Of a stretch of DNA of 48,553 nt, positions 1 through 48,553 are shown piece by piece. Under the pieces are notes generated by a model. It did not search any database. It saw only the letters and a program-made list of their open reading frames with translations, and was not told the DNA's origin. The DNA comes from a bacterium (GTDB lineage: Bacteria; Bacillota; Clostridia; Lachnospirales; Lachnospiraceae). Location: NCBI GenBank assembly GCA_023664305.1, contig JAMPFT010000001.1:334956-383508 (forward strand), given 5' to 3'. The position numbers and the translations under genes are program-made. Position 1 is the stretch's first letter; every line of letters starts with the position of its first letter.

Positions 1-82
1 TATCACAGATAAGACGCATAATGGCATGACACCTATCCTCTGTTGATTTCCCGATGGCTTTGTATACTTCTTCTGTTGTCAT
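1..82 (-). CDS. 5' end of an unidentified gene (partial)
   Basis: Reading the minus strand from an ATG at 82-80 gives an open frame of 27 codons that begins MTTEEVYKAIGKS and leaves the window. A good ribosome binding site (AAAGGAGA) lies about 10 bases before the ATG, which is why I accept it as a real start. The visible residues are too few to name a family. The stretch from 83 to 281 between this gene and the tRNA terminator holds no other gene that I can see. Confidence 0.5.
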   Translation of the reverse strand, partial: MTTEEVYKAIGKSTEDRCHAIMRLICD

Positions 83-179
83 TTGAATTGATATCTCCTT
101 TGCATTTTGAGTTTTACCATAAAGTAAATTCTACCATTATTCAATGGGGTAATCAAGGGTAAGTTGGCATGTCTGATAA

Positions 180-207
180 AATTTGATGAAAAGCAATTTG
201 ATGAAAA
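180..207. repeat. 13-bp direct repeat, two copies
   Basis: AATTTGATGAAAA occurs at 180-192 and again at 195-207, a 15-base period, inside an AT-rich gene-free stretch. No function is evident. Confidence 0.5.
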
Positions 208-281
208 TGCATTTGTAAAGAACTATACTGATGCCGTCTCCATGTATACAAAAAAGGCCAACGAGGCATTACCCAAAAAAC

Positions 282-326
282 AAAAAGTCCAGAACACCCC
301 ATTTTACAAGGTTTTCTGGACTTTTT
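282..326 (-). terminator. Intrinsic terminator of the tRNA operon
   Basis: A perfect 13-bp inverted repeat (AAAAAGTCCAGAA at 282-294, its complement at 314-326) encloses a 19-base loop. On the minus strand the stem ends in a run of T and lies 4 bases past the end of tRNA-Met. Its symmetry would let it also stop plus-strand transcription, but no plus-strand gene precedes it. Confidence 0.8.
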
Positions 327-329
327 CCG

Positions 330-403
330 TAGCGAGAGGGGGATTTGAACCCTCGACACTGCGGGTATGAACCGCATGCTCTAGCCAACTGAGCTATCTC
401 GCC
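330..403 (-). tRNA. tRNA-Met (CAT anticodon)
   Basis: The reverse complement folds as a cloverleaf. A GGCGAGA/TCTCGCT acceptor stem closes with a G-U pair and has A as discriminator; the D-arm is AGCTCAGTTGGCTAGAGC; the T-arm contains GGTTCAAATCC. The anticodon stem TGCGG/CCGCA holds the loop TTCATAC, so the anticodon is CAT. The acceptor stem pairs fully, which argues for elongator rather than initiator Met-tRNA. A tRNA-Ile with lysidine-modified CAT cannot be fully excluded by eye. No CCA is encoded. It lies downstream of tRNA-Val in the same transcript. Confidence 0.93.
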
Positions 404-428
404 ATCTGATACCGGCCTAATACCGGAA

Positions 429-501
429 TGGAAGTTATAGGGCTCGAACCTATGACCCTCTGCTTGTAAGGCAGATGCTCTCCCAGCTGAGCTAAACTTC
501 C
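429..501 (-). tRNA. tRNA-Val (TAC anticodon)
   Basis: The reverse complement has a GGAAGTT/AACTTCC acceptor stem with discriminator A, a D-arm AGCTCAGCTGGGAGAGC, an anticodon stem TCTGC/GCAGA with loop CTTACAA (anticodon TAC), and a T-arm with GGTTCGAGCCC. It reads GUA and related valine codons. CCA is not encoded. It is the first gene of the two-tRNA operon, just after a strong promoter, with 25 bases before tRNA-Met. Confidence 0.95.
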
Positions 502-536
502 GCACAAAGCCGGCTGCCGCAACAACCGACTTTGTT

Positions 537-565
537 AGTATACAATGCAATGCCTTTTTTGTCAA
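537..565 (-). promoter_or_regulatory. Promoter of the tRNA-Val/tRNA-Met operon
   Basis: On the minus strand a consensus -35 box TTGACA (565-560) is followed after exactly 17 bases by TATACT (542-537), a near-perfect sigma-A promoter. The start point would fall near 530, about 30 bases before tRNA-Val. The gap between argS and the tRNAs is short, so some readthrough from argS is also possible. Confidence 0.85.
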
Positions 566-572
566 CTGTTTT

Positions 573-2339
573 TTACATCTTTTCCGGCGCCGAAAATCCC
601 AGCAGATCAATACAGGTTTCCAGAACATCGCGCGTCAAAAGCAGCAGCGCGACGAGCCCTTCCTTCTTCCGGCGGTTCTCCTCCCCGAGAATTTTTGTCT
701 CATGATAAAAGCGGTTGAACGCGTTTGCCAGATCATAGACAAAGGCGCATACCTTGTGGGGTGCGGTCTCCTCCGCCGCACTCTGCAGCATGGCGTTAAA
801 CTGCACCAGCTGCATCATCAGTTCCTTCTGGGAGTCATTTTCCGCCGCTCTGAGTTTGAGTCCCTCCGGGCTGCCCCCCTGCTCTCTGTACTTTGCAAGA
901 ATGGACTTGATCCGCACGATGGTATAAAGAATATAAGGACCCGTGTCTCCCTCAAAGGAGGTAAACCGATCCATGTCGAAAATATAGTCTTTGGACGCCT
1001 GATTGGAGAGATCGCCGTACAGCAGGGCGGACACCGCCACCGTGTCGGCCACCTGTCTTGCCTCTTCCTCGGTCATCTCCCGGCCTTCCCGAATTTTCCG
1101 GTACATCTCCTCCTTTGTCTCACGGATCAGTACCTCCAGCCGCATCACGCCGCCGTCCCGGGTCTTGAAGGGCTTGCCGTCTTTGCCGTTCACCGTGCCG
1201 AAGCCGATCCATTTCAGCTCCGTTTCCGGCTCCACCAGCCCGGTCTTGCGGGCGCAGCGGAACACCTGGTCAAAATAAAGATCCTGACGCTTGTCCGTCA
1301 GATAGATGATCTGATCCGGATGATAAAGCTGCATCCTTTCCAGAATGGTTGCCAGATCCGTGGTATTATAAAGGGACGCTCCGTCCGATTTCAGAATCAT
1401 ACAGGGCGGCACTTCCTTTGTGTCGGTTTCTTCTTTGACGTCCACCACCAGAGCGCCATCGCTTAAATAGGCGTAGCCGCCGTCCTTCATACGCTGCACC
1501 ATGTCCGGGATCAGCCCCTGCACATCGCTCTCGCCCTTCCAGAGATCGAACTCCACATTCAGGTTCCGGTAATTTTTCTTTAAGTCGGCCACAGACACGT
1601 CCATAATATGTCTCCACAGCGCCCGATAGCCTCTGACGCCGTTTTGCAGCTTAAAGGTAGCCTCCATGGCCTGCGCCTTATAGGCCGGATCCTCCTTGGA
1701 TTTTGCGCTGGAAGCCGGATAAATTTCCTCCAGCTCCGAGATCGTAAAAGGCGCCTCCGCCGGATATTCTCCCTCATATTCCCCGTCAAAATAGACCAAC
1801 TCCGGTTTTCTCTCTTTTAACCCTGTGATAATCAGCCCCATCGGCAGGCCCCAGTCTCCCAGATGCACGTCCCCCAGCACCTCATGCCCGGCATAGCGGC
1901 TGATCCGCTTAATGCTCTCGCCGATCACGGCGGAACGCAGATGCCCCACATGAAGCGGCTTCGCCACGTTGGGCCCGCCGTAGTCCAGGACGATCTTCTT
2001 CCGCTTTTGGGGCGGCTCCAGGCCGAACTTCGGCTCCGAGGCCATTTTTTCCAAAACCTTCAGCAGATACGCCTCGGAAACCTTCAGGTTCAAGAAGCCG
2101 GGAGCCACGGCCTCCGCCTCTTTGAATACTTCGCTGTCCGTCAGCTTTCCCGCCACATCCCCGGCAATCTTTAGGGGCGCTTTATGATAGGTCCTTGCTC
2201 CCGCCATCGCACCGTTGCACTGATATTCACAAAGATCCGGACGATTGGAAACCGTCACCCTGCCCAGCGTACCGTCGTATCCCGCGGCCTCAAAAGCCCT
2301 TCCCATTTCTTCCGATAATAATTCCAAAAATTTTTTCAT
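573..2339 (-). CDS. argS: Arginyl-tRNA synthetase
   Basis: ArgRS is a class I synthetase that charges tRNA-Arg in the cytoplasm. The 588-residue protein has an N-terminal arginyl-tRNA synthetase domain (about 1-100), then the class I signature around residue 121 (GGPNVAKPLHVGH, with HVGH as the HIGH box), and an alpha-helical C-terminal anticodon-binding (DALR) domain ending in APEKM. The length is normal for the family. GTG at 2342 and ATG at 2339 both fit the GGGGAG ribosome site; I prefer the ATG, at 6-base spacing. It lies directly upstream of the two tRNA genes. The leader is only about 90 bases, so there is no room for a T-box; it contains one small hairpin at 2378-2395. Identification is secure. 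Confidence 0.96.
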   Translation of the reverse strand: MKKFLELLSEEMGRAFEAAGYDGTLGRVTVSNRPDLCEYQCNGAMAGARTYHKAPLKIAGDVAGKLTDSEVFKEAEAVAPGFLNLKVSEAYLLKVLEKMASEPKFGLEPPQKRKKIVLDYGGPNVAKPLHVGHLRSAVIGESIKRISRYAGHEVLGDVHLGDWGLPMGLIITGLKERKPELVYFDGEYEGEYPAEAPFTISELEEIYPASSAKSKEDPAYKAQAMEATFKLQNGVRGYRALWRHIMDVSVADLKKNYRNLNVEFDLWKGESDVQGLIPDMVQRMKDGGYAYLSDGALVVDVKEETDTKEVPPCMILKSDGASLYNTTDLATILERMQLYHPDQIIYLTDKRQDLYFDQVFRCARKTGLVEPETELKWIGFGTVNGKDGKPFKTRDGGVMRLEVLIRETKEEMYRKIREGREMTEEEARQVADTVAVSALLYGDLSNQASKDYIFDMDRFTSFEGDTGPYILYTIVRIKSILAKYREQGGSPEGLKLRAAENDSQKELMMQLVQFNAMLQSAAEETAPHKVCAFVYDLANAFNRFYHETKILGEENRRKKEGLVALLLLTRDVLETCIDLLGFSAPEKM

Positions 2340-2439
2340 CACACTCTCCCCGCCGCTTGCAGCTCAAACCGATTCCACGGAGTCCGGTGACTCCGGGAAA
2401 ATCGCCAAGCCATAAATATACTTCACTTTTCTCATACCT

Positions 2440-2468
2440 ACTATACCTCAATTTTCCCTGTCCCGCAA
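2440..2468 (-). promoter_or_regulatory. Candidate promoter of argS
   Basis: TTGCGG (2468-2463), a 17-base spacer and TATAGT (2445-2440) on the minus strand form a moderate sigma-A match. The -35 half lies inside the 3' end of queH. The leader to argS would be about 95 bases. Confidence 0.45.
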
Positions 2469-3113
2469 GCTATAGTTACCTCTTTGGCTGAAAACGCAGC
2501 CGCAGTAATTCTGCCGATACAGTCCGTACTCCGCGGAAAGCTCCACGGAACGCTTATACCCGTCTCTTTTCTTGAAATCCGACGGCAGCCAGGATATGCC
2601 GTATTCCTGCGCAAGCCTGAAACCTATCTCGTTGATTTTCTGCGCGTTTTTCAACGGGCTGACGGATAGCGTGGTGCAAAACCGGGAAAAGCTGCCCTTT
2701 ACCGCCTGTGCCGCAGTCTCGGAAAGCCGCAGCTCATAACACCGAAAGCATCTCTCCCCGCCCTCCGGACAGTCCTCCAGACCTTTTGCCGTCTCAAAAA
2801 AGAGCTGCGGATCGTACTCTCCCTCCAGTATCCGGATCTCGTATCCCAGCTTCCGCTCGTTATACGCCCGGATCAGCCTTTTCTGCTCTTCTGCTCTCTT
2901 TCGGTATTCTTCCTGAAAAGAAATATTGGGATTGTAGTAAAAAACCGTTATTCGGAAATATTTGCAAAGATACTCCAGAACATAACTGCTGCAGGGCGCG
3001 CAGCAGCTGTGCAGCAGCAGCGTGGGAGCATCCTGTTCTTCCCCGCGCTGTTCCAGCCCCTGCAATATCTTATCCAGTTCCTTCTGATAATTCACCTGAT
3101 TCAAACCTGTCAT
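2448..3113 (-). CDS. queH: Epoxyqueuosine reductase QueH (DUF208 family)
   Basis: QueH reduces epoxyqueuosine to queuosine at the wobble position of tRNAs with GUN anticodons. It is the iron-sulfur, cobalamin-independent alternative to QueG. The sequence shows the family's N-terminal LLHSCCAPCSS motif at about residues 32-42, a central pair of cysteines in RCFRCYELR, and a late YCGC, together the expected metal and redox ligands. An ATG at 3113 has GAGGAAAGG just upstream. An in-frame ATG at 3194 has no ribosome site and would add 27 unusual residues, so I take the shorter form (221 residues, typical length). It is divergent from typA and ends just before argS. Its product acts on tRNA, in keeping with the translation genes around it. 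Confidence 0.9.
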   Translation of the reverse strand: MTGLNQVNYQKELDKILQGLEQRGEEQDAPTLLLHSCCAPCSSYVLEYLCKYFRITVFYYNPNISFQEEYRKRAEEQKRLIRAYNERKLGYEIRILEGEYDPQLFFETAKGLEDCPEGGERCFRCYELRLSETAAQAVKGSFSRFCTTLSVSPLKNAQKINEIGFRLAQEYGISWLPSDFKKRDGYKRSVELSAEYGLYRQNYCGCVFSQRGNYSLRDREN

Positions 3114-3235
3114 CCGCCTTTCCTCATTCCCGATACAGACGGCGCGCTCTCCGCTTCGCAGTCGGATAACGCCGCCTGTCGGTCTATTAACCATTGTACT
3201 ACCGATACCGATATTTTGAAATAGGAAAACAATAC

Positions 3236-3264
3236 TTGCACCCGTAAAAAAAAGGTGCTATAAT
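3236..3264 (+). promoter_or_regulatory. Promoter of typA
   Basis: TTGCAC (3236-3241), a 17-base spacer and a perfect TATAAT (3259-3264) precede typA. The predicted start is near 3271, giving a leader of about 30 bases. Confidence 0.8.
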
Positions 3265-3300
3265 ATCACAGTTTTGATGTAGAAAGGCACGGTTACCCAT

Positions 3301-5136
3301 ATGAAACAGAAAAGAGAAGATATCAGAAATGTTGCCATCATCGCTCATGTCGATCACGGAAAAACAACCCTGGTCGATGAGCTTTTAAAACAAAGCGGCG
3401 TATTCCGCGAAGGCCAGGAAGTGGCGGAGCGCGTCATGGACTCCAGCGATATCGAGCGCGAGCGCGGTATCACAATTCTTTCCAAAAATACCGCCGTCAC
3501 CTACAAAAACACAAAAATCAACATCATCGACACCCCCGGACATGCCGACTTCGGCGGCGAGGTCGAGCGTGTGCTCAAGATGGTAAACGGCGTGATTCTC
3601 GTCGTGGATGCCTTTGAGGGAGCTATGCCCCAGACAAAATTTGTTCTGCGCAAGGCTCTGGAGCTGCGTCTCCCCGTCATCGTATGTATCAACAAGATCG
3701 ACCGTCCCGAGGCACGGCCGGACGAAGTGGTGGACGAAGTGCTTGAACTGTTTCTGGAGCTGGATGCCGACGACGCCCAGTTGGACTGTCCTTTTGTCTA
3801 CGCATCCGCAAAGACCGGAATTGCCACTCTGGACCTTTCTGTTCCCGGCGCCAGTATGGAGCCCCTCTTCGAGACCATTTTGAACTATATCCCCGCGCCG
3901 GAAGGGGACCCGGAGGCAGGCACTCAGGTACTGATCAGCACTATCGATTACAACGAATATGTCGGCCGTATCGGCGTAGGCAAGGTTGACAACGGCGTTA
4001 TCCGGGTCAATCAGGAGGTTGTCATCTGCAACCACCACGAGCCGGACAAGCAGACCCGGGTAAAGGTCAGCAAGCTCTACGAGTTCGACGGCCTGAATAA
4101 AGTTGACGTAAAAGAGGCCGGGATAGGCTCCATCGTAGCGATTTCCGGTATCACCGATATTCACATCGGCGATACCCTCTGTTCCCCCGAAGACGTCTTT
4201 CCGATCCCTTTTCAAAAGATCAGCGAGCCTACCATCGCCATGCAGTTCATGGTAAACGACTCTCCTCTGGCCGGACTGGAAGGAAAATATGTCACCAGCC
4301 GCCACATCCGCGACAGACTCTTCCGGGAGCTGAACACCGACGTCTCTCTGCGGGTAGAGGAGACAGACACCACAGAATGCTTCAAAGTATCCGGCAGAGG
4401 AGAGCTTCACCTGTCGGTTCTGATTGAAACCATGCGCCGTGAAGGATACGAGTTCGCCGTCAGCAAGGCGGAGGTCCTCTATCGCACGGATGAAAACGGA
4501 AAACGCACCGAACCCATGGAGCTTGCCTATATCGACGTTCCCAACGAGTTTGCGGGAGCCGTCATCGAGAAGCTGGGCCAGCGAAAGGGAGAACTGCGCA
4601 ACATGGGATCTATTTCCGGCGGAACCTACACCCGCCTAGAGTTTTCTATCCCCGCCAGAGGACTCATCGGCTACCGGGGAGAATTTCTCACCGATACCAA
4701 GGGAAACGGTATCATGAACACAGTCTTTGACGGCTACGCGCCTTACAGGGGCGATATCCAATACAGGAAGCAGGGTTCCCTGATCGCCTTTGAGGCGGGA
4801 GAAGCCGTTACCTACGGCCTGTTCAACGCCCAGGAGCGCGGCGCTCTCTTTATCAGCCCCGGCGAAAAGGTTTACGCCGGCATGGTAATCGGCCAGACCG
4901 GGAAGAGCGAGGATATCGAGGTCAATGTCTGCAAAAAGAAGCAGCTCACCAATACCCGTTCCTCCAGCGCGGACGAGGCCCTTCGCCTGACGCCGCCCAG
5001 GATTCTTTCCCTGGAGCAGGCCCTGGACTTCATCGATACGGACGAGCTGCTGGAGGTGACGCCCTCCCATCTTCGGATTCGCAAAAAGATCCTGGATCCC
5101 CTTCTGCGGAAACGGGCGGCCCAGAAGAAACAATAG
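3301..5136 (+). CDS. typA: Ribosome-associated GTPase TypA/BipA
   Basis: TypA/BipA is a translational GTPase of the EF-G class that binds the 70S ribosome and helps ribosome assembly and growth under stress, including cold. The 611-residue protein shows G1 AHVDHGKTT (about 15-23), the switch I motif RERGITI, G3 DTPGHADF and G4 NKID, then domain II and the BipA-specific C-terminal half ([20 protein letters not shown], then the [11 protein letters not shown] region). The length is normal. The best ribosome site, AGAAAGG, is about 13 bases from the ATG, longer than usual. It is a single-gene unit with its own promoter and terminator. Confidence 0.97.
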
Positions 5137-5154
5137 AATTTACGTTAATCAACG

Positions 5155-5210
5155 CTCTCCTCTTAAGCCCGGCGGCTATCCCGTTTCGGGCGGTGAGGAG
5201 GGTGTTTTCT
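5155..5210 (+). terminator. Terminator of typA
   Basis: CTCTCCTC (5155-5162) pairs with GAGGAGGG (5195-5202) with one G-U pair, and GCCCG (5167-5171) pairs with CGGGC (5187-5191) inside it. The stem is followed by TGTTTTCTT. It lies 19 bases past the typA stop, between convergent transcription units. Confidence 0.7.
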
Positions 5211-5260
5211 TCCCCGGTTTCTCATCCGCGAAAACAGTCTGCTTCCGGATTCCCTCCGGT

Positions 5261-8200
5261 TCATTTCCCTTCCGGGACGCGGCACTTTAACCGCAAAACC
5301 CCGGTCTCTTCATCGTAATCCGTAAAAAAGGCCCCGTATTCCCCGCTTTCCGACACCTGTTCTTCCGTCTCCGCTTCCTCAAGGCTTATCTCCCCGTCCG
5401 TCAGGAAATTGACGCCCGTCAATCTGTCTTCCGACTTTTTTACCGTCAAAGGATATTCCCGCATCCAGATGGCAAGCGATGCAAATTCTCTTCCCGCCGT
5501 TTTACAGAGTGTGATTACCGTGTCAAACCCCAGGTACGATTTCAGCGCCGAGTTAAAATAGATTCTCAATATGCTTCTGACATCGTACTGCTCAATGAAT
5601 TGCAGCAGCAGACTCCTGCAGGCCGCCTGTACGCTCTCGCCCTGTATAGCTGCAGGCCAGGACCGACGGGACGGCACCGGCTTTGAGCTGAATCTCCACG
5701 GGTTGCTCTTCTCGATCATGCTCAGATACCAATGAACCTCCGTAACGTTGTCCGCCCTCAGCTTCAGACCGTTTATCATCGGCAGCGCCAGCTTTCCCTC
5801 ATTCTGACTGCTCCATCCTGTCACCTCGACCTGTAAATCCCCCTGATCCCGCATGCTTAAACGCTTCCTGTACGCCGCCCGGTTCATGGCCGCCAAAAAC
5901 ACCTGCCTTGCAGCCGTACTGCGCACATCCTGCCCGCAAATAACCTCCTTCACGATAAATACTCTTTCGGCCATTCGATAGGATCCGATTTCAAACTGAC
6001 ATAACATTCCCGTCCTGTATCCCTGGATATTTTCCGTTCTCCAATAAAACAGATCGCCCCACACCCCGCTCCCCCGGTAAAATTCAGTCGGCAGAAGAGA
6101 CACCAGCCAGACTGCTTTCCCCTGACGGTTATCCGGCGTAATCGAACCGATTCTTCCCGAAAAGAAGTACCTTGTATGCCCACCCAACATCTTTTGAATG
6201 TCCAAAACATCCGTTTCTTCCCCGCAGCGGCTTTCCGCCATCTCCGAGAGCGTAACGCAATACTTGAAGGGAGTATTGATATAGACGAAAAACAATTCTT
6301 CCGCGGAGAGCGCAAAGTCCGTCAGCTTTTTCCAACAGTCTCTCACCTGTTCGGCAATCCCGTCCGGGAAACGATACCATCCCCCTTGCTTTCGAAAAGC
6401 CTGATGCCGCCAGGGATTCAGCTGCCCGCTGCTCATACGGTTTATCATATTGATGAAATAACGAAGCTCCGCAGGCTTTTTCCCCAGGGCACAGCAGCAA
6501 TCCACCGTCAACAGCCCCAGACGCTGCAGCTGCTCTTTTGTCAGGGGCCGGGGAAAGCTCAGGCTGCTGATCCGCTTATTCTGTGCCGTTGTAAGCGTTT
6601 CCGCCCTCACAATCTCCTCCAGCTCTTCACAGAGCTTCTCAAAAGCCGCCGTCCCGTCATCTGCCGCCGGAGCCTCATCCGGAATCCCGCGCAGCGAAAA
6701 ATGATTCAGATTCATCCTTGTTATGTGAAAATACTGTGGTCTGCCTTCTTCCAGCAGCTTTTTGCAAAACGCTTCGTTTTCCCGCTGCCACGCCTTCGGA
6801 AAAAGAACCGCTTTTGTCCCCATGCATATATTCTGCGTACAGAATCCAAAACTGTCGTTCCATTTCACCACACGGCCCAGGAGATGATATTTTGCAAAAT
6901 ACCGCTCTACGTCCGCTTCGGATCCCCGCAGTACCTCTATCTCTTCTCCCCCGGCAAACACCAGACGTAAGAAGGTGTTGATCGAATAAGTGCTGCGCAG
7001 ATGAGTATTCATATAGATCCGCAGCATTTCCTCTCCGGTACATCCCTGCCGGATCAGATTGCAGATGGCTCCGGTCAGATCATAAGAAGGATTCCGCTCA
7101 TAATGAGGATAATATTCTTCTTCCGGCTGAAACCCAAACGCGTTATTTTCGCCCAGAACATCCAGCCATTTCAGGATACATTTGTTCTCCTGCCAAAATA
7201 AAGCCTCAAAAGAATCCTGCTGTGCCATGTTCGTCTTTCGAACCTTCATCTTACAGGGCGGTAAGACATCCCGGTCTTTCAACAGGGCCTGCGCCTGCTC
7301 CGGCGCCGCCGTAACCTGCCGGGTCAGATAATACATCTCAAACCAGTCCCGCAGCTCCGGCCAGTTTTCATTCTCTTCCTTTTTCGCCGAGCCCAGAACA
7401 GACCACCACCGATTTACCCCTTCCAGGAAACAGGGCGCGTCCTGCAGTATCATCTTTTCCGCAAACAGAACGCCGCGGAACAGCTCCTTACTCCCCGCCC
7501 GGAAAACCATTTCCATAAGCTCCTCTTCCGTCATATCCAGCTGACTGAGCCTGACCGGAAGAAACAGCTTCAGAAGCTGATCCGCATATCGCATATGGCC
7601 GTTCTCCAAAGCCGTCAAAAGCAACGTCTTCAGCTTTGCCGGAATTACCTCCGGCACCAGGATTTCTACTCCCTGCCTGTAAGCTACCGTCGTATTCCAT
7701 TCCACATCGAACGTGTCATAAAACACCTGATATAACCGAATCTGACAATCCAGTTCATCCGGCGCATATCGGAACAAGGCAAATATCCGGCGTGAAAAAG
7801 CGGCAGCCTGCTCCCCGTCCGCAATCTTTTCCGCAAAAAGCGACGCGGACAGCCGGGCCGACGCGTCTTCTCCCAAAAAGACAGCCGCCGCACACAGCAG
7901 AGCCATCTCCTCCTGCCACCATAAAAAGGAGGGCGGAACCGTCGCTTCCCGGCTGCAGCTTCCCGTTCCCGAACCGCTTTCCTCCTCTGCTGCTTCCGCA
8001 CTGACTGAGATGCCGGCCTCCTTCAGACGCGCATACTCTTCCCTACAGGCTTCCGCCGCCCTTTTGCGCTCTGCGGCGGCGGTTTCCTCCGACATCTGCC
8101 CGCTCCTCGCAAGTCTGGCTGCCAGAATCACCGCCGCATAAAGATTTTCCCTTCTCCCCAGTTTAAAAAAGTCTTCCGTCGGCAGTTTTCTACGCCACAG

Positions 8201-8296
8201 CACCTGCACCGCCTGCTCCGCTCCAATCAAAACCGTATTGAAATCCCGGTCTTTCCACCGGACCGCAGCTGCCATTTTCTTCACAAGTTCATTCAT
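5261..8296 (-). CDS. Large three-repeat protein of the MoxR-VWA-NACHT operon, unknown function
   Basis: I do not recognise this 1011-residue protein as a named family. No signal peptide or membrane segment is visible. Residues 1-370 are mostly helical, with a charged low-complexity linker near 98-118. The rest consists of three degenerate repeats. A helix of the pattern (L/F)xxxYxN(T/S)xxK/R recurs at about 424-436, 668-678 and 909-921, spaced 243 and 241 residues. Each is preceded by a (W/Y)(L/F)xMI...NPWR-like element near 376, 613 and 856. After the first helix, GRVVKWNDSFGFC (474-486) resembles the RNA-binding strand of a cold-shock/OB fold; after the second, YFFSGRIGSI starts a similar segment. 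It is the last gene of the operon, 79 bases after the NACHT gene, so it is probably an effector, sensor or scaffold of that system (inference). GGAAGAG lies 10 bases before the ATG. Confidence 0.8.
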   Translation of the reverse strand: MNELVKKMAAAVRWKDRDFNTVLIGAEQAVQVLWRRKLPTEDFFKLGRRENLYAAVILAARLARSGQMSEETAAAERKRAAEACREEYARLKEAGISVSAEAAEEESGSGTGSCSREATVPPSFLWWQEEMALLCAAAVFLGEDASARLSASLFAEKIADGEQAAAFSRRIFALFRYAPDELDCQIRLYQVFYDTFDVEWNTTVAYRQGVEILVPEVIPAKLKTLLLTALENGHMRYADQLLKLFLPVRLSQLDMTEEELMEMVFRAGSKELFRGVLFAEKMILQDAPCFLEGVNRWWSVLGSAKKEENENWPELRDWFEMYYLTRQVTAAPEQAQALLKDRDVLPPCKMKVRKTNMAQQDSFEALFWQENKCILKWLDVLGENNAFGFQPEEEYYPHYERNPSYDLTGAICNLIRQGCTGEEMLRIYMNTHLRSTYSINTFLRLVFAGGEEIEVLRGSEADVERYFAKYHLLGRVVKWNDSFGFCTQNICMGTKAVLFPKAWQRENEAFCKKLLEEGRPQYFHITRMNLNHFSLRGIPDEAPAADDGTAAFEKLCEELEEIVRAETLTTAQNKRISSLSFPRPLTKEQLQRLGLLTVDCCCALGKKPAELRYFINMINRMSSGQLNPWRHQAFRKQGGWYRFPDGIAEQVRDCWKKLTDFALSAEELFFVYINTPFKYCVTLSEMAESRCGEETDVLDIQKMLGGHTRYFFSGRIGSITPDNRQGKAVWLVSLLPTEFYRGSGVWGDLFYWRTENIQGYRTGMLCQFEIGSYRMAERVFIVKEVICGQDVRSTAARQVFLAAMNRAAYRKRLSMRDQGDLQVEVTGWSSQNEGKLALPMINGLKLRADNVTEVHWYLSMIEKSNPWRFSSKPVPSRRSWPAAIQGESVQAACRSLLLQFIEQYDVRSILRIYFNSALKSYLGFDTVITLCKTAGREFASLAIWMREYPLTVKKSEDRLTGVNFLTDGEISLEEAETEEQVSESGEYGAFFTDYDEETGVLRLKCRVPEGK

Positions 8297-8375
8297 TTTC
8301 CGTTTTCTCTTCCGTCTTTCTGTTTCCGGTTATACCGTTTACGGCTGCAAAACAGCCGCCTGCAGCCTGTGAAAC

Positions 8376-10010
8376 TTAAATCAGCTCGTCCAACTGATTC
8401 GCAACACCTTCCATAAAAAAATACTCCTGATACACCGGATTGGCAAACCCGATTGTTTCCCTGTCCTCATAGACCAAAAGTCCCATGTCTACAGCCAGCT
8501 TCAGACACTGCCTGGTGTCCGGCAGTGAAAACCCGAAAGCATTCTTGCACTTTGCCATCTGCACCAAAGCGTCCCTCTCCGTCATTTGATCCTGCTGAAG
8601 AATTGCCAGCGCCTGCAGAAAAGAGGGAAGGTACTCAATATTTTCATCCTTCTTTTCCATCTGCTCCCTCTCCATCAGATATTCAATATAATCGTTTGTG
8701 ATATCTACCGGCAGTTCGTGCCTGTAAACCGCTACGCGCAGCAGCTGTTTCAGTTTCAGAGGAGTATTCATCGCCTCAAAATATCCGGGCTCCGTCTCCA
8801 TTTTCCGCAAAATCATCTGCCTGCACTCCGGATCCTGACAGTTTGTCTCAAAATACTTTTTTCTGTCTTCCATAGTCATAGGGTACAGATACAGCTTTTT
8901 TGCCGGGTACAGGGTAGGAATACCGGCTCTGGAGATTGCTCTGTCCGTCAGGAAAATCCGGCTTTTCGGAAAAGTCCGATACAGATAATCCAACTCCTTC
9001 GCCACATTCCGTTTCAGAGATGTATCCAGGATTTCATTGTAACCGTCCAGCAAAAGGCATAACTCTCCGCTCGCGAGGAAGTCCTCTGCAAGTTCCTCCC
9101 GGATATTCATCAACGAAGCAATTCTCCCCTTCAGAATAGCATCCCCGTCCGCCAGACTGCCAAGCTCAATATAAACCGGCAGCGGCGTTGTCTTCTTCCC
9201 CTTATACCGAGACGCCAGAACATACTCTATCCGCTGCAGCGCCGTACTCTTTCCGGTTCCCGCTTCCCCCAGAAGCTTTACACAGTTCAACTCTTCCCGC
9301 GCCAGCAGTTTTTCGACAGAATACCCCTTGTCGCTGGAGCCTTCTTCTACCCAATGTACATCCACATAACCAAAGCCGTGCTCCTCTTCTCTCCGATACC
9401 GCTCTAAAATTCGCGCCGCGAAAATCTTCCCGTCAAAGCTGTCCCTGCGCTGTTTTTTCCTGTATTCCTGCCGCAGCACCTCCACATTTCTAAGACACAG
9501 ATCCAGCTTTACCACCAGGGTGGAAATAATCATATTTTGCAGATTCCCTGCAGACAGGTCTACCGTCAGATCATGAATCAGAGAATTGCGGAACTGATAA
9601 ACGCGCAGATAATGATCGATATAGTTCTCGTCTCCCCTGTAGAGATCCGGATTATCCTTGGTCTTCACCCGATCCGGCAGCACATGAAACGCTTCCCGGT
9701 ACATATTTGCAAGCATCCATTCACGGTTCGACGGGGTCAGCGGCTGCGGGTAACCCTTCATCAGATCGGGATCCACAATTTCACAGAGACTCTTCATAAA
9801 ACGCTCGATATCCGAAAAATTACGGATACGCTGAGGCTTTTCCAGATCGGAGGCCTCCGCCATCTCTGTAATCGCCTTCTCCTCACTGATGATATTTTCA
9901 TCTATATCCAAAAAAAGATTCAGGGCCTGTACGGCGGCATCTATCGCTTCTCTTCTGAAGCTGCCGGATACCGTATGAATCACCCACGCGCTCACTTCAT
10001 CTCTCAACAT
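8376..10010 (-). CDS. NACHT-domain NTPase with N-terminal HEPN-like domain
   Basis: This 544-residue STAND-class P-loop NTPase has a NACHT core: Walker A GEAGTGKST (248-256), Walker B ending in LCLLLDGYNEI (317-327), a sensor strand FLTDRA, and a C-terminal winged-helix motif FANPVYQEYFF typical of NACHT proteins. The helical N-terminal region contains RNSLIH (141-146), an exact RNxxxH motif of the kind that forms the active site of HEPN ribonucleases. NACHT proteins with nuclease N-termini act in bacterial anti-phage defence, where sensing triggers oligomerisation and effector release. No obvious ligand-binding repeat follows the NACHT module, so sensing may be done by neighbours such as the 1011-residue protein (inference). 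The start is fixed by GGAGG nine bases before the ATG. It lies 48 bases after the VWA gene. Confidence 0.88.
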   Translation of the reverse strand: MLRDEVSAWVIHTVSGSFRREAIDAAVQALNLFLDIDENIISEEKAITEMAEASDLEKPQRIRNFSDIERFMKSLCEIVDPDLMKGYPQPLTPSNREWMLANMYREAFHVLPDRVKTKDNPDLYRGDENYIDHYLRVYQFRNSLIHDLTVDLSAGNLQNMIISTLVVKLDLCLRNVEVLRQEYRKKQRRDSFDGKIFAARILERYRREEEHGFGYVDVHWVEEGSSDKGYSVEKLLAREELNCVKLLGEAGTGKSTALQRIEYVLASRYKGKKTTPLPVYIELGSLADGDAILKGRIASLMNIREELAEDFLASGELCLLLDGYNEILDTSLKRNVAKELDYLYRTFPKSRIFLTDRAISRAGIPTLYPAKKLYLYPMTMEDRKKYFETNCQDPECRQMILRKMETEPGYFEAMNTPLKLKQLLRVAVYRHELPVDITNDYIEYLMEREQMEKKDENIEYLPSFLQALAILQQDQMTERDALVQMAKCKNAFGFSLPDTRQCLKLAVDMGLLVYEDRETIGFANPVYQEYFFMEGVANQLDELI

Positions 10011-10058
10011 ACTGTTTTCCTCCGATTGTCTATTTGCGCCCTTTCGGAGCGCCCTGTA

Positions 10059-11840
10059 CTACTCCATATAAAACACCGGCCCCTTCGGCGGAAAGGGCAG
10101 ACTTTTCCCCTTCGGAACCAAAAAAGCATGATCCCTGCCAAAGAGGTTCAGCCGGTCACACTCGCAGTCGGTGATAACGAGCAGCGGGGCTTCCTTCGGA
10201 AAGTCCTGCGCCCGCTCCAACAGCTCCACCCCCGGCTGAAGCACTGTGCCGCCCCGCCCCCGCACCCGGACGCTTCCGGCAATGTCCGCCGCCTCCATAT
10301 ATCCCTGATCATAGGGGGAGGCATCGCAGAACACCACCCTCACCCGGTTCACATCCCGGGCGGCGCTGTAGCTTGCAATGGCTCCCAGCGCCGCAGCCAG
10401 GAGCCCCCGATCCATGGAACCGGAGGTATCCAGCAGCACGCCGAAGGTACGCCCTTCCTGGGCGTCCTCCTCATACCGGTAAGAGGGTCTTGGGATATCC
10501 GGCGTGGCCGACTGCCTGCGGCTGAGCCTGGCGTAGGTCCGCCGCTTTTCCAGAGGCTCGAACCTTTCGTCGAACCACCGGGCAAGCTTCACGTCCCAGG
10601 GAATAGGCGGCTGGGACAACGCACGGATCTCCTCCACCAGCCCGGCGGGAAGATAGCCCCTGTCGTGAACCTGATGGAAATCCAGTCCCCTCTGAATGGC
10701 AGAACGGCACCAGTTATCCAAATCCACGAAATCTCTGGAATCCTGCCAGTCCGGCGGGCCAAAAAGGATATCGTGCTTCAGCATGCGCCTGTATTTCCGC
10801 AGATTGGCCGCCAGAAGATCATAGACACTCTCCGCCGACAGCCCCGCAAGCTCCGGATCGTAGAGCAGCCCCTCGGGCATCGTCCCCACCTCCATGTCCC
10901 GCAGCCACTGATTGATCACATAGTCGCAGGCCGTGTTCCACAGCTCCGGATCCCGCTTGCCCAGCCGCGCCTCATGGCACAGGGCGGCATGAAGGTACTC
11001 ATGGGCCAGCACGAACCGCCATTCCTGCTCCGTCAGGCGGGCGTTGGGGTTTACATAGATTTCCTGCATCCGCATGGAAATAGCCGCAACAGAGATATCC
11101 ATCCGCTGCGCTGCCAGCGGATCCTCCACCAGCCGGAAACCGGAAGCCACGCCTCCCAGCAGCGGATAGGAAGCTAAAAACCACTCTCTGGCGCGCTGAA
11201 TGGGACCCCTTTTCCGGTATTCCCCGGGTTCGGTATTGACGCCGCCCGCATAGTCAACCGCAGTCCGCAGGGCATCCCGCAGGCTCTCGGCAAAAAGCTG
11301 CCGCCAATCCGTGGGGCCGCCCCACCAGTGCCACGATCTCCCCTCTCCCTTCCAATACATGTCAGCCCGGCCGCCGCTCATAGTGGAAAATTGAAAATAC
11401 GCCGGATCCTTGTGTTCCTTTAACCAGTAATAAAGCTGCTCCTCCTCCCGGACGGCGGAGGGCAGCGCGGCAGACAGCTCCCCCGGAACTGTCCCTATGT
11501 GGAAATCCGCCAGATATCTTGCCGTCACGCAGTCGCAGGCAGCATTCCAAAGCGGATCCTTATCCCGATCCTCCCGGATGTGACCAAGCCCCAGATGAAG
11601 CAAACAGTGCGCCAAAACATAAGCCCACTCCCCCGGGGCTGCCCGTCTGTGGCTGTTGGCATAAATATCCCCTTCCGACGTGACCCACGCCCAGTCTTCC
11701 TTTGCCATGGGATAACCGTCGTCAAAATGAAGATGCGCCCGCTCCAGCAAAGGACTCAGTATGGCGTTCCGCTTCACCAGAGCATATCCGGCCCGAAAAG
11801 CTTCCGCCGCGGGATTTGGTTCTTTTGACTTTGCACTCAT
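10059..11840 (-). CDS. VWA-like protein with duplicated zincin-type metallopeptidase domain (DUF2201-like)
   Basis: The 593-residue protein has two copies of a putative metallopeptidase domain followed by a C-terminal von Willebrand factor A domain. Copy 1 has HCLLHLGLGH at 78-87, in which the catalytic Glu of HExxH is replaced by Cys. Copy 2 has HEYLHAALCHE at 280-290, an intact HExxH. Both are followed by the same N(A/T)ACD motif. The VWA domain has the MIDAS motif DTSGSM (471-476), a later GGT and an ITDCE strand, so it probably binds a metal ion and a partner protein. VWA proteins of this type work with MoxR AAA+ ATPases in metal-dependent remodelling complexes. The gene overlaps the MoxR gene by 4 bases (ATGA), implying translational coupling; there is no strong ribosome site of its own. 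The protein is predicted cytoplasmic. Confidence 0.88.
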   Translation of the reverse strand: MSAKSKEPNPAAEAFRAGYALVKRNAILSPLLERAHLHFDDGYPMAKEDWAWVTSEGDIYANSHRRAAPGEWAYVLAHCLLHLGLGHIREDRDKDPLWNAACDCVTARYLADFHIGTVPGELSAALPSAVREEEQLYYWLKEHKDPAYFQFSTMSGGRADMYWKGEGRSWHWWGGPTDWRQLFAESLRDALRTAVDYAGGVNTEPGEYRKRGPIQRAREWFLASYPLLGGVASGFRLVEDPLAAQRMDISVAAISMRMQEIYVNPNARLTEQEWRFVLAHEYLHAALCHEARLGKRDPELWNTACDYVINQWLRDMEVGTMPEGLLYDPELAGLSAESVYDLLAANLRKYRRMLKHDILFGPPDWQDSRDFVDLDNWCRSAIQRGLDFHQVHDRGYLPAGLVEEIRALSQPPIPWDVKLARWFDERFEPLEKRRTYARLSRRQSATPDIPRPSYRYEEDAQEGRTFGVLLDTSGSMDRGLLAAALGAIASYSAARDVNRVRVVFCDASPYDQGYMEAADIAGSVRVRGRGGTVLQPGVELLERAQDFPKEAPLLVITDCECDRLNLFGRDHAFLVPKGKSLPFPPKGPVFYME

Positions 11841-12895
11841 CCGTTTCGTTTGTCGGCCAACCTGGGCAGATCCCGGAACAACTCCACCACAAACCAGTCC
11901 GGCAGCTCCTTTCCGTCCTCCGGAGTCACCGCCATCCGGGCAATCTCCAGACTTAAATCCGCCAGCTCAGTGATGCGATCCTTCGCCCGGAGGACAAGTG
12001 TGCGGCTGTCTGCACTAAGCTTTGCCCGCTCCGGAGGCAGCTCCTTCACCAGACGAGCGCGGAGGGATTGCGCCAGAAAATAGAGCACATCCCGCTCCTC
12101 CGGCTTATCCGGCCAGGGCTGCTCCCCGGACAGAATCTTGTCCAAGGCATACTGGCTGCGCACCTGCCGTATATAAGCCAGAAACTGAGTGGCATGATGG
12201 GAACTTAAACACCCCGCTGCCAGGATCCGCAGCGTCTCCTCCTCAATGTCCGGGCCATAGCTGTGGATGGCATCGCTCAGCATATGCCAGGAACGGGGCG
12301 TGGAAAACGGCTCCTCGCTCTTGGGAGGCTTTGCCCACAGATGATCCGGCCTGCTGGAAATATAGTCATAGACATAAGGATGGATACCTTTTTCAGCCGC
12401 CCATTCCAGCCACAGACGCGGGCTGGCTGTCAGCTCCACATGAAACATCCGGTTCACCAGCGCCGAGGACATGGGTCTGGTGATGGCATTGTCCTGCGCC
12501 CGGTTGCCTGCGCCCACCACGATGGAACCCTCCGGCAGGCAGTACTCGCCGATCCGCCGCTCATGGATGAGGGAGTAAAAAGCCTTCTGCACCTCTGAGG
12601 TACAGGCGTTCAGCTCATCCAGAAAGAGGACATAAGGCTCCTGACGCGCAATCGTCCTGGGCGGGCAGAATACGCTGTAGCCGTCCCTGATCTGGGGAAC
12701 GCCGATGATGTCCTCCGGAGCCAGCTGGCTGCCCAGAAGGGAGACGCAGGCCAGCCCCAGGCTGTCCGCAAACTCTTGGACGATAGCGGATTTTCCGATG
12801 CCCGGCGCTCCCCAGATGAATACCGGGCGGATAAGCCCTACGTTCAGCAGGATATCCAATAACTGTTTATGGTTTACGGTAGTAGTAAGATTCAT
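11837..12895 (-). CDS. MoxR-family AAA+ ATPase
   Basis: This is a MoxR/AAA_5-type ATPase of 352 residues, with Walker A GAPGIGKS (29-36), Walker B VLFLDELN (89-96), a sensor 1 region VVGAGN and an arginine-rich segment SALVNRMFHVEL. MoxR proteins act as chaperone-like unfoldases for partner VWA proteins, and the next gene, overlapping by 4 bases, encodes exactly such a partner. A TTG at 12928 would lengthen the protein by 11 residues, but I chose the ATG at 12895, which has GGAG 12 bases upstream, a longish spacing. It is the first gene of the four-gene operon and lies about 85 bases after a good sigma-A promoter. Confidence 0.88.
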   Translation of the reverse strand: MNLTTTVNHKQLLDILLNVGLIRPVFIWGAPGIGKSAIVQEFADSLGLACVSLLGSQLAPEDIIGVPQIRDGYSVFCPPRTIARQEPYVLFLDELNACTSEVQKAFYSLIHERRIGEYCLPEGSIVVGAGNRAQDNAITRPMSSALVNRMFHVELTASPRLWLEWAAEKGIHPYVYDYISSRPDHLWAKPPKSEEPFSTPRSWHMLSDAIHSYGPDIEEETLRILAAGCLSSHHATQFLAYIRQVRSQYALDKILSGEQPWPDKPEERDVLYFLAQSLRARLVKELPPERAKLSADSRTLVLRAKDRITELADLSLEIARMAVTPEDGKELPDWFVVELFRDLPRLADKRNG

Positions 12896-12987
12896 AAGAT
12901 GTATTTTCTCCGTACAGTTTTTTCTCAAGCAGACGGCTCGTTGTATTGAATTATATTATCAAGAGTTGCAGCCTTCTACCAGTTTAA

Positions 12988-13016
12988 ATTATATCAGAAA
13001 AAGGCTGGCTGTACAA
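12988..13016 (-). promoter_or_regulatory. Promoter of the MoxR-VWA-NACHT operon
   Basis: TTGTAC (13016-13011), a 17-base spacer and a perfect TATAAT (12993-12988) on the minus strand. The start point would be near 12981. No strong operator is evident beside it. The interval 12896-13121 otherwise holds no gene. Confidence 0.7.
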
Positions 13017-13121
13017 TCAGAGCAAAGCCAAAGTATAAATCAAATCATGATTTTCCGACAGCAAACCGCCAAAATAATCCCTACTGTCCCTGCTACCTCT
13101 CCCGCCTTTTCAAATACCTCT

Positions 13122-14428
13122 TCAGCAAAAATACGGAAACGAGTATATATTATCGTCAAATCCCACATTCCCGGCTGAAAATTTCATGCCATATTGAATA
13201 TCCGGATACCTGTCGCTACCGATCAACGTCCGCAGCGATTTTGCCGTTCCTTTCCTGGCCTTCACCTCAACAGGCAGAAGGTTTTTCTGTGTCCGGACAA
13301 AGAAATCCTCTTCCAGCGTAGAATCCTCCCGTTTGTAGTAATTCAATCCGTACCCGCACTTCGCCAGAGCCTCTCCGACAATATTTTCATACAAAGCGCC
13401 CTTATATACGTCAAGGTTCTTGTTCGCCCGCAGATCCTCCTGCGCCTCCTCGTCCAGCATGGCAACAAAAAGGCCGGTGTCAAAGAAATACAGCTTATAC
13501 TTTGTATCATCATAATTTCCCTTCAGCGGAAGCTCGGGAAAACTCAGGCAATAACAAATACGGATGAGTCCCGCGTCCCTCATCCATTCAATGCAGCCCC
13601 GATAATCCTTAAATCTTGCGCCCTTTGCCACCTTTGAAATCTGAAACTTTTTGTTTTCCTTAGCCAACTGTATCGGAATCTGTTCGAACACATTCAAAAT
13701 CCTCGTCTGACCCATGCCGTCTGCGTATTTTCGGATATCTTCCCGGTAATCTTCCAGGAGCTGTCTCTGAATCTCCAGGGTTCCCTCAAAGGTACCTCTT
13801 CGGATATATTCCCTTACAACTGCAGGCATACCGCCCAAAATACAATAATCCAGAAACAGACTGCCAAACACTCTCATCTCCGTCTGATTAAAAGGCTCCT
13901 GATTTTCCATATGAAGCAGCATCTCCTCAATGGCTGCATCGCCATATCCTTTTGCCCACAGAAATTCTTCAAAATCAAGGGATGTCATCTCATAATCCGT
14001 TTTATAGCCTACGCTGTTGCTCTCAATCCTCTTATAATGGATACCTAAAAGGGAGCCGCTGCAGATCACGTCAAACCGCCCATCCGTCTTAAAAAATTTC
14101 AGTGCTGCGGCAATTTCCGGATATTCCTGCAGCTCGTCAAAAACAAGAATCGTTTTGCCCGATTCAAAACGTTTGGACAGGTCTATCCTTGAAATATTTC
14201 GTACAATATCCTCCACCCTGTACCCGTCCTCCGTTATGGATTTGTATTTAGGCTCCTCTATAAAGTTGATGTAAACGATGTGTTCATAATTTCCACTGGC
14301 AAACCGCATTATGGACTCTGTCTTACCAACCTGCCTTGCACCTTTTCAATCAGGGGCTTTCTGTCCGAATCTTCCTTCCATGATATAAGATACCGGTCAA
14401 TTTTCCGAGTTAAATAAACATCCGTCAT
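13122..14428 (-). pseudogene. Frameshifted AAA_14/DUF4143 ATPase
   Basis: The protein is an AAA_14-DUF4143 ATPase, a large accessory family of uncertain role often found in host-adapted bacteria. A start ATG at 14428 has AAGGAAGG upstream and reads MTDVYLTRKIDRYLISWK up to about position 14347. The frame then runs to a stop. One base over, the text continues with the Walker A motif KGARQVGKTES and the rest of the protein (Walker B ILVFDELQ, DUF4143 region, nuclease-like C-terminus with VEVKARKG). An in-frame TGA sits immediately before the K of Walker A, so a single-base deletion in or beside the A4 run (14343-14346 on the plus strand) explains everything. As it stands only an N-terminally truncated protein lacking Walker A could be made, for example from ATG at 14309. 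Sequencing error is possible but cannot be judged here. Confidence 0.8.
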
Positions 14429-14463
14429 ATTCACATTCCTTCCTTTCTAAAACTTCATCATGC

Positions 14464-14512
14464 AAAAAATGAGCGAATTTTTCAAGTATATATCAAAAAA
14501 ATGAGCGAATTT
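14464..14512. repeat. 17-bp direct repeat upstream of the DUF4143 pseudogene
   Basis: AAAAAATGAGCGAATTT occurs at 14464-14480 and 14496-14512. The second copy forms half of the terminator hairpin of the preceding XRE gene, so the first copy is a duplicated half-terminator lying in the leader of the ATPase pseudogene. Confidence 0.75.
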
Positions 14513-14523
14513 CCGCTCATTTT
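14495..14523 (-). terminator. Intrinsic terminator after the XRE gene
   Basis: On the minus strand AAAATGAGCG pairs with CGCTCATTTT (14523-14514 with 14507-14498) around a 6-base loop, and the stem runs into a stretch of T. It lies 11 bases past the stop of the XRE gene. Confidence 0.75.
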
Positions 14524-14533
14524 CACAAAATCT

Positions 14534-14860
14534 CTAATAACCTCCGCTTTGTCTGGGTGCCCGTTTCCCGGTAATCAGTTCCAAATCCTGCAGTTTCCGC
14601 CCAAATTCATCATCCTTCGCTATTAACGCCAGATCCTTATCCATTCCGTTTAAAGCATGTAATACTGCCGCATACATCCCAATTGCTACGGATGGCGAGC
14701 CCTTCTCTATGGACCAAAGAGTAGCCCGGCTTATGCCGGCACGCTCGGCAACTAACTCTGCGGATAATTTTCTGCGCAGTCTGGCCAGCTTGATCTGCTC
14801 TCCCGTTTGCTCCAGAATTTTTTCTGTCTGCGGCATAATGACGGTTGTTCTTTTGCTCAT
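14534..14860 (-). CDS. XRE-family helix-turn-helix regulator, antitoxin-like
   Basis: This 108-residue protein has a single XRE helix-turn-helix (about 25-80: IKLARLRRKLSAELVAERAGISRATLWSIEKG) and a short C-terminal tail. The layout, with a helix around GMDKDLALIAKDDEFGRKLQDLELI after the HTH, is like the HipB-type antitoxins that precede hipA. No hipA-like gene follows; the next gene is the damaged DUF4143 ATPase. It may be an orphan left by loss of its toxin (inference). The ATG at 14860 has AAGGTAG six bases upstream and is preferred over an earlier start that would add 33 atypical residues. Confidence 0.75.
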   Translation of the reverse strand: MSKRTTVIMPQTEKILEQTGEQIKLARLRRKLSAELVAERAGISRATLWSIEKGSPSVAIGMYAAVLHALNGMDKDLALIAKDDEFGRKLQDLELITGKRAPRQSGGY

Positions 14861-14982
14861 AGTGTCTACCTTTTTTAGTTCTTGATGTAAAAGCAGAAAA
14901 CAAACACAAGAAAAAGCAAAAGACTTCGGTGAATGCCGGAGCCTTTTTGCATTTATCAATATTTAACGAAACGTCTTAAAGC

Positions 14983-15645
14983 TCATCTTTCCACAAATCT
15001 CCCCAAAAACACAAACCTCGCATTATCGGATTCATAGCTGCAGGTGGATAATGTCAGAACCCTGTCCGTGACTGCGGGGACAATGCTACTTGAGAAGCAT
15101 GAGCGTCCCCTAACTTCACTGAGCCATGCTCTATAGTCTGAGTCTGACAGAAAGGCGATTTCCCACGCCTCATCCTCCATACCGGCCACATATCCGGCAA
15201 AAACCTCTATTTCAAAATTCCCCTCCGGCGTCAGAAACAATATGATCGAATGCGCGTCATAATACTCCTGTTTCTTATATTGGGAAATTCCCGTAAACAT
15301 GGTACCGTTTTTTAAGTAATGACCATATACAATGCTGTTTCGGTCTGAGAAATCCGCTTGGTTTCTGCTGTCCAGAAAAATACAGCCGGCTTTATTCTTC
15401 TCTCCGGTGAACAAATGATCCAGATAATAGATATTGTCCTCCCCCTGCATCACAGGATAGCTGATTTCCGTTCCCTCTATGTAAATCCATCCCACCAGAT
15501 CCGGATTGATTTCCTGCAATACCGTAAAATCCACCTCCGGCCATTCGCGTGCATCCTCTGCTTCCCCGTACTCAGACGGAACTGTCGGTTCCTCCCGGCC
15601 GTCCCCGGGCGCTTCAGATATGATTTGCTGTCTCGTAAACAGCAT
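14983..15645 (-). CDS. Class B sortase lacking a membrane anchor (probably truncated)
   Basis: Sortases are cell-surface transpeptidases that attach proteins to peptidoglycan or build pili. This 220-residue protein has the class B order and catalytic triad: His109 in VYGHYLKNGTMF, Cys202 in TLSTCSYE and Arg210 in ARFVFLGR. Sortase B normally begins with a membrane anchor; here the frame starts MLFTRQQII with no hydrophobic segment, and an in-frame stop lies six codons upstream. The 5' end has therefore probably been lost, and the N-terminus now overlaps a 35-codon ORF with a far better ribosome site. GAGG 10 bases upstream could still allow translation. No LPXTG-type or NPQTN-type substrate gene is adjacent. 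The catalytic domain looks intact, but export is doubtful. Confidence 0.8.
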   Translation of the reverse strand: MLFTRQQIISEAPGDGREEPTVPSEYGEAEDAREWPEVDFTVLQEINPDLVGWIYIEGTEISYPVMQGEDNIYYLDHLFTGEKNKAGCIFLDSRNQADFSDRNSIVYGHYLKNGTMFTGISQYKKQEYYDAHSIILFLTPEGNFEIEVFAGYVAGMEDEAWEIAFLSDSDYRAWLSEVRGRSCFSSSIVPAVTDRVLTLSTCSYESDNARFVFLGRFVER

Positions 15646-15721
15646 ACCCGTGTTTCCTCTTCAATGCATTTTCCGATTTCCCCAGCTTTTGCAGGTAATC
15701 GGCAAATTTATCCTGCATCAT
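15614..15721 (-). pseudogene. 35-codon ORF with strong RBS, possible integrase N-terminal remnant
   Basis: An excellent AGGAGGTGG precedes ATGATG at 15721-15716. The frame encodes 35 residues, beginning MMQDKFADYLQKLGKSENA, and stops at 15614 inside the sortase frame. The pattern DYLQ..GKSEN resembles the N-terminal SAM-like domain of tyrosine recombinases, which is suggestive only. I read it as the start of a deleted gene whose ribosome site survives at a deletion junction with the sortase. It may equally be a short leader peptide. Confidence 0.4.
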
Positions 15722-15782
15722 GTTATCCACCTCCTGCTCTGATTACACGGATAGGACGGCAAATATACAACAACTGTTGTAG

Positions 15783-15833
15783 TTGTGTTTAACTCATTTT
15801 CCGGCGTCTTCCATGTGATTGTGTTTAACTCAT
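15783..15833. repeat. 15-bp direct repeat, two copies
   Basis: TTGTGTTTAACTCAT occurs at 15783-15797 and 15819-15833, a 36-base period. On the minus strand each copy begins ATGAG, like the other repeats in this island. Confidence 0.6.
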
Positions 15834-15970
15834 AAGCATTTGAACTCACATAACCTCCCGTAAGTTCAATATAATTGGCATTATATTGAGCCCGAAAGGA
15901 TCTGCAGTTTTTCAAAATTTCCTGATAAACAATTTTTCCCATGCCCTTGATATGATTCCGGATTATGAAT

Positions 15971-16050
15971 ATAATAAAATCTAAAGGACAGATTTTATTA
16001 TCCAAGTTCTATAATAAAATCTGAAGGGCAGATTTTATTATCCACGTTTT
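15971..16050. repeat. Two tandem 40-bp palindromic units
   Basis: Units 15971-16010 and 16011-16050 are nearly identical. In each, the arm ATAATAAAATCT is followed after a short GA-rich loop by AGATTTTATTAT; in the second unit the arms are 13 bases and perfect, including the flanking G/C pair. They could form hairpins or bind a dimeric protein. There is no GC-rich stem, so they are not ordinary terminators. Confidence 0.85.
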
Positions 16051-16117
16051 CTACAAGAATCTGTTCCTGTTTCAGTTTACTTCTGCTAAAAGGCAAGTTG
16101 TCCTTACCGCCTTGAAT

Positions 16118-16169
16118 CAGGTGACTGAGCAGGTGACTGAGCGATATAATCTAAAACTGAGGTGACTGA
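16118..16169 (+). repeat. 12-bp repeat CAGGTGACTGAG, two tandem copies plus a third
   Basis: CAGGTGACTGAG lies at 16118-16129 and 16130-16141; AGGTGACTGA recurs at 16160-16169. The third copy supplies the AGGTG ribosome site of the gene at 16172. In one frame the tandem copies encode QVTEQVTE. Confidence 0.8.
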
Positions 16170-16171
16170 CA

Positions 16172-17734
16172 ATGGCTGTTCCAACCAATATAAAAACGCT
16201 CCTCTCCGGAAATGTCGTGGAATGGGCAAGGATAGAATTTAAGGAAACATGGGATGCAGACGCTTCCCTGAAGACAATCTGCGCTTTCGCAAATGACATT
16301 GATAACTGGGGCGGCGGGTATATCGTCATCGGCGTAAAGGAAAAGGATGGACGTCCGGATTCCCTGCAGGGCGTCCCTGCCGAAAAAATCGATCATTATC
16401 TGAAAGATATGCTGAACAAATGCAAACGCATCCAGCCGGAATATCTTCCCATTGTGGAAGTTGCAGATTATAAAGGGAAAAAATTTATTGTTATCTGGGC
16501 TCCGGGCGGCTATCTGCGCCCGTATTCCTCTCCAAAGTCCATGACTAAGGGAGAGAAGGAACGAATTTACTATATACGGAAAATGGCCAGCACTATAGTT
16601 CCCTCCGAAGAGGAAAAGCGGGATCTGTACAACCTGGCAAACAATGTCCCTTTTGATGACAGAATCAATCACGAAGCCGACCTGACGGATCTGAATCTTA
16701 CCCTGATTCAGGCATACCTGAAAGAGATCGGCAGTTCCCTCTATGAGGAATCAAAGCATATGGAATTTGTAGACCTGTGCCGGAATATGAATATCGTGAA
16801 CTCTCTGCCGGAATATACCAAACCGAAAAATGTCGGACTCATGTTCTTCAGTCTGGAACCGCAGAAATTTTTTCCTTATGCCCAGATTGATGTCGTACAG
16901 TTCCCGGATGATTTAGGCGGAGACAAAATTATTGAAAGGACTTTCAAAGGCCCACTCCATCAGTAGCTCCGCGAAGCATTATTATATATCCGTAACAATG
17001 TCATTACGGAGCAGGTAATAAAGCGTCCGGACCGTGCGGAAGCCGACCGGTTTTTCAACTACCCTTATGCTTCTATTGAGGAAAGTCTCTGTAACGCCGC
17101 CTACCACAAAGGATATGATGTCCGCGAACCGATTGAGGTGCGCGTCCTGCCGGACAGGATTGAAATTGTCAGCCATCCCGGAGCTGACCGTTCCATTACA
17201 GAGGAAGGTCTGCGGACTTACCGCGTATTTAACAGGCGATACCGCAACCGCCGTATCGGTGAATTTTTAAAGGAAATGCACCTGACCGAGGGGCGCAATA
17301 CCGGTTTCCGGAAAATTCTGAACGCATTGGAGCACAACGGCTCACCCAAACCGATTTTTGAAACGGATCCTGAGCGGCTGTCGTTTTGTACCACGCTTCT
17401 GATCCATCCTTATTTTCTTCATCAGGATGAAAACGGAAATGACAGCACAGACAGCGAAGCGAATGTCCCCAATGTCCCTAATCGTGTCCCTAATGTCCCT
17501 AATCAGAAAGTTTCATTGTCTGAAATGGAAAAGAAAATACTGACCCTGATTGCAGAAAATCCAATGATAACTTCTCAGAACATTGCTGAACAATGTGGGA
17601 TTTCAAGAAAATCAGTGACAAGAGCCTGCAAGCTGCTGAAAGAAAAAGAAATTATAATCCGCGAAGGGAAAACACGGGGAAAATGGATCATCCTGCTAAA
17701 GCAAAAAGGGAGAAGCAATGTCGAGGAAATTTAA
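16172..17734 (+). pseudogene. AlbA_2/Schlafen-type ATP-binding protein interrupted by an in-frame TAG
   Basis: The family pairs an N-terminal AlbA_2 (Schlafen AAA_4-like, DNA-binding) domain with a GHKL-like ATP-binding part and a C-terminal winged helix. They are common accessory regulators, some linked to defence. Residues 1-150 match the first domain (EFKETW, then GGGYIVIGV, with RPYSSPKSM later). Residue 265 is a TAG codon (16964-16966) in PLHQ-stop-LREALLYI. The same frame continues to 17734 with YASIEESLCNAAYHKGYD, a linker of VPN repeats and a winged helix (about 450-505). The halves are in one frame with no other damage, so this is a single nonsense mutation or a suppressed codon. AGGTG precedes the ATG. 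The second half could restart at 17138 but lacks a clear ribosome site. Confidence 0.82.
17462..17506 (+). repeat. Short tandem repeat encoding (N)VPN units
   Basis: Variants of AATGTCCCTAATCGTGTCCC repeat through this stretch in a nine-base register (for example AATGTCCCC, AATGTCCCT, GTGTCCCTA). The encoded linker reads NVPNVPNRVPNVPNQ between the ATP-binding part and the winged helix of the interrupted gene. Confidence 0.75.
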
Positions 17735-18043
17735 GGAAGCCAGAAAAATCAATAAACTGAAAACCATAGAGACGGCCGCAAGGCTCGGTATCTCCCAGCC
17801 TACCTTAAGCGCCTGGGAAGGCGAGCGGAAGTCCCCCTCTATCGAAGGGCTTGAAAAGATGGCTGATTTATACGGCGTCACCACGGATTATCTGTTGGGC
17901 CGAAGCCCACAGGGAGAAAACGACTCTCTGACCCCTGTTCCACCGGAGTCCCTGCCTGTCTTCCACGGCAAACCGTCTGGTCAGCAGAACACGGCTGGAT
18001 GCTTGTCAATGCCATTGACCAGGTGCTGCTGTTGCCGGATGCT
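17718..18043 (+). pseudogene. XRE-family regulator, frameshifted and truncated
   Basis: The N-terminal 60 residues form an intact XRE helix-turn-helix (RLGISQPTLSAWEGERKSPS, then LYGVTTDYLLGR). After PVFHGKP (near 17975) the frame turns into unlikely sequence, while the neighbouring frame reads VWSAEHGWMLVNAIDQVLLLPD. This is the conserved second domain expected in such regulators, so one base has been lost at about 17974. The restored reading ends at about 18043, where it meets the 3' end of the opposing DUF4276 gene. The 5' end overlaps the preceding gene by 17 bases. A truncated HTH protein of 123 residues could still be produced, running to a stop at 18089. Confidence 0.75.
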
Positions 18044-18357
18044 ATATCCCCAAAATACCAAGACACTAACTCATGGCACGCAATTCTAACCAGCACTTCT
18101 TTATTAGAGCCTTTGCATAATTCCAACAATTTCTCTTTCAGTTCTTTACAGTCATTGCTGTCTTGGTCCTGTACCACCACAAATTTTACATTCGGCTCAT
18201 TCCATCCCTTAAGCTTCGCGGTAAGCGACTTCTGCAAATCCGATTTCCCCTCATGGGGAATGGTAATAAACTGTATTTCAGCAGGCAGAACCCGCGGCAG
18301 CAGGCCATCCAGAAAATATTTCATCGACTGTTCTTCCAGTAAAAATATCAGCTTCAT
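17878..18357 (-). pseudogene. TOPRIM-like DUF4276 protein, 3' end replaced by antisense of the XRE gene
   Basis: An ATG at 18357, one base after the ATPase stop and with GGAGG seven bases upstream, starts MKLIFLLEEQ. The acidic EE near residue 8 and the strand FVVVQDQDSND (DxD at 64-66) match a TOPRIM-like catalytic core, and CHELVSWYFGD (95-104) is typical of DUF4276. From residue 105 (about 18043) the frame no longer looks like this family: it reads the antisense of the XRE gene, down to a stop at 17878. The normal protein should be longer. The partner gene is the ATPase immediately upstream, so this was probably the nuclease of a two-gene ATPase plus TOPRIM defence module. Confidence 0.72.
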
Positions 18358-18358
18358 A

Positions 18359-19531
18359 TCATGCCTCCAGCAACAGCCCTTGCTTCCACAGGGCTCCCGG
18401 CAGTTCCCCTGCGTCATACAGGGATTTTACCAATGCATTTTCAGAAGCTTTGCATATTGTCGTAAACCCATCCTTTTTTTCCAAATAGTATATCTCATCC
18501 AACTGTATGGCGTTTAAGAAGTCAGGGGAATGTGTCGATACAAACACCTGCCCTCCCTTATCCGCATACATCCTAAATTCCTCGGCCAGTTCCAAAAGCA
18601 ATTGAGGGTATAACTGGTTTTCCGGTTCTTCCACACAAAGCAACGCATGCTGCATCGGGTCAGACAAGAGAATAAGATATGTAAACATCTTTATGGTTCC
18701 ATCTGACACATACTTTGAAGAAAATGGATTCTTAAATTTACCATCCTGAAACCGAAGCACAATATAACCGTCCTGGGTCTCCTGTGCTTCCACATTTTCA
18801 ACTCCTGGAACTCTCTGTTTCATCTTTTCAATGATTTCATTAAAAATATCAGGATGGTTGTCATAAAGATATTTTGTTACAGAGGACAGATTATCGCCGC
18901 TTCTGGTCAGATGCTCGCTGTATTCGATCTCCTGACGTTCTCTCGCTGCGTCAATCCTGAAATCAGACACATACCAATCCTCAATCAGCTTTCTAAAAGT
19001 AGTCACCGCTTCAAATTCCTTAAACTGCCCCAAACCCTTAATGGCAAGAATGTCCGGCGAGTCCAGTTTCTGACGTTCCCTTGTGGCCAAGCTTACATCT
19101 TCATAACTGCTTAACTTGCCTTTGGCGGCAATTCCCTCCCCCATCGAAAAATCCAGTACTTTCCAAGGAGAGCCTTTCTGCCCTCTCCTGAAACGCAGCG
19201 TTTCCTTTTTCACAACTGCTTTCCCCATATCATCTAAACCGATAAAAATCTCATATGTGATCAGCGGTTCATTATCAGCCGGGCGAAACTTAATAACAAA
19301 TTCAATATCTCCGGCCTGCTCCCGCGATACGACCTCCTTATAGCCGCCTCTTTTTACCAATGCGGTACGCACATTGCTGTTTAAACAGTCGTGAAGAAAG
19401 CCAAAAATGTCGAAAAAAGTAGTTTTCCCTGTTCCGTTCTTTCCTAAGAACACAGCTAAATTGGGAATATCCCTGACTTCGACGTCTTTGAATACCTTAT
19501 AATTGTGTGTTTTCAATGACTCGATTTTCAT
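18359..19531 (-). CDS. OLD/AAA_21-type ABC ATPase
   Basis: This 390-residue ATPase has Walker A GKNGTGKTT (30-38), a YVSDGTIKMF signature region, Walker B ALLCVEEPENQLYP and the switch histidine in FVSTHSPDF, the hallmarks of AAA_21/SMC-like ATPases. Such proteins pair with TOPRIM or HNH nucleases in defence modules (PARIS, Gabija, Septu are known examples of the general design). Here the partner is the truncated DUF4276 gene that begins one base after its stop. The ATG at 19531 has AGGAGGT nine bases upstream; an earlier in-frame start lacks this. The gene itself looks undamaged. The 256 bases before it, up to spoIVB, hold no other gene. Confidence 0.85.
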   Translation of the reverse strand: MKIESLKTHNYKVFKDVEVRDIPNLAVFLGKNGTGKTTFFDIFGFLHDCLNSNVRTALVKRGGYKEVVSREQAGDIEFVIKFRPADNEPLITYEIFIGLDDMGKAVVKKETLRFRRGQKGSPWKVLDFSMGEGIAAKGKLSSYEDVSLATRERQKLDSPDILAIKGLGQFKEFEAVTTFRKLIEDWYVSDFRIDAARERQEIEYSEHLTRSGDNLSSVTKYLYDNHPDIFNEIIEKMKQRVPGVENVEAQETQDGYIVLRFQDGKFKNPFSSKYVSDGTIKMFTYLILLSDPMQHALLCVEEPENQLYPQLLLELAEEFRMYADKGGQVFVSTHSPDFLNAIQLDEIYYLEKKDGFTTICKASENALVKSLYDAGELPGALWKQGLLLEA

Positions 19532-19787
19532 ATACGGTTTTACCTCCTTTGCAGCCACATAAAATATAAGGCTGAAAGATTTCTCTTTTCCTCATGTCAT
19601 GGTCAATTACAGTCTTCTTTAAACACCAATATAATAATATCATATTTTTACAGGAGACTTAACAAAAACATGTGCGGTCTGAAATCCACTTAAGCCAAAT
19701 GATGTGTGAGTCGTAACGCTCCATCAATTGAAATGATGCTCAAACTGTAACAATGATAAATTTATATTCACACTGCCCGCCCAAGCC

Positions 19788-21140
19788 TCAATGCTCCAGC
19801 ATATTCTCAATAAAAATCCCATACCCCTTCGTGCTGTCCTGCACCAGCACATGGGTCACAGCGCCGATGAACTTCCCGTTCTGGATAATCGGGCTGCCGC
19901 TCATCCCCTGCACAATCCCCCCGGTAATCTCCAACAGCCTGCTGTCTGTGACCTTCAATTCAATCCCCCGGTTTACGTTATCGTGATCCAGATGAACCTC
20001 CGTGATCTCCACGTCATAGTATTTCGGACTGCCCTCTACGGTACAGAGGATCTGAGCCGCGCCCTTCTCGATCTCCTGCTTCAGGCCGATGGAAAGGGGC
20101 TCCTCCACTCCCATGGTAAGAGATTTGGCATTGCAGGTGCCAAAGATTCCTCTCACGCTGTTTCCGGTGATCTCTCCCAGAATATGATCGTTTGAATAAA
20201 CAATCAGCCCGGTCATCTCCCCCGGATTTCCCACGCTGCCCTTTTTGATATCCACAATGTCGGTCTCATAGAGGATTCCTCCCTCCATCTGCATCAGTGT
20301 GCTGGTGTCCACATCATTGATCCCGTGCCCCAGCGCTCCGAAATTGCCTTTGCTGTCTATATAGGTCATTGTCCCGACGCCCTGCGCGTTGTCGCGTACC
20401 CAGACGCCGATCTTATAGTCTCCCGCCGCGTCTTTTTCCGGTTTGACCGAAAGCTCCATGCTCTCCCCGTCCCGCTCTACGGTCAGCGTCACCGACTTTC
20501 CTCCGCTCTCCTCTACCTTACGGATCAGTTCCTCCTTCTCACGGATTTCCACGCCGTCCACCTTGCGGACATAGTCTCCCGATCTGACAATATTTTTTCC
20601 GGGAGAATAGCTGAGGCCGTCTTCGCCCTGAAATTCCCCTGTTCCCACCACAAGAACGCCTGCGGTCTCCACATAGATTCCCACCGGCACTCCCACCGGA
20701 ATCAGCTCCTGATCCTCTATGACGCGGATCCCTACCTGTTTGATGGGCAGAAAACCGAACAGCTTAACCTGCATCTGATACTCGGACTGCGGCGCCATCT
20801 TTACGGTGACCGTCCGGCTTAAATCGATGTTTACGGCACCCGCCGGAATATTGCTGCCGCCCTGTTCGCTGACGCTGACGATCTGCGCTCTGGCGGGGAT
20901 TCCGAGAAACAGGGATTCCTCTTCCCCGGCCCGCACATTGATAACGGAAGGGATACTGCTGTCGATCTGACGGTAGACAGTAGCTGTCAGGGCAAAACAG
21001 CTGATCATTAACGCCGCCAGCAGGCATCCGCGGTATATTTTTCTCCGCCGCACCTTGGAGCGCCAGTTCTGCAGGATCACCACCATGTTTTTCCCCGCCA
21101 TATCCCTGATTATTTCATTCTCGTCTCTGCGCTGTTTCAT
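19788..21140 (-). CDS. spoIVB: SpoIVB, sporulation signalling serine protease
   Basis: SpoIVB is secreted from the forespore into the intermembrane space, where it cleaves SpoIVFA and so releases pro-sigma-K processing in the mother cell. The 450-residue protein has an N-terminal basic segment and one membrane anchor (about 37-56), a PDZ domain (about 150-235), and an SA-clan protease domain with His272 in GALGHGI and Ser414 in QGMSGSP, matching the known catalytic His and Ser. The ATG at 21140 has GGGGAG nine bases upstream and is preferred to a longer in-frame start. It follows recN, as in other endospore formers, but the usual next gene spo0A is absent. Confidence 0.95.
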   Translation of the reverse strand: MKQRRDENEIIRDMAGKNMVVILQNWRSKVRRRKIYRGCLLAALMISCFALTATVYRQIDSSIPSVINVRAGEEESLFLGIPARAQIVSVSEQGGSNIPAGAVNIDLSRTVTVKMAPQSEYQMQVKLFGFLPIKQVGIRVIEDQELIPVGVPVGIYVETAGVLVVGTGEFQGEDGLSYSPGKNIVRSGDYVRKVDGVEIREKEELIRKVEESGGKSVTLTVERDGESMELSVKPEKDAAGDYKIGVWVRDNAQGVGTMTYIDSKGNFGALGHGINDVDTSTLMQMEGGILYETDIVDIKKGSVGNPGEMTGLIVYSNDHILGEITGNSVRGIFGTCNAKSLTMGVEEPLSIGLKQEIEKGAAQILCTVEGSPKYYDVEITEVHLDHDNVNRGIELKVTDSRLLEITGGIVQGMSGSPIIQNGKFIGAVTHVLVQDSTKGYGIFIENMLEH

Positions 21141-21215
21141 CCGCACACACTCCCCATTTCCAAATTCTGCCGCCGCGGTCGGCGCTGGCCGATCCGCCAA
21201 AACAAAGGGCCAACG

Positions 21216-21242
21216 AAAAAGAGACCCTTTCAGGTCCCTCTT
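21216..21242 (-). terminator. Terminator between recN and spoIVB
   Basis: On the minus strand AAGAGGGACC (21242-21233) pairs with GGGTCTCTTT (21228 down to about 21219) through a TGAAA loop, with one bulged G, and runs into T residues. It ends the recN operon. It lies right at the predicted start of a sigma-G-like transcript. Confidence 0.65.
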
Positions 21243-21249
21243 CCGCTTT

Positions 21250-21278
21250 TAGTATGTGAAGTTTTTCGGATTTCATTC
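21250..21278 (-). promoter_or_regulatory. Candidate sigma-G (or sigma-F) promoter of spoIVB
   Basis: On the minus strand GAATG (21278-21274), which fits the forespore -35 pattern GHATR, is followed after 17 bases by CATACTA (21256-21250), an exact match to CATWHTA. The usual spacer is 18. In Bacillus subtilis spoIVB is transcribed by sigma-F and sigma-G, so the position makes sense. The -35 partly overlaps the recN stop region. Confidence 0.6.
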
Positions 21279-22964
21279 TCAGTTCTTTTTTTGTGCCAGC
21301 GCCTGCGAGCGCATCTCCCTCGCGTTGGATAACGCCGCCTCCGTGGCCGTATCGCTCCCCAGCAGTCTGGCAAGCTCGTTCAGGCTTTCCTCTCCGTCCA
21401 GGACGCGGATATCCGTTATCGTATTATCCCCCGTACTGCTTTTTTCTATGCAGAAATGTCTGTCCGCCATGGCCGCTATCTGCGGAAGGTGTGTGATACA
21501 GATGACCTGGTGTGCGCGCGCCGCCGTGTTCAGCTGCTCCGAGACGCGCCAGGCCGTTCTGCCGCTGATCCCGGCATCGATCTCGTCAAAAATCAGCGTG
21601 TCGATTTCGTCCCTGCCCGCCAGCACCGTCTTGATGGCCAGCATAATCCTGGAAAGCTCTCCGCCGCTTGCCACCTGGCTCAACGGTTTCAAGGGTTCGC
21701 CGGGATTGGTGGAGATCATAAATTCCACGTCGTCCCAGCCCTGCGCGGTGACAGTTGTCCCGCGGCGAACGGCAATTTCAAATTTTACCGCGGTAAAATT
21801 CAGCCTTAGCAGTGCGTCCTTCAGCTTCTGCTCCAGGACAAGCCCGTTCTTTTCGCGGATGGCGGTAAGCTTCCCGCAGGCTGATTCCAGCCTTTGCTGC
21901 GCCTCCTTCAGGTCTTCCTCCATCTTTTTCAGATAAGCGTCGTAATCCGCCAGCTTTTCCAGAAATTCCCGTTTCCCGGCACCGTACGAAAGCACCTGTT
22001 CTATCGTATTTCCGTATTTTTCCTTTAACCGGTTCAGGCTGTTTAACCGGTTCTCCACCGCCGCAAAATCTTTCTCGTCAAACTCGCAGTCCGCCATATA
22101 TTCCGCCACATCCCGGTTATAATCCGCCAGCAGATTATCAATTTCCGCAAGCTCCTCCTCCAGCTCCTGCAGCCTGAGATCAAACGACGATACGCTGCGC
22201 AGCGCCCTGAGGGCCCGGCTCAGCGCGCTTCCCGCCCCGTCCCGGGCGTCGTTTCCGGTAAGCTGCCTGCTCTCCGAAAGATTTTCCAGGATTCTCCTGC
22301 TGTTTGTCATCAGGCGGTATTTTCTCTCAAGCTCTTCGTCCTCTCCCGGCGAAAGCGCGGCCTCCTCGATCTCCCTGCACTCAAACTCCGCCAGCGCCTG
22401 TTCCCTGGCCCTGACTGTCTCGTCCATGGTCTCCTCTTCCAGCGTCTTCCTCAGCCCGGCGCATTTGACGTATTCCTGCCGGACTCTCTCCGCGGCCTCC
22501 GCAAACTCTTCGCCGCAATAGGAATCCAGGATCTCCATATGCTTCCGCTTGTTCAGCAGGGACTGGTGCTCATGCTGACCGTGGATGTCGATCAGGGTCT
22601 CCGCCAGTTCTTTTATCTGTCTGGCCGTCACAGTCTCGCCGTTAATCCTGCAGACACTCTTTCCCGCCTGAAGCTTCCGGCTGATAATGACTGTGTCCTC
22701 CCCGGCCCCGTCCAGTTCCATCTGCCTCAGTTTTTCGCCAACCTTCGGCCCGTTTCCGGAAAAAACGAGCTCCACCAGGGCGCTTTCCGCCCCCGTTCGC
22801 AGCATCTCTCTCTCAAATTTTCCTCCCAGCGCCAGATTGATGCTTCCGATCAACAGGGACTTTCCCGCACCGGTCTCGCCGGTCAGTATATTCAGTCCCT
22901 CCGTAAATTCGACTTCCGTCTCCTCTATCAGCGCCAGATTTTTCACATGTAGACTTTGCAGCAT
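21279..22964 (-). CDS. recN: DNA repair protein RecN
   Basis: RecN is an SMC-like ATPase that gathers double-strand breaks for recombinational repair. The 561-residue protein has Walker A GETGAGKSLL (29-38), a central coiled-coil region rich in Glu, Leu and Arg, and a C-terminal head with the signature VASGGELSRIMLA and Walker B LIFDEIDAGISG. The length is normal. GAGGAG lies close before the ATG. It is the last gene of the long asp23-recN operon, separated from argR by about 160 bases that contain a perfect small hairpin (23072-23087) but no clear promoter or SOS box. Confidence 0.96.
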   Translation of the reverse strand: MLQSLHVKNLALIEETEVEFTEGLNILTGETGAGKSLLIGSINLALGGKFEREMLRTGAESALVELVFSGNGPKVGEKLRQMELDGAGEDTVIISRKLQAGKSVCRINGETVTARQIKELAETLIDIHGQHEHQSLLNKRKHMEILDSYCGEEFAEAAERVRQEYVKCAGLRKTLEEETMDETVRAREQALAEFECREIEEAALSPGEDEELERKYRLMTNSRRILENLSESRQLTGNDARDGAGSALSRALRALRSVSSFDLRLQELEEELAEIDNLLADYNRDVAEYMADCEFDEKDFAAVENRLNSLNRLKEKYGNTIEQVLSYGAGKREFLEKLADYDAYLKKMEEDLKEAQQRLESACGKLTAIREKNGLVLEQKLKDALLRLNFTAVKFEIAVRRGTTVTAQGWDDVEFMISTNPGEPLKPLSQVASGGELSRIMLAIKTVLAGRDEIDTLIFDEIDAGISGRTAWRVSEQLNTAARAHQVICITHLPQIAAMADRHFCIEKSSTGDNTITDIRVLDGEESLNELARLLGSDTATEAALSNAREMRSQALAQKKN

Positions 22965-23124
22965 TTCTCCTCACATTCTGCCGTCAAACAGCACAAATAA
23001 CCCATTCTCCAACCTTCCCTGAAGGTAACGCCCGTCTGCCCGTTTCCGCGCGTTTTACGCTTATACCCCGTGTCCGCTTCAGCGGACCTGAATTTGATAG
23101 CATGAAAGCTTACTTTCCTGCTTT

Positions 23125-23580
23125 TCAGCCGTTTTTCAGCATGCCCTGTATTTTCCCCATCAGCGACCGTGTCTCTTCCGCGGTGCGCACCGCCACAAAA
23201 ATCGTATCGTCGCCCGCGATGCTGCCTGCGACCTCTTTAAAATGCAGCGCGTCCAGCGCCGCGGCCGCGGCCATAGCCATTCCGGATACCGTCCGGATCA
23301 CCAGAATGCTCTGCGCCATATCCATAGACACAAAGCTGTCCCTGAGCACACGGCTGTACTTGTCCTCCAGATGGCCGTCCTCCCGTCTCAGCACCTCGTA
23401 CTTCTGCCGTCCTCCGGGAGCCGGCACCTTAGACAGCTTCAACTCTCTGATATCCCTCGACACCGTCGCCTGCGTCACCGTAAAGCCGGCGTCCCGCAGT
23501 CTTCCCGCCAGTTCCTCCTGTGTCTCCACATCATATTTCTGAATCAGCTCAATAATCTTTGCCTGCCTGGTCTTTTTCAC
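23125..23580 (-). CDS. argR: Arginine repressor ArgR
   Basis: ArgR is a hexameric, arginine-responsive repressor of arginine biosynthesis and activator of catabolism. I start it at GTG 23580, with GGAGGTT just upstream, giving a typical 151-residue protein beginning MKKTRQAKIIELI. The longer frame from 23655 adds 25 atypical residues. The N-terminal winged helix contains the SRDI(R)EL motif (41-47). The C-terminal oligomerisation and arginine-binding domain includes GSIAGDDTIFVAVR. The argR-recN pair downstream of nadK and tlyA is the usual clostridial order. Confidence 0.95.
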   Translation of the reverse strand: MKKTRQAKIIELIQKYDVETQEELAGRLRDAGFTVTQATVSRDIRELKLSKVPAPGGRQKYEVLRREDGHLEDKYSRVLRDSFVSMDMAQSILVIRTVSGMAMAAAAALDALHFKEVAGSIAGDDTIFVAVRTAEETRSLMGKIQGMLKNG

Positions 23581-23651
23581 ACAAACCTCCATGCCGCCCT
23601 GCTCTCCGGCGCCTTCTTTGAACCTTCCCTCTCCTGACAGGATCATTCTCT

Positions 23652-24521
23652 TCATCCTTCCGCCATCTTCCTGTGCAGCACCTCCAGAAAGCTGACCCTG
23701 TTGAGCCGGATAAACTCCGTCATTTTTTCCGACTGCGCGATACGGATGCTGTCGCCCGTCTCAAGCGAAATGACATGGCTGCCGTCAAAGTTTGCCTCGA
23801 CGGTCTGCACGCCTCCCTCTCTTCCCTGCACGATTTCTATCTCCACCAGATCCTCGGGCGACAGAACAATGCTCCTCTGATTCAGGGTGTGGGGACAGAT
23901 GGGCGTCAGCATAATCAGCTTTGCATCCGGCTCGATCAACGGTCCCCCGGCAGACAGATTGTAGCCGGTGGATCCCGTAGGCGTCGTCACAATCACGCCG
24001 TCCGCGCTGTAATCCTTTAAGAACTGTCCGTTGACATAGATGTTAAACCGAATAATCTGCAGCGGCCCTTTTCGGGAAATGACGATATCATTCAGCGCCC
24101 AGTCCTCTTTTATACCGCCGTCTTTCAGGCAGGCCCTGCCTTTCAGCATCATTCTGCTCTCCTGCTCGTAATCCCCGGCGATCAGACGCTCCAGCGACTC
24201 CTCCAGATAAGCGGGCTCGATCTCCGTCATATAGCCGAGAGTCCCCAAATTGACGCCGATGATCGGGATATTCATCCTCCTGGTCTCCCTCACCGCCCGC
24301 AGCACGGTTCCGTCGCCCCCCAGCACAAGCATACAGTCCGCTTCCGCGGGGATGCCGCGGGCAGCGTCCACGCCGCCGTCCGGCTCCTTCTCTCCCCGGC
24401 TCCCGTCCGCAACCCTTACGGTAACCTTCTGCCCCCGTTCTTCCAAAAAGGCGCGGATACGCTTTGTCGTAGACAGATCCCTGTCCTTATGTCTGTTGGT
24501 ATAGATCAGAAAATGCTTCAT
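23652..24521 (-). CDS. nadK: NAD kinase
   Basis: NadK phosphorylates NAD to NADP in the cytoplasm. The 289-residue protein has the invariant GGDGT motif (68-72), the substrate-binding LND (equivalent to the NE/D motif), TPTGSTGY and the C-terminal catalytic fold with SVL-type strands. AGGAG lies five bases before the ATG. It starts nine bases after tlyA and its stop overlaps a possible early argR start, so the three are surely co-transcribed. Confidence 0.95.
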   Translation of the reverse strand: MKHFLIYTNRHKDRDLSTTKRIRAFLEERGQKVTVRVADGSRGEKEPDGGVDAARGIPAEADCMLVLGGDGTVLRAVRETRRMNIPIIGVNLGTLGYMTEIEPAYLEESLERLIAGDYEQESRMMLKGRACLKDGGIKEDWALNDIVISRKGPLQIIRFNIYVNGQFLKDYSADGVIVTTPTGSTGYNLSAGGPLIEPDAKLIMLTPICPHTLNQRSIVLSPEDLVEIEIVQGREGGVQTVEANFDGSHVISLETGDSIRIAQSEKMTEFIRLNRVSFLEVLHRKMAEG

Positions 24522-24530
24522 AGCTTCTCC

Positions 24531-25412
24531 TTAAAGCAAATGTGATTTTTCCACCGTCTCCCGAATCAGGCTCTGCCAATCCTCCCTTTGGGACAGTCCG
24601 CTCTTCTCCGCCACGATTCTTCGCAGCGCCGCCTCCGCTTCCTGTTCCGTGAGTCCCGCCAGTTCTTCCCCGGGCTCCGCTTCCTTTTTCAGGTGCAGCA
24701 GATATTCGATATTGCCCTCCGGCCCCCTGATTGGAGAATAGTCCAGATGCAGCGCCGAAAATCCGATACTGTCCGCGTAATCCACGATCCTGCAGATCAC
24801 CTCACGGTGAACCTGCGCTTCCCGGACGACGCCGTTCTTTCCCACCTTCTCTCTTCCGGCTTCAAACTGCGGTTTGATCAGACACACCGTCTCTCCGCCC
24901 GGCTTTAACAGATTTCTTGCGGGAAGCAGTATTTTGGTCAAAGAAATAAAAGATACGTCCACGCTGGCAAAATCTATTTTTTCCCCGATATCCTCCGGCG
25001 TCATATAGCGGAAATTCGTCTGCTCCATACAGACAACTCTTTCATCGTTTCTCAGCTTCCACGCCAGCTGTCCGTGTCCCACATCCACGGAATAAACCTT
25101 TGACGCGCCGTTTTGCAGCATACAGTCGGTAAACCCTCCCGTGGACGCGCCGATATCCATGCATACCCTGTCCTTCAGCGCAAGCTTCCACTGATCGACC
25201 GCCTTCTCCAGCTTCAGACCGCCGCGGCTTACATACCGAAGCTTTTCGCCCCTGACTTCCAGTCTGATCCTGCTTTCGTCAAAGGCACTGCCCGCCTTGT
25301 CTTCCTTCTGCCCGTTGACATAAACCTTTCCCGACATAATGATCGCCTTCGCCTTCTCCCTGGAGGCGGCGTAGCCATGATTGACCAGGATTACATCCAA
25401 ACGTTCCTTCAT
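24531..25412 (-). CDS. tlyA: TlyA-family rRNA 2'-O-methyltransferase
   Basis: TlyA methylates ribose in 16S and 23S rRNA, affecting capreomycin sensitivity; some homologues are also called haemolysins. The 293-residue protein has an N-terminal S4 RNA-binding domain (about 1-62), then a FtsJ-like methyltransferase fold with the SAM motif DIGASTGGF (86-94) and the catalytic-type lysines KPQFE. The ATG overlaps the dxs stop by 4 bases (ATGA), so translation is coupled. The position between dxs and nadK is standard for this order. Confidence 0.93.
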   Translation of the reverse strand: MKERLDVILVNHGYAASREKAKAIIMSGKVYVNGQKEDKAGSAFDESRIRLEVRGEKLRYVSRGGLKLEKAVDQWKLALKDRVCMDIGASTGGFTDCMLQNGASKVYSVDVGHGQLAWKLRNDERVVCMEQTNFRYMTPEDIGEKIDFASVDVSFISLTKILLPARNLLKPGGETVCLIKPQFEAGREKVGKNGVVREAQVHREVICRIVDYADSIGFSALHLDYSPIRGPEGNIEYLLHLKKEAEPGEELAGLTEQEAEAALRRIVAEKSGLSQREDWQSLIRETVEKSHLL

Positions 25413-27280
25413 CTGTCCTGTCCTTTTCCCAAAGCATCGCAGATACGCCGTACGATACTGTCCTCGTCGATACCGATTTCCTGTTTCAGAAGCCCCACGT
25501 TGCCGTGCTCCACATAGACGTCCGGAATGCTGACCGCAAGAACGCTGTTTTTTCGTCCCGCTCTGTTCATGCAGTCCAGCACCTTTTCCCCGTAACCGCC
25601 GCAGGATACGTTTTCCTCCATCGTGACAATCAGCATATGATCCCGGCAGGCCTCCAAAACCGCCTCCTCATCCACCGGCTTTACAAACCGGGCGTTGACC
25701 AGACTGACGCCATACCCTTTCTCCTTCAGCTGCGTGCGCACGTTTTCCGCGGTCTTCACCATACTTCCCACCGCAAACAGCGCAATCTCCCACTCCCTGT
25801 AAATCCATTCCGCTTTTCCCAGTTCGATGGGCGCGCGATAATCTGCCAGACCGTCATAAGCCGTTCCCCGGGGATAACGGATCGCAACAGGCGCTTCCAG
25901 CGCCACGGCAAATTTCATCATATCCGAAAGCTCCCATTTGTTTTTGGGAGCGCAGACATTCATATTCGGGATGCCGGTCAGATAGGTAAAGTCAAAAATT
26001 CCCTGATGCGTCTCGCCGTCGCTTCCCACAAGCCCCGCCCGGTCAACGGCAAAAATCACCGGGAGATTCTGAAGGCACACATCATGCAGAATCTGATCGT
26101 ACGCCCTCTGCAGAAAAGAGGAATAAACCGCAACGACCGGCCTTAAGCCCCCTGCCGCGAGACCCGCGGCAAAGGTGACCGCATGTTCCTCCGCAATTCC
26201 CACGTCAAAAAACCGTTCGGGATACATGTTCCGAAAACGCTTCAGCCCCGTTCCGTCCGGCATGGCCGCCGTGACGGCAACAATCTTTTCATTCCTCTTG
26301 CCCAGCTTGCACATGACCGTGGAAAAAATGTCCGTATAGTTTGCTTTTGTTCTGGGGCTGGACGGAAGCCCCGTCTCAATGTCAAAGGGCTCCGTCCCGT
26401 GAAATCTTGCGGGATGGCGCACCGCCGGCAGATACCCTCTCCCCTTCTGGGTTATCACATGGACCAGCACGGCTCCCTTGACGCGTTTCGCCTCATTGAT
26501 CACCGTCACCATACCGTCTATATCATGTCCGTCCACAGGCCCGAGATAGGTGATTCCCATGTCCTCAAAAAACATCCCGGGAATCACCAGCTGTTTAAAG
26601 CTGCTCTTCGCCCTGCGAATCTTGTCTATCATGCTGCTGCCCCCTCTGGTGCTCAGCAGCGCATTGTAAATTCCCTTCTTCAGATCCAGATATCCGGTGG
26701 CTGTGCGGATGCTGTTCAGGTATTTTGACACCCCGCCCACGTTCTCGGAGATCGACATATTATTGTCGTTCAGCACCACTATGAAATTCGTCTCCAGCTT
26801 GGACGCGTTATTTAACGCCTCGTATGCCATTCCGCCTGTCAGCGATCCGTCGCCGATCACGGAGACGATCAGATTGTCTCCCCCGGTGATATCCCTCGCC
26901 TTTACAAGCCCCATCCCGGCGGAAATGGAGGTAGAGCTGTGACCCGTATCAAACACATCGCATTCGCTCTCCTTCCGTTTCGGAAAACCGCTCATTCCGT
27001 GGAACTGCCGCAGGGAATCAAAGCCGTCTCTGCGCCCGGTCAGGATTTTATGGGTGTAGGACTGGTGTCCCACGTCCCAGATAATCTTATCCTTCGGCAG
27101 CTCCAGCGCCAGATGCAGCGCCATGGTCAGCTCCACGGCTCCGAGATTAGAGCCCAGATGACCTCCCGTGACGCTGATCTTTTCAATCAAAAACTGCCGG
27201 ATCTCCTGTGCCAGGACACTCCAGTTTTCCCTGCCGATCTGTTTGATATCGTTTGTCTTTTCTATTTTCTCCAAAAACAT
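25409..27280 (-). CDS. dxs: 1-deoxy-D-xylulose-5-phosphate synthase
   Basis: Dxs condenses pyruvate and glyceraldehyde-3-phosphate using thiamine diphosphate, the first step of the MEP isoprenoid pathway. The 623-residue protein has the thiamine-diphosphate motif GDGSLTGG (143-150) followed by the usual NN, the HQSYTHK segment, and the transketolase-like pyrimidine-binding and C-terminal domains (GLVGSDGETHQG, then the TMEENV region). Length is normal. AAGGG lies ten bases before the ATG. It follows ispA, so the first enzyme of the pathway is co-expressed with a prenyl synthase. Confidence 0.97.
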   Translation of the reverse strand: MFLEKIEKTNDIKQIGRENWSVLAQEIRQFLIEKISVTGGHLGSNLGAVELTMALHLALELPKDKIIWDVGHQSYTHKILTGRRDGFDSLRQFHGMSGFPKRKESECDVFDTGHSSTSISAGMGLVKARDITGGDNLIVSVIGDGSLTGGMAYEALNNASKLETNFIVVLNDNNMSISENVGGVSKYLNSIRTATGYLDLKKGIYNALLSTRGGSSMIDKIRRAKSSFKQLVIPGMFFEDMGITYLGPVDGHDIDGMVTVINEAKRVKGAVLVHVITQKGRGYLPAVRHPARFHGTEPFDIETGLPSSPRTKANYTDIFSTVMCKLGKRNEKIVAVTAAMPDGTGLKRFRNMYPERFFDVGIAEEHAVTFAAGLAAGGLRPVVAVYSSFLQRAYDQILHDVCLQNLPVIFAVDRAGLVGSDGETHQGIFDFTYLTGIPNMNVCAPKNKWELSDMMKFAVALEAPVAIRYPRGTAYDGLADYRAPIELGKAEWIYREWEIALFAVGSMVKTAENVRTQLKEKGYGVSLVNARFVKPVDEEAVLEACRDHMLIVTMEENVSCGGYGEKVLDCMNRAGRKNSVLAVSIPDVYVEHGNVGLLKQEIGIDEDSIVRRICDALGKGQDR

Positions 27281-27314
27281 AGTGTTTCGCCCTTCCGCCT
27301 TGCGCGGTGCTTTC

Positions 27315-28250
27315 CTACTTTCTCCGGTGTATCAGTTCCAGAATCAGCTGCTTCAGGAAAGAGTCCTCTGCTCCAAGCTTTTCCAAAATTCCCACTGCCT
27401 CCCGGGACAGGGCTTCAACATCCGACTTAGCCTGCTCCAGTCCTTTCCAGGTCACATAAGTCTGCTTACCGTTCTGCGCGTCGCTTCCCACCTGCTTGCC
27501 CAGCTCCCTGCTGTCGCCGGTCACGTCTAAAATATCATCCTGTATCTGAAAGGCGACGCCGATATTATAACCGCACCTCTCCAGCGCATCTACCCGCTCC
27601 CCGGGCGCTCCCGCCAGAATGGCTCCGATCATCATCGGCGCCTGGATCAGGGCGGCGGTTTTATGCGCATGGATAAACATAAGCTCTTCCCCCTTTACGG
27701 GGCCGCTTTGTCCCTCCGCAAGAAGATCCACAGTCTGTCCGCCGATCATGCCGTAGATCCCCGCTTTCTTCGCCAGAACCGCAAGCGCCTGCGCCGCCCG
27801 GTCCGAATACCGGGTCGCATCCGGACCGGCCGTACCGCAGAGGGCAAAGACGCGCAGAGCCGTCTCAAACGCGTAATTCAGCAAACCGTCCCCCGCAAGG
27901 ATCCCCATGGCCTCGCCGTAAACCGCCCAGGTCGTCCTCTTCCCCCGGCGGTACTCATCGTTATCCATGGCGGGAAGATCGTCATGCACCAGGGAATAGG
28001 TGTGTATCATCTCCACCGCCGCCAGAAAAGGCTCCACTATCTTTTTATCTTTTTCACTGCCGCCGCAGAGCAGAAAGACTTCCCACAGCAGCATGGGACG
28101 CAGCCTCTTTCCCCCCGCCCGAACGCTGTAATTCATGGCCTGCATCACACTCTTCTGCGGACCCTCTTCCTCCGGAAGATAGTTTTCTATAATTTTATTC
28201 AGCTCTTCCGTCTTTTCCTCCAGCATACGGCGAAATTCACTGTTCTCCAT
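27315..28250 (-). CDS. ispA: Geranyl/farnesyl diphosphate synthase
   Basis: This prenyltransferase builds C10-C15 diphosphates from IPP and DMAPP. The 311-residue protein has the first aspartate-rich motif DDLPAMD (90-96), the second in QIQDDILD and the conserved GGKRLRP. The ATG at 28250 has GGAGG nine bases upstream; it overlaps the end of xseB by 14 bases, so an upstream TTG is not needed. It supplies substrate for undecaprenyl and quinone-type lipids; dxs follows it. Confidence 0.94.
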   Translation of the reverse strand: MENSEFRRMLEEKTEELNKIIENYLPEEEGPQKSVMQAMNYSVRAGGKRLRPMLLWEVFLLCGGSEKDKKIVEPFLAAVEMIHTYSLVHDDLPAMDNDEYRRGKRTTWAVYGEAMGILAGDGLLNYAFETALRVFALCGTAGPDATRYSDRAAQALAVLAKKAGIYGMIGGQTVDLLAEGQSGPVKGEELMFIHAHKTAALIQAPMMIGAILAGAPGERVDALERCGYNIGVAFQIQDDILDVTGDSRELGKQVGSDAQNGKQTYVTWKGLEQAKSDVEALSREAVGILEKLGAEDSFLKQLILELIHRRK

Positions 28251-28479
28251 TTTCAAACGCCTCCAACTGTCCTTCCGCGGAAAGCTTCAAAACCTTCTTT
28301 TCCACTCTGTCAATCTGTTCGCTGCATTGCTTCAGCATCGTCATTCCCTCGCTGTACGCCTGAAACGCCTCCTCCAACGAGATATCGTCCCTCTCCAGCT
28401 TCTCTATGGTCGCCTCCAGCCTTGCAAAGTTATCCTCCAGACTGAACGTGTATTGCTTCTCTTCCATACCGTTCTCCAT
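28237..28479 (-). CDS. xseB: Exodeoxyribonuclease VII small subunit
   Basis: XseB is the small helical subunit of exonuclease VII, which degrades single-stranded DNA. The 80-residue protein has the family core FSLEDNFARLEATIEKLERD followed by the SLEEAFQAYSEGM helix. GGAGGAG precedes the ATG. It sits between xseA and ispA in the usual order, and ends 14 bases inside ispA. Confidence 0.93.
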   Translation of the reverse strand: MENGMEEKQYTFSLEDNFARLEATIEKLERDDISLEEAFQAYSEGMTMLKQCSEQIDRVEKKVLKLSAEGQLEAFENGEQ

Positions 28480-28504
28480 TTCCGCTCCTCCTTATGCCCG
28501 CATG

Positions 28505-29725
28505 TCACAGACAATCCTCAAGCTTCCTTTTTCTCCCGACAACCGCTTCAAAGGAACCGTCCCTCACCCTCACGGTCACACACTGTCCCTCCGTCACCTG
28601 CTCCACGGAACGGATATTTCTGCCCGCCCCGTCCGCGACATAAGAATAACCGCTGTTCAGCCGCTCTAACGGCGACAGCCCCTTCAGCCGCTCGATGTAA
28701 ACCTCCATCCGATGCCTTCTTTCCCCCAGCAGCCGGTTCATTCCGCTCTGAAGCTTATCCTCCATGTTCAGGGCCGTCATCCGCTTTTCCCGGATACGGC
28801 CGACAGGATTCATAACCTTCATGCGCAGTTCAAGCTGTCTTGCCGCCTCCCTGCCGTCCTGCAGCCTTCTGCGCATCAGCCGGTCCATTTTCTCCCGAAA
28901 GGCGTCAATCTGTCCCAATATCTCGCGGATATCCGTCACCGCCAGCTCCGCTGCCGCGGAGGGCGTAGGTGCCCTCAGATCCGCCACAAAATCAATGATC
29001 GTGGTATCCGTCTCGTGGCCGACCGCCGAGATCACGGGCACGGAGCAGTCGAACACTGCCTGCGCCACCTCCCGCTCGTTAAAGGCCCAGAGATCCTCGA
29101 TCGAGCCGCCGCCCCGCCCGACGATCATCACGTCCACGCCGAAGCTCTCCAGCGCGCGGATCCCGTTTACGATGCTTGCGACGGCGGCGTCTCCCTGTAC
29201 GATCGCCGGATACAGGATAATCTGCACATAAGGATTTCTCCGTCCGGCAATCTGTATGATATCTCTCACCGCGGCGCCCGTATCCGCAGTCACAACACCC
29301 AGCGTCCGGATGTATCTGGGGATCGGCCGCTTATACTCCCGCATAAACATGCCGCACTCCTCCAGTTCGCGCTTCAGCCGTTCAAACCTTTCATAGAGCT
29401 GTCCGTTCCCGTCCAGCAGAATCTGCTTTGCGTAAAGCTGGTATTTTCCGTCCCTCTCATATACGTCCACAGCGCCGCCCACAACGACCTGCTGTCCTTC
29501 CGCCAAACGAAAAGAAAGACCCGCGCGGTTGCCTGCGAACATGACACAGTTCACCACTCCCTTAGGGTCCTTTAAGGTAAAATAGATATGTCCCGAGGCA
29601 TGATACTTACAGTTGCTGACTTCCCCCCTCACAAAGAGGCTCTGCAGCAGATAATCCTGCGTGAACATATTTTTAATATATGAATTTAACTGTCCTACCG
29701 AATAAATATTCCGAATCTCAATCAC
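28505..29725 (-). CDS. xseA: Exodeoxyribonuclease VII large subunit
   Basis: XseA is the catalytic subunit of exonuclease VII. The 406-residue protein begins with an OB-fold DNA-binding domain (about 1-100: VRGEVSNCKYHASGHIYFTLKD) and has the catalytic core with GRGGGSIEDLWAFN and SAVGHETDTT. The start is a GTG at 29725 that overlaps the nusB stop region by 8 bases; the ribosome site is weak and translation is probably coupled to nusB. Confidence 0.95.
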   Translation of the reverse strand: MIEIRNIYSVGQLNSYIKNMFTQDYLLQSLFVRGEVSNCKYHASGHIYFTLKDPKGVVNCVMFAGNRAGLSFRLAEGQQVVVGGAVDVYERDGKYQLYAKQILLDGNGQLYERFERLKRELEECGMFMREYKRPIPRYIRTLGVVTADTGAAVRDIIQIAGRRNPYVQIILYPAIVQGDAAVASIVNGIRALESFGVDVMIVGRGGGSIEDLWAFNEREVAQAVFDCSVPVISAVGHETDTTIIDFVADLRAPTPSAAAELAVTDIREILGQIDAFREKMDRLMRRRLQDGREAARQLELRMKVMNPVGRIREKRMTALNMEDKLQSGMNRLLGERRHRMEVYIERLKGLSPLERLNSGYSYVADGAGRNIRSVEQVTEGQCVTVRVRDGSFEAVVGRKRKLEDCL

Positions 29726-30128
29726 CCAGCTTTAAAATTTTTGCCAGAATGGCATTGACAAACCCTCCGGAGCCCTCCCGGCCGTACTTTTTGGCGATCT
29801 CCACCGCCTCGTCGATCGCCACTTTCTCGGGGATATCGTCGTCAAACAGCATCTCGTAAACCGCGAGACGCAGGACGGCAAGCTCCACCTTTCCCATACG
29901 GACAGTGTTCCACCCCTGCGTATTATCGTTTATCAGCCTGTCGATCTCAGGGATCCTCTCCCTGACCGCCTGACACCGTTCTCCGATATAATCCGCATCC
30001 TTCTGCGAGACGATCGTCTCATTATCCTCCAAAAACAGGCTTATCTGCCCTGGCATGTCCGCCGGATCATGAAATTCCACACGGAATAACAGAAGGAATA
30101 CCTGCTCTCTCTGCTCATGTCGTCCCAT
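29718..30128 (-). CDS. nusB: Transcription antitermination factor NusB
   Basis: NusB binds boxA RNA with NusE (S10) and prevents premature termination of rRNA transcripts. The 136-residue all-helical protein has typical family features: R(E)QVFLLLF near the N-terminus and the C-terminal VAIDEAVEIAKKYG with FVNAIL. AAAGGG lies nine bases before the ATG. It follows asp23 by 21 bases. Confidence 0.95.
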   Translation of the reverse strand: MGRHEQREQVFLLLFRVEFHDPADMPGQISLFLEDNETIVSQKDADYIGERCQAVRERIPEIDRLINDNTQGWNTVRMGKVELAVLRLAVYEMLFDDDIPEKVAIDEAVEIAKKYGREGSGGFVNAILAKILKLGD

Positions 30129-30149
30129 TACGCTTTCCCTTTATCCCGC

Positions 30150-30530
30150 TTACTTTACTTTTATCCCGGCAATGCGGATATTGACGTCCGCACAGGTCAG
30201 CCCCGTCATATTCTCGATCGCGGATTTTACCTTTGCCTGCACCTTCTGGCAGGTTCCGGGAATGTTATAGCCGTATTCCATGGTCACAGCCAGATCTACC
30301 GTGACATTTCCCTCCAGAACGGTCACTCTGACGCCTTTTGTCAGCTTTTTCATCCCCACCTTGCTCATAAGCTCGTTGGTAATGTTTCCGGCCATGGCAT
30401 GTACGCCGTCCACCTCGGTAGCCGCAAGAGAAGCAATCATCGCCACAACGTCGTCGGCAATCTGCACCGCGCCTACATGCTCCTCATCCTTCAAAACCAT
30501 GACTTTTTTGTTATCTATCTCTTTATCCAT
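30150..30530 (-). CDS. Asp23/Gls24 family protein
   Basis: Asp23/Gls24 proteins are small envelope-stress proteins of Gram-positive bacteria; in staphylococci Asp23 is membrane-associated through AmaP. The 126-residue protein has the family pattern GAVQIADDVVAMIASLAATEV followed by VRVTVLEGNVTVDLAVTMEYG. I chose ATG 30530 because AGGAGG lies eight bases upstream and because the predicted promoter start point is near 30564, downstream of the two earlier ATGs. It is the first gene of the asp23-nusB-xseAB-ispA-dxs operon. Confidence 0.9.
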   Translation of the reverse strand: MDKEIDNKKVMVLKDEEHVGAVQIADDVVAMIASLAATEVDGVHAMAGNITNELMSKVGMKKLTKGVRVTVLEGNVTVDLAVTMEYGYNIPGTCQKVQAKVKSAIENMTGLTCADVNIRIAGIKVK

Positions 30531-30570
30531 CGATCTGTCCTCCTGAAATACAGTCTGCCTGTCATGACTC

Positions 30571-30600
30571 ATTATAACACACTCCTTATTCATTTGTCAC
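30571..30600 (-). promoter_or_regulatory. Promoter of the asp23-recN operon
   Basis: GTGACA (30600-30595), an 18-base spacer and TATAAT (30576-30571) on the minus strand. The -35 lies inside the final codons of the upstream transglutaminase-like gene, so the operon starts within that gene's 3' end. Confidence 0.75.
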
Positions 30601-31842
30601 CCAAAATGTCAGGGACAACTGATTTCTGTTCCGGGCATACGCCACAGTCCCCTCTGAGCTGTCCAAAAAATCAAAAATCTCCTGCCTGTCGATCAGGGCC
30701 TCCACCACCTGTCCGTAGCTAATCTCGTCCGTGCATTTTACCGTCACATCCTCCCGTCCCTGCTCCCTGGCCCTCTCAAACAATAGTTCCATCTGCTCCC
30801 TGTCATAGCCGGAAAACAGGGCTCCCTCCCTGAAATAGTAATTTGCCTCCGTGGCGGTACACACCGGCAGCGGGATGCCGTCGCCCGGACTGTGGGTCTT
30901 TAACAGCTCCGCGGTGGTCACATTCAGATAATCGTAATTGATCTGCGGCAGCTCGGCCCCGTTCTCTGCCCCGCCGCCCTCCATCCGGTAGGACGCGTCT
31001 CCCCAGGTGGTATCCACATAATAAAATTCTCCGTCCACCCTGACCAGATTCCAGGCATGTCCCTCTCCCGTATCCACCGTTCCCAGCACCAGCGCGCAAT
31101 CCACTCCCAGCCGGTTGAGCAGATACTGGGTAGCCTTTGCGTAGCCCTGACAGACGGACAGATGATTGACAAAGACAGAGTAGATATTCTGGTTGTCCGA
31201 TGCGTTCAGCTCATAATCCGTGCTGCGGATGACGGTATCATAGACATATTTCACCTTGGCGTATTGATCCGCATTTTCTTCAAGCCCCGCAAGAATCGCC
31301 TCCGCCGAAGCCTCTATCTCGGCCTTTCGGACCAGGGCAGTCTCCGGATCCACGCTGTAAGTACCGGAAAAGTCAATCGCCGTAGTCTGTTCGCCCCGGG
31401 TATATTTTGTGTAGGAATATCCTTCCACATAAAAAAGCTCCGGATGGTCGGCGAGAACGCACTGAAAAATCCTGTCGATGTCAGCCTCGTCATACCCTTC
31501 CTCCAGCCCTCCGCCGCTCAGCCTCACGCTCTCGCTCATACCGCCCATAGCGTATTTCATCTCGTCGTACCACAGCTGCTGCGCCGGGTCCAAAGACTGC
31601 CTCGCATATTCAAAGGCAGTTTCGCACAGAAAGCTGACAGCCGCCTGCTGCCCGTCGGGCGCGGTCTCTGCGCCGTTTTCCGCCTCCGCGGTCACATCCT
31701 TCTTGGCCGCGTCCTCCGAATACTGATTTACGGCCGCATAATCCCGGGGCACCTGCTTCAGCAGCTCCTCCTGCGAACAGCCGCCAAGCAAAAGACACAG
31801 TAACGGCAGCAGTATTCCTCTGTACAACCTGTTTCTCTTCAT
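30586..31842 (-). CDS. Transglutaminase-like lipoprotein
   Basis: The 418-residue protein has a type II signal peptide with lipobox LGGC (Cys22), so it is predicted to be anchored to the outside of the membrane. A transglutaminase-like cysteine protease core lies at about 195-285 with Cys231 in SVCQGYA, His262 in EGHAWN and Asp277 in VDTTW, a full catalytic triad. Residues 120-150 hold the motif DHPELF that also occurs in the paralogue at 40.2-41.8 kb. Substrate and role are unknown; such domains often cross-link or cleave peptides at the cell surface. It follows prfC by 15 bases with GGAG before the ATG. Confidence 0.85.
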   Translation of the reverse strand: MKRNRLYRGILLPLLCLLLGGCSQEELLKQVPRDYAAVNQYSEDAAKKDVTAEAENGAETAPDGQQAAVSFLCETAFEYARQSLDPAQQLWYDEMKYAMGGMSESVRLSGGGLEEGYDEADIDRIFQCVLADHPELFYVEGYSYTKYTRGEQTTAIDFSGTYSVDPETALVRKAEIEASAEAILAGLEENADQYAKVKYVYDTVIRSTDYELNASDNQNIYSVFVNHLSVCQGYAKATQYLLNRLGVDCALVLGTVDTGEGHAWNLVRVDGEFYYVDTTWGDASYRMEGGGAENGAELPQINYDYLNVTTAELLKTHSPGDGIPLPVCTATEANYYFREGALFSGYDREQMELLFERAREQGREDVTVKCTDEISYGQVVEALIDRQEIFDFLDSSEGTVAYARNRNQLSLTFWVTNE

Positions 31843-31857
31843 ACGACAACTCCGGTT

Positions 31858-33453
31858 CTAATTTCTGGAAAATTCCGTCAGGACAAGTCCCTTATTCCGA
31901 TCCAGCGTCATGCCGACGCTCCAGGAATTGACAAACAAAAGCAGCGGATTCCCCTTCATGTCTTTCACCTTTTTCATGTCGGAGGTTCCGGTGAGCTTCA
32001 TGATATCCACCTCGTCCTTGTTTTCAATCCAGCGGATATGCTCGTAGGGCAGATTTTCAAGACGGATCTCCACATTGTATTCGTTCTCCAGTCTGTATTT
32101 CAGCACGTCAAACTGCAGCACGCCCACGACGCCCACGATGATCTCCTCCAGGCCCGTGTTAAATTCCTGGAAAATCTGGATCGCTCCCTCCTGGGCAATC
32201 TGCTCGATTCCCTTTACAAACTGCTTCCGCTTCATGGTATCCATCTGGCGCACTCTGGCAAAGTGCTCCGGCGCGAAGGTGGGAATCCCTTCGTACTGAA
32301 ACTTCTCCCGGGGCATACAGAGGGTATCTCCGATGGAGAAAATACCCGGGTCAAAAACGCCGATAATATCCCCCGCGTAAGCCTCGCTCAGAATTTTCCT
32401 CTCGTCCGCCATAATCTGCTGCGGCTGGGAGAGACGCATGACTTTATTTCCCTGTACATGCCGCACCTCCATGTTGGCGTCAAATCTGCCCGAACAAATC
32501 CGCATGAAAGCGATTCTGTCCCGGTGCGCCTTGTTCATGTTGGCCTGTATCTTAAACACAAAAGCGGAAAAACCATTCTCCGCGGGATCGATCAGTCCCG
32601 TGTCCGCCCTGCGCGGCAGGGGCGCGGTTGCCATATTCAGGAAATGCTGCAGAAAGATCTCCACGCCGAAATTCGTCAGGGCGGACCCGAAGCAGACCGG
32701 GGTCAGCTTCCCGCCGCGCACCTGCTCCAGATCAAACTCGGCGCTTGCGCCGTCCAAAAGCTCGATCTCTTCCAGAAGCTTGTCCGCAGCCTCGCCGCCG
32801 ATCAGCTCCCGCAGCGCGGCTTTATCCTCCACGGGGATTTCCGTGGCCGTTCCTTCCTTCGTGCCCTTTTCCGTTCCCGAATAGGAAATCACGCATTTCT
32901 TTTCTCTGTCATAGACGCCCTTAAACCCTTTCCCGGAGCCGATGGGCCAGTTCACGGGACAGGTGGCGATTCCAAGCTCCTTCTCGATCTCATCCAGAAG
33001 ATCGAAGGTATCGTTGGCGTCCCGGTCCATCTTGTTGATAAAGGTAAAAATCGGGATCCCTCTCATCCCGCACACCTTGAACAGCTTCCTCGTCTGGGCC
33101 TCCACGCCTTTGGAAGCGTCGATGACCATCACCGCCGAATCCGCCGCCATCAGCGTGCGGTAGGTATCCTCCGAGAAATCCTGATGTCCCGGTGTATCCA
33201 GAATATTGATGCAGTATCCGCCGTATTCAAACTGCAGCACGGAGGAGGTCACGGAAATACCTCTCTCCTTTTCGATCTCCATCCAGTCGGACACGGCATG
33301 TCTTGCGGTCGCCTTTCCCTTGACGCTTCCGGCAAGATTGATCGCTCCTCCGTAGAGCAGAAACTTCTCCGTCAGCGTCGTCTTCCCCGCGTCGGGGTGG
33401 GAAATAATCGCAAAAGTCCTTCTGCGGCTGATCTCTTCCGTATAATGATTCAT
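31858..33453 (-). CDS. prfC: Peptide chain release factor 3
   Basis: RF3 is a GTPase that recycles RF1/RF2 from the ribosome after termination. The 531-residue protein has G1 HPDAGKTTLTEKFL (20-32), EKERGISVTSS (switch I), G3 DTPGHQDF and G4 NKMDRDA, and a C-terminal RF3-specific domain. Length is normal. It lies between deoB and the lipoprotein gene on the same strand, with no promoter obvious in the 62-base gap to deoB. Confidence 0.97.
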   Translation of the reverse strand: MNHYTEEISRRRTFAIISHPDAGKTTLTEKFLLYGGAINLAGSVKGKATARHAVSDWMEIEKERGISVTSSVLQFEYGGYCINILDTPGHQDFSEDTYRTLMAADSAVMVIDASKGVEAQTRKLFKVCGMRGIPIFTFINKMDRDANDTFDLLDEIEKELGIATCPVNWPIGSGKGFKGVYDREKKCVISYSGTEKGTKEGTATEIPVEDKAALRELIGGEAADKLLEEIELLDGASAEFDLEQVRGGKLTPVCFGSALTNFGVEIFLQHFLNMATAPLPRRADTGLIDPAENGFSAFVFKIQANMNKAHRDRIAFMRICSGRFDANMEVRHVQGNKVMRLSQPQQIMADERKILSEAYAGDIIGVFDPGIFSIGDTLCMPREKFQYEGIPTFAPEHFARVRQMDTMKRKQFVKGIEQIAQEGAIQIFQEFNTGLEEIIVGVVGVLQFDVLKYRLENEYNVEIRLENLPYEHIRWIENKDEVDIMKLTGTSDMKKVKDMKGNPLLLFVNSWSVGMTLDRNKGLVLTEFSRN

Positions 33454-33515
33454 GGGTCAAAAACCTCCTGTCTTCCAAACCGGTTCTTTTCGGTATGTTC
33501 TCCCTTCTGCGGGTC

Positions 33516-34679
33516 TCAGCGAAAAACCGGCAGGCCTTCCGCCTCAAATTCGGGCACAATACCAAAATATTGTAACACAGTTGCACCGATCTCTGCAAAG
33601 GTTTTCCGCGTTCCGAGATTGACGGGCTTAACATTCTGCCCGTAGAGGATCAGGGGCGTATATTCCCTGGTATGATCCGTGGTCGCCGTATAGGCCGGAT
33701 CGCAGCCGTGATCCGCGGTGATCATCAGGATATCGTCCCGGCGCATTTTCCCGAGAATCTCCGGCAGTCGCCCGTCAAAATAAGCCAGCGCAGCCGCATA
33801 GCCGTCCACATCCCGTCTGTGGCCGTAAAGCATGTCATAATCCACCAGATTGATAAAGCAAAGGCCCTCAAAATCCCGGTCAAGATACTCCAGCGTCCTC
33901 TCGATACCCTCTTCGTTTCCCCCGGTATAGACGGACTCCGTGATTCCTTTCCCCGCAAAAATATCCCGGATTTTTCCCACGGCAATCACATCCTTTCCCG
34001 CGTCCTTCAGCTGATCCAGCATGGTCACGGAGGGAGGCAGGATCGAAAAATCGTGGCGGCGGGGCGTTCTGGTATAAGCTCCGCCGCAGGGGCCCGTAAA
34101 GGGTCTTGCGATGACCCGCCCCACGCCGTGCTCTCCCTGCAGAAGCTCTCTTGCCATGCGGCAATATTCATACAGTTGCTCCACCGGCACCACGTCCTCA
34201 TGGGCCGCGATCTGGAACACACTGTCGGCAGAGGTGTACACGATCAGACTGCCGGTCTGCCTGTGGGCGTCTCCGTATTCCTGAATCACCGCCGTTCCCG
34301 AGTAAGGCTTGTTGCACAGCACTCCCCTGCCGGTTTTTGCCGAAAACGCGTCCAGGATCTCCTGCGGGAATCCCTGCGGATAAGTGGGAAGCGGCCGGGG
34401 CGATACGATACCGGCGATCTCCCAGTGGCCGATGGTGGTATCCTTCCCTTTGGAGCGTTCCGCCATACGGGCCAGCGCTCCGCTGTGCGTCCCCTTTTTC
34501 TCTCCCACCGTAACGCCGTCGATGTCAAACAGTCCCAGCTCCCTCATATTCGGCATCCGGAATAACGGGCTTGAGGACACAGACCGCAGGGTATTGACAT
34601 TTACGTCACCGTACTCGGCCGCGTCCTCCATCTCTCCTATCCCGAAGCTGTCTAAAACGATCAGAAAAACTCTTTTCAT
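33516..34679 (-). CDS. deoB: Phosphopentomutase
   Basis: DeoB interconverts (deoxy)ribose 1-phosphate and 5-phosphate in nucleoside catabolism. The 387-residue protein has the alkaline-phosphatase-type metal-binding core: VLDSFGIGE (Asp10), the phosphorylated-Thr segment KGKDTTIGHWE, and the late MITADHGCDP metal site. The start at ATG 34679 is preferred because the protein then begins MKRVFLIVLD, as is typical, with AAAGGA upstream. Confidence 0.95.
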   Translation of the reverse strand: MKRVFLIVLDSFGIGEMEDAAEYGDVNVNTLRSVSSSPLFRMPNMRELGLFDIDGVTVGEKKGTHSGALARMAERSKGKDTTIGHWEIAGIVSPRPLPTYPQGFPQEILDAFSAKTGRGVLCNKPYSGTAVIQEYGDAHRQTGSLIVYTSADSVFQIAAHEDVVPVEQLYEYCRMARELLQGEHGVGRVIARPFTGPCGGAYTRTPRRHDFSILPPSVTMLDQLKDAGKDVIAVGKIRDIFAGKGITESVYTGGNEEGIERTLEYLDRDFEGLCFINLVDYDMLYGHRRDVDGYAAALAYFDGRLPEILGKMRRDDILMITADHGCDPAYTATTDHTREYTPLILYGQNVKPVNLGTRKTFAEIGATVLQYFGIVPEFEAEGLPVFR

Positions 34680-34716
34680 AATCCGCATCCTTTCGTACAC
34701 TGCATTTTATAGGAAA

Positions 34717-34725
34717 AGTATATCA
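34717..34725 (-). promoter_or_regulatory. Candidate extended -10 promoter of deoB
   Basis: TGATATACT on the minus strand fits TGnTATAAT with one mismatch. No good -35 lies at the proper distance, as expected for extended -10 promoters. The predicted start is near 34710, just before the AAAGGA of deoB. Confidence 0.45.
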
Positions 34726-34770
34726 TATTTTGTATGTAATTTATACTGATTTTTTGCAATCCGGCGTCTT

Positions 34771-35523
34771 TTACTGCACAATGGTGCTGATAATGATATT
34801 CTGCGGCTCGATACCGGTCTTGCGCGTCACGATATCTTCTATCTGCGCCCGCATCACGTCGTCCAGCGAAGCGGCGTTTACCACCACATCCGCCGCGTTG
34901 CCGTCGATACTGACTACCACATCGGCGAACCCCTTGGCTTCCAGCAGAATCTCCGCCGCGGCCTCCTTCTCCGCCACCGCGGTCATCTGGACGATACTGT
35001 TTACCGCTTCCTGCTTCTGCTCGTCGGAAAGGCCCTCGCTGTTGATAATCTCCAGAAGCGTCTCCTTATTTTTTGCCCTTGTCTGCTCCTTTAAAAGCTT
35101 TGCCTCGGAGAGCAGCGCCACTCCCGCAGAGGACGTAAATACCGCTTCCCCGGGTATCTCTCCCTCCTCCGGCGTATACTGCTCACCTTCCGCGGACTCG
35201 TTCCGGGAAACCTGCCAGTCCGCGTCCAGGAAATTATCCACGGGCGTATCCTCCAGATCGGAATCCAGACTGTCGATCTGCGTCACTCCCTGCAAAAGCA
35301 GATCCTCCTCGGACAGATCCAGCAGATCCTGGGTCGTATAGTTTTCTGTGATAATTCCGTCGGATCCCGTCGGGCTTGCATCGGTTGTGTACACATTGCT
35401 GTCGTCTACCGTCAGGTATTCCTCTTCCAGACCGGTTCCCGCAAACTGCAGATATCCTGCGATTGCGATCATGATCGCAAGAGCGGTTATCATAAGCTGA
35501 TTTTTTTTGATTAGGTTTTTCAC
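34771..35523 (-). CDS. spoIIIAH: SpoIIIAH, sporulation channel protein
   Basis: SpoIIIAH is the mother-cell ring protein that binds forespore SpoIIQ across the intermembrane space and forms the core of the feeding tube. The 250-residue protein has one N-terminal membrane segment (about 9-27), an acidic linker, then a C-terminal EscJ/PrgK-like ring-building domain (from about 145 to the end). The start is GTG at 35523 with AAAGGG seven bases upstream. It is the last spoIIIA gene. Confidence 0.94.
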   Translation of the reverse strand: MKNLIKKNQLMITALAIMIAIAGYLQFAGTGLEEEYLTVDDSNVYTTDASPTGSDGIITENYTTQDLLDLSEEDLLLQGVTQIDSLDSDLEDTPVDNFLDADWQVSRNESAEGEQYTPEEGEIPGEAVFTSSAGVALLSEAKLLKEQTRAKNKETLLEIINSEGLSDEQKQEAVNSIVQMTAVAEKEAAAEILLEAKGFADVVVSIDGNAADVVVNAASLDDVMRAQIEDIVTRKTGIEPQNIIISTIVQ

Positions 35524-35613
35524 GTTTTTCCCTTTCTCTACGTTTTGCTAATTTATTGTATGAGCCTGCTGACGGATATATGAATGCGGCAAATCCGGAT
35601 TTTTCCCGTGCCG

Positions 35614-36261
35614 TCAAAAATCCGCCTGCTCTTTCATCCTGACTACCTTCACCTTATGGGCTTCCACACCGAACAGAGCCTGCGCAATCTCCGTCACGGT
35701 CCGGTTCACCTTTCCGCTCCCTGCCCCCTGCGCCACTACAAGGACTCCCTCTATCTGCGGCGCAAGGGATTTCACCACATAGGGCTCGCCTCTTGTCCCG
35801 TCCGTGCTGTACACCACGCTCTCGTTTCTTTCTCCCGTGTTCACCGTCCGGGTTCCTCCCTGCGCGTCCGTCTCCGCGGTGGCAGAACTTGTGACGGAGG
35901 TCTCCCGCTCCACCACCAGCTCCTCGGAGGACTTCAGCGTTATCATGACTCTCACCTTCCCTACGTCCTCCATATCCGACAGGGCTTCCGTCAGGCGCTC
36001 CTCCAGCATGGCCGCATATTCCGAAACCGTGATCTGCTCCGGCGTCTCCTCCCCTGCCGTCCTTCCGCCGTCTCCCGCCGCTGACGGCAAAAGCGTTCCT
36101 CCCTCGCTTCCGTCCCGGTCCTTCTCCTCTTTCCCGCCGTCGGTGGGAAGGGCGATGACAAACAGCAGGATCCCCACAAGAACCAGAATCACCAGATTAT
36201 CTCTGCGGAAATACTTCTCCAACCCCTTTTTTTCTACCCATTGCCTCAACACACCGCTCAT
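35614..36261 (-). CDS. spoIIIAG: SpoIIIAG, sporulation channel protein
   Basis: SpoIIIAG forms a large ring of the SpoIIIA complex in the mother-cell membrane. The 215-residue protein has a membrane segment at about 21-40, an acidic linker and a C-terminal ring-building motif domain (about 80-215) with LPSAAGDGGRT and the VEAHKVKVVRM end. GGAGACGGT precedes the ATG. It is 90 bases before spoIIIAH. Confidence 0.93.
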   Translation of the reverse strand: MSGVLRQWVEKKGLEKYFRRDNLVILVLVGILLFVIALPTDGGKEEKDRDGSEGGTLLPSAAGDGGRTAGEETPEQITVSEYAAMLEERLTEALSDMEDVGKVRVMITLKSSEELVVERETSVTSSATAETDAQGGTRTVNTGERNESVVYSTDGTRGEPYVVKSLAPQIEGVLVVAQGAGSGKVNRTVTEIAQALFGVEAHKVKVVRMKEQADF

Positions 36262-36272
36262 ACCGTCTCCTT

Positions 36273-36821
36273 TTAGTCCCCGCTTCCTCTCACAATCGGA
36301 TCTACCGTCACGGAAATCTCCTCCACAGAGTTTTTACCCCCGCCGGTTTCCTGCTTCTCTGCCCTTTCGTTTCCGTTTTCCTGCTTTTCCGTCCCGGGCT
36401 CTCCGCTCTTTTGCTCCTCTGCCCCTTCGTTTCCGTCTTCCTGCTTTTCCGTCCCGGGCTCTCCGCCCTTTTGCTCCTCTGCCCCTTCCTTCCCGTCTTC
36501 CGCTTCCTCCATCCGCCTCCGTATTTCCTCCAGCGTCATGCTCTCCAGCATCCGGTCTGCCTCCTCTGCCTCTCCGGCCGTCAGCTCCAGCTCCCGCTCC
36601 AGTTCCTCCTGCAGCCTCTCCAGCCGTTTTACGGCTTCCTCCATCCCGTCTCCCAAAAGAAAGCTTCCGATCGGCAGAAACAGCTGGATCAGAACCATGA
36701 CGCTGACTAACAGCTTCAAAAACTTCTCGTAAGTCTCCCGGGGCCTGAAATGGACGATCGCCCGGGCGCATATGATAAAGATTCCCACCCTGCAGATTGC
36801 CTGAAACAACGCGCCGCGCAT
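36273..36821 (-). CDS. spoIIIAF: SpoIIIAF with a Glu/Gln/Gly-rich repeat insert
   Basis: SpoIIIAF is a bitopic membrane protein of the SpoIIIA complex. The N-terminal part (about 1-65) has two hydrophobic segments (FQAICRVGIFIICAR; LLVSVMVLIQLF). The rest is a charged helix with a tandem duplication of 20 residues rich in Glu, Gln, Gly and Lys, and the short end DPIVRGSGD. I use ATG 36821, with AGGAGG six bases upstream. The repeat insert is not typical of the family and is encoded by a 60-bp direct repeat. Confidence 0.9.
   Translation of the reverse strand: MRGALFQAICRVGIFIICARAIVHFRPRETYEKFLKLLVSVMVLIQLFLPIGSFLLGDGMEEAVKRLERLQEELERELELTAGEAEEADRMLESMTLEEIRRRMEEAEDGKEGAEEQKGGEPGTEKQEDGNEGAEEQKSGEPGTEKQENGNERAEKQETGGGKNSVEEISVTVDPIVRGSGD
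36361..36502. repeat. 60-bp tandem repeat within spoIIIAF, about 2.3 copies
   Basis: Copies at 36361-36420 and 36421-36480 differ at only a few positions; a third, partial copy continues to about 36502. The period is a multiple of three, so the reading frame is kept and the unit encodes 20 residues beginning EGAEEQK and ending EKQEDGN. Confidence 0.9.
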
Positions 36822-36849
36822 CCTCATCCTCCTTCCGCGTCTGTCTCTG

Positions 36850-37902
36850 TCACGTTTTCCCCGCGGCTGTGACCACCGCCACCGAAATCAGAAACAGTAA
36901 CAGCGCCGTCCCCGTCGTCCGCAGCAACAGTAACCCTGCGTCCCCCGCCCTGTTGACACAGGCGGTAATCCTTCTGTCGCTCACCAGACCCATGAAAGCC
37001 GCGGCGCATTTTAAAACCCCCGCCATAACCCCTATCTTCAAAAGCGGGACGGCGCAGAGCGTCAACATAAGAAGCAAAAGCACTACTCCGATACTGTTCT
37101 TGATCACAAGAGCCGACCCGAGGACCAGCTCCATCGCCCCGTCCGCCACATTTCCCACCCCCGGGATGGCGGATACCACCTTCTGCAGCGCGGATTTTCT
37201 GACGGAATCCACCACGGGCGTGATGAGCGCCTGAAAAATACTGATGCCGGTAATCACCCCTACCGCCCCTTTCAGGACCCAGCCCACCGCCTTTTCCAAA
37301 AGCTCCAGCAGAAGCGTCAGCTTCTCCTCCCCCCAGATACCGTTTATCAGCGAAAGCATCACGAAGCTGTAGACCAGGGGAATAATGAACTGCGCCAGGA
37401 TACATTCCACGCCGTAGATTACCAACAGCAGCAGCTGACAGGAGACGGCGGCGGTGGCGCTGCCGCCCGACACGCCCACGGCAAGCAGATAAGCCGGCGC
37501 CAGCAGTCTGACAAACAGCGTGATATTCTCCAGCGCTGCCGCCGCCGTCTCCGCCGCCTGTGCAAAGCACTTCAGCAGAATCGCCATAAACAGCAGATAC
37601 ATAAAGTAAAAGCTCAGGTCCGCCACCTGGTGCATATCGAAAATCTCCACGAAATGCGTAACCAGACTCGATACGATCCCCAGCACCAGAAGACAGAGAA
37701 ACACATTCCTGATACTCGCCGTCTGTCCCGCGATTCCCTTGACGGCTCCGGAAATCAGCCCGCCCAACGCGCCGAAAATATCCCCTTTTGCCACCTGCGC
37801 CAGCAGCTGTCCCGCGGAAATTCCGGTCTCCGGAAACAGCTGCTGCACGCCTGCCTCCAGTTTATCCAGTCCGTAATCCTCCCAAACTGCGTTTATATCC
37901 AT
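36850..37902 (-). CDS. spoIIIAE: SpoIIIAE, polytopic sporulation membrane protein
   Basis: SpoIIIAE is a multi-spanning membrane protein of the SpoIIIA complex. The 350-residue protein has about six to eight hydrophobic segments and the conserved region VVSAIPGVGNVADGAMELVL. ATG 37902 has AGGGG eight bases upstream; an in-frame TTG at 37971 would add 23 residues without a ribosome site. The start is therefore somewhat uncertain. The Bacillus homologue is a little longer, with a signal peptide that I do not see here. Confidence 0.9.
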   Translation of the reverse strand: MDINAVWEDYGLDKLEAGVQQLFPETGISAGQLLAQVAKGDIFGALGGLISGAVKGIAGQTASIRNVFLCLLVLGIVSSLVTHFVEIFDMHQVADLSFYFMYLLFMAILLKCFAQAAETAAAALENITLFVRLLAPAYLLAVGVSGGSATAAVSCQLLLLVIYGVECILAQFIIPLVYSFVMLSLINGIWGEEKLTLLLELLEKAVGWVLKGAVGVITGISIFQALITPVVDSVRKSALQKVVSAIPGVGNVADGAMELVLGSALVIKNSIGVVLLLLMLTLCAVPLLKIGVMAGVLKCAAAFMGLVSDRRITACVNRAGDAGLLLLRTTGTALLLFLISVAVVTAAGKT

Positions 37903-37973
37903 ACCGATACCCCTATACGCCGCATAACGGTCCGCCGCCGAACCTTTGGATCTGTTTCCGGAAAATGCCAAAG

Positions 37974-38360
37974 CTACAGAAAGCTCTGAATCTGTTCGAT
38001 CACCGCAAACAAAATCGGCAGTCCGGCAAACATTACCGAAAGCTTTCCCAAAACTTCTATCTGCCCCGCCACCGCCTGATAACCCGCATCCTTGCAGATC
38101 CCCGCGCCAAACTCGCAGATATAGGTGATTCCGATTACCCTAAACAGGATTCCCAGATAGCTCTCCGTCCCCTCGAGATAACCGCGCATCTTTTCAAACT
38201 GGACGGCCATCGCCTGCACCTGACGCATGGCATATCCGAACAGCACGATTCCCACCGCCAGTCCGATATACACCCCGTATTCCGGCTTCTGCGCCCTGAG
38301 CTGGACCGCCAGCAGGACTCCCGCCACGCCCAGAAGAGCAATTTTCACAAGTTCCTGCAT
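37974..38360 (-). CDS. spoIIIAD: SpoIIIAD, sporulation membrane protein
   Basis: A 128-residue membrane protein with three or four hydrophobic segments (ALLGVAGVLLAVQLRAQ; YIGLAVGIVLFGYAM; VMFAGLPILFAVIEQI), typical of SpoIIIAD. GGAGGCGG precedes the ATG by five bases. It is one of the small membrane proteins whose role in the complex is poorly known. Confidence 0.92.
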   Translation of the reverse strand: MQELVKIALLGVAGVLLAVQLRAQKPEYGVYIGLAVGIVLFGYAMRQVQAMAVQFEKMRGYLEGTESYLGILFRVIGITYICEFGAGICKDAGYQAVAGQIEVLGKLSVMFAGLPILFAVIEQIQSFL

Positions 38361-38372
38361 GACCGCCTCCTT

Positions 38373-38582
38373 TTACAGCGCAAACAGTGTCTGTATCGTC
38401 TGAAAGAGTTCATATATATACGGCACGATCCATGTCAGCACGAGAATCAGTCCCGCAAGACTGATCAGAAAGGCATGCTCCTCCCGACCGCTGTGTTTCA
38501 GGACCTGACTGAGTATCGTGACAAGGATCCCGACCGCCGCTATCTTAAAAATCAGACTCACTCCCATAATTCCCGCATCCAT
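38373..38582 (-). CDS. spoIIIAC: SpoIIIAC, small sporulation membrane protein
   Basis: With start ATG 38582 this is 69 residues, like the Bacillus protein of 68. It has two hydrophobic segments (LIFKIAAVGILVTILSQVL; FLISLAGLILVLTWIVPYI) and the SpoIIIAC pattern. ATG at 38567 is an alternative; a TTG at 38609 is less likely. The gene begins 13 bases after spoIIIAB. Confidence 0.88.
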   Translation of the reverse strand: MDAGIMGVSLIFKIAAVGILVTILSQVLKHSGREEHAFLISLAGLILVLTWIVPYIYELFQTIQTLFAL

Positions 38583-38595
38583 CCTTTTCCCGCGA

Positions 38596-39114
38596 TCAGC
38601 AGAGGACAAGAATAATCGCCAGTCCGCTCATCGCGCCGAGTCCGACGGCCATCCTGCACTTTTCCCTGTTCTCCCGCTCCAGCTCCTCCGCCCTCGCCGC
38701 CAGCCTGTCCTTTCCCTGCTCCAGCAGCCTGATCTGCATCTGTCCGTCCGCAAACCCGCCTCCCGGCATAAATCCGAAAAACTCTTCCCTGTCTTCGCCG
38801 GTCAGCGGCATCTTTTGCAGCGCCGTCCCCATGCAGTCCCTGAAGACCTCCTCAAAGCTCTCCCCCGTATTTTCCCTCATCCTGACCTCGATCTGCCGGA
38901 AGGCTTCCCTGCAGGGCGGCGCAAGCCTCGACGCCACACGCCCGCAGCACTCCGGCAAAACGGCTCTGCCATACCGAATCTCGCTGCTTAACAGCTCCAA
39001 AATCATCTGCAGCGTCCTCAACGCCCTTGTCCTTTCCAGGAACCGGTTTTTATACCAAAGCCCCATTCCGAAGCATCCCGCCACGATCATACAGCCGCCT
39101 GCCATCCTAAGCAT
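38596..39114 (-). CDS. spoIIIAB: SpoIIIAB, sporulation membrane protein
   Basis: A 172-residue protein with an N-terminal membrane segment (MAGGCMIVAGCFGMGLWY), a helical central region beginning RTLQMILELLSSEIRYG, and a C-terminal membrane segment (MAVGLGAMSGLAIILVL), as in SpoIIIAB. The ATG at 39114 has GGAGG eight bases upstream and overlaps the spoIIIAA stop by 8 bases. Confidence 0.92.
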   Translation of the reverse strand: MLRMAGGCMIVAGCFGMGLWYKNRFLERTRALRTLQMILELLSSEIRYGRAVLPECCGRVASRLAPPCREAFRQIEVRMRENTGESFEEVFRDCMGTALQKMPLTGEDREEFFGFMPGGGFADGQMQIRLLEQGKDRLAARAEELERENREKCRMAVGLGAMSGLAIILVLC

Positions 39115-40045
39115 CCTTTCCGCCTCCCTCCACAATTCTCTTTACCACACAGTTTCCGTTTTCCTTTCCCAGCACGATACTCATGTCAAACAATTGATCC
39201 CAGACCCGGTCCGGCAGACCGAACCTGGCCCTTATGTCCTCCGTTCCCTCGCCGTGGGCGGTGGCAAGGATTCGGCTTCCGCAGGCCGCGGCGTTTTGCA
39301 GCGCCTCCAGCTCCGCCCTGCTCCCCAGCTCGTCTATGGCGATAACCTCCGGCGACATGGACCGCAGCAGCAGCATCATGCCGAGGCTTTTGGGGCACGC
39401 ATCCAGGACGTCCGTCCTCATCCCCACATCGTTCTGCGGCATACCGCAATACGATCCCGCAATCTCGGAGCGCTCGTCCACCACTCCCACCGTCATCCCC
39501 CGTCCGTAATCGTTTCCGTCGGAAACCTGTCTGACCAGATCCCGCAGCAGCGTCGTCTTTCCGCACCCCGGCGGGGAGACGATCAGAATACTTTTCAACC
39601 TTCCCTTCCGGTATGCGCGGGGAAGCACTCCGTCCGCCGCGCCCTTCACCTCATGAGAAATCCGGATATTTACAAAGCATATATTTCGGATCGTCCGAAT
39701 ACCGTCTTTCCCGCAGGACACGACTTGTCCCGCAAGACCTACTCTGTGCCCTCCGCTCACGGTGATAAAGCCCTGGCGCAGCTCGTCCTCAAAGGCATAA
39801 ACCGAATAACGGCAGATATGCTCCAGCAGCTCCTTTAGTTCCCCGGCGGAGGCGTGCCTGGCGTCGCACAGTCTGTCCGTAAAACGACCGTCCCGGTCCA
39901 GATAAACCTCTCCCGCTCCCGTATGTACCACGATAGGACGCTCCGCCCGAAGCCGGATCTCCTTAAGCTCCTTCTGGCAGGACGCCGTCCTTCCCCAAAA
40001 GGGACGTCTGGCCGCGGGAAACAGCTGCAGAATCGAATGCTCCAT
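39107..40045 (-). CDS. spoIIIAA: SpoIIIAA, sporulation ATPase
   Basis: SpoIIIAA is an ATPase related to type II and type IV secretion motors, supplying energy to the SpoIIIA channel. The 312-residue protein has the conserved GHRVGLAG before the P-loop, Walker A SPPGCGKTT (157-165), an Asp box GVVDERSEIAGSY, and Walker B VIAIDELGS. AGGAGG lies just before the ATG at 40045. It is the first gene of the spoIIIA operon, downstream of a sigma-E-like promoter. Confidence 0.95.
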   Translation of the reverse strand: MEHSILQLFPAARRPFWGRTASCQKELKEIRLRAERPIVVHTGAGEVYLDRDGRFTDRLCDARHASAGELKELLEHICRYSVYAFEDELRQGFITVSGGHRVGLAGQVVSCGKDGIRTIRNICFVNIRISHEVKGAADGVLPRAYRKGRLKSILIVSPPGCGKTTLLRDLVRQVSDGNDYGRGMTVGVVDERSEIAGSYCGMPQNDVGMRTDVLDACPKSLGMMLLLRSMSPEVIAIDELGSRAELEALQNAAACGSRILATAHGEGTEDIRARFGLPDRVWDQLFDMSIVLGKENGNCVVKRIVEGGGKDA

Positions 40046-40140
40046 GCCGCACCTCCTTTTGCCTTTTTCGGACACCCGCCGCACGGCTTTTCACACAGAC
40101 TTCCCGCCTCATGTGCTTTCCGTGTTTGTCCTTCTTCTCC

Positions 40141-40168
40141 AATATATGAAAAACCTGTCCGGATATTC
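40141..40168 (-). promoter_or_regulatory. Sigma-E-like promoter of the spoIIIA operon
   Basis: On the minus strand GAATATC (40168-40162), a 13-base spacer and CATATATT (40148-40141) match the sigma-E pattern (about ATA in the -35 region and CATAcAnT at -10) with one or two mismatches. The position, about 95 bases upstream of spoIIIAA, and the known sigma-E control of spoIIIA support it. Confidence 0.7.
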
Positions 40169-40206
40169 CTCTTTCCCGACGTATTTTATCATCCGCCAAA
40201 AAGCCC

Positions 40207-40237
40207 AAAAAAAGAAAGCCGGATACATTCCGGCCTT
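40207..40237 (-). terminator. Terminator of the transglutaminase gene
   Basis: A 9-bp stem (one G-U pair) with a 5-base loop at 40215-40237 is followed on the minus strand by a C and seven T residues (to about 40207). It lies 9 bases past the stop at 40246 and ends the unit upstream of the spoIIIA promoter. Confidence 0.85.
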
Positions 40238-40245
40238 CCGTTTTC

Positions 40246-41769
40246 TCAATAAGTATATACGTTATGGTACAGCCTGCAGTACCCGCCTCCCAATCGCTGA
40301 ACCTGCAGCTGAATCACAAAGTTCTCCGCTTCCAGCTCCTTCAGGGCGTCCTCCACATATCCCTTCCGATAGCCCCCGCTGCCGTACTCCCGCTCTATGG
40401 CATCCCAAAGCGCCTCCGGGATCACATTCGAAAACTGCCTGTCTCCGACCCCTGCGTCCTTCAGACGCTTCTCACAGTCGTCGTAATACTCCTGAAGCGT
40501 CTCCAGCACATCCTCCTGCGTGATGCCCGCTTTGTTCAGATTTTCCTGTCTCCTGGCATCCTCGTCCTCTTCCTCGACAGGTTCCTCCTCTTCCTCCCGG
40601 AAATGCCATTCCGTAAATTCGACAGGGTTCGGGTTGATATGCGCGTCCGCCACGCTGACCCCTGTCCCGGGTTCCTCCGCCCCGTTTTCTCCGCCGCTCT
40701 CCCCGCAGGGCGGCAGATAAACCGCCAGATCGGTTCTGACGTGGGTAGGCGCAAGCTCTCTGTCCGATTTATTATAATAATCGTAGGTGGACGGATCCGT
40801 ATCGTCCCATGTCACATCCACGTTCCGGTATACTCCGCCGATTTTTACAATATTCCAGGCATGATCCTCTCCCGCATATCCCGTGCAGTAATAGCAGGGA
40901 ATACCGGCCTGCTGCATGAGATACTGGAACGCCTTTGCATATCCGGCGCAGACGGTCTTATTCAACACCAGGGCGCTGTACGCGCTTTGATTCATTCTCG
41001 CGGACATATCATAGTCCACGGTCTGCACCAATGCGTCATGAATATATTTTTCTTTCTCATAATCGCCCGAAAGCGTGCGCACACCGGCCAGAATCTCTTC
41101 CGTGCGCTCCGAAAACCTCCTTCCGGCCGTCTCCAGATCGTTCACCGTCTCGTTGTACTCCAGCGTGAGCTCCACGCAGATCCCGGTATTCAGGTACTTA
41201 CAGGAAAACTCCGCTTCCAGCCAGAACAGCTCCGGGTGATCGTTATAGACTGCCTCCACCACCGTTTTTGCCTGTTCCGCGCTCAGCGACACGATCGGGG
41301 TAAAAGACGTATTCAGATTCATTGCGTTGGCATAAACCTGACAGTATACCCGCCGCAGCGTGCCGTCCAGCATACCGTAATACGGATAGAACTCCTCGGA
41401 AAAGCTGAGCCCTTCTCCCGTCTCACCCGGCGCCAGTATACTGCTTAAATTGTCCGCTTCTTCCTGACTGATCTGCAGGGTTTCCGATGCAAGCGGACGG
41501 TATCCGGCCAGTCCGGCCACCCCGTCCGGCAGATTCTGCGGCAGCTCCTCCGGCGCTTCATACACGCCGACGCCGTCCGAGACGCCGTACTCCGGCACAT
41601 GAACGCCCTCCGGCTCCTTCACGGACTGACCGGAGGCCGCCTGCAGCTGCTGCACCTCTCCCGCCAGCTTTTCCGTCAGCGAAGGGTTCAGCGCACAGAT
41701 CAGGATCCCGATGCATAATGCCATCAGCGCCGCTATCACACCATATAATATCCGCTTCACTATTTTCAT
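40246..41769 (-). CDS. Membrane-anchored transglutaminase-like protein
   Basis: The 507-residue protein has an N-terminal membrane anchor (MKIVKRILYGVIAALMALCI), so it should be extracytoplasmic. The transglutaminase-like core lies at about 235-325 with Cys274 in KTVCAGYA, His303 in EDHAWN and Asp318 in NVDVTW. A motif DHPELF (178-183) is shared with the lipoprotein paralogue at 30.6-31.8 kb. A Glu-rich low-complexity segment sits near 405-420, followed by a C-terminal domain of unknown function. ATG 41769 is preferred for a natural anchor start, but 41781 also has a ribosome site, so the start is uncertain by four codons. Confidence 0.84.
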   Translation of the reverse strand: MKIVKRILYGVIAALMALCIGILICALNPSLTEKLAGEVQQLQAASGQSVKEPEGVHVPEYGVSDGVGVYEAPEELPQNLPDGVAGLAGYRPLASETLQISQEEADNLSSILAPGETGEGLSFSEEFYPYYGMLDGTLRRVYCQVYANAMNLNTSFTPIVSLSAEQAKTVVEAVYNDHPELFWLEAEFSCKYLNTGICVELTLEYNETVNDLETAGRRFSERTEEILAGVRTLSGDYEKEKYIHDALVQTVDYDMSARMNQSAYSALVLNKTVCAGYAKAFQYLMQQAGIPCYYCTGYAGEDHAWNIVKIGGVYRNVDVTWDDTDPSTYDYYNKSDRELAPTHVRTDLAVYLPPCGESGGENGAEEPGTGVSVADAHINPNPVEFTEWHFREEEEEPVEEEDEDARRQENLNKAGITQEDVLETLQEYYDDCEKRLKDAGVGDRQFSNVIPEALWDAIEREYGSGGYRKGYVEDALKELEAENFVIQLQVQRLGGGYCRLYHNVYTY

Positions 41770-41809
41770 ATTGCCACCCATCCGCTCCGCTTTATTAAGC
41801 CCGCCACTG

Positions 41810-42961
41810 TCAGACGGCGTCCACAGCCTTTCCGTCGATAAATACCTGCTTCACCTTCGTCGATACCTCAAACGGACATCCGTCCGTGATCACGATATCC
41901 GCATCCTTCCCCACTTTCAGGGAACCGACCCTGTCTTCAACGCCCGCGTGTCTGGCCGCGTTTACGGTGATCGCCTGCAGCGCCGCGAAGGGATCCATTC
42001 CCGCCTGCACCGCCAGTCCGGCGCAGAGCGGCAGATATTCCTGCGGGATGACGGGAGAATCCGTGATGATGGAAACCTTACAGCCCGCGGCTGCCAGCAC
42101 ACCCGGCGTAATCCAGCTCTTGTTGCGCAGCTCGAATTTGGAAGCGCTGGTCAATGTCGGCCCTACCGCCAGGGGAACCTTCTCCGCCGCCAGCTCCTCC
42201 ACAATCAGATGCCCCTCCGTCACATGCTCCAAAGTGATCCGCAGGTCAAACTCCCTGGCAATCCGCAGCGCGGTAAAAATATCCTCCGTCGCATGCGCGT
42301 GGGCCTTCAGCGGAATCTGCCTTTTCAGCACCGGAATCAGCGCCTCCAGCTTCATGTCAAAGGCCGGTCTTTTCGAGATATCCTCACCCGCTGCTTCTTT
42401 TTTCTCCAGATATTCTCTGGCCTTAAAAAGCGTCTCCCGCAGAAGAGCCGCCGTCGTCATTCTGCTGGAATCCTTCTTATCCCGGTACACTCTCTTGGGG
42501 TTCTCTCCGAAAGCGCACTTCATGGCCACGCCGTCGCGCACCACCATATCGTCCACCCGCTTTCCCACCGTCTTGATCACGGTAAAGGTTCCCCCCAGCA
42601 CGTTGGCGCTCCCCGGCCCCACGCAGACACAGGTGACGCCTGCGGCCGCCGCCTTCGGCAGCGCGGGATCAAACGGCTTCACACCATCGATTCCCCGCAT
42701 CTGCGGACTGATGATATCGTTCATTTCGTTATAGTCCATTCCCTCGTAACCGATCCCGTAGCCGTCAAGCCCGATATGCCCGTGAGCCTCCACAAAGCCC
42801 GGGTAAACCTGCAGCCCCTCCGCGTCCACGATCTGCGCGCCTTCTGCCGCCTCCGGAGCCTTTCCGATCGCGGTAATCTTTCCGTCCTCCACCAGAATGT
42901 CCGCCTGAAACGCCTCCCTGTGGACCCCGTCATGAATCATACCGTTTTTAATACATAGCAT
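41810..42961 (-). CDS. Amidohydrolase (metal-dependent hydrolase)
   Basis: The 383-residue protein has the amidohydrolase fold: an N-terminal beta-sandwich part (DILVEDGKITAIG), HxH in EAHGHIG, further ligands in KAHAHATED and LEHVTEGH, and Asp in TDSPV, then a C-terminal VGSLKVGKDADIVI strand. These belong to the imidazolonepropionase-like group, but the substrate cannot be told by eye. GGGAGAGG precedes the ATG at 42961; an earlier in-frame start adds an Arg/Lys-rich stretch. The spacing to the membrane-fused methyltransferase-like gene is 59 bases. Confidence 0.88.
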   Translation of the reverse strand: MLCIKNGMIHDGVHREAFQADILVEDGKITAIGKAPEAAEGAQIVDAEGLQVYPGFVEAHGHIGLDGYGIGYEGMDYNEMNDIISPQMRGIDGVKPFDPALPKAAAAGVTCVCVGPGSANVLGGTFTVIKTVGKRVDDMVVRDGVAMKCAFGENPKRVYRDKKDSSRMTTAALLRETLFKAREYLEKKEAAGEDISKRPAFDMKLEALIPVLKRQIPLKAHAHATEDIFTALRIAREFDLRITLEHVTEGHLIVEELAAEKVPLAVGPTLTSASKFELRNKSWITPGVLAAAGCKVSIITDSPVIPQEYLPLCAGLAVQAGMDPFAALQAITVNAARHAGVEDRVGSLKVGKDADIVITDGCPFEVSTKVKQVFIDGKAVDAV

Positions 42962-43020
42962 AGCCAGCCTCTCCCTTCTGTTTTTCCTCTTTTTCCGTCC
43001 CCGCATCCGCGGCTTCAACA

Positions 43021-44622
43021 CTACAGAGCGTCCAAAACCCCTCTGATTCCCTGCTCCTCATAAATCCTTTTATAGTACGCAACCTCATCCCGGATCAGCT
43101 CGTCGATCACCTGCATCCCGAGAAGCTCCACCGGAGCCTTGTCATCCGTCATAATGTAGTTACCCTTTTCGTAGGGAACCAGACTGTCGCCGACACGGCT
43201 CATCAGCTCCGCCAGCTTTTCATCCTCAATTCTTACGCTGCGTTTCTTCAGATTGTCGGTCATCCGGGGATTGTCCGAGGCAAAAAGCTCTCTGTTGGTA
43301 GTCCCTCTCACATCGACCGTGCAGACCTCTTCAAACACGCTTCCGATAGTGTCCGCCAGATACTGGTTAATACTGCCCTCCCGGCTTCCCCTCATGTTCA
43401 TGTTGACCACCATCACGCCGTTTTCGTTCAGATGCTCCTTCACCAGCGTGAAAAACTCTACGGAGGACATCTGAAAGGGAATCGTGATATCCTGATAGGC
43501 GTCCACCATAATCACATCGTAACGCCCGTCTATGGCGTTCAGATACGCCCTTCCGTCATAGGTAGTCACCGCCACATCCCCGGGCAGTTCAAAATACTGT
43601 CTGGCGAGCTCCGTGATCTTCTCATCGATCTCGACTCCTTCAATCGCCATGTCCCCGTAATAGTTCCGGCACTGGTGCGCATAGGTTCCCGTCCCCATCC
43701 CCAGGATCAGCACACTGCAGCCTGCGGGATCCTCCCTGTCTGTCATCAGCGGCGCAGCCATGGCGTAATCGTAATACATGCCCGTAAGTCCGTCTTCCTT
43801 CATCAGCACGGACTGCACGCCAAAGAGGACATTTGTGGAAAGGATCACGCTTCTGCCGTTTTCACTCACCTGCAGGTAATTGTAGACGGACTCTCCCTCA
43901 TAAGTCAGATCAGGCTCCCAAAAGGCAAAGCTGCCGGATCTACCGAACACACAGCACAGGGCAAAAAGTACCGCCGCCGCCGAAACCTTCGCCGCATTCC
44001 TGCCCGCGCTGATAAAATAGACCAGAGAAAGAACAAACAGAATGCCGGCAAAAATCAAAAAGGTGACGGAGGTTCCCACCGCCGGTATGGAAATAAAGGT
44101 CGGCACGAAGGTTCCGATAATGCTGCCGACCGTGTTAAATGCCCCCAGCGTCCCCACAACCCTGCCGCTGTCCTCCAGGCTGTCTACGGAATATTTTGCC
44201 AGGGAAGGCGTCACCGTTCCCAGCAAAAACAGCGGAAATACAAAAATCACCATACATGCCGCAAACGCTGCCCAAATCAGGAAATTTGTGCTGACGGTAA
44301 AAATTAACAGCGCCGAGATCCCCAGAATAATATATTTCCCGACCGCCGGGATTGCCGCGATCCACACAGACGCAATCAGAACCCTGCGGTAAAGTCTGTC
44401 CGGATCCGGGTTCTTATCCGCGCTCCGGCCGCCGTAGATATTGCCCAGGGCCATGGCAATCATAATCGTCCCGATAATGATCGTCCAGACGATCTGGGAG
44501 GAGCTGAAATAAGGCGCCAGAAGCCTGCTTGCCGCCAGCTCCACCGCCATCACAGACATACCGGCAAAAAATTCCGTCAGGTATAGAAATATCTTGTTCT
44601 TTAATATGGGGGCTCTCTTCAT
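43021..44622 (-). CDS. Membrane-fused spermidine-synthase-like protein
   Basis: The 533-residue protein has an N-terminal membrane half of six to eight hydrophobic segments (about 10-235), beginning with the MFS-like pattern FFAGMSVMAVELAASRLLAP. It is followed by a SAM-methyltransferase-like, spermidine-synthase-fold domain (about 240-480) with the SAM motif VLILGMGTGTY and the EGVEIDEKI acidic loop. Fusions of this kind are common in bacteria and their substrate is generally unknown; aminopropyl transfer has not been shown. GAGG precedes the ATG. Confidence 0.87.
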   Translation of the reverse strand: MKRAPILKNKIFLYLTEFFAGMSVMAVELAASRLLAPYFSSSQIVWTIIIGTIMIAMALGNIYGGRSADKNPDPDRLYRRVLIASVWIAAIPAVGKYIILGISALLIFTVSTNFLIWAAFAACMVIFVFPLFLLGTVTPSLAKYSVDSLEDSGRVVGTLGAFNTVGSIIGTFVPTFISIPAVGTSVTFLIFAGILFVLSLVYFISAGRNAAKVSAAAVLFALCCVFGRSGSFAFWEPDLTYEGESVYNYLQVSENGRSVILSTNVLFGVQSVLMKEDGLTGMYYDYAMAAPLMTDREDPAGCSVLILGMGTGTYAHQCRNYYGDMAIEGVEIDEKITELARQYFELPGDVAVTTYDGRAYLNAIDGRYDVIMVDAYQDITIPFQMSSVEFFTLVKEHLNENGVMVVNMNMRGSREGSINQYLADTIGSVFEEVCTVDVRGTTNRELFASDNPRMTDNLKKRSVRIEDEKLAELMSRVGDSLVPYEKGNYIMTDDKAPVELLGMQVIDELIRDEVAYYKRIYEEQGIRGVLDAL

Positions 44623-44715
44623 CGCGTCCTCGCTTTTCCTTATCTCCGGAACCTATTATTTCACATGTGTACTTCTTTTTCAACCCGTCCTTCACGGACG
44701 GCTTTCCCCGGCCCG

Positions 44716-44746
44716 AAAAAGCCGCCCGTTCTGTCGCGGGCGGCTT
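44716..44746 (-). terminator. Terminator of the GGDEF gene
   Basis: A 10-bp GC-rich stem (AAGCCGCCCG with CGGGCGGCTT, 44719-44746) around an 8-base loop is followed on the minus strand by five T residues. It lies about 60 bases past the stop of the GGDEF gene. A second small hairpin (CCGTCC/GGACGG, 44685-44701) lacks a T run. Confidence 0.85.
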
Positions 44747-44805
44747 CCGGCGTAATGTTATTATTGGATATCGTCAGCGCCCGTTCTTAAGCTTTGACGG
44801 GAAAA

Positions 44806-46215
44806 TCAAATGTCTGCTTCGCAGCCGTTTGATTTTCCTTTGCGCTCATTATCCTGGCCCTGCTCATAAAAAGCGCAGCCGCATTTTCCGTCCGCCTTTA
44901 CCTGATAAAGAGCGGAGTCCGCCTTTTTGTAAAGCGTATCCTCGAAGCCGCACTCGGAGAACGCGACGCCCACGCTGAGAGACACCCGGGGCAGACCGTC
45001 CTCCGGATTCATCAGCGCATCGTTCATGCACTTTACCTTATCCCTGAGCGCCTCCGTCATCTCCCGGGTGGCGTCCGGTATAATAACCGCAAATTCGTCG
45101 CCGCCGATTCTGGCCGGATAGTCCGTGGAACGGAAGCTTTCCTCCAACAGCTTCGCGACCTTTTTCAGGGTTCTGTCCCCCGTCTCATGTCCGTATCCGT
45201 CGTTCACCTGCTTAAAGTTATCCACGTCGATAATCATCAGGGCGATGGGGCTCTGCTTGCTCCGCAGAAAATGCCTTAAATTCTCAAACGCCCCCCGATT
45301 CATGATTCCCGTCAGCGGGTCGTGCTCCGCCCTGTAGTTGAGCATGGCCTTGTTCGTGGCGTTCAGTTCATAGATATTGTTGTAGGTCAGCGCAAGGTAC
45401 TTAAATTCGTAAGAGCCGGATACATGCAGCTTTTCCTGGCCCTCTATATTTTCAATATAAATCTTCAGCGGCCTTATCACCAGCAGGATAATCAGGATAA
45501 ACGTGAGAAGATTCTCTATGAACAGCACGCTGATTAATAGCCTCTGCTCCGTCATGGCCCGCTTCAGATTCTCGACGCTGCTCCTCTGCTCCTGCAGCGT
45601 ATCCGCCACGATGCTGTCAATAAAATAAGAAATATTATCCGTGATGGATTCCTTCTCCTGCCGGTATCCGTCTCCAAAGACCATGTCCCGCGCTTTTTCG
45701 ATCATGTCGCTTCCGGAAAGCGCTTTGTCCTCCTCCGTAAGCTCCATATTCCTCACGTCCTCCTGCAGACCGTCCGGATCCTCCCCCTGCGCCAGGGCAA
45801 TCAGCTTCATGGCATAAATTTCCCGCTTCATCAGCTCATTGGAATTTGTCAGCGCAGTCTGCAGATAATCGTAGGCTTCGCTGCTGACGTCAAAGGCCTT
45901 CAGGTGCTCCAAGGCCGTATCCCGCCGCCTGACCGTATAGGCTTCCTCGAAATACGCGTCCACACAGCCCGTATCAAAGGTCACCGTATATAAACGCACC
46001 TGCTCCGTCAGATAATCCGAACCCTCCTGTACAAGAACCGCATCCGCTTCACAGTTCATATAATCCTCCATGGCGGAGGTCATGACATTGTATCTCCCGG
46101 AAGCCCGAATCGTAACAAGAATCAGAAATATGTATAAGACACACGAAAGCAGCATCATGCCGATATTTACATTCCGTATCTTGATTCCTTTAACCGGCTT
46201 CTTCTCTTCCTTCAT
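44806..46215 (-). CDS. Membrane sensor diguanylate cyclase
   Basis: Diguanylate cyclases make the second messenger c-di-GMP from two GTP. The 469-residue protein has an N-terminal membrane segment (about 19-37), a 185-residue extracytoplasmic sensor region, a second membrane segment (about 226-248) and a C-terminal GGDEF domain with active site GGDEF (371-375). An RxxD motif (RSTD, 362-365) sits five residues before the active site, in the correct place for the inhibitory I-site. The signal is unknown. The ATG at 46215 has GGGG nine bases upstream. A TATAAT (46292-46287) lies upstream, without a clear -35. Confidence 0.92.
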   Translation of the reverse strand: MKEEKKPVKGIKIRNVNIGMMLLSCVLYIFLILVTIRASGRYNVMTSAMEDYMNCEADAVLVQEGSDYLTEQVRLYTVTFDTGCVDAYFEEAYTVRRRDTALEHLKAFDVSSEAYDYLQTALTNSNELMKREIYAMKLIALAQGEDPDGLQEDVRNMELTEEDKALSGSDMIEKARDMVFGDGYRQEKESITDNISYFIDSIVADTLQEQRSSVENLKRAMTEQRLLISVLFIENLLTFILIILLVIRPLKIYIENIEGQEKLHVSGSYEFKYLALTYNNIYELNATNKAMLNYRAEHDPLTGIMNRGAFENLRHFLRSKQSPIALMIIDVDNFKQVNDGYGHETGDRTLKKVAKLLEESFRSTDYPARIGGDEFAVIIPDATREMTEALRDKVKCMNDALMNPEDGLPRVSLSVGVAFSECGFEDTLYKKADSALYQVKADGKCGCAFYEQGQDNERKGKSNGCEADI

Positions 46216-46380
46216 AATGATTTTCCCCACTCTCTTTTCTGCCAGGCCTTATGGAAAACAATTCAAAACAGATTCCATCAAAAAATATTATACCTGATTT
46301 TTTGAAACATGCATAGTGTTTTTTATCATCAATTGCGGAAATTCGTTCCGGAGATTTGCTTTTCCCCTCAATTTCCTCTT

Positions 46381-46407
46381 TTGCAAACGTTTCTTTTATG
46401 CTATACT
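46381..46407 (+). promoter_or_regulatory. Candidate promoter of the SUV3-like helicase gene
   Basis: TATACT at 46402-46407 is preceded by TG at 46399-46400, an extended -10. TTGCAA at 46381-46386 is 15 bases upstream, slightly close. A small hairpin with stem CGGCC/GGCCG lies in the leader before the ribosome site. Confidence 0.5.
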
Positions 46408-46475
46408 GGTACGGATATCCGACATCAGACAATTACTTTGTAAGGACGGCCCTTCAGGCCGGCGGGAATCGACAA

Positions 46476-48553
46476 ATGGTACAGAAAGAAAAACTTTCAC
46501 AGTTCTATTTTTCCCAATATAAGGACTGTGCCCTGAAGCTGAAAAAGAAAAACAACGACGGGAAGAAAACATACAGGGAGAGAATCGACAGACTGTTGGC
46601 CGAAATGCAGCAGACCCCGGACGGCCGGGTAAGCCAGGCGCATCTGGAGGAATACCACAGACAGATCCGGAATCTGGCCTATTTCGCGTTCCGGGAGAAC
46701 AATCAGATTGCTATCATGAAGATCCGCGACCTCATGACAGACGAGCTGGTGCGGCTGGATATAACCGGCTTAAAGCAGGACGAGCAGGAGCTTATCACCG
46801 CGAAGTTTCTGGATTATCTGCGGACGGAACAGCCCTTTGCCATCTGCCAGAGAAGCCTGCGCTCGGTTCTGAACCGCTACATGAATGTGGAGCTGCGCAA
46901 TCAGATCATCGGCATGGTTCCCACCAGACCGGAGACAGAGTTTCCGCAGGCATTGGAAATGACAAGAAAATTTATCCTGCACATCGGCCCCACCAACTGC
47001 GGCAAAACCTACCAGGCGCTGGAACGGCTCAGGCAGGCTGAAAACGGAGTCTATCTGGGACCTTTAAGGCTGCTGGCGCTGGAGGTCTACGAGAAGATGA
47101 AGGACGCCGGGATCCCCTGCACCATGCTCACCGGCGAGGAGCGCATCTACGAGGAAAACAGCCGGATTATCTCCTCCACCGTGGAAATGCTGGATCTGGA
47201 CCAGAAATACGATGTGGCCGTGATAGACGAGGCGCAGATGATCGCGGATCCCGACAGGGGGCATTCCTGGACCAGGGCCATTCTCGGCGTACAGGCGGAT
47301 GAAATCCACGTCTGCCTGAGCGCTTCCGCAGAGGAGGTTGTCACCCACCTGATTTCCCTCTGCAACGATACCTTCGAGATTCACCGATATGAACGGAAGA
47401 CCCCTCTAATCTGTGAAGACGAGGCCTTCTCTTTCCCTGACGACGTGCAGGAGGGAGACGCCCTGATCGTGTTTACCAAAAGGATGGTGCTGGATATCGC
47501 GGGCCGCCTGGAACGGAACGGCCATCAGGTCAGCGTCATCTACGGAAGCCTCCCGCCCGAAATCCGCCGCAGGCAGATTCGCATCTTTGCAGAAGGGAAA
47601 ACCCATATTGTGGTATCCACGGACGCGATCGGCATGGGGTTGAATCTTCCGGTGCGACGCATCGTTTTCGTGCAAACCAGTAAATTCGACGGAAAACACA
47701 ACCGCCCCCTAAACACCTCGGAGGTACGCCAGATCGCGGGCCGGGCCGGACGCTTCGGTCTCTACGATACGGGCTATGTCAACGCCGTCGGGGAGGAAGG
47801 CATTGCCTTTATCCGGGAACGCTTCGGGGAGGACGAGCCAAAGGTTGACCATGTAAGCCTCGGATTTCCTCAGGTACTTCTGGATATGGACGATCCTCTG
47901 GACGCGGTGATTACCATCTGGAAATCCGTCGAGATCGAACCGCCTTTTGAAAAAATCAGCATTGAGGACATCCTGTTTCTGTACGAGAAAGCGTACCGGG
48001 ACAGAAAAGAAATCGACGGCTTTGAGGACAAGCATACCCTTTACCGTATGCTGACCTGTTCCATCGACACCAGAAATCGGGACGTGGTGAGTCTCTGGCT
48101 CTACTACTGCAAGACCTATACGGCGGATGTGTCGCTGCATTTCCCCGCGTTAATCATGTGCTCCGACACCGGCCTGATGCGCTATGAGACCTTTTACAAG
48201 CTGCTGGATCTGTATTATCAGTTCTCCGTGCGGCTGGGCAAGGAAGTAGACAGTAAGCGGCTGGAGCAGGAGCGCGCAAAAACGGAAGACACCATCATGC
48301 GGTATCTGTCGAGGGATAAGAAAATGTATATCCGCAAGTGCCAATGCTGCGGCATGCCGCTGGAGCTTGAGGCCCCCTTCGGAGTCTGTGACAACTGCTA
48401 TGCAAAACAGCGGCAGGACAGAAAAGCGGCGTTTCACGCCGGAAAGACTTCCGGCAAGGCGTCCGACCGGAAGGCAGACCGCGCGCCCGAAAAGACCGGA
48501 CGGCACAGACGCCGCAGGCGGCGCAAGCCTGCGGCCGCCGCCCAGGCGTCACC
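46476..48553 (+). CDS. SUV3-like RNA helicase with zinc-ribbon C-terminus (3' end outside window)
   Basis: This superfamily 2 helicase resembles the mitochondrial degradosome helicase SUV3 and its bacterial relatives. At least 692 codons are visible and the frame is open at the window edge. A helical N-terminal region (about 1-165) precedes Walker A GPTNCGKT (171-178), the SUV3-type PLRLLALEV and TGEER, DEAQ (251-254) in VIDEAQMIADPDRGHSWTRA, and the helicase C part with QIAGRAGRFG. A zinc-ribbon-like cysteine cluster (CxCC ... CDNC) at about 620-642 and an Arg/Lys-rich tail follow. GGCGGGA precedes the ATG. A role in RNA turnover is likely from the family but untested. Confidence 0.88.
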   Translation, partial: MVQKEKLSQFYFSQYKDCALKLKKKNNDGKKTYRERIDRLLAEMQQTPDGRVSQAHLEEYHRQIRNLAYFAFRENNQIAIMKIRDLMTDELVRLDITGLKQDEQELITAKFLDYLRTEQPFAICQRSLRSVLNRYMNVELRNQIIGMVPTRPETEFPQALEMTRKFILHIGPTNCGKTYQALERLRQAENGVYLGPLRLLALEVYEKMKDAGIPCTMLTGEERIYEENSRIISSTVEMLDLDQKYDVAVIDEAQMIADPDRGHSWTRAILGVQADEIHVCLSASAEEVVTHLISLCNDTFEIHRYERKTPLICEDEAFSFPDDVQEGDALIVFTKRMVLDIAGRLERNGHQVSVIYGSLPPEIRRRQIRIFAEGKTHIVVSTDAIGMGLNLPVRRIVFVQTSKFDGKHNRPLNTSEVRQIAGRAGRFGLYDTGYVNAVGEEGIAFIRERFGEDEPKVDHVSLGFPQVLLDMDDPLDAVITIWKSVEIEPPFEKISIEDILFLYEKAYRDRKEIDGFEDKHTLYRMLTCSIDTRNRDVVSLWLYYCKTYTADVSLHFPALIMCSDTGLMRYETFYKLLDLYYQFSVRLGKEVDSKRLEQERAKTEDTIMRYLSRDKKMYIRKCQCCGMPLELEAPFGVCDNCYAKQRQDRKAAFHAGKTSGKASDRKADRAPEKTGRHRRRRRRKPAAAAQAS

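Follow-up and report, generated by a model that had tools for sequence, protein, structure and literature searches.

A MoxR-VWA-NACHT-R gene row in a Lachnospiraceae genome is probably two independently inherited modules placed end to end

The window, a stretch of 48,553 nucleotides from a Lachnospiraceae genome (assembly GCA_023664305.1, contig JAMPFT010000001.1, positions 334,956 to 383,508), contains a row of four genes on the minus strand, all with open reading frames. In the direction of transcription, these encode a MoxR AAA+ ATPase (352 aa, 11837..12895; Pfam AAA_5, E = 8.4e-12), a protein with two zincin motifs and a VWA domain of the DUF2201 type (593 aa, 10059..11840), a HEPN-NACHT protein (544 aa, 8376..10010; Pfam NACHT, E = 3.5e-10), and R, the partner of the NACHT protein, which belongs to no family known (1011 aa, 5261..8296). 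The MoxR and VWA genes overlap in the tetranucleotide ATGA, a gap of 48 bases separates VWA from NACHT, and a gap of 79 bases separates NACHT from R. An initial annotation, which proposed the row as a candidate four-gene system, had described four co-oriented genes starting with a MoxR and a double-zincin VWA protein; orientation and both identities are confirmed, the latter by Pfam and by motifs. The GC content is 59% for MoxR, 61% for VWA, 49% for NACHT, and 53% for R, a difference in favour of separate modules. The codon usage of NACHT and R (L1 distances of 0.108 and 0.097, compared with 0.063–0.139 for six housekeeping genes in the window) is not clearly foreign and does not separate the NACHT-R genes. 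A search for direct repeats and tRNA genes at the borders of the row gave nothing informative.

The row was also said to lie behind one promoter. There is a candidate site upstream of MoxR (TGTACA-16-TATAAT with a TG before the −10 element, 13015 to 12988 on the minus strand), around which 34 of 50 aligned columns are alike in G943, a genome of the same genus. However, promoter-like sites show no excess over shuffled sequences (3 found versus 4.7 expected), and a terminator-like hairpin (10098 to 10079) lies within the last codons of VWA, leaving the single promoter plausible only. Terminator-like sites number 15 in the region, versus 8.8 expected, and none was found in the VWA-NACHT and NACHT-R gaps. 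The tight spacing, the shared orientation and the lack of a promoter-like site just upstream of NACHT make co-transcription of all four genes in the window quite possible, and the hairpin is weak evidence for separate modules.

The MoxR and double-zincin VWA proteins are a widespread AAA+ remodelling pair. Pfam assigns the VWA protein DUF2201_N metallopeptidase matches in three stretches (E = 1.6e-23) and a DUF2201 VWA-like match (E = 1e-6). Together with its MIDAS motif DxSxS (10416..10430, minus strand, present in 18 of 18 proteins) and the adjoining MoxR gene, these domains define it as a DUF2201-type VWA metallopeptidase. The second zincin motif, HEYLH (10974..11003, minus strand), is intact, and HExxH is kept in 18/18 proteins; the first, HCLLH (11580..11609, minus strand), lacks the catalytic glutamate, as it does in 17 of the 18 proteins, the window protein included. 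RtcB is encoded at 7 of 15 loci of the MoxR-VWA family and PrfH at 2 of 15 (examples checked by Pfam), while no RtcB match was found in the window genome (94.6% complete). Because its relatives often adjoin RtcB and sometimes PrfH, the pair probably acts on damaged or stalled translation components; the link to RtcB/PrfH RNA repair points to a possible substrate of a chaperone pair that is otherwise unexplained. The window VWA protein matches 384 phage records; among the 8 listed, seven are partial matches at 27% identity, and one, an unannotated faecal record, shows 45% identity over 97% of the length.

The third protein had been called a HEPN-like NACHT NTPase, a description that holds at the motif level. 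Specifically, an RN-x3-H motif (R141, N142 and H146; 9573..9590, minus strand), which has the Rx4-6H spacing and a polar residue after the arginine, is present in 9 of 10 members, and an upstream acidic Ex3[KR] motif (E69-x3-K73; 9792..9806, minus strand) in 8 of 10, both in agreement with the HEPN RNase features described in PMC3710099. The divergent member L071 has lost both motifs and L072 has lost E-x3-K. No HEPN model is among the Pfam matches shown for the members. The NTPase assignment rests on a Walker A motif with an intact P-loop (residues 248–255; 9246..9269, minus strand) and on the motif LLLDGYNE. Furthermore, all nine scanned members match the Pfam NACHT profile at E = 0.5 or better, five of eight match PADLOC PDC-S60 (best E = 9.6e-10), and the nearest PDB structures to the NACHT core are NLRC4 (E = 2e-7) and BIRC1e. 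AlphaFold models computed from three-sequence input were too poor in quality for both NACHT (pLDDT 62.5, N-terminus all-helical at low confidence) and R (pLDDT 42.5), and were discarded as evidence. Among the 50 Foldseek matches listed for the NACHT model are P-loop ATPases (ORC, NLRP2, NOD2, FtsH and RuvB, as well as MutS and ABC proteins) at query TM-scores of 0.13–0.19, and no HEPN structure.

Searches of Pfam, NCBIfam, PADLOC and PHROGs returned no convincing match for R. The window protein, which alone was scanned against PADLOC and NCBIfam, gave nothing at E = 1 there or in Pfam; Pfam and PHROGs were searched with eight R proteins. The triple repeat claimed for R is weakly supported. A profile built from the first unit (residues 372–536; 6689..7183, minus strand; 187 bits), whose YMN-x2-LR core has invariant Y, M, N, L and R in an eight-row alignment, recovers three units. 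However, the second (residues 641–716; 6149..6376, minus strand; 3.8 bits, E = 0.027) and the third (residues 857–930; 5507..5728, minus strand; 8.3 bits, E = 0.0011) score weakly, and comparison of R with itself by BLAST at E up to 10 detected no repeat. Complete copies of R span 550 to 1030 residues, and R carries one to three units. Visual inspection and PMC3710099 led us to suspect an OB or cold-shock fold in R, which is not supported: the best PDB matches have E-values of 0.9 for the segment and 1.2 for the segment profile, and a whole-R profile reaches 0.0095 to a designed protein in the helical part of R and 1.1 in the OB part.

The NACHT and R genes form a pair of their own. In all ten loci, R is the next gene after NACHT; these are the window, seven loci of the G061 family (two seed genomes included) and two divergent loci of the same genus. 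In the seven G061-family loci the two reading frames overlap by 4–17 bases, depending on the start codons chosen. The identities of the two proteins co-vary across eight of the ten loci (r = 0.90, Mantel p = 0.0001), a test from which two near-duplicates were dropped and which includes a truncated R (L002) and an R with an in-frame TAG stop (L001). All homologue searches drew on species samples, in which the pair is very patchy: it occurs in 7/195 genomes of the G061 family and in 1/391 and 4/138 genomes of the other two samples, own and seed genomes included. A further same-genus genome, G977, has a weak NACHT match (42 bits) that was not recovered by hmmsearch on open reading frames, and no R is present in 9.5 kb of its sequence; it was left out of the member count.

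For the genomes sampled, a conserved four-gene system is rejected by the neighbourhoods from both sides. By tblastn over stretches of 7–21 kb, neither MoxR nor VWA is present at any of the nine other NACHT-R loci, and DUF2201_N was found in none of the seven G061-family genomes with NACHT-R. Conversely, at 22 other MoxR-VWA loci, tblastn and profile searches of the visible sequence found neither NACHT nor R, and the same holds for 4 plasmid MoxR-VWA loci. Of the 22 loci, about 7.8 kb or more of sequence follows VWA in 15, 2.1–3.0 kb in five (L048, L049, L062, L065 and L067) and 0.9 kb in L038; the sequence of L063 stops within VWA. L047 and L049–L051 have fused or shortened copies and L064 a broken one. 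In G943, TypA, MoxR (99%) and VWA (96%) are in place, other genes occupy the NACHT-R position, and homology with the window ends at the VWA stop codon (junction at 10011..10059, minus strand). The co-occurrence of the four families expected from the initial annotation is thus absent outside the window among the sampled genomes, and NACHT and R occur mostly without MoxR-VWA.

A true four-gene conflict system, in which MoxR-VWA assembles or resets a NACHT effector with R as sensor, would fit the shared orientation, the short gaps free of terminator-like sites and the single upstream promoter-like site, and MoxR-vWA ternary systems that can include STAND NTPases are described in PMC7159879. However, the combination in one genome only, the neighbourhoods on both sides and the hairpin ending VWA make it very unlikely. 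We conclude that the row probably consists of two independently inherited two-gene modules end to end, of which NACHT-R would be an RNase switch of the defence type and R its sensor or scaffold. In the loci and genomes sampled, the modules occur independently, each with its gene order and motifs. An attractive four-gene interpretation thus gives way to a two-gene family of HEPN-NACHT proteins with R.

Since the NACHT protein keeps both the HEPN catalytic and the NTPase motifs, we read NACHT-R as a putative defence-type RNase switch. In the proposed mechanism, R, with its one to three units, would act as a detached sensor or scaffold; an invader signal would cause the STAND/NACHT NTPase to oligomerise and bring HEPN domains together; and the joined domains would cleave RNA (tRNA, rRNA or mRNA being the likeliest targets) and thereby arrest growth. 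RNase activity, trigger, sensing by R and cellular targets are all predicted. R might instead be an antitoxin-like inhibitor that silences the HEPN-NACHT RNase. The strict pairing, the overlapping frames and the co-variation fit a toxin-antitoxin-like pair, and HEPN domains are common toxins (PMC3710099), but R is large and NACHT already carries an NTPase switch of its own, and we regard an inhibitor as unlikely. An antitoxin of R's size and length spread would be unusual.

The surroundings bear on whether the switch serves defence. PDC-S01-like and HEC-01-like genes lie within 7 kb of the row, giving it the defence-like neighbourhood. Such genes, the patchy distribution and the known antiphage NACHT proteins (PMC12169576, PMC13092281) make it rather improbable that NACHT-R is instead a stress or housekeeping RNase regulator, a role that would suit the position of some loci among housekeeping genes and the lack of a mobile home: NACHT had no match in phages, three partial matches in plasmids and one, to the NTPase core, in viral contigs, and R had no match in any of the three. 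It is a long shot that, in this lineage, HEPN-NACHT-R was captured behind MoxR-VWA, which would place attack and recovery under joint expression. MoxR-VWA would then dismantle or proteolytically clear the activated R-NACHT assembly, substituting for the RtcB repair branch. R has no convincing match in any of the four libraries, accompanies NACHT at all loci seen and differs between copies in length and number of units; it therefore offers a good test of how NLR-like proteins in bacteria might detect invaders through a sensor encoded separately.

The MoxR-vWA ternary conflict systems of PMC7159879, whose third component is VMAP, an inactive STAND, FtsH or a beta-propeller, share the MoxR and VWA core pair, whereas here the Walker motifs of NACHT are intact and VWA carries DUF2201-type zincin motifs. 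At E = 1, Pfam finds none of these third components in the NACHT, VWA and R proteins, and the window MoxR scores 24.3 bits with bpMoxR, below the 27-bit cut-off; membership was rejected because no third component was detected and NACHT and R were seen at none of the 22 other MoxR-VWA loci. Group 2.2 jumbo phages also have a MoxR gene adjoining a VWA protein with an N-terminal metallopeptidase, with a proposed role in virion assembly (PMC7824862), whereas relatives of the window pair are often near RtcB. These relatives recall the RtcB-PrfH RNA repair operons (PMC9223846), from which the window genome differs in having no RtcB match. For the second module, bacterial HEPN-STAND proteins, some of which carry a cold-shock-like OB domain at the C-terminus (PMC3710099), likewise combine an N-terminal HEPN domain and a STAND NTPase in one protein, but here the extra part is the separate protein R, in which no OB fold was found by sequence. 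The antiphage protein bNACHT25 (PMC12169576) shares a central NACHT NTPase and an N-terminal effector domain, which is a PD-(D/E)XK DNase in bNACHT25 and HEPN-like here, where a repeat-bearing second protein adjoins in every locus seen. The NACHT-R pair is an undescribed variant and likely the real unit of the locus.

In the window, the four genes stand on the minus strand in the row that the initial annotation had described, with MoxR (11837–12895; Pfam AAA_5, E 8.4e-12) followed by the VWA protein with two zincin motifs (10059–11840; DUF2201_N, 1.6e-23, and DUF2201, 1e-6), the 544-residue HEPN-NACHT protein (8376–10010; NACHT, 3.5e-10) and the 1011-residue repeat protein R (5261–8296), which has no Pfam match. 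The junctions are likewise as claimed: MoxR and VWA share an ATGA overlap, and gaps of 48 and 79 bases precede NACHT and R, respectively, with all genes co-oriented. The GC content is 59% for MoxR, 61% for VWA, 49% for NACHT and 53% for R, and in codon usage the MoxR-VWA pair is not clearly distinct from the NACHT-R pair. A promoter-like site, of a kind not in excess, lies upstream of MoxR, and none was found directly upstream of NACHT. A terminator-like hairpin falls within the final codons of VWA; the region as a whole holds more terminator-like sites than expected (15 versus 8.8).

Two further ATPase genes lie upstream. An AAA_14/DUF4143 ATPase adjoining MoxR (13122–14309, minus strand) matches PADLOC PDC-S01 (7.5e-132); since its Pfam match begins at AAA_14 position 23 and its 5′ part is in another frame, the gene appears broken or wrongly assembled. 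At one compared locus, L016, a PDC-S01-like gene also lies head-to-head with NACHT. An AAA_21 ATPase and the small gene beside it, some 5 kb upstream of MoxR (17878–19558, minus strand), match the PADLOC HEC-01 models (E 5.6e-169 and 1e-40) and, judged from sequence, are a candidate defence system.

Homologues of VWA are present in 16 of 299 genomes of the family and 7 of 101 genomes of the genus, the window genome included in both counts. All other MoxR-VWA loci were read, 15 in the family and 7, from 6 genomes, in the genus. Neither tblastn (two queries each) nor profile search detected NACHT or R in the visible sequence of these 22 loci, which extends ~7.8 kb or more after VWA in 15, 2.1–3.0 kb in five and 0.9 kb in one, and ends inside VWA in one. 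Conversely, the window MoxR and VWA, used as tblastn queries, gave no match at the nine other NACHT-R loci (7–21 kb each), and DUF2201_N is found in none of the seven NACHT-R genomes in the family of the first MAG seed, the same search being positive in the window genome. G931 and G949, the genomes of the same genus whose NACHT-R is divergent, which we infer to be included in the genus sample, are not among its VWA-positive genomes. The claimed four-gene system is thus not supported in the genomes sampled (0/22 MoxR-VWA loci with NACHT or R; 0/9 in reverse), and the four families, whose shared neighbourhoods the initial annotation had proposed to look for, were not found together at other loci sampled.

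Consistent evidence comes from the same-genus genome G943, which keeps TypA (95%), VWA (96%) and MoxR (99%) of the window, with other genes in place of NACHT-R between TypA and VWA; by eye, their translations look like ABC-transporter and two-component types. DNA homology to the window extends through the VWA stop codon and ends there, and on the other side it ends near the end of TypA. Upstream of MoxR, 34 of 50 aligned columns around TATAAT are alike, and the likeness fades further up. The comparison indicates that one of the two lineages changed at the TypA-VWA interval, and that MoxR-VWA is intact without NACHT-R. We read MoxR-VWA and NACHT-R as two modules, not one system.

A genome-contig search with the window NACHT retrieved two Erysipelotrichaceae MAG loci. 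A profile of these three sequences finds members in 7 of 195 genomes of the first MAG's family (both seed genomes included) and in 1 of 391 genomes of the window's class, the window genome itself; an eight-row profile finds 4 of 138 genomes of the genus (the window genome, two divergent and one weak). An R homologue directly follows NACHT on the same strand at 10 of 10 loci. With start codons as chosen, the two frames overlap by 4–17 bases at seven loci of the MAG family, and the gaps at the two divergent same-genus loci are ~12 and 0 bases. The identities of NACHT and R co-vary (r 0.90, Mantel p 0.0001; eight of the ten loci).

R is 550 residues long at three loci, 759 and 780 at two, 951 and 1030 at the divergent loci, and 1011 in the window. 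Two copies are shortened, L002 by the contig end and L001 (11620–13866) by an in-frame TAG at 13162–13164, after which the same frame is open further. In the window R, a profile of the unit with a YMN-x2-LR core detects one copy strongly and two weakly; it also picks up the R proteins of the divergent loci (E 3.8e-11 and 7.8e-10). The window R has no PADLOC or NCBIfam match; for eight R proteins, PHROGs gives a single weak match to one member (E 0.009), and Pfam only unrelated matches to single members (best E 0.0079). The family is rare, since R profiles find only the window genome among 398 genomes of its phylum and only the first MAG seed among 336 genomes of that MAG's class.

The closest PDB chains to the NTPase core of NACHT are NLRC4 and BIRC1e, and five of eight members match PADLOC PDC-S60. 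Within the N-terminal 200 residues of the eight-member alignment, E69, K73, R141, N142 and H146 are among the few invariant positions. These residues fit the motifs given for active HEPN domains in PMC3710099, namely Ex3[KR] and Rx4-6H with a polar residue after R. RN-x3-H is present in 9 of 10 members and E-x3-K in 8 of 10; of the divergent proteins, L071 has neither motif and L072 no E-x3-K. As no HEPN profile match to the protein was seen and its AlphaFold model is of low confidence, the HEPN assignment is one by motif.

Among the 15 other MoxR-VWA loci in the window's taxonomic family, RtcB is encoded at seven (L038, L039, L043, L046, L047, L049 and L051) and PrfH at two, and metallophosphoesterase-like matches lie at four (L037, L040, L047 and L051); Pfam confirmed RtcB, RF-1-domain protein and metallophosphoesterases in the examples checked. 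These neighbours point to a possible RNA-repair chaperone link for DUF2201-type MoxR-VWA pairs. No RtcB match was found in the window genome. Titles and abstract openings, largely without subscription papers, yielded no account that connects DUF2201-MoxR with RtcB/PrfH; such neighbourhoods may be described in a 2016 article about RNA repair in conflict systems. VWA homologues also occur on four cyanobacterial and actinobacterial plasmids (47.5–49.3% identity over 99–100% of length), adjoining a MoxR-sized gene in 4/4, annotated as MoxR in 3/4, with no NACHT or R profile match within 7 kb. The first zincin motif lacks the catalytic Glu in 17 of 18 VWA proteins, and HExxH is intact in the second motif of all 18. 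Decayed pairs are seen at L051 (8612–9116; MoxR residues 1–77 beside VWA 494–593) and, as a shortened, frame-broken copy, at L064 of G940 (9710–11791). One genome, G973, has two MoxR-VWA copies (L062 and L063). At L042 (11860–13730), MoxR and VWA are separated by a type II restriction enzyme and a DNA methylase. DUF2201_N matches the window genome a second time, on a different contig (L036, G000:C4:44600-45226; 50.3 bits).

NACHT-R is most likely an invader-sensing switch, a reading in which the gene pairing and motifs are observed and the activity, trigger and target RNA are predicted. R would serve as a detached sensor or scaffold with a presumed direction of effect, NACHT as an NTP-driven oligomeriser, and HEPN as a putative metal-independent RNase that would halt growth through its presumed target RNA. 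For MoxR-VWA, the RtcB and PrfH neighbours suggest that remodelling of a complex connected with translation or RNA is the most likely role. A functional link between the modules is imaginable but speculative, given that HEPN RNases are considered metal-independent (PMC3710099) and that RtcB ligates 2′,3′-cyclic-phosphate to 5′-OH ends.

Of the four kinds of third component described for MoxR-vWA ternary systems in PMC7159879, none was detected in the window. In a search of titles and abstract openings, largely without subscription papers and with R nameless as a query, no NACHT gene was found described together with an R-like partner. Some NACHT proteins are known to act against phages (PMC12169576 and PMC13092281), and bacterial proteins combining HEPN and STAND, sometimes with cold-shock-like OB domains, are described in PMC3710099. 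Proteins of this kind are already known, and the two-gene family of HEPN-NACHT with R is a new variant.
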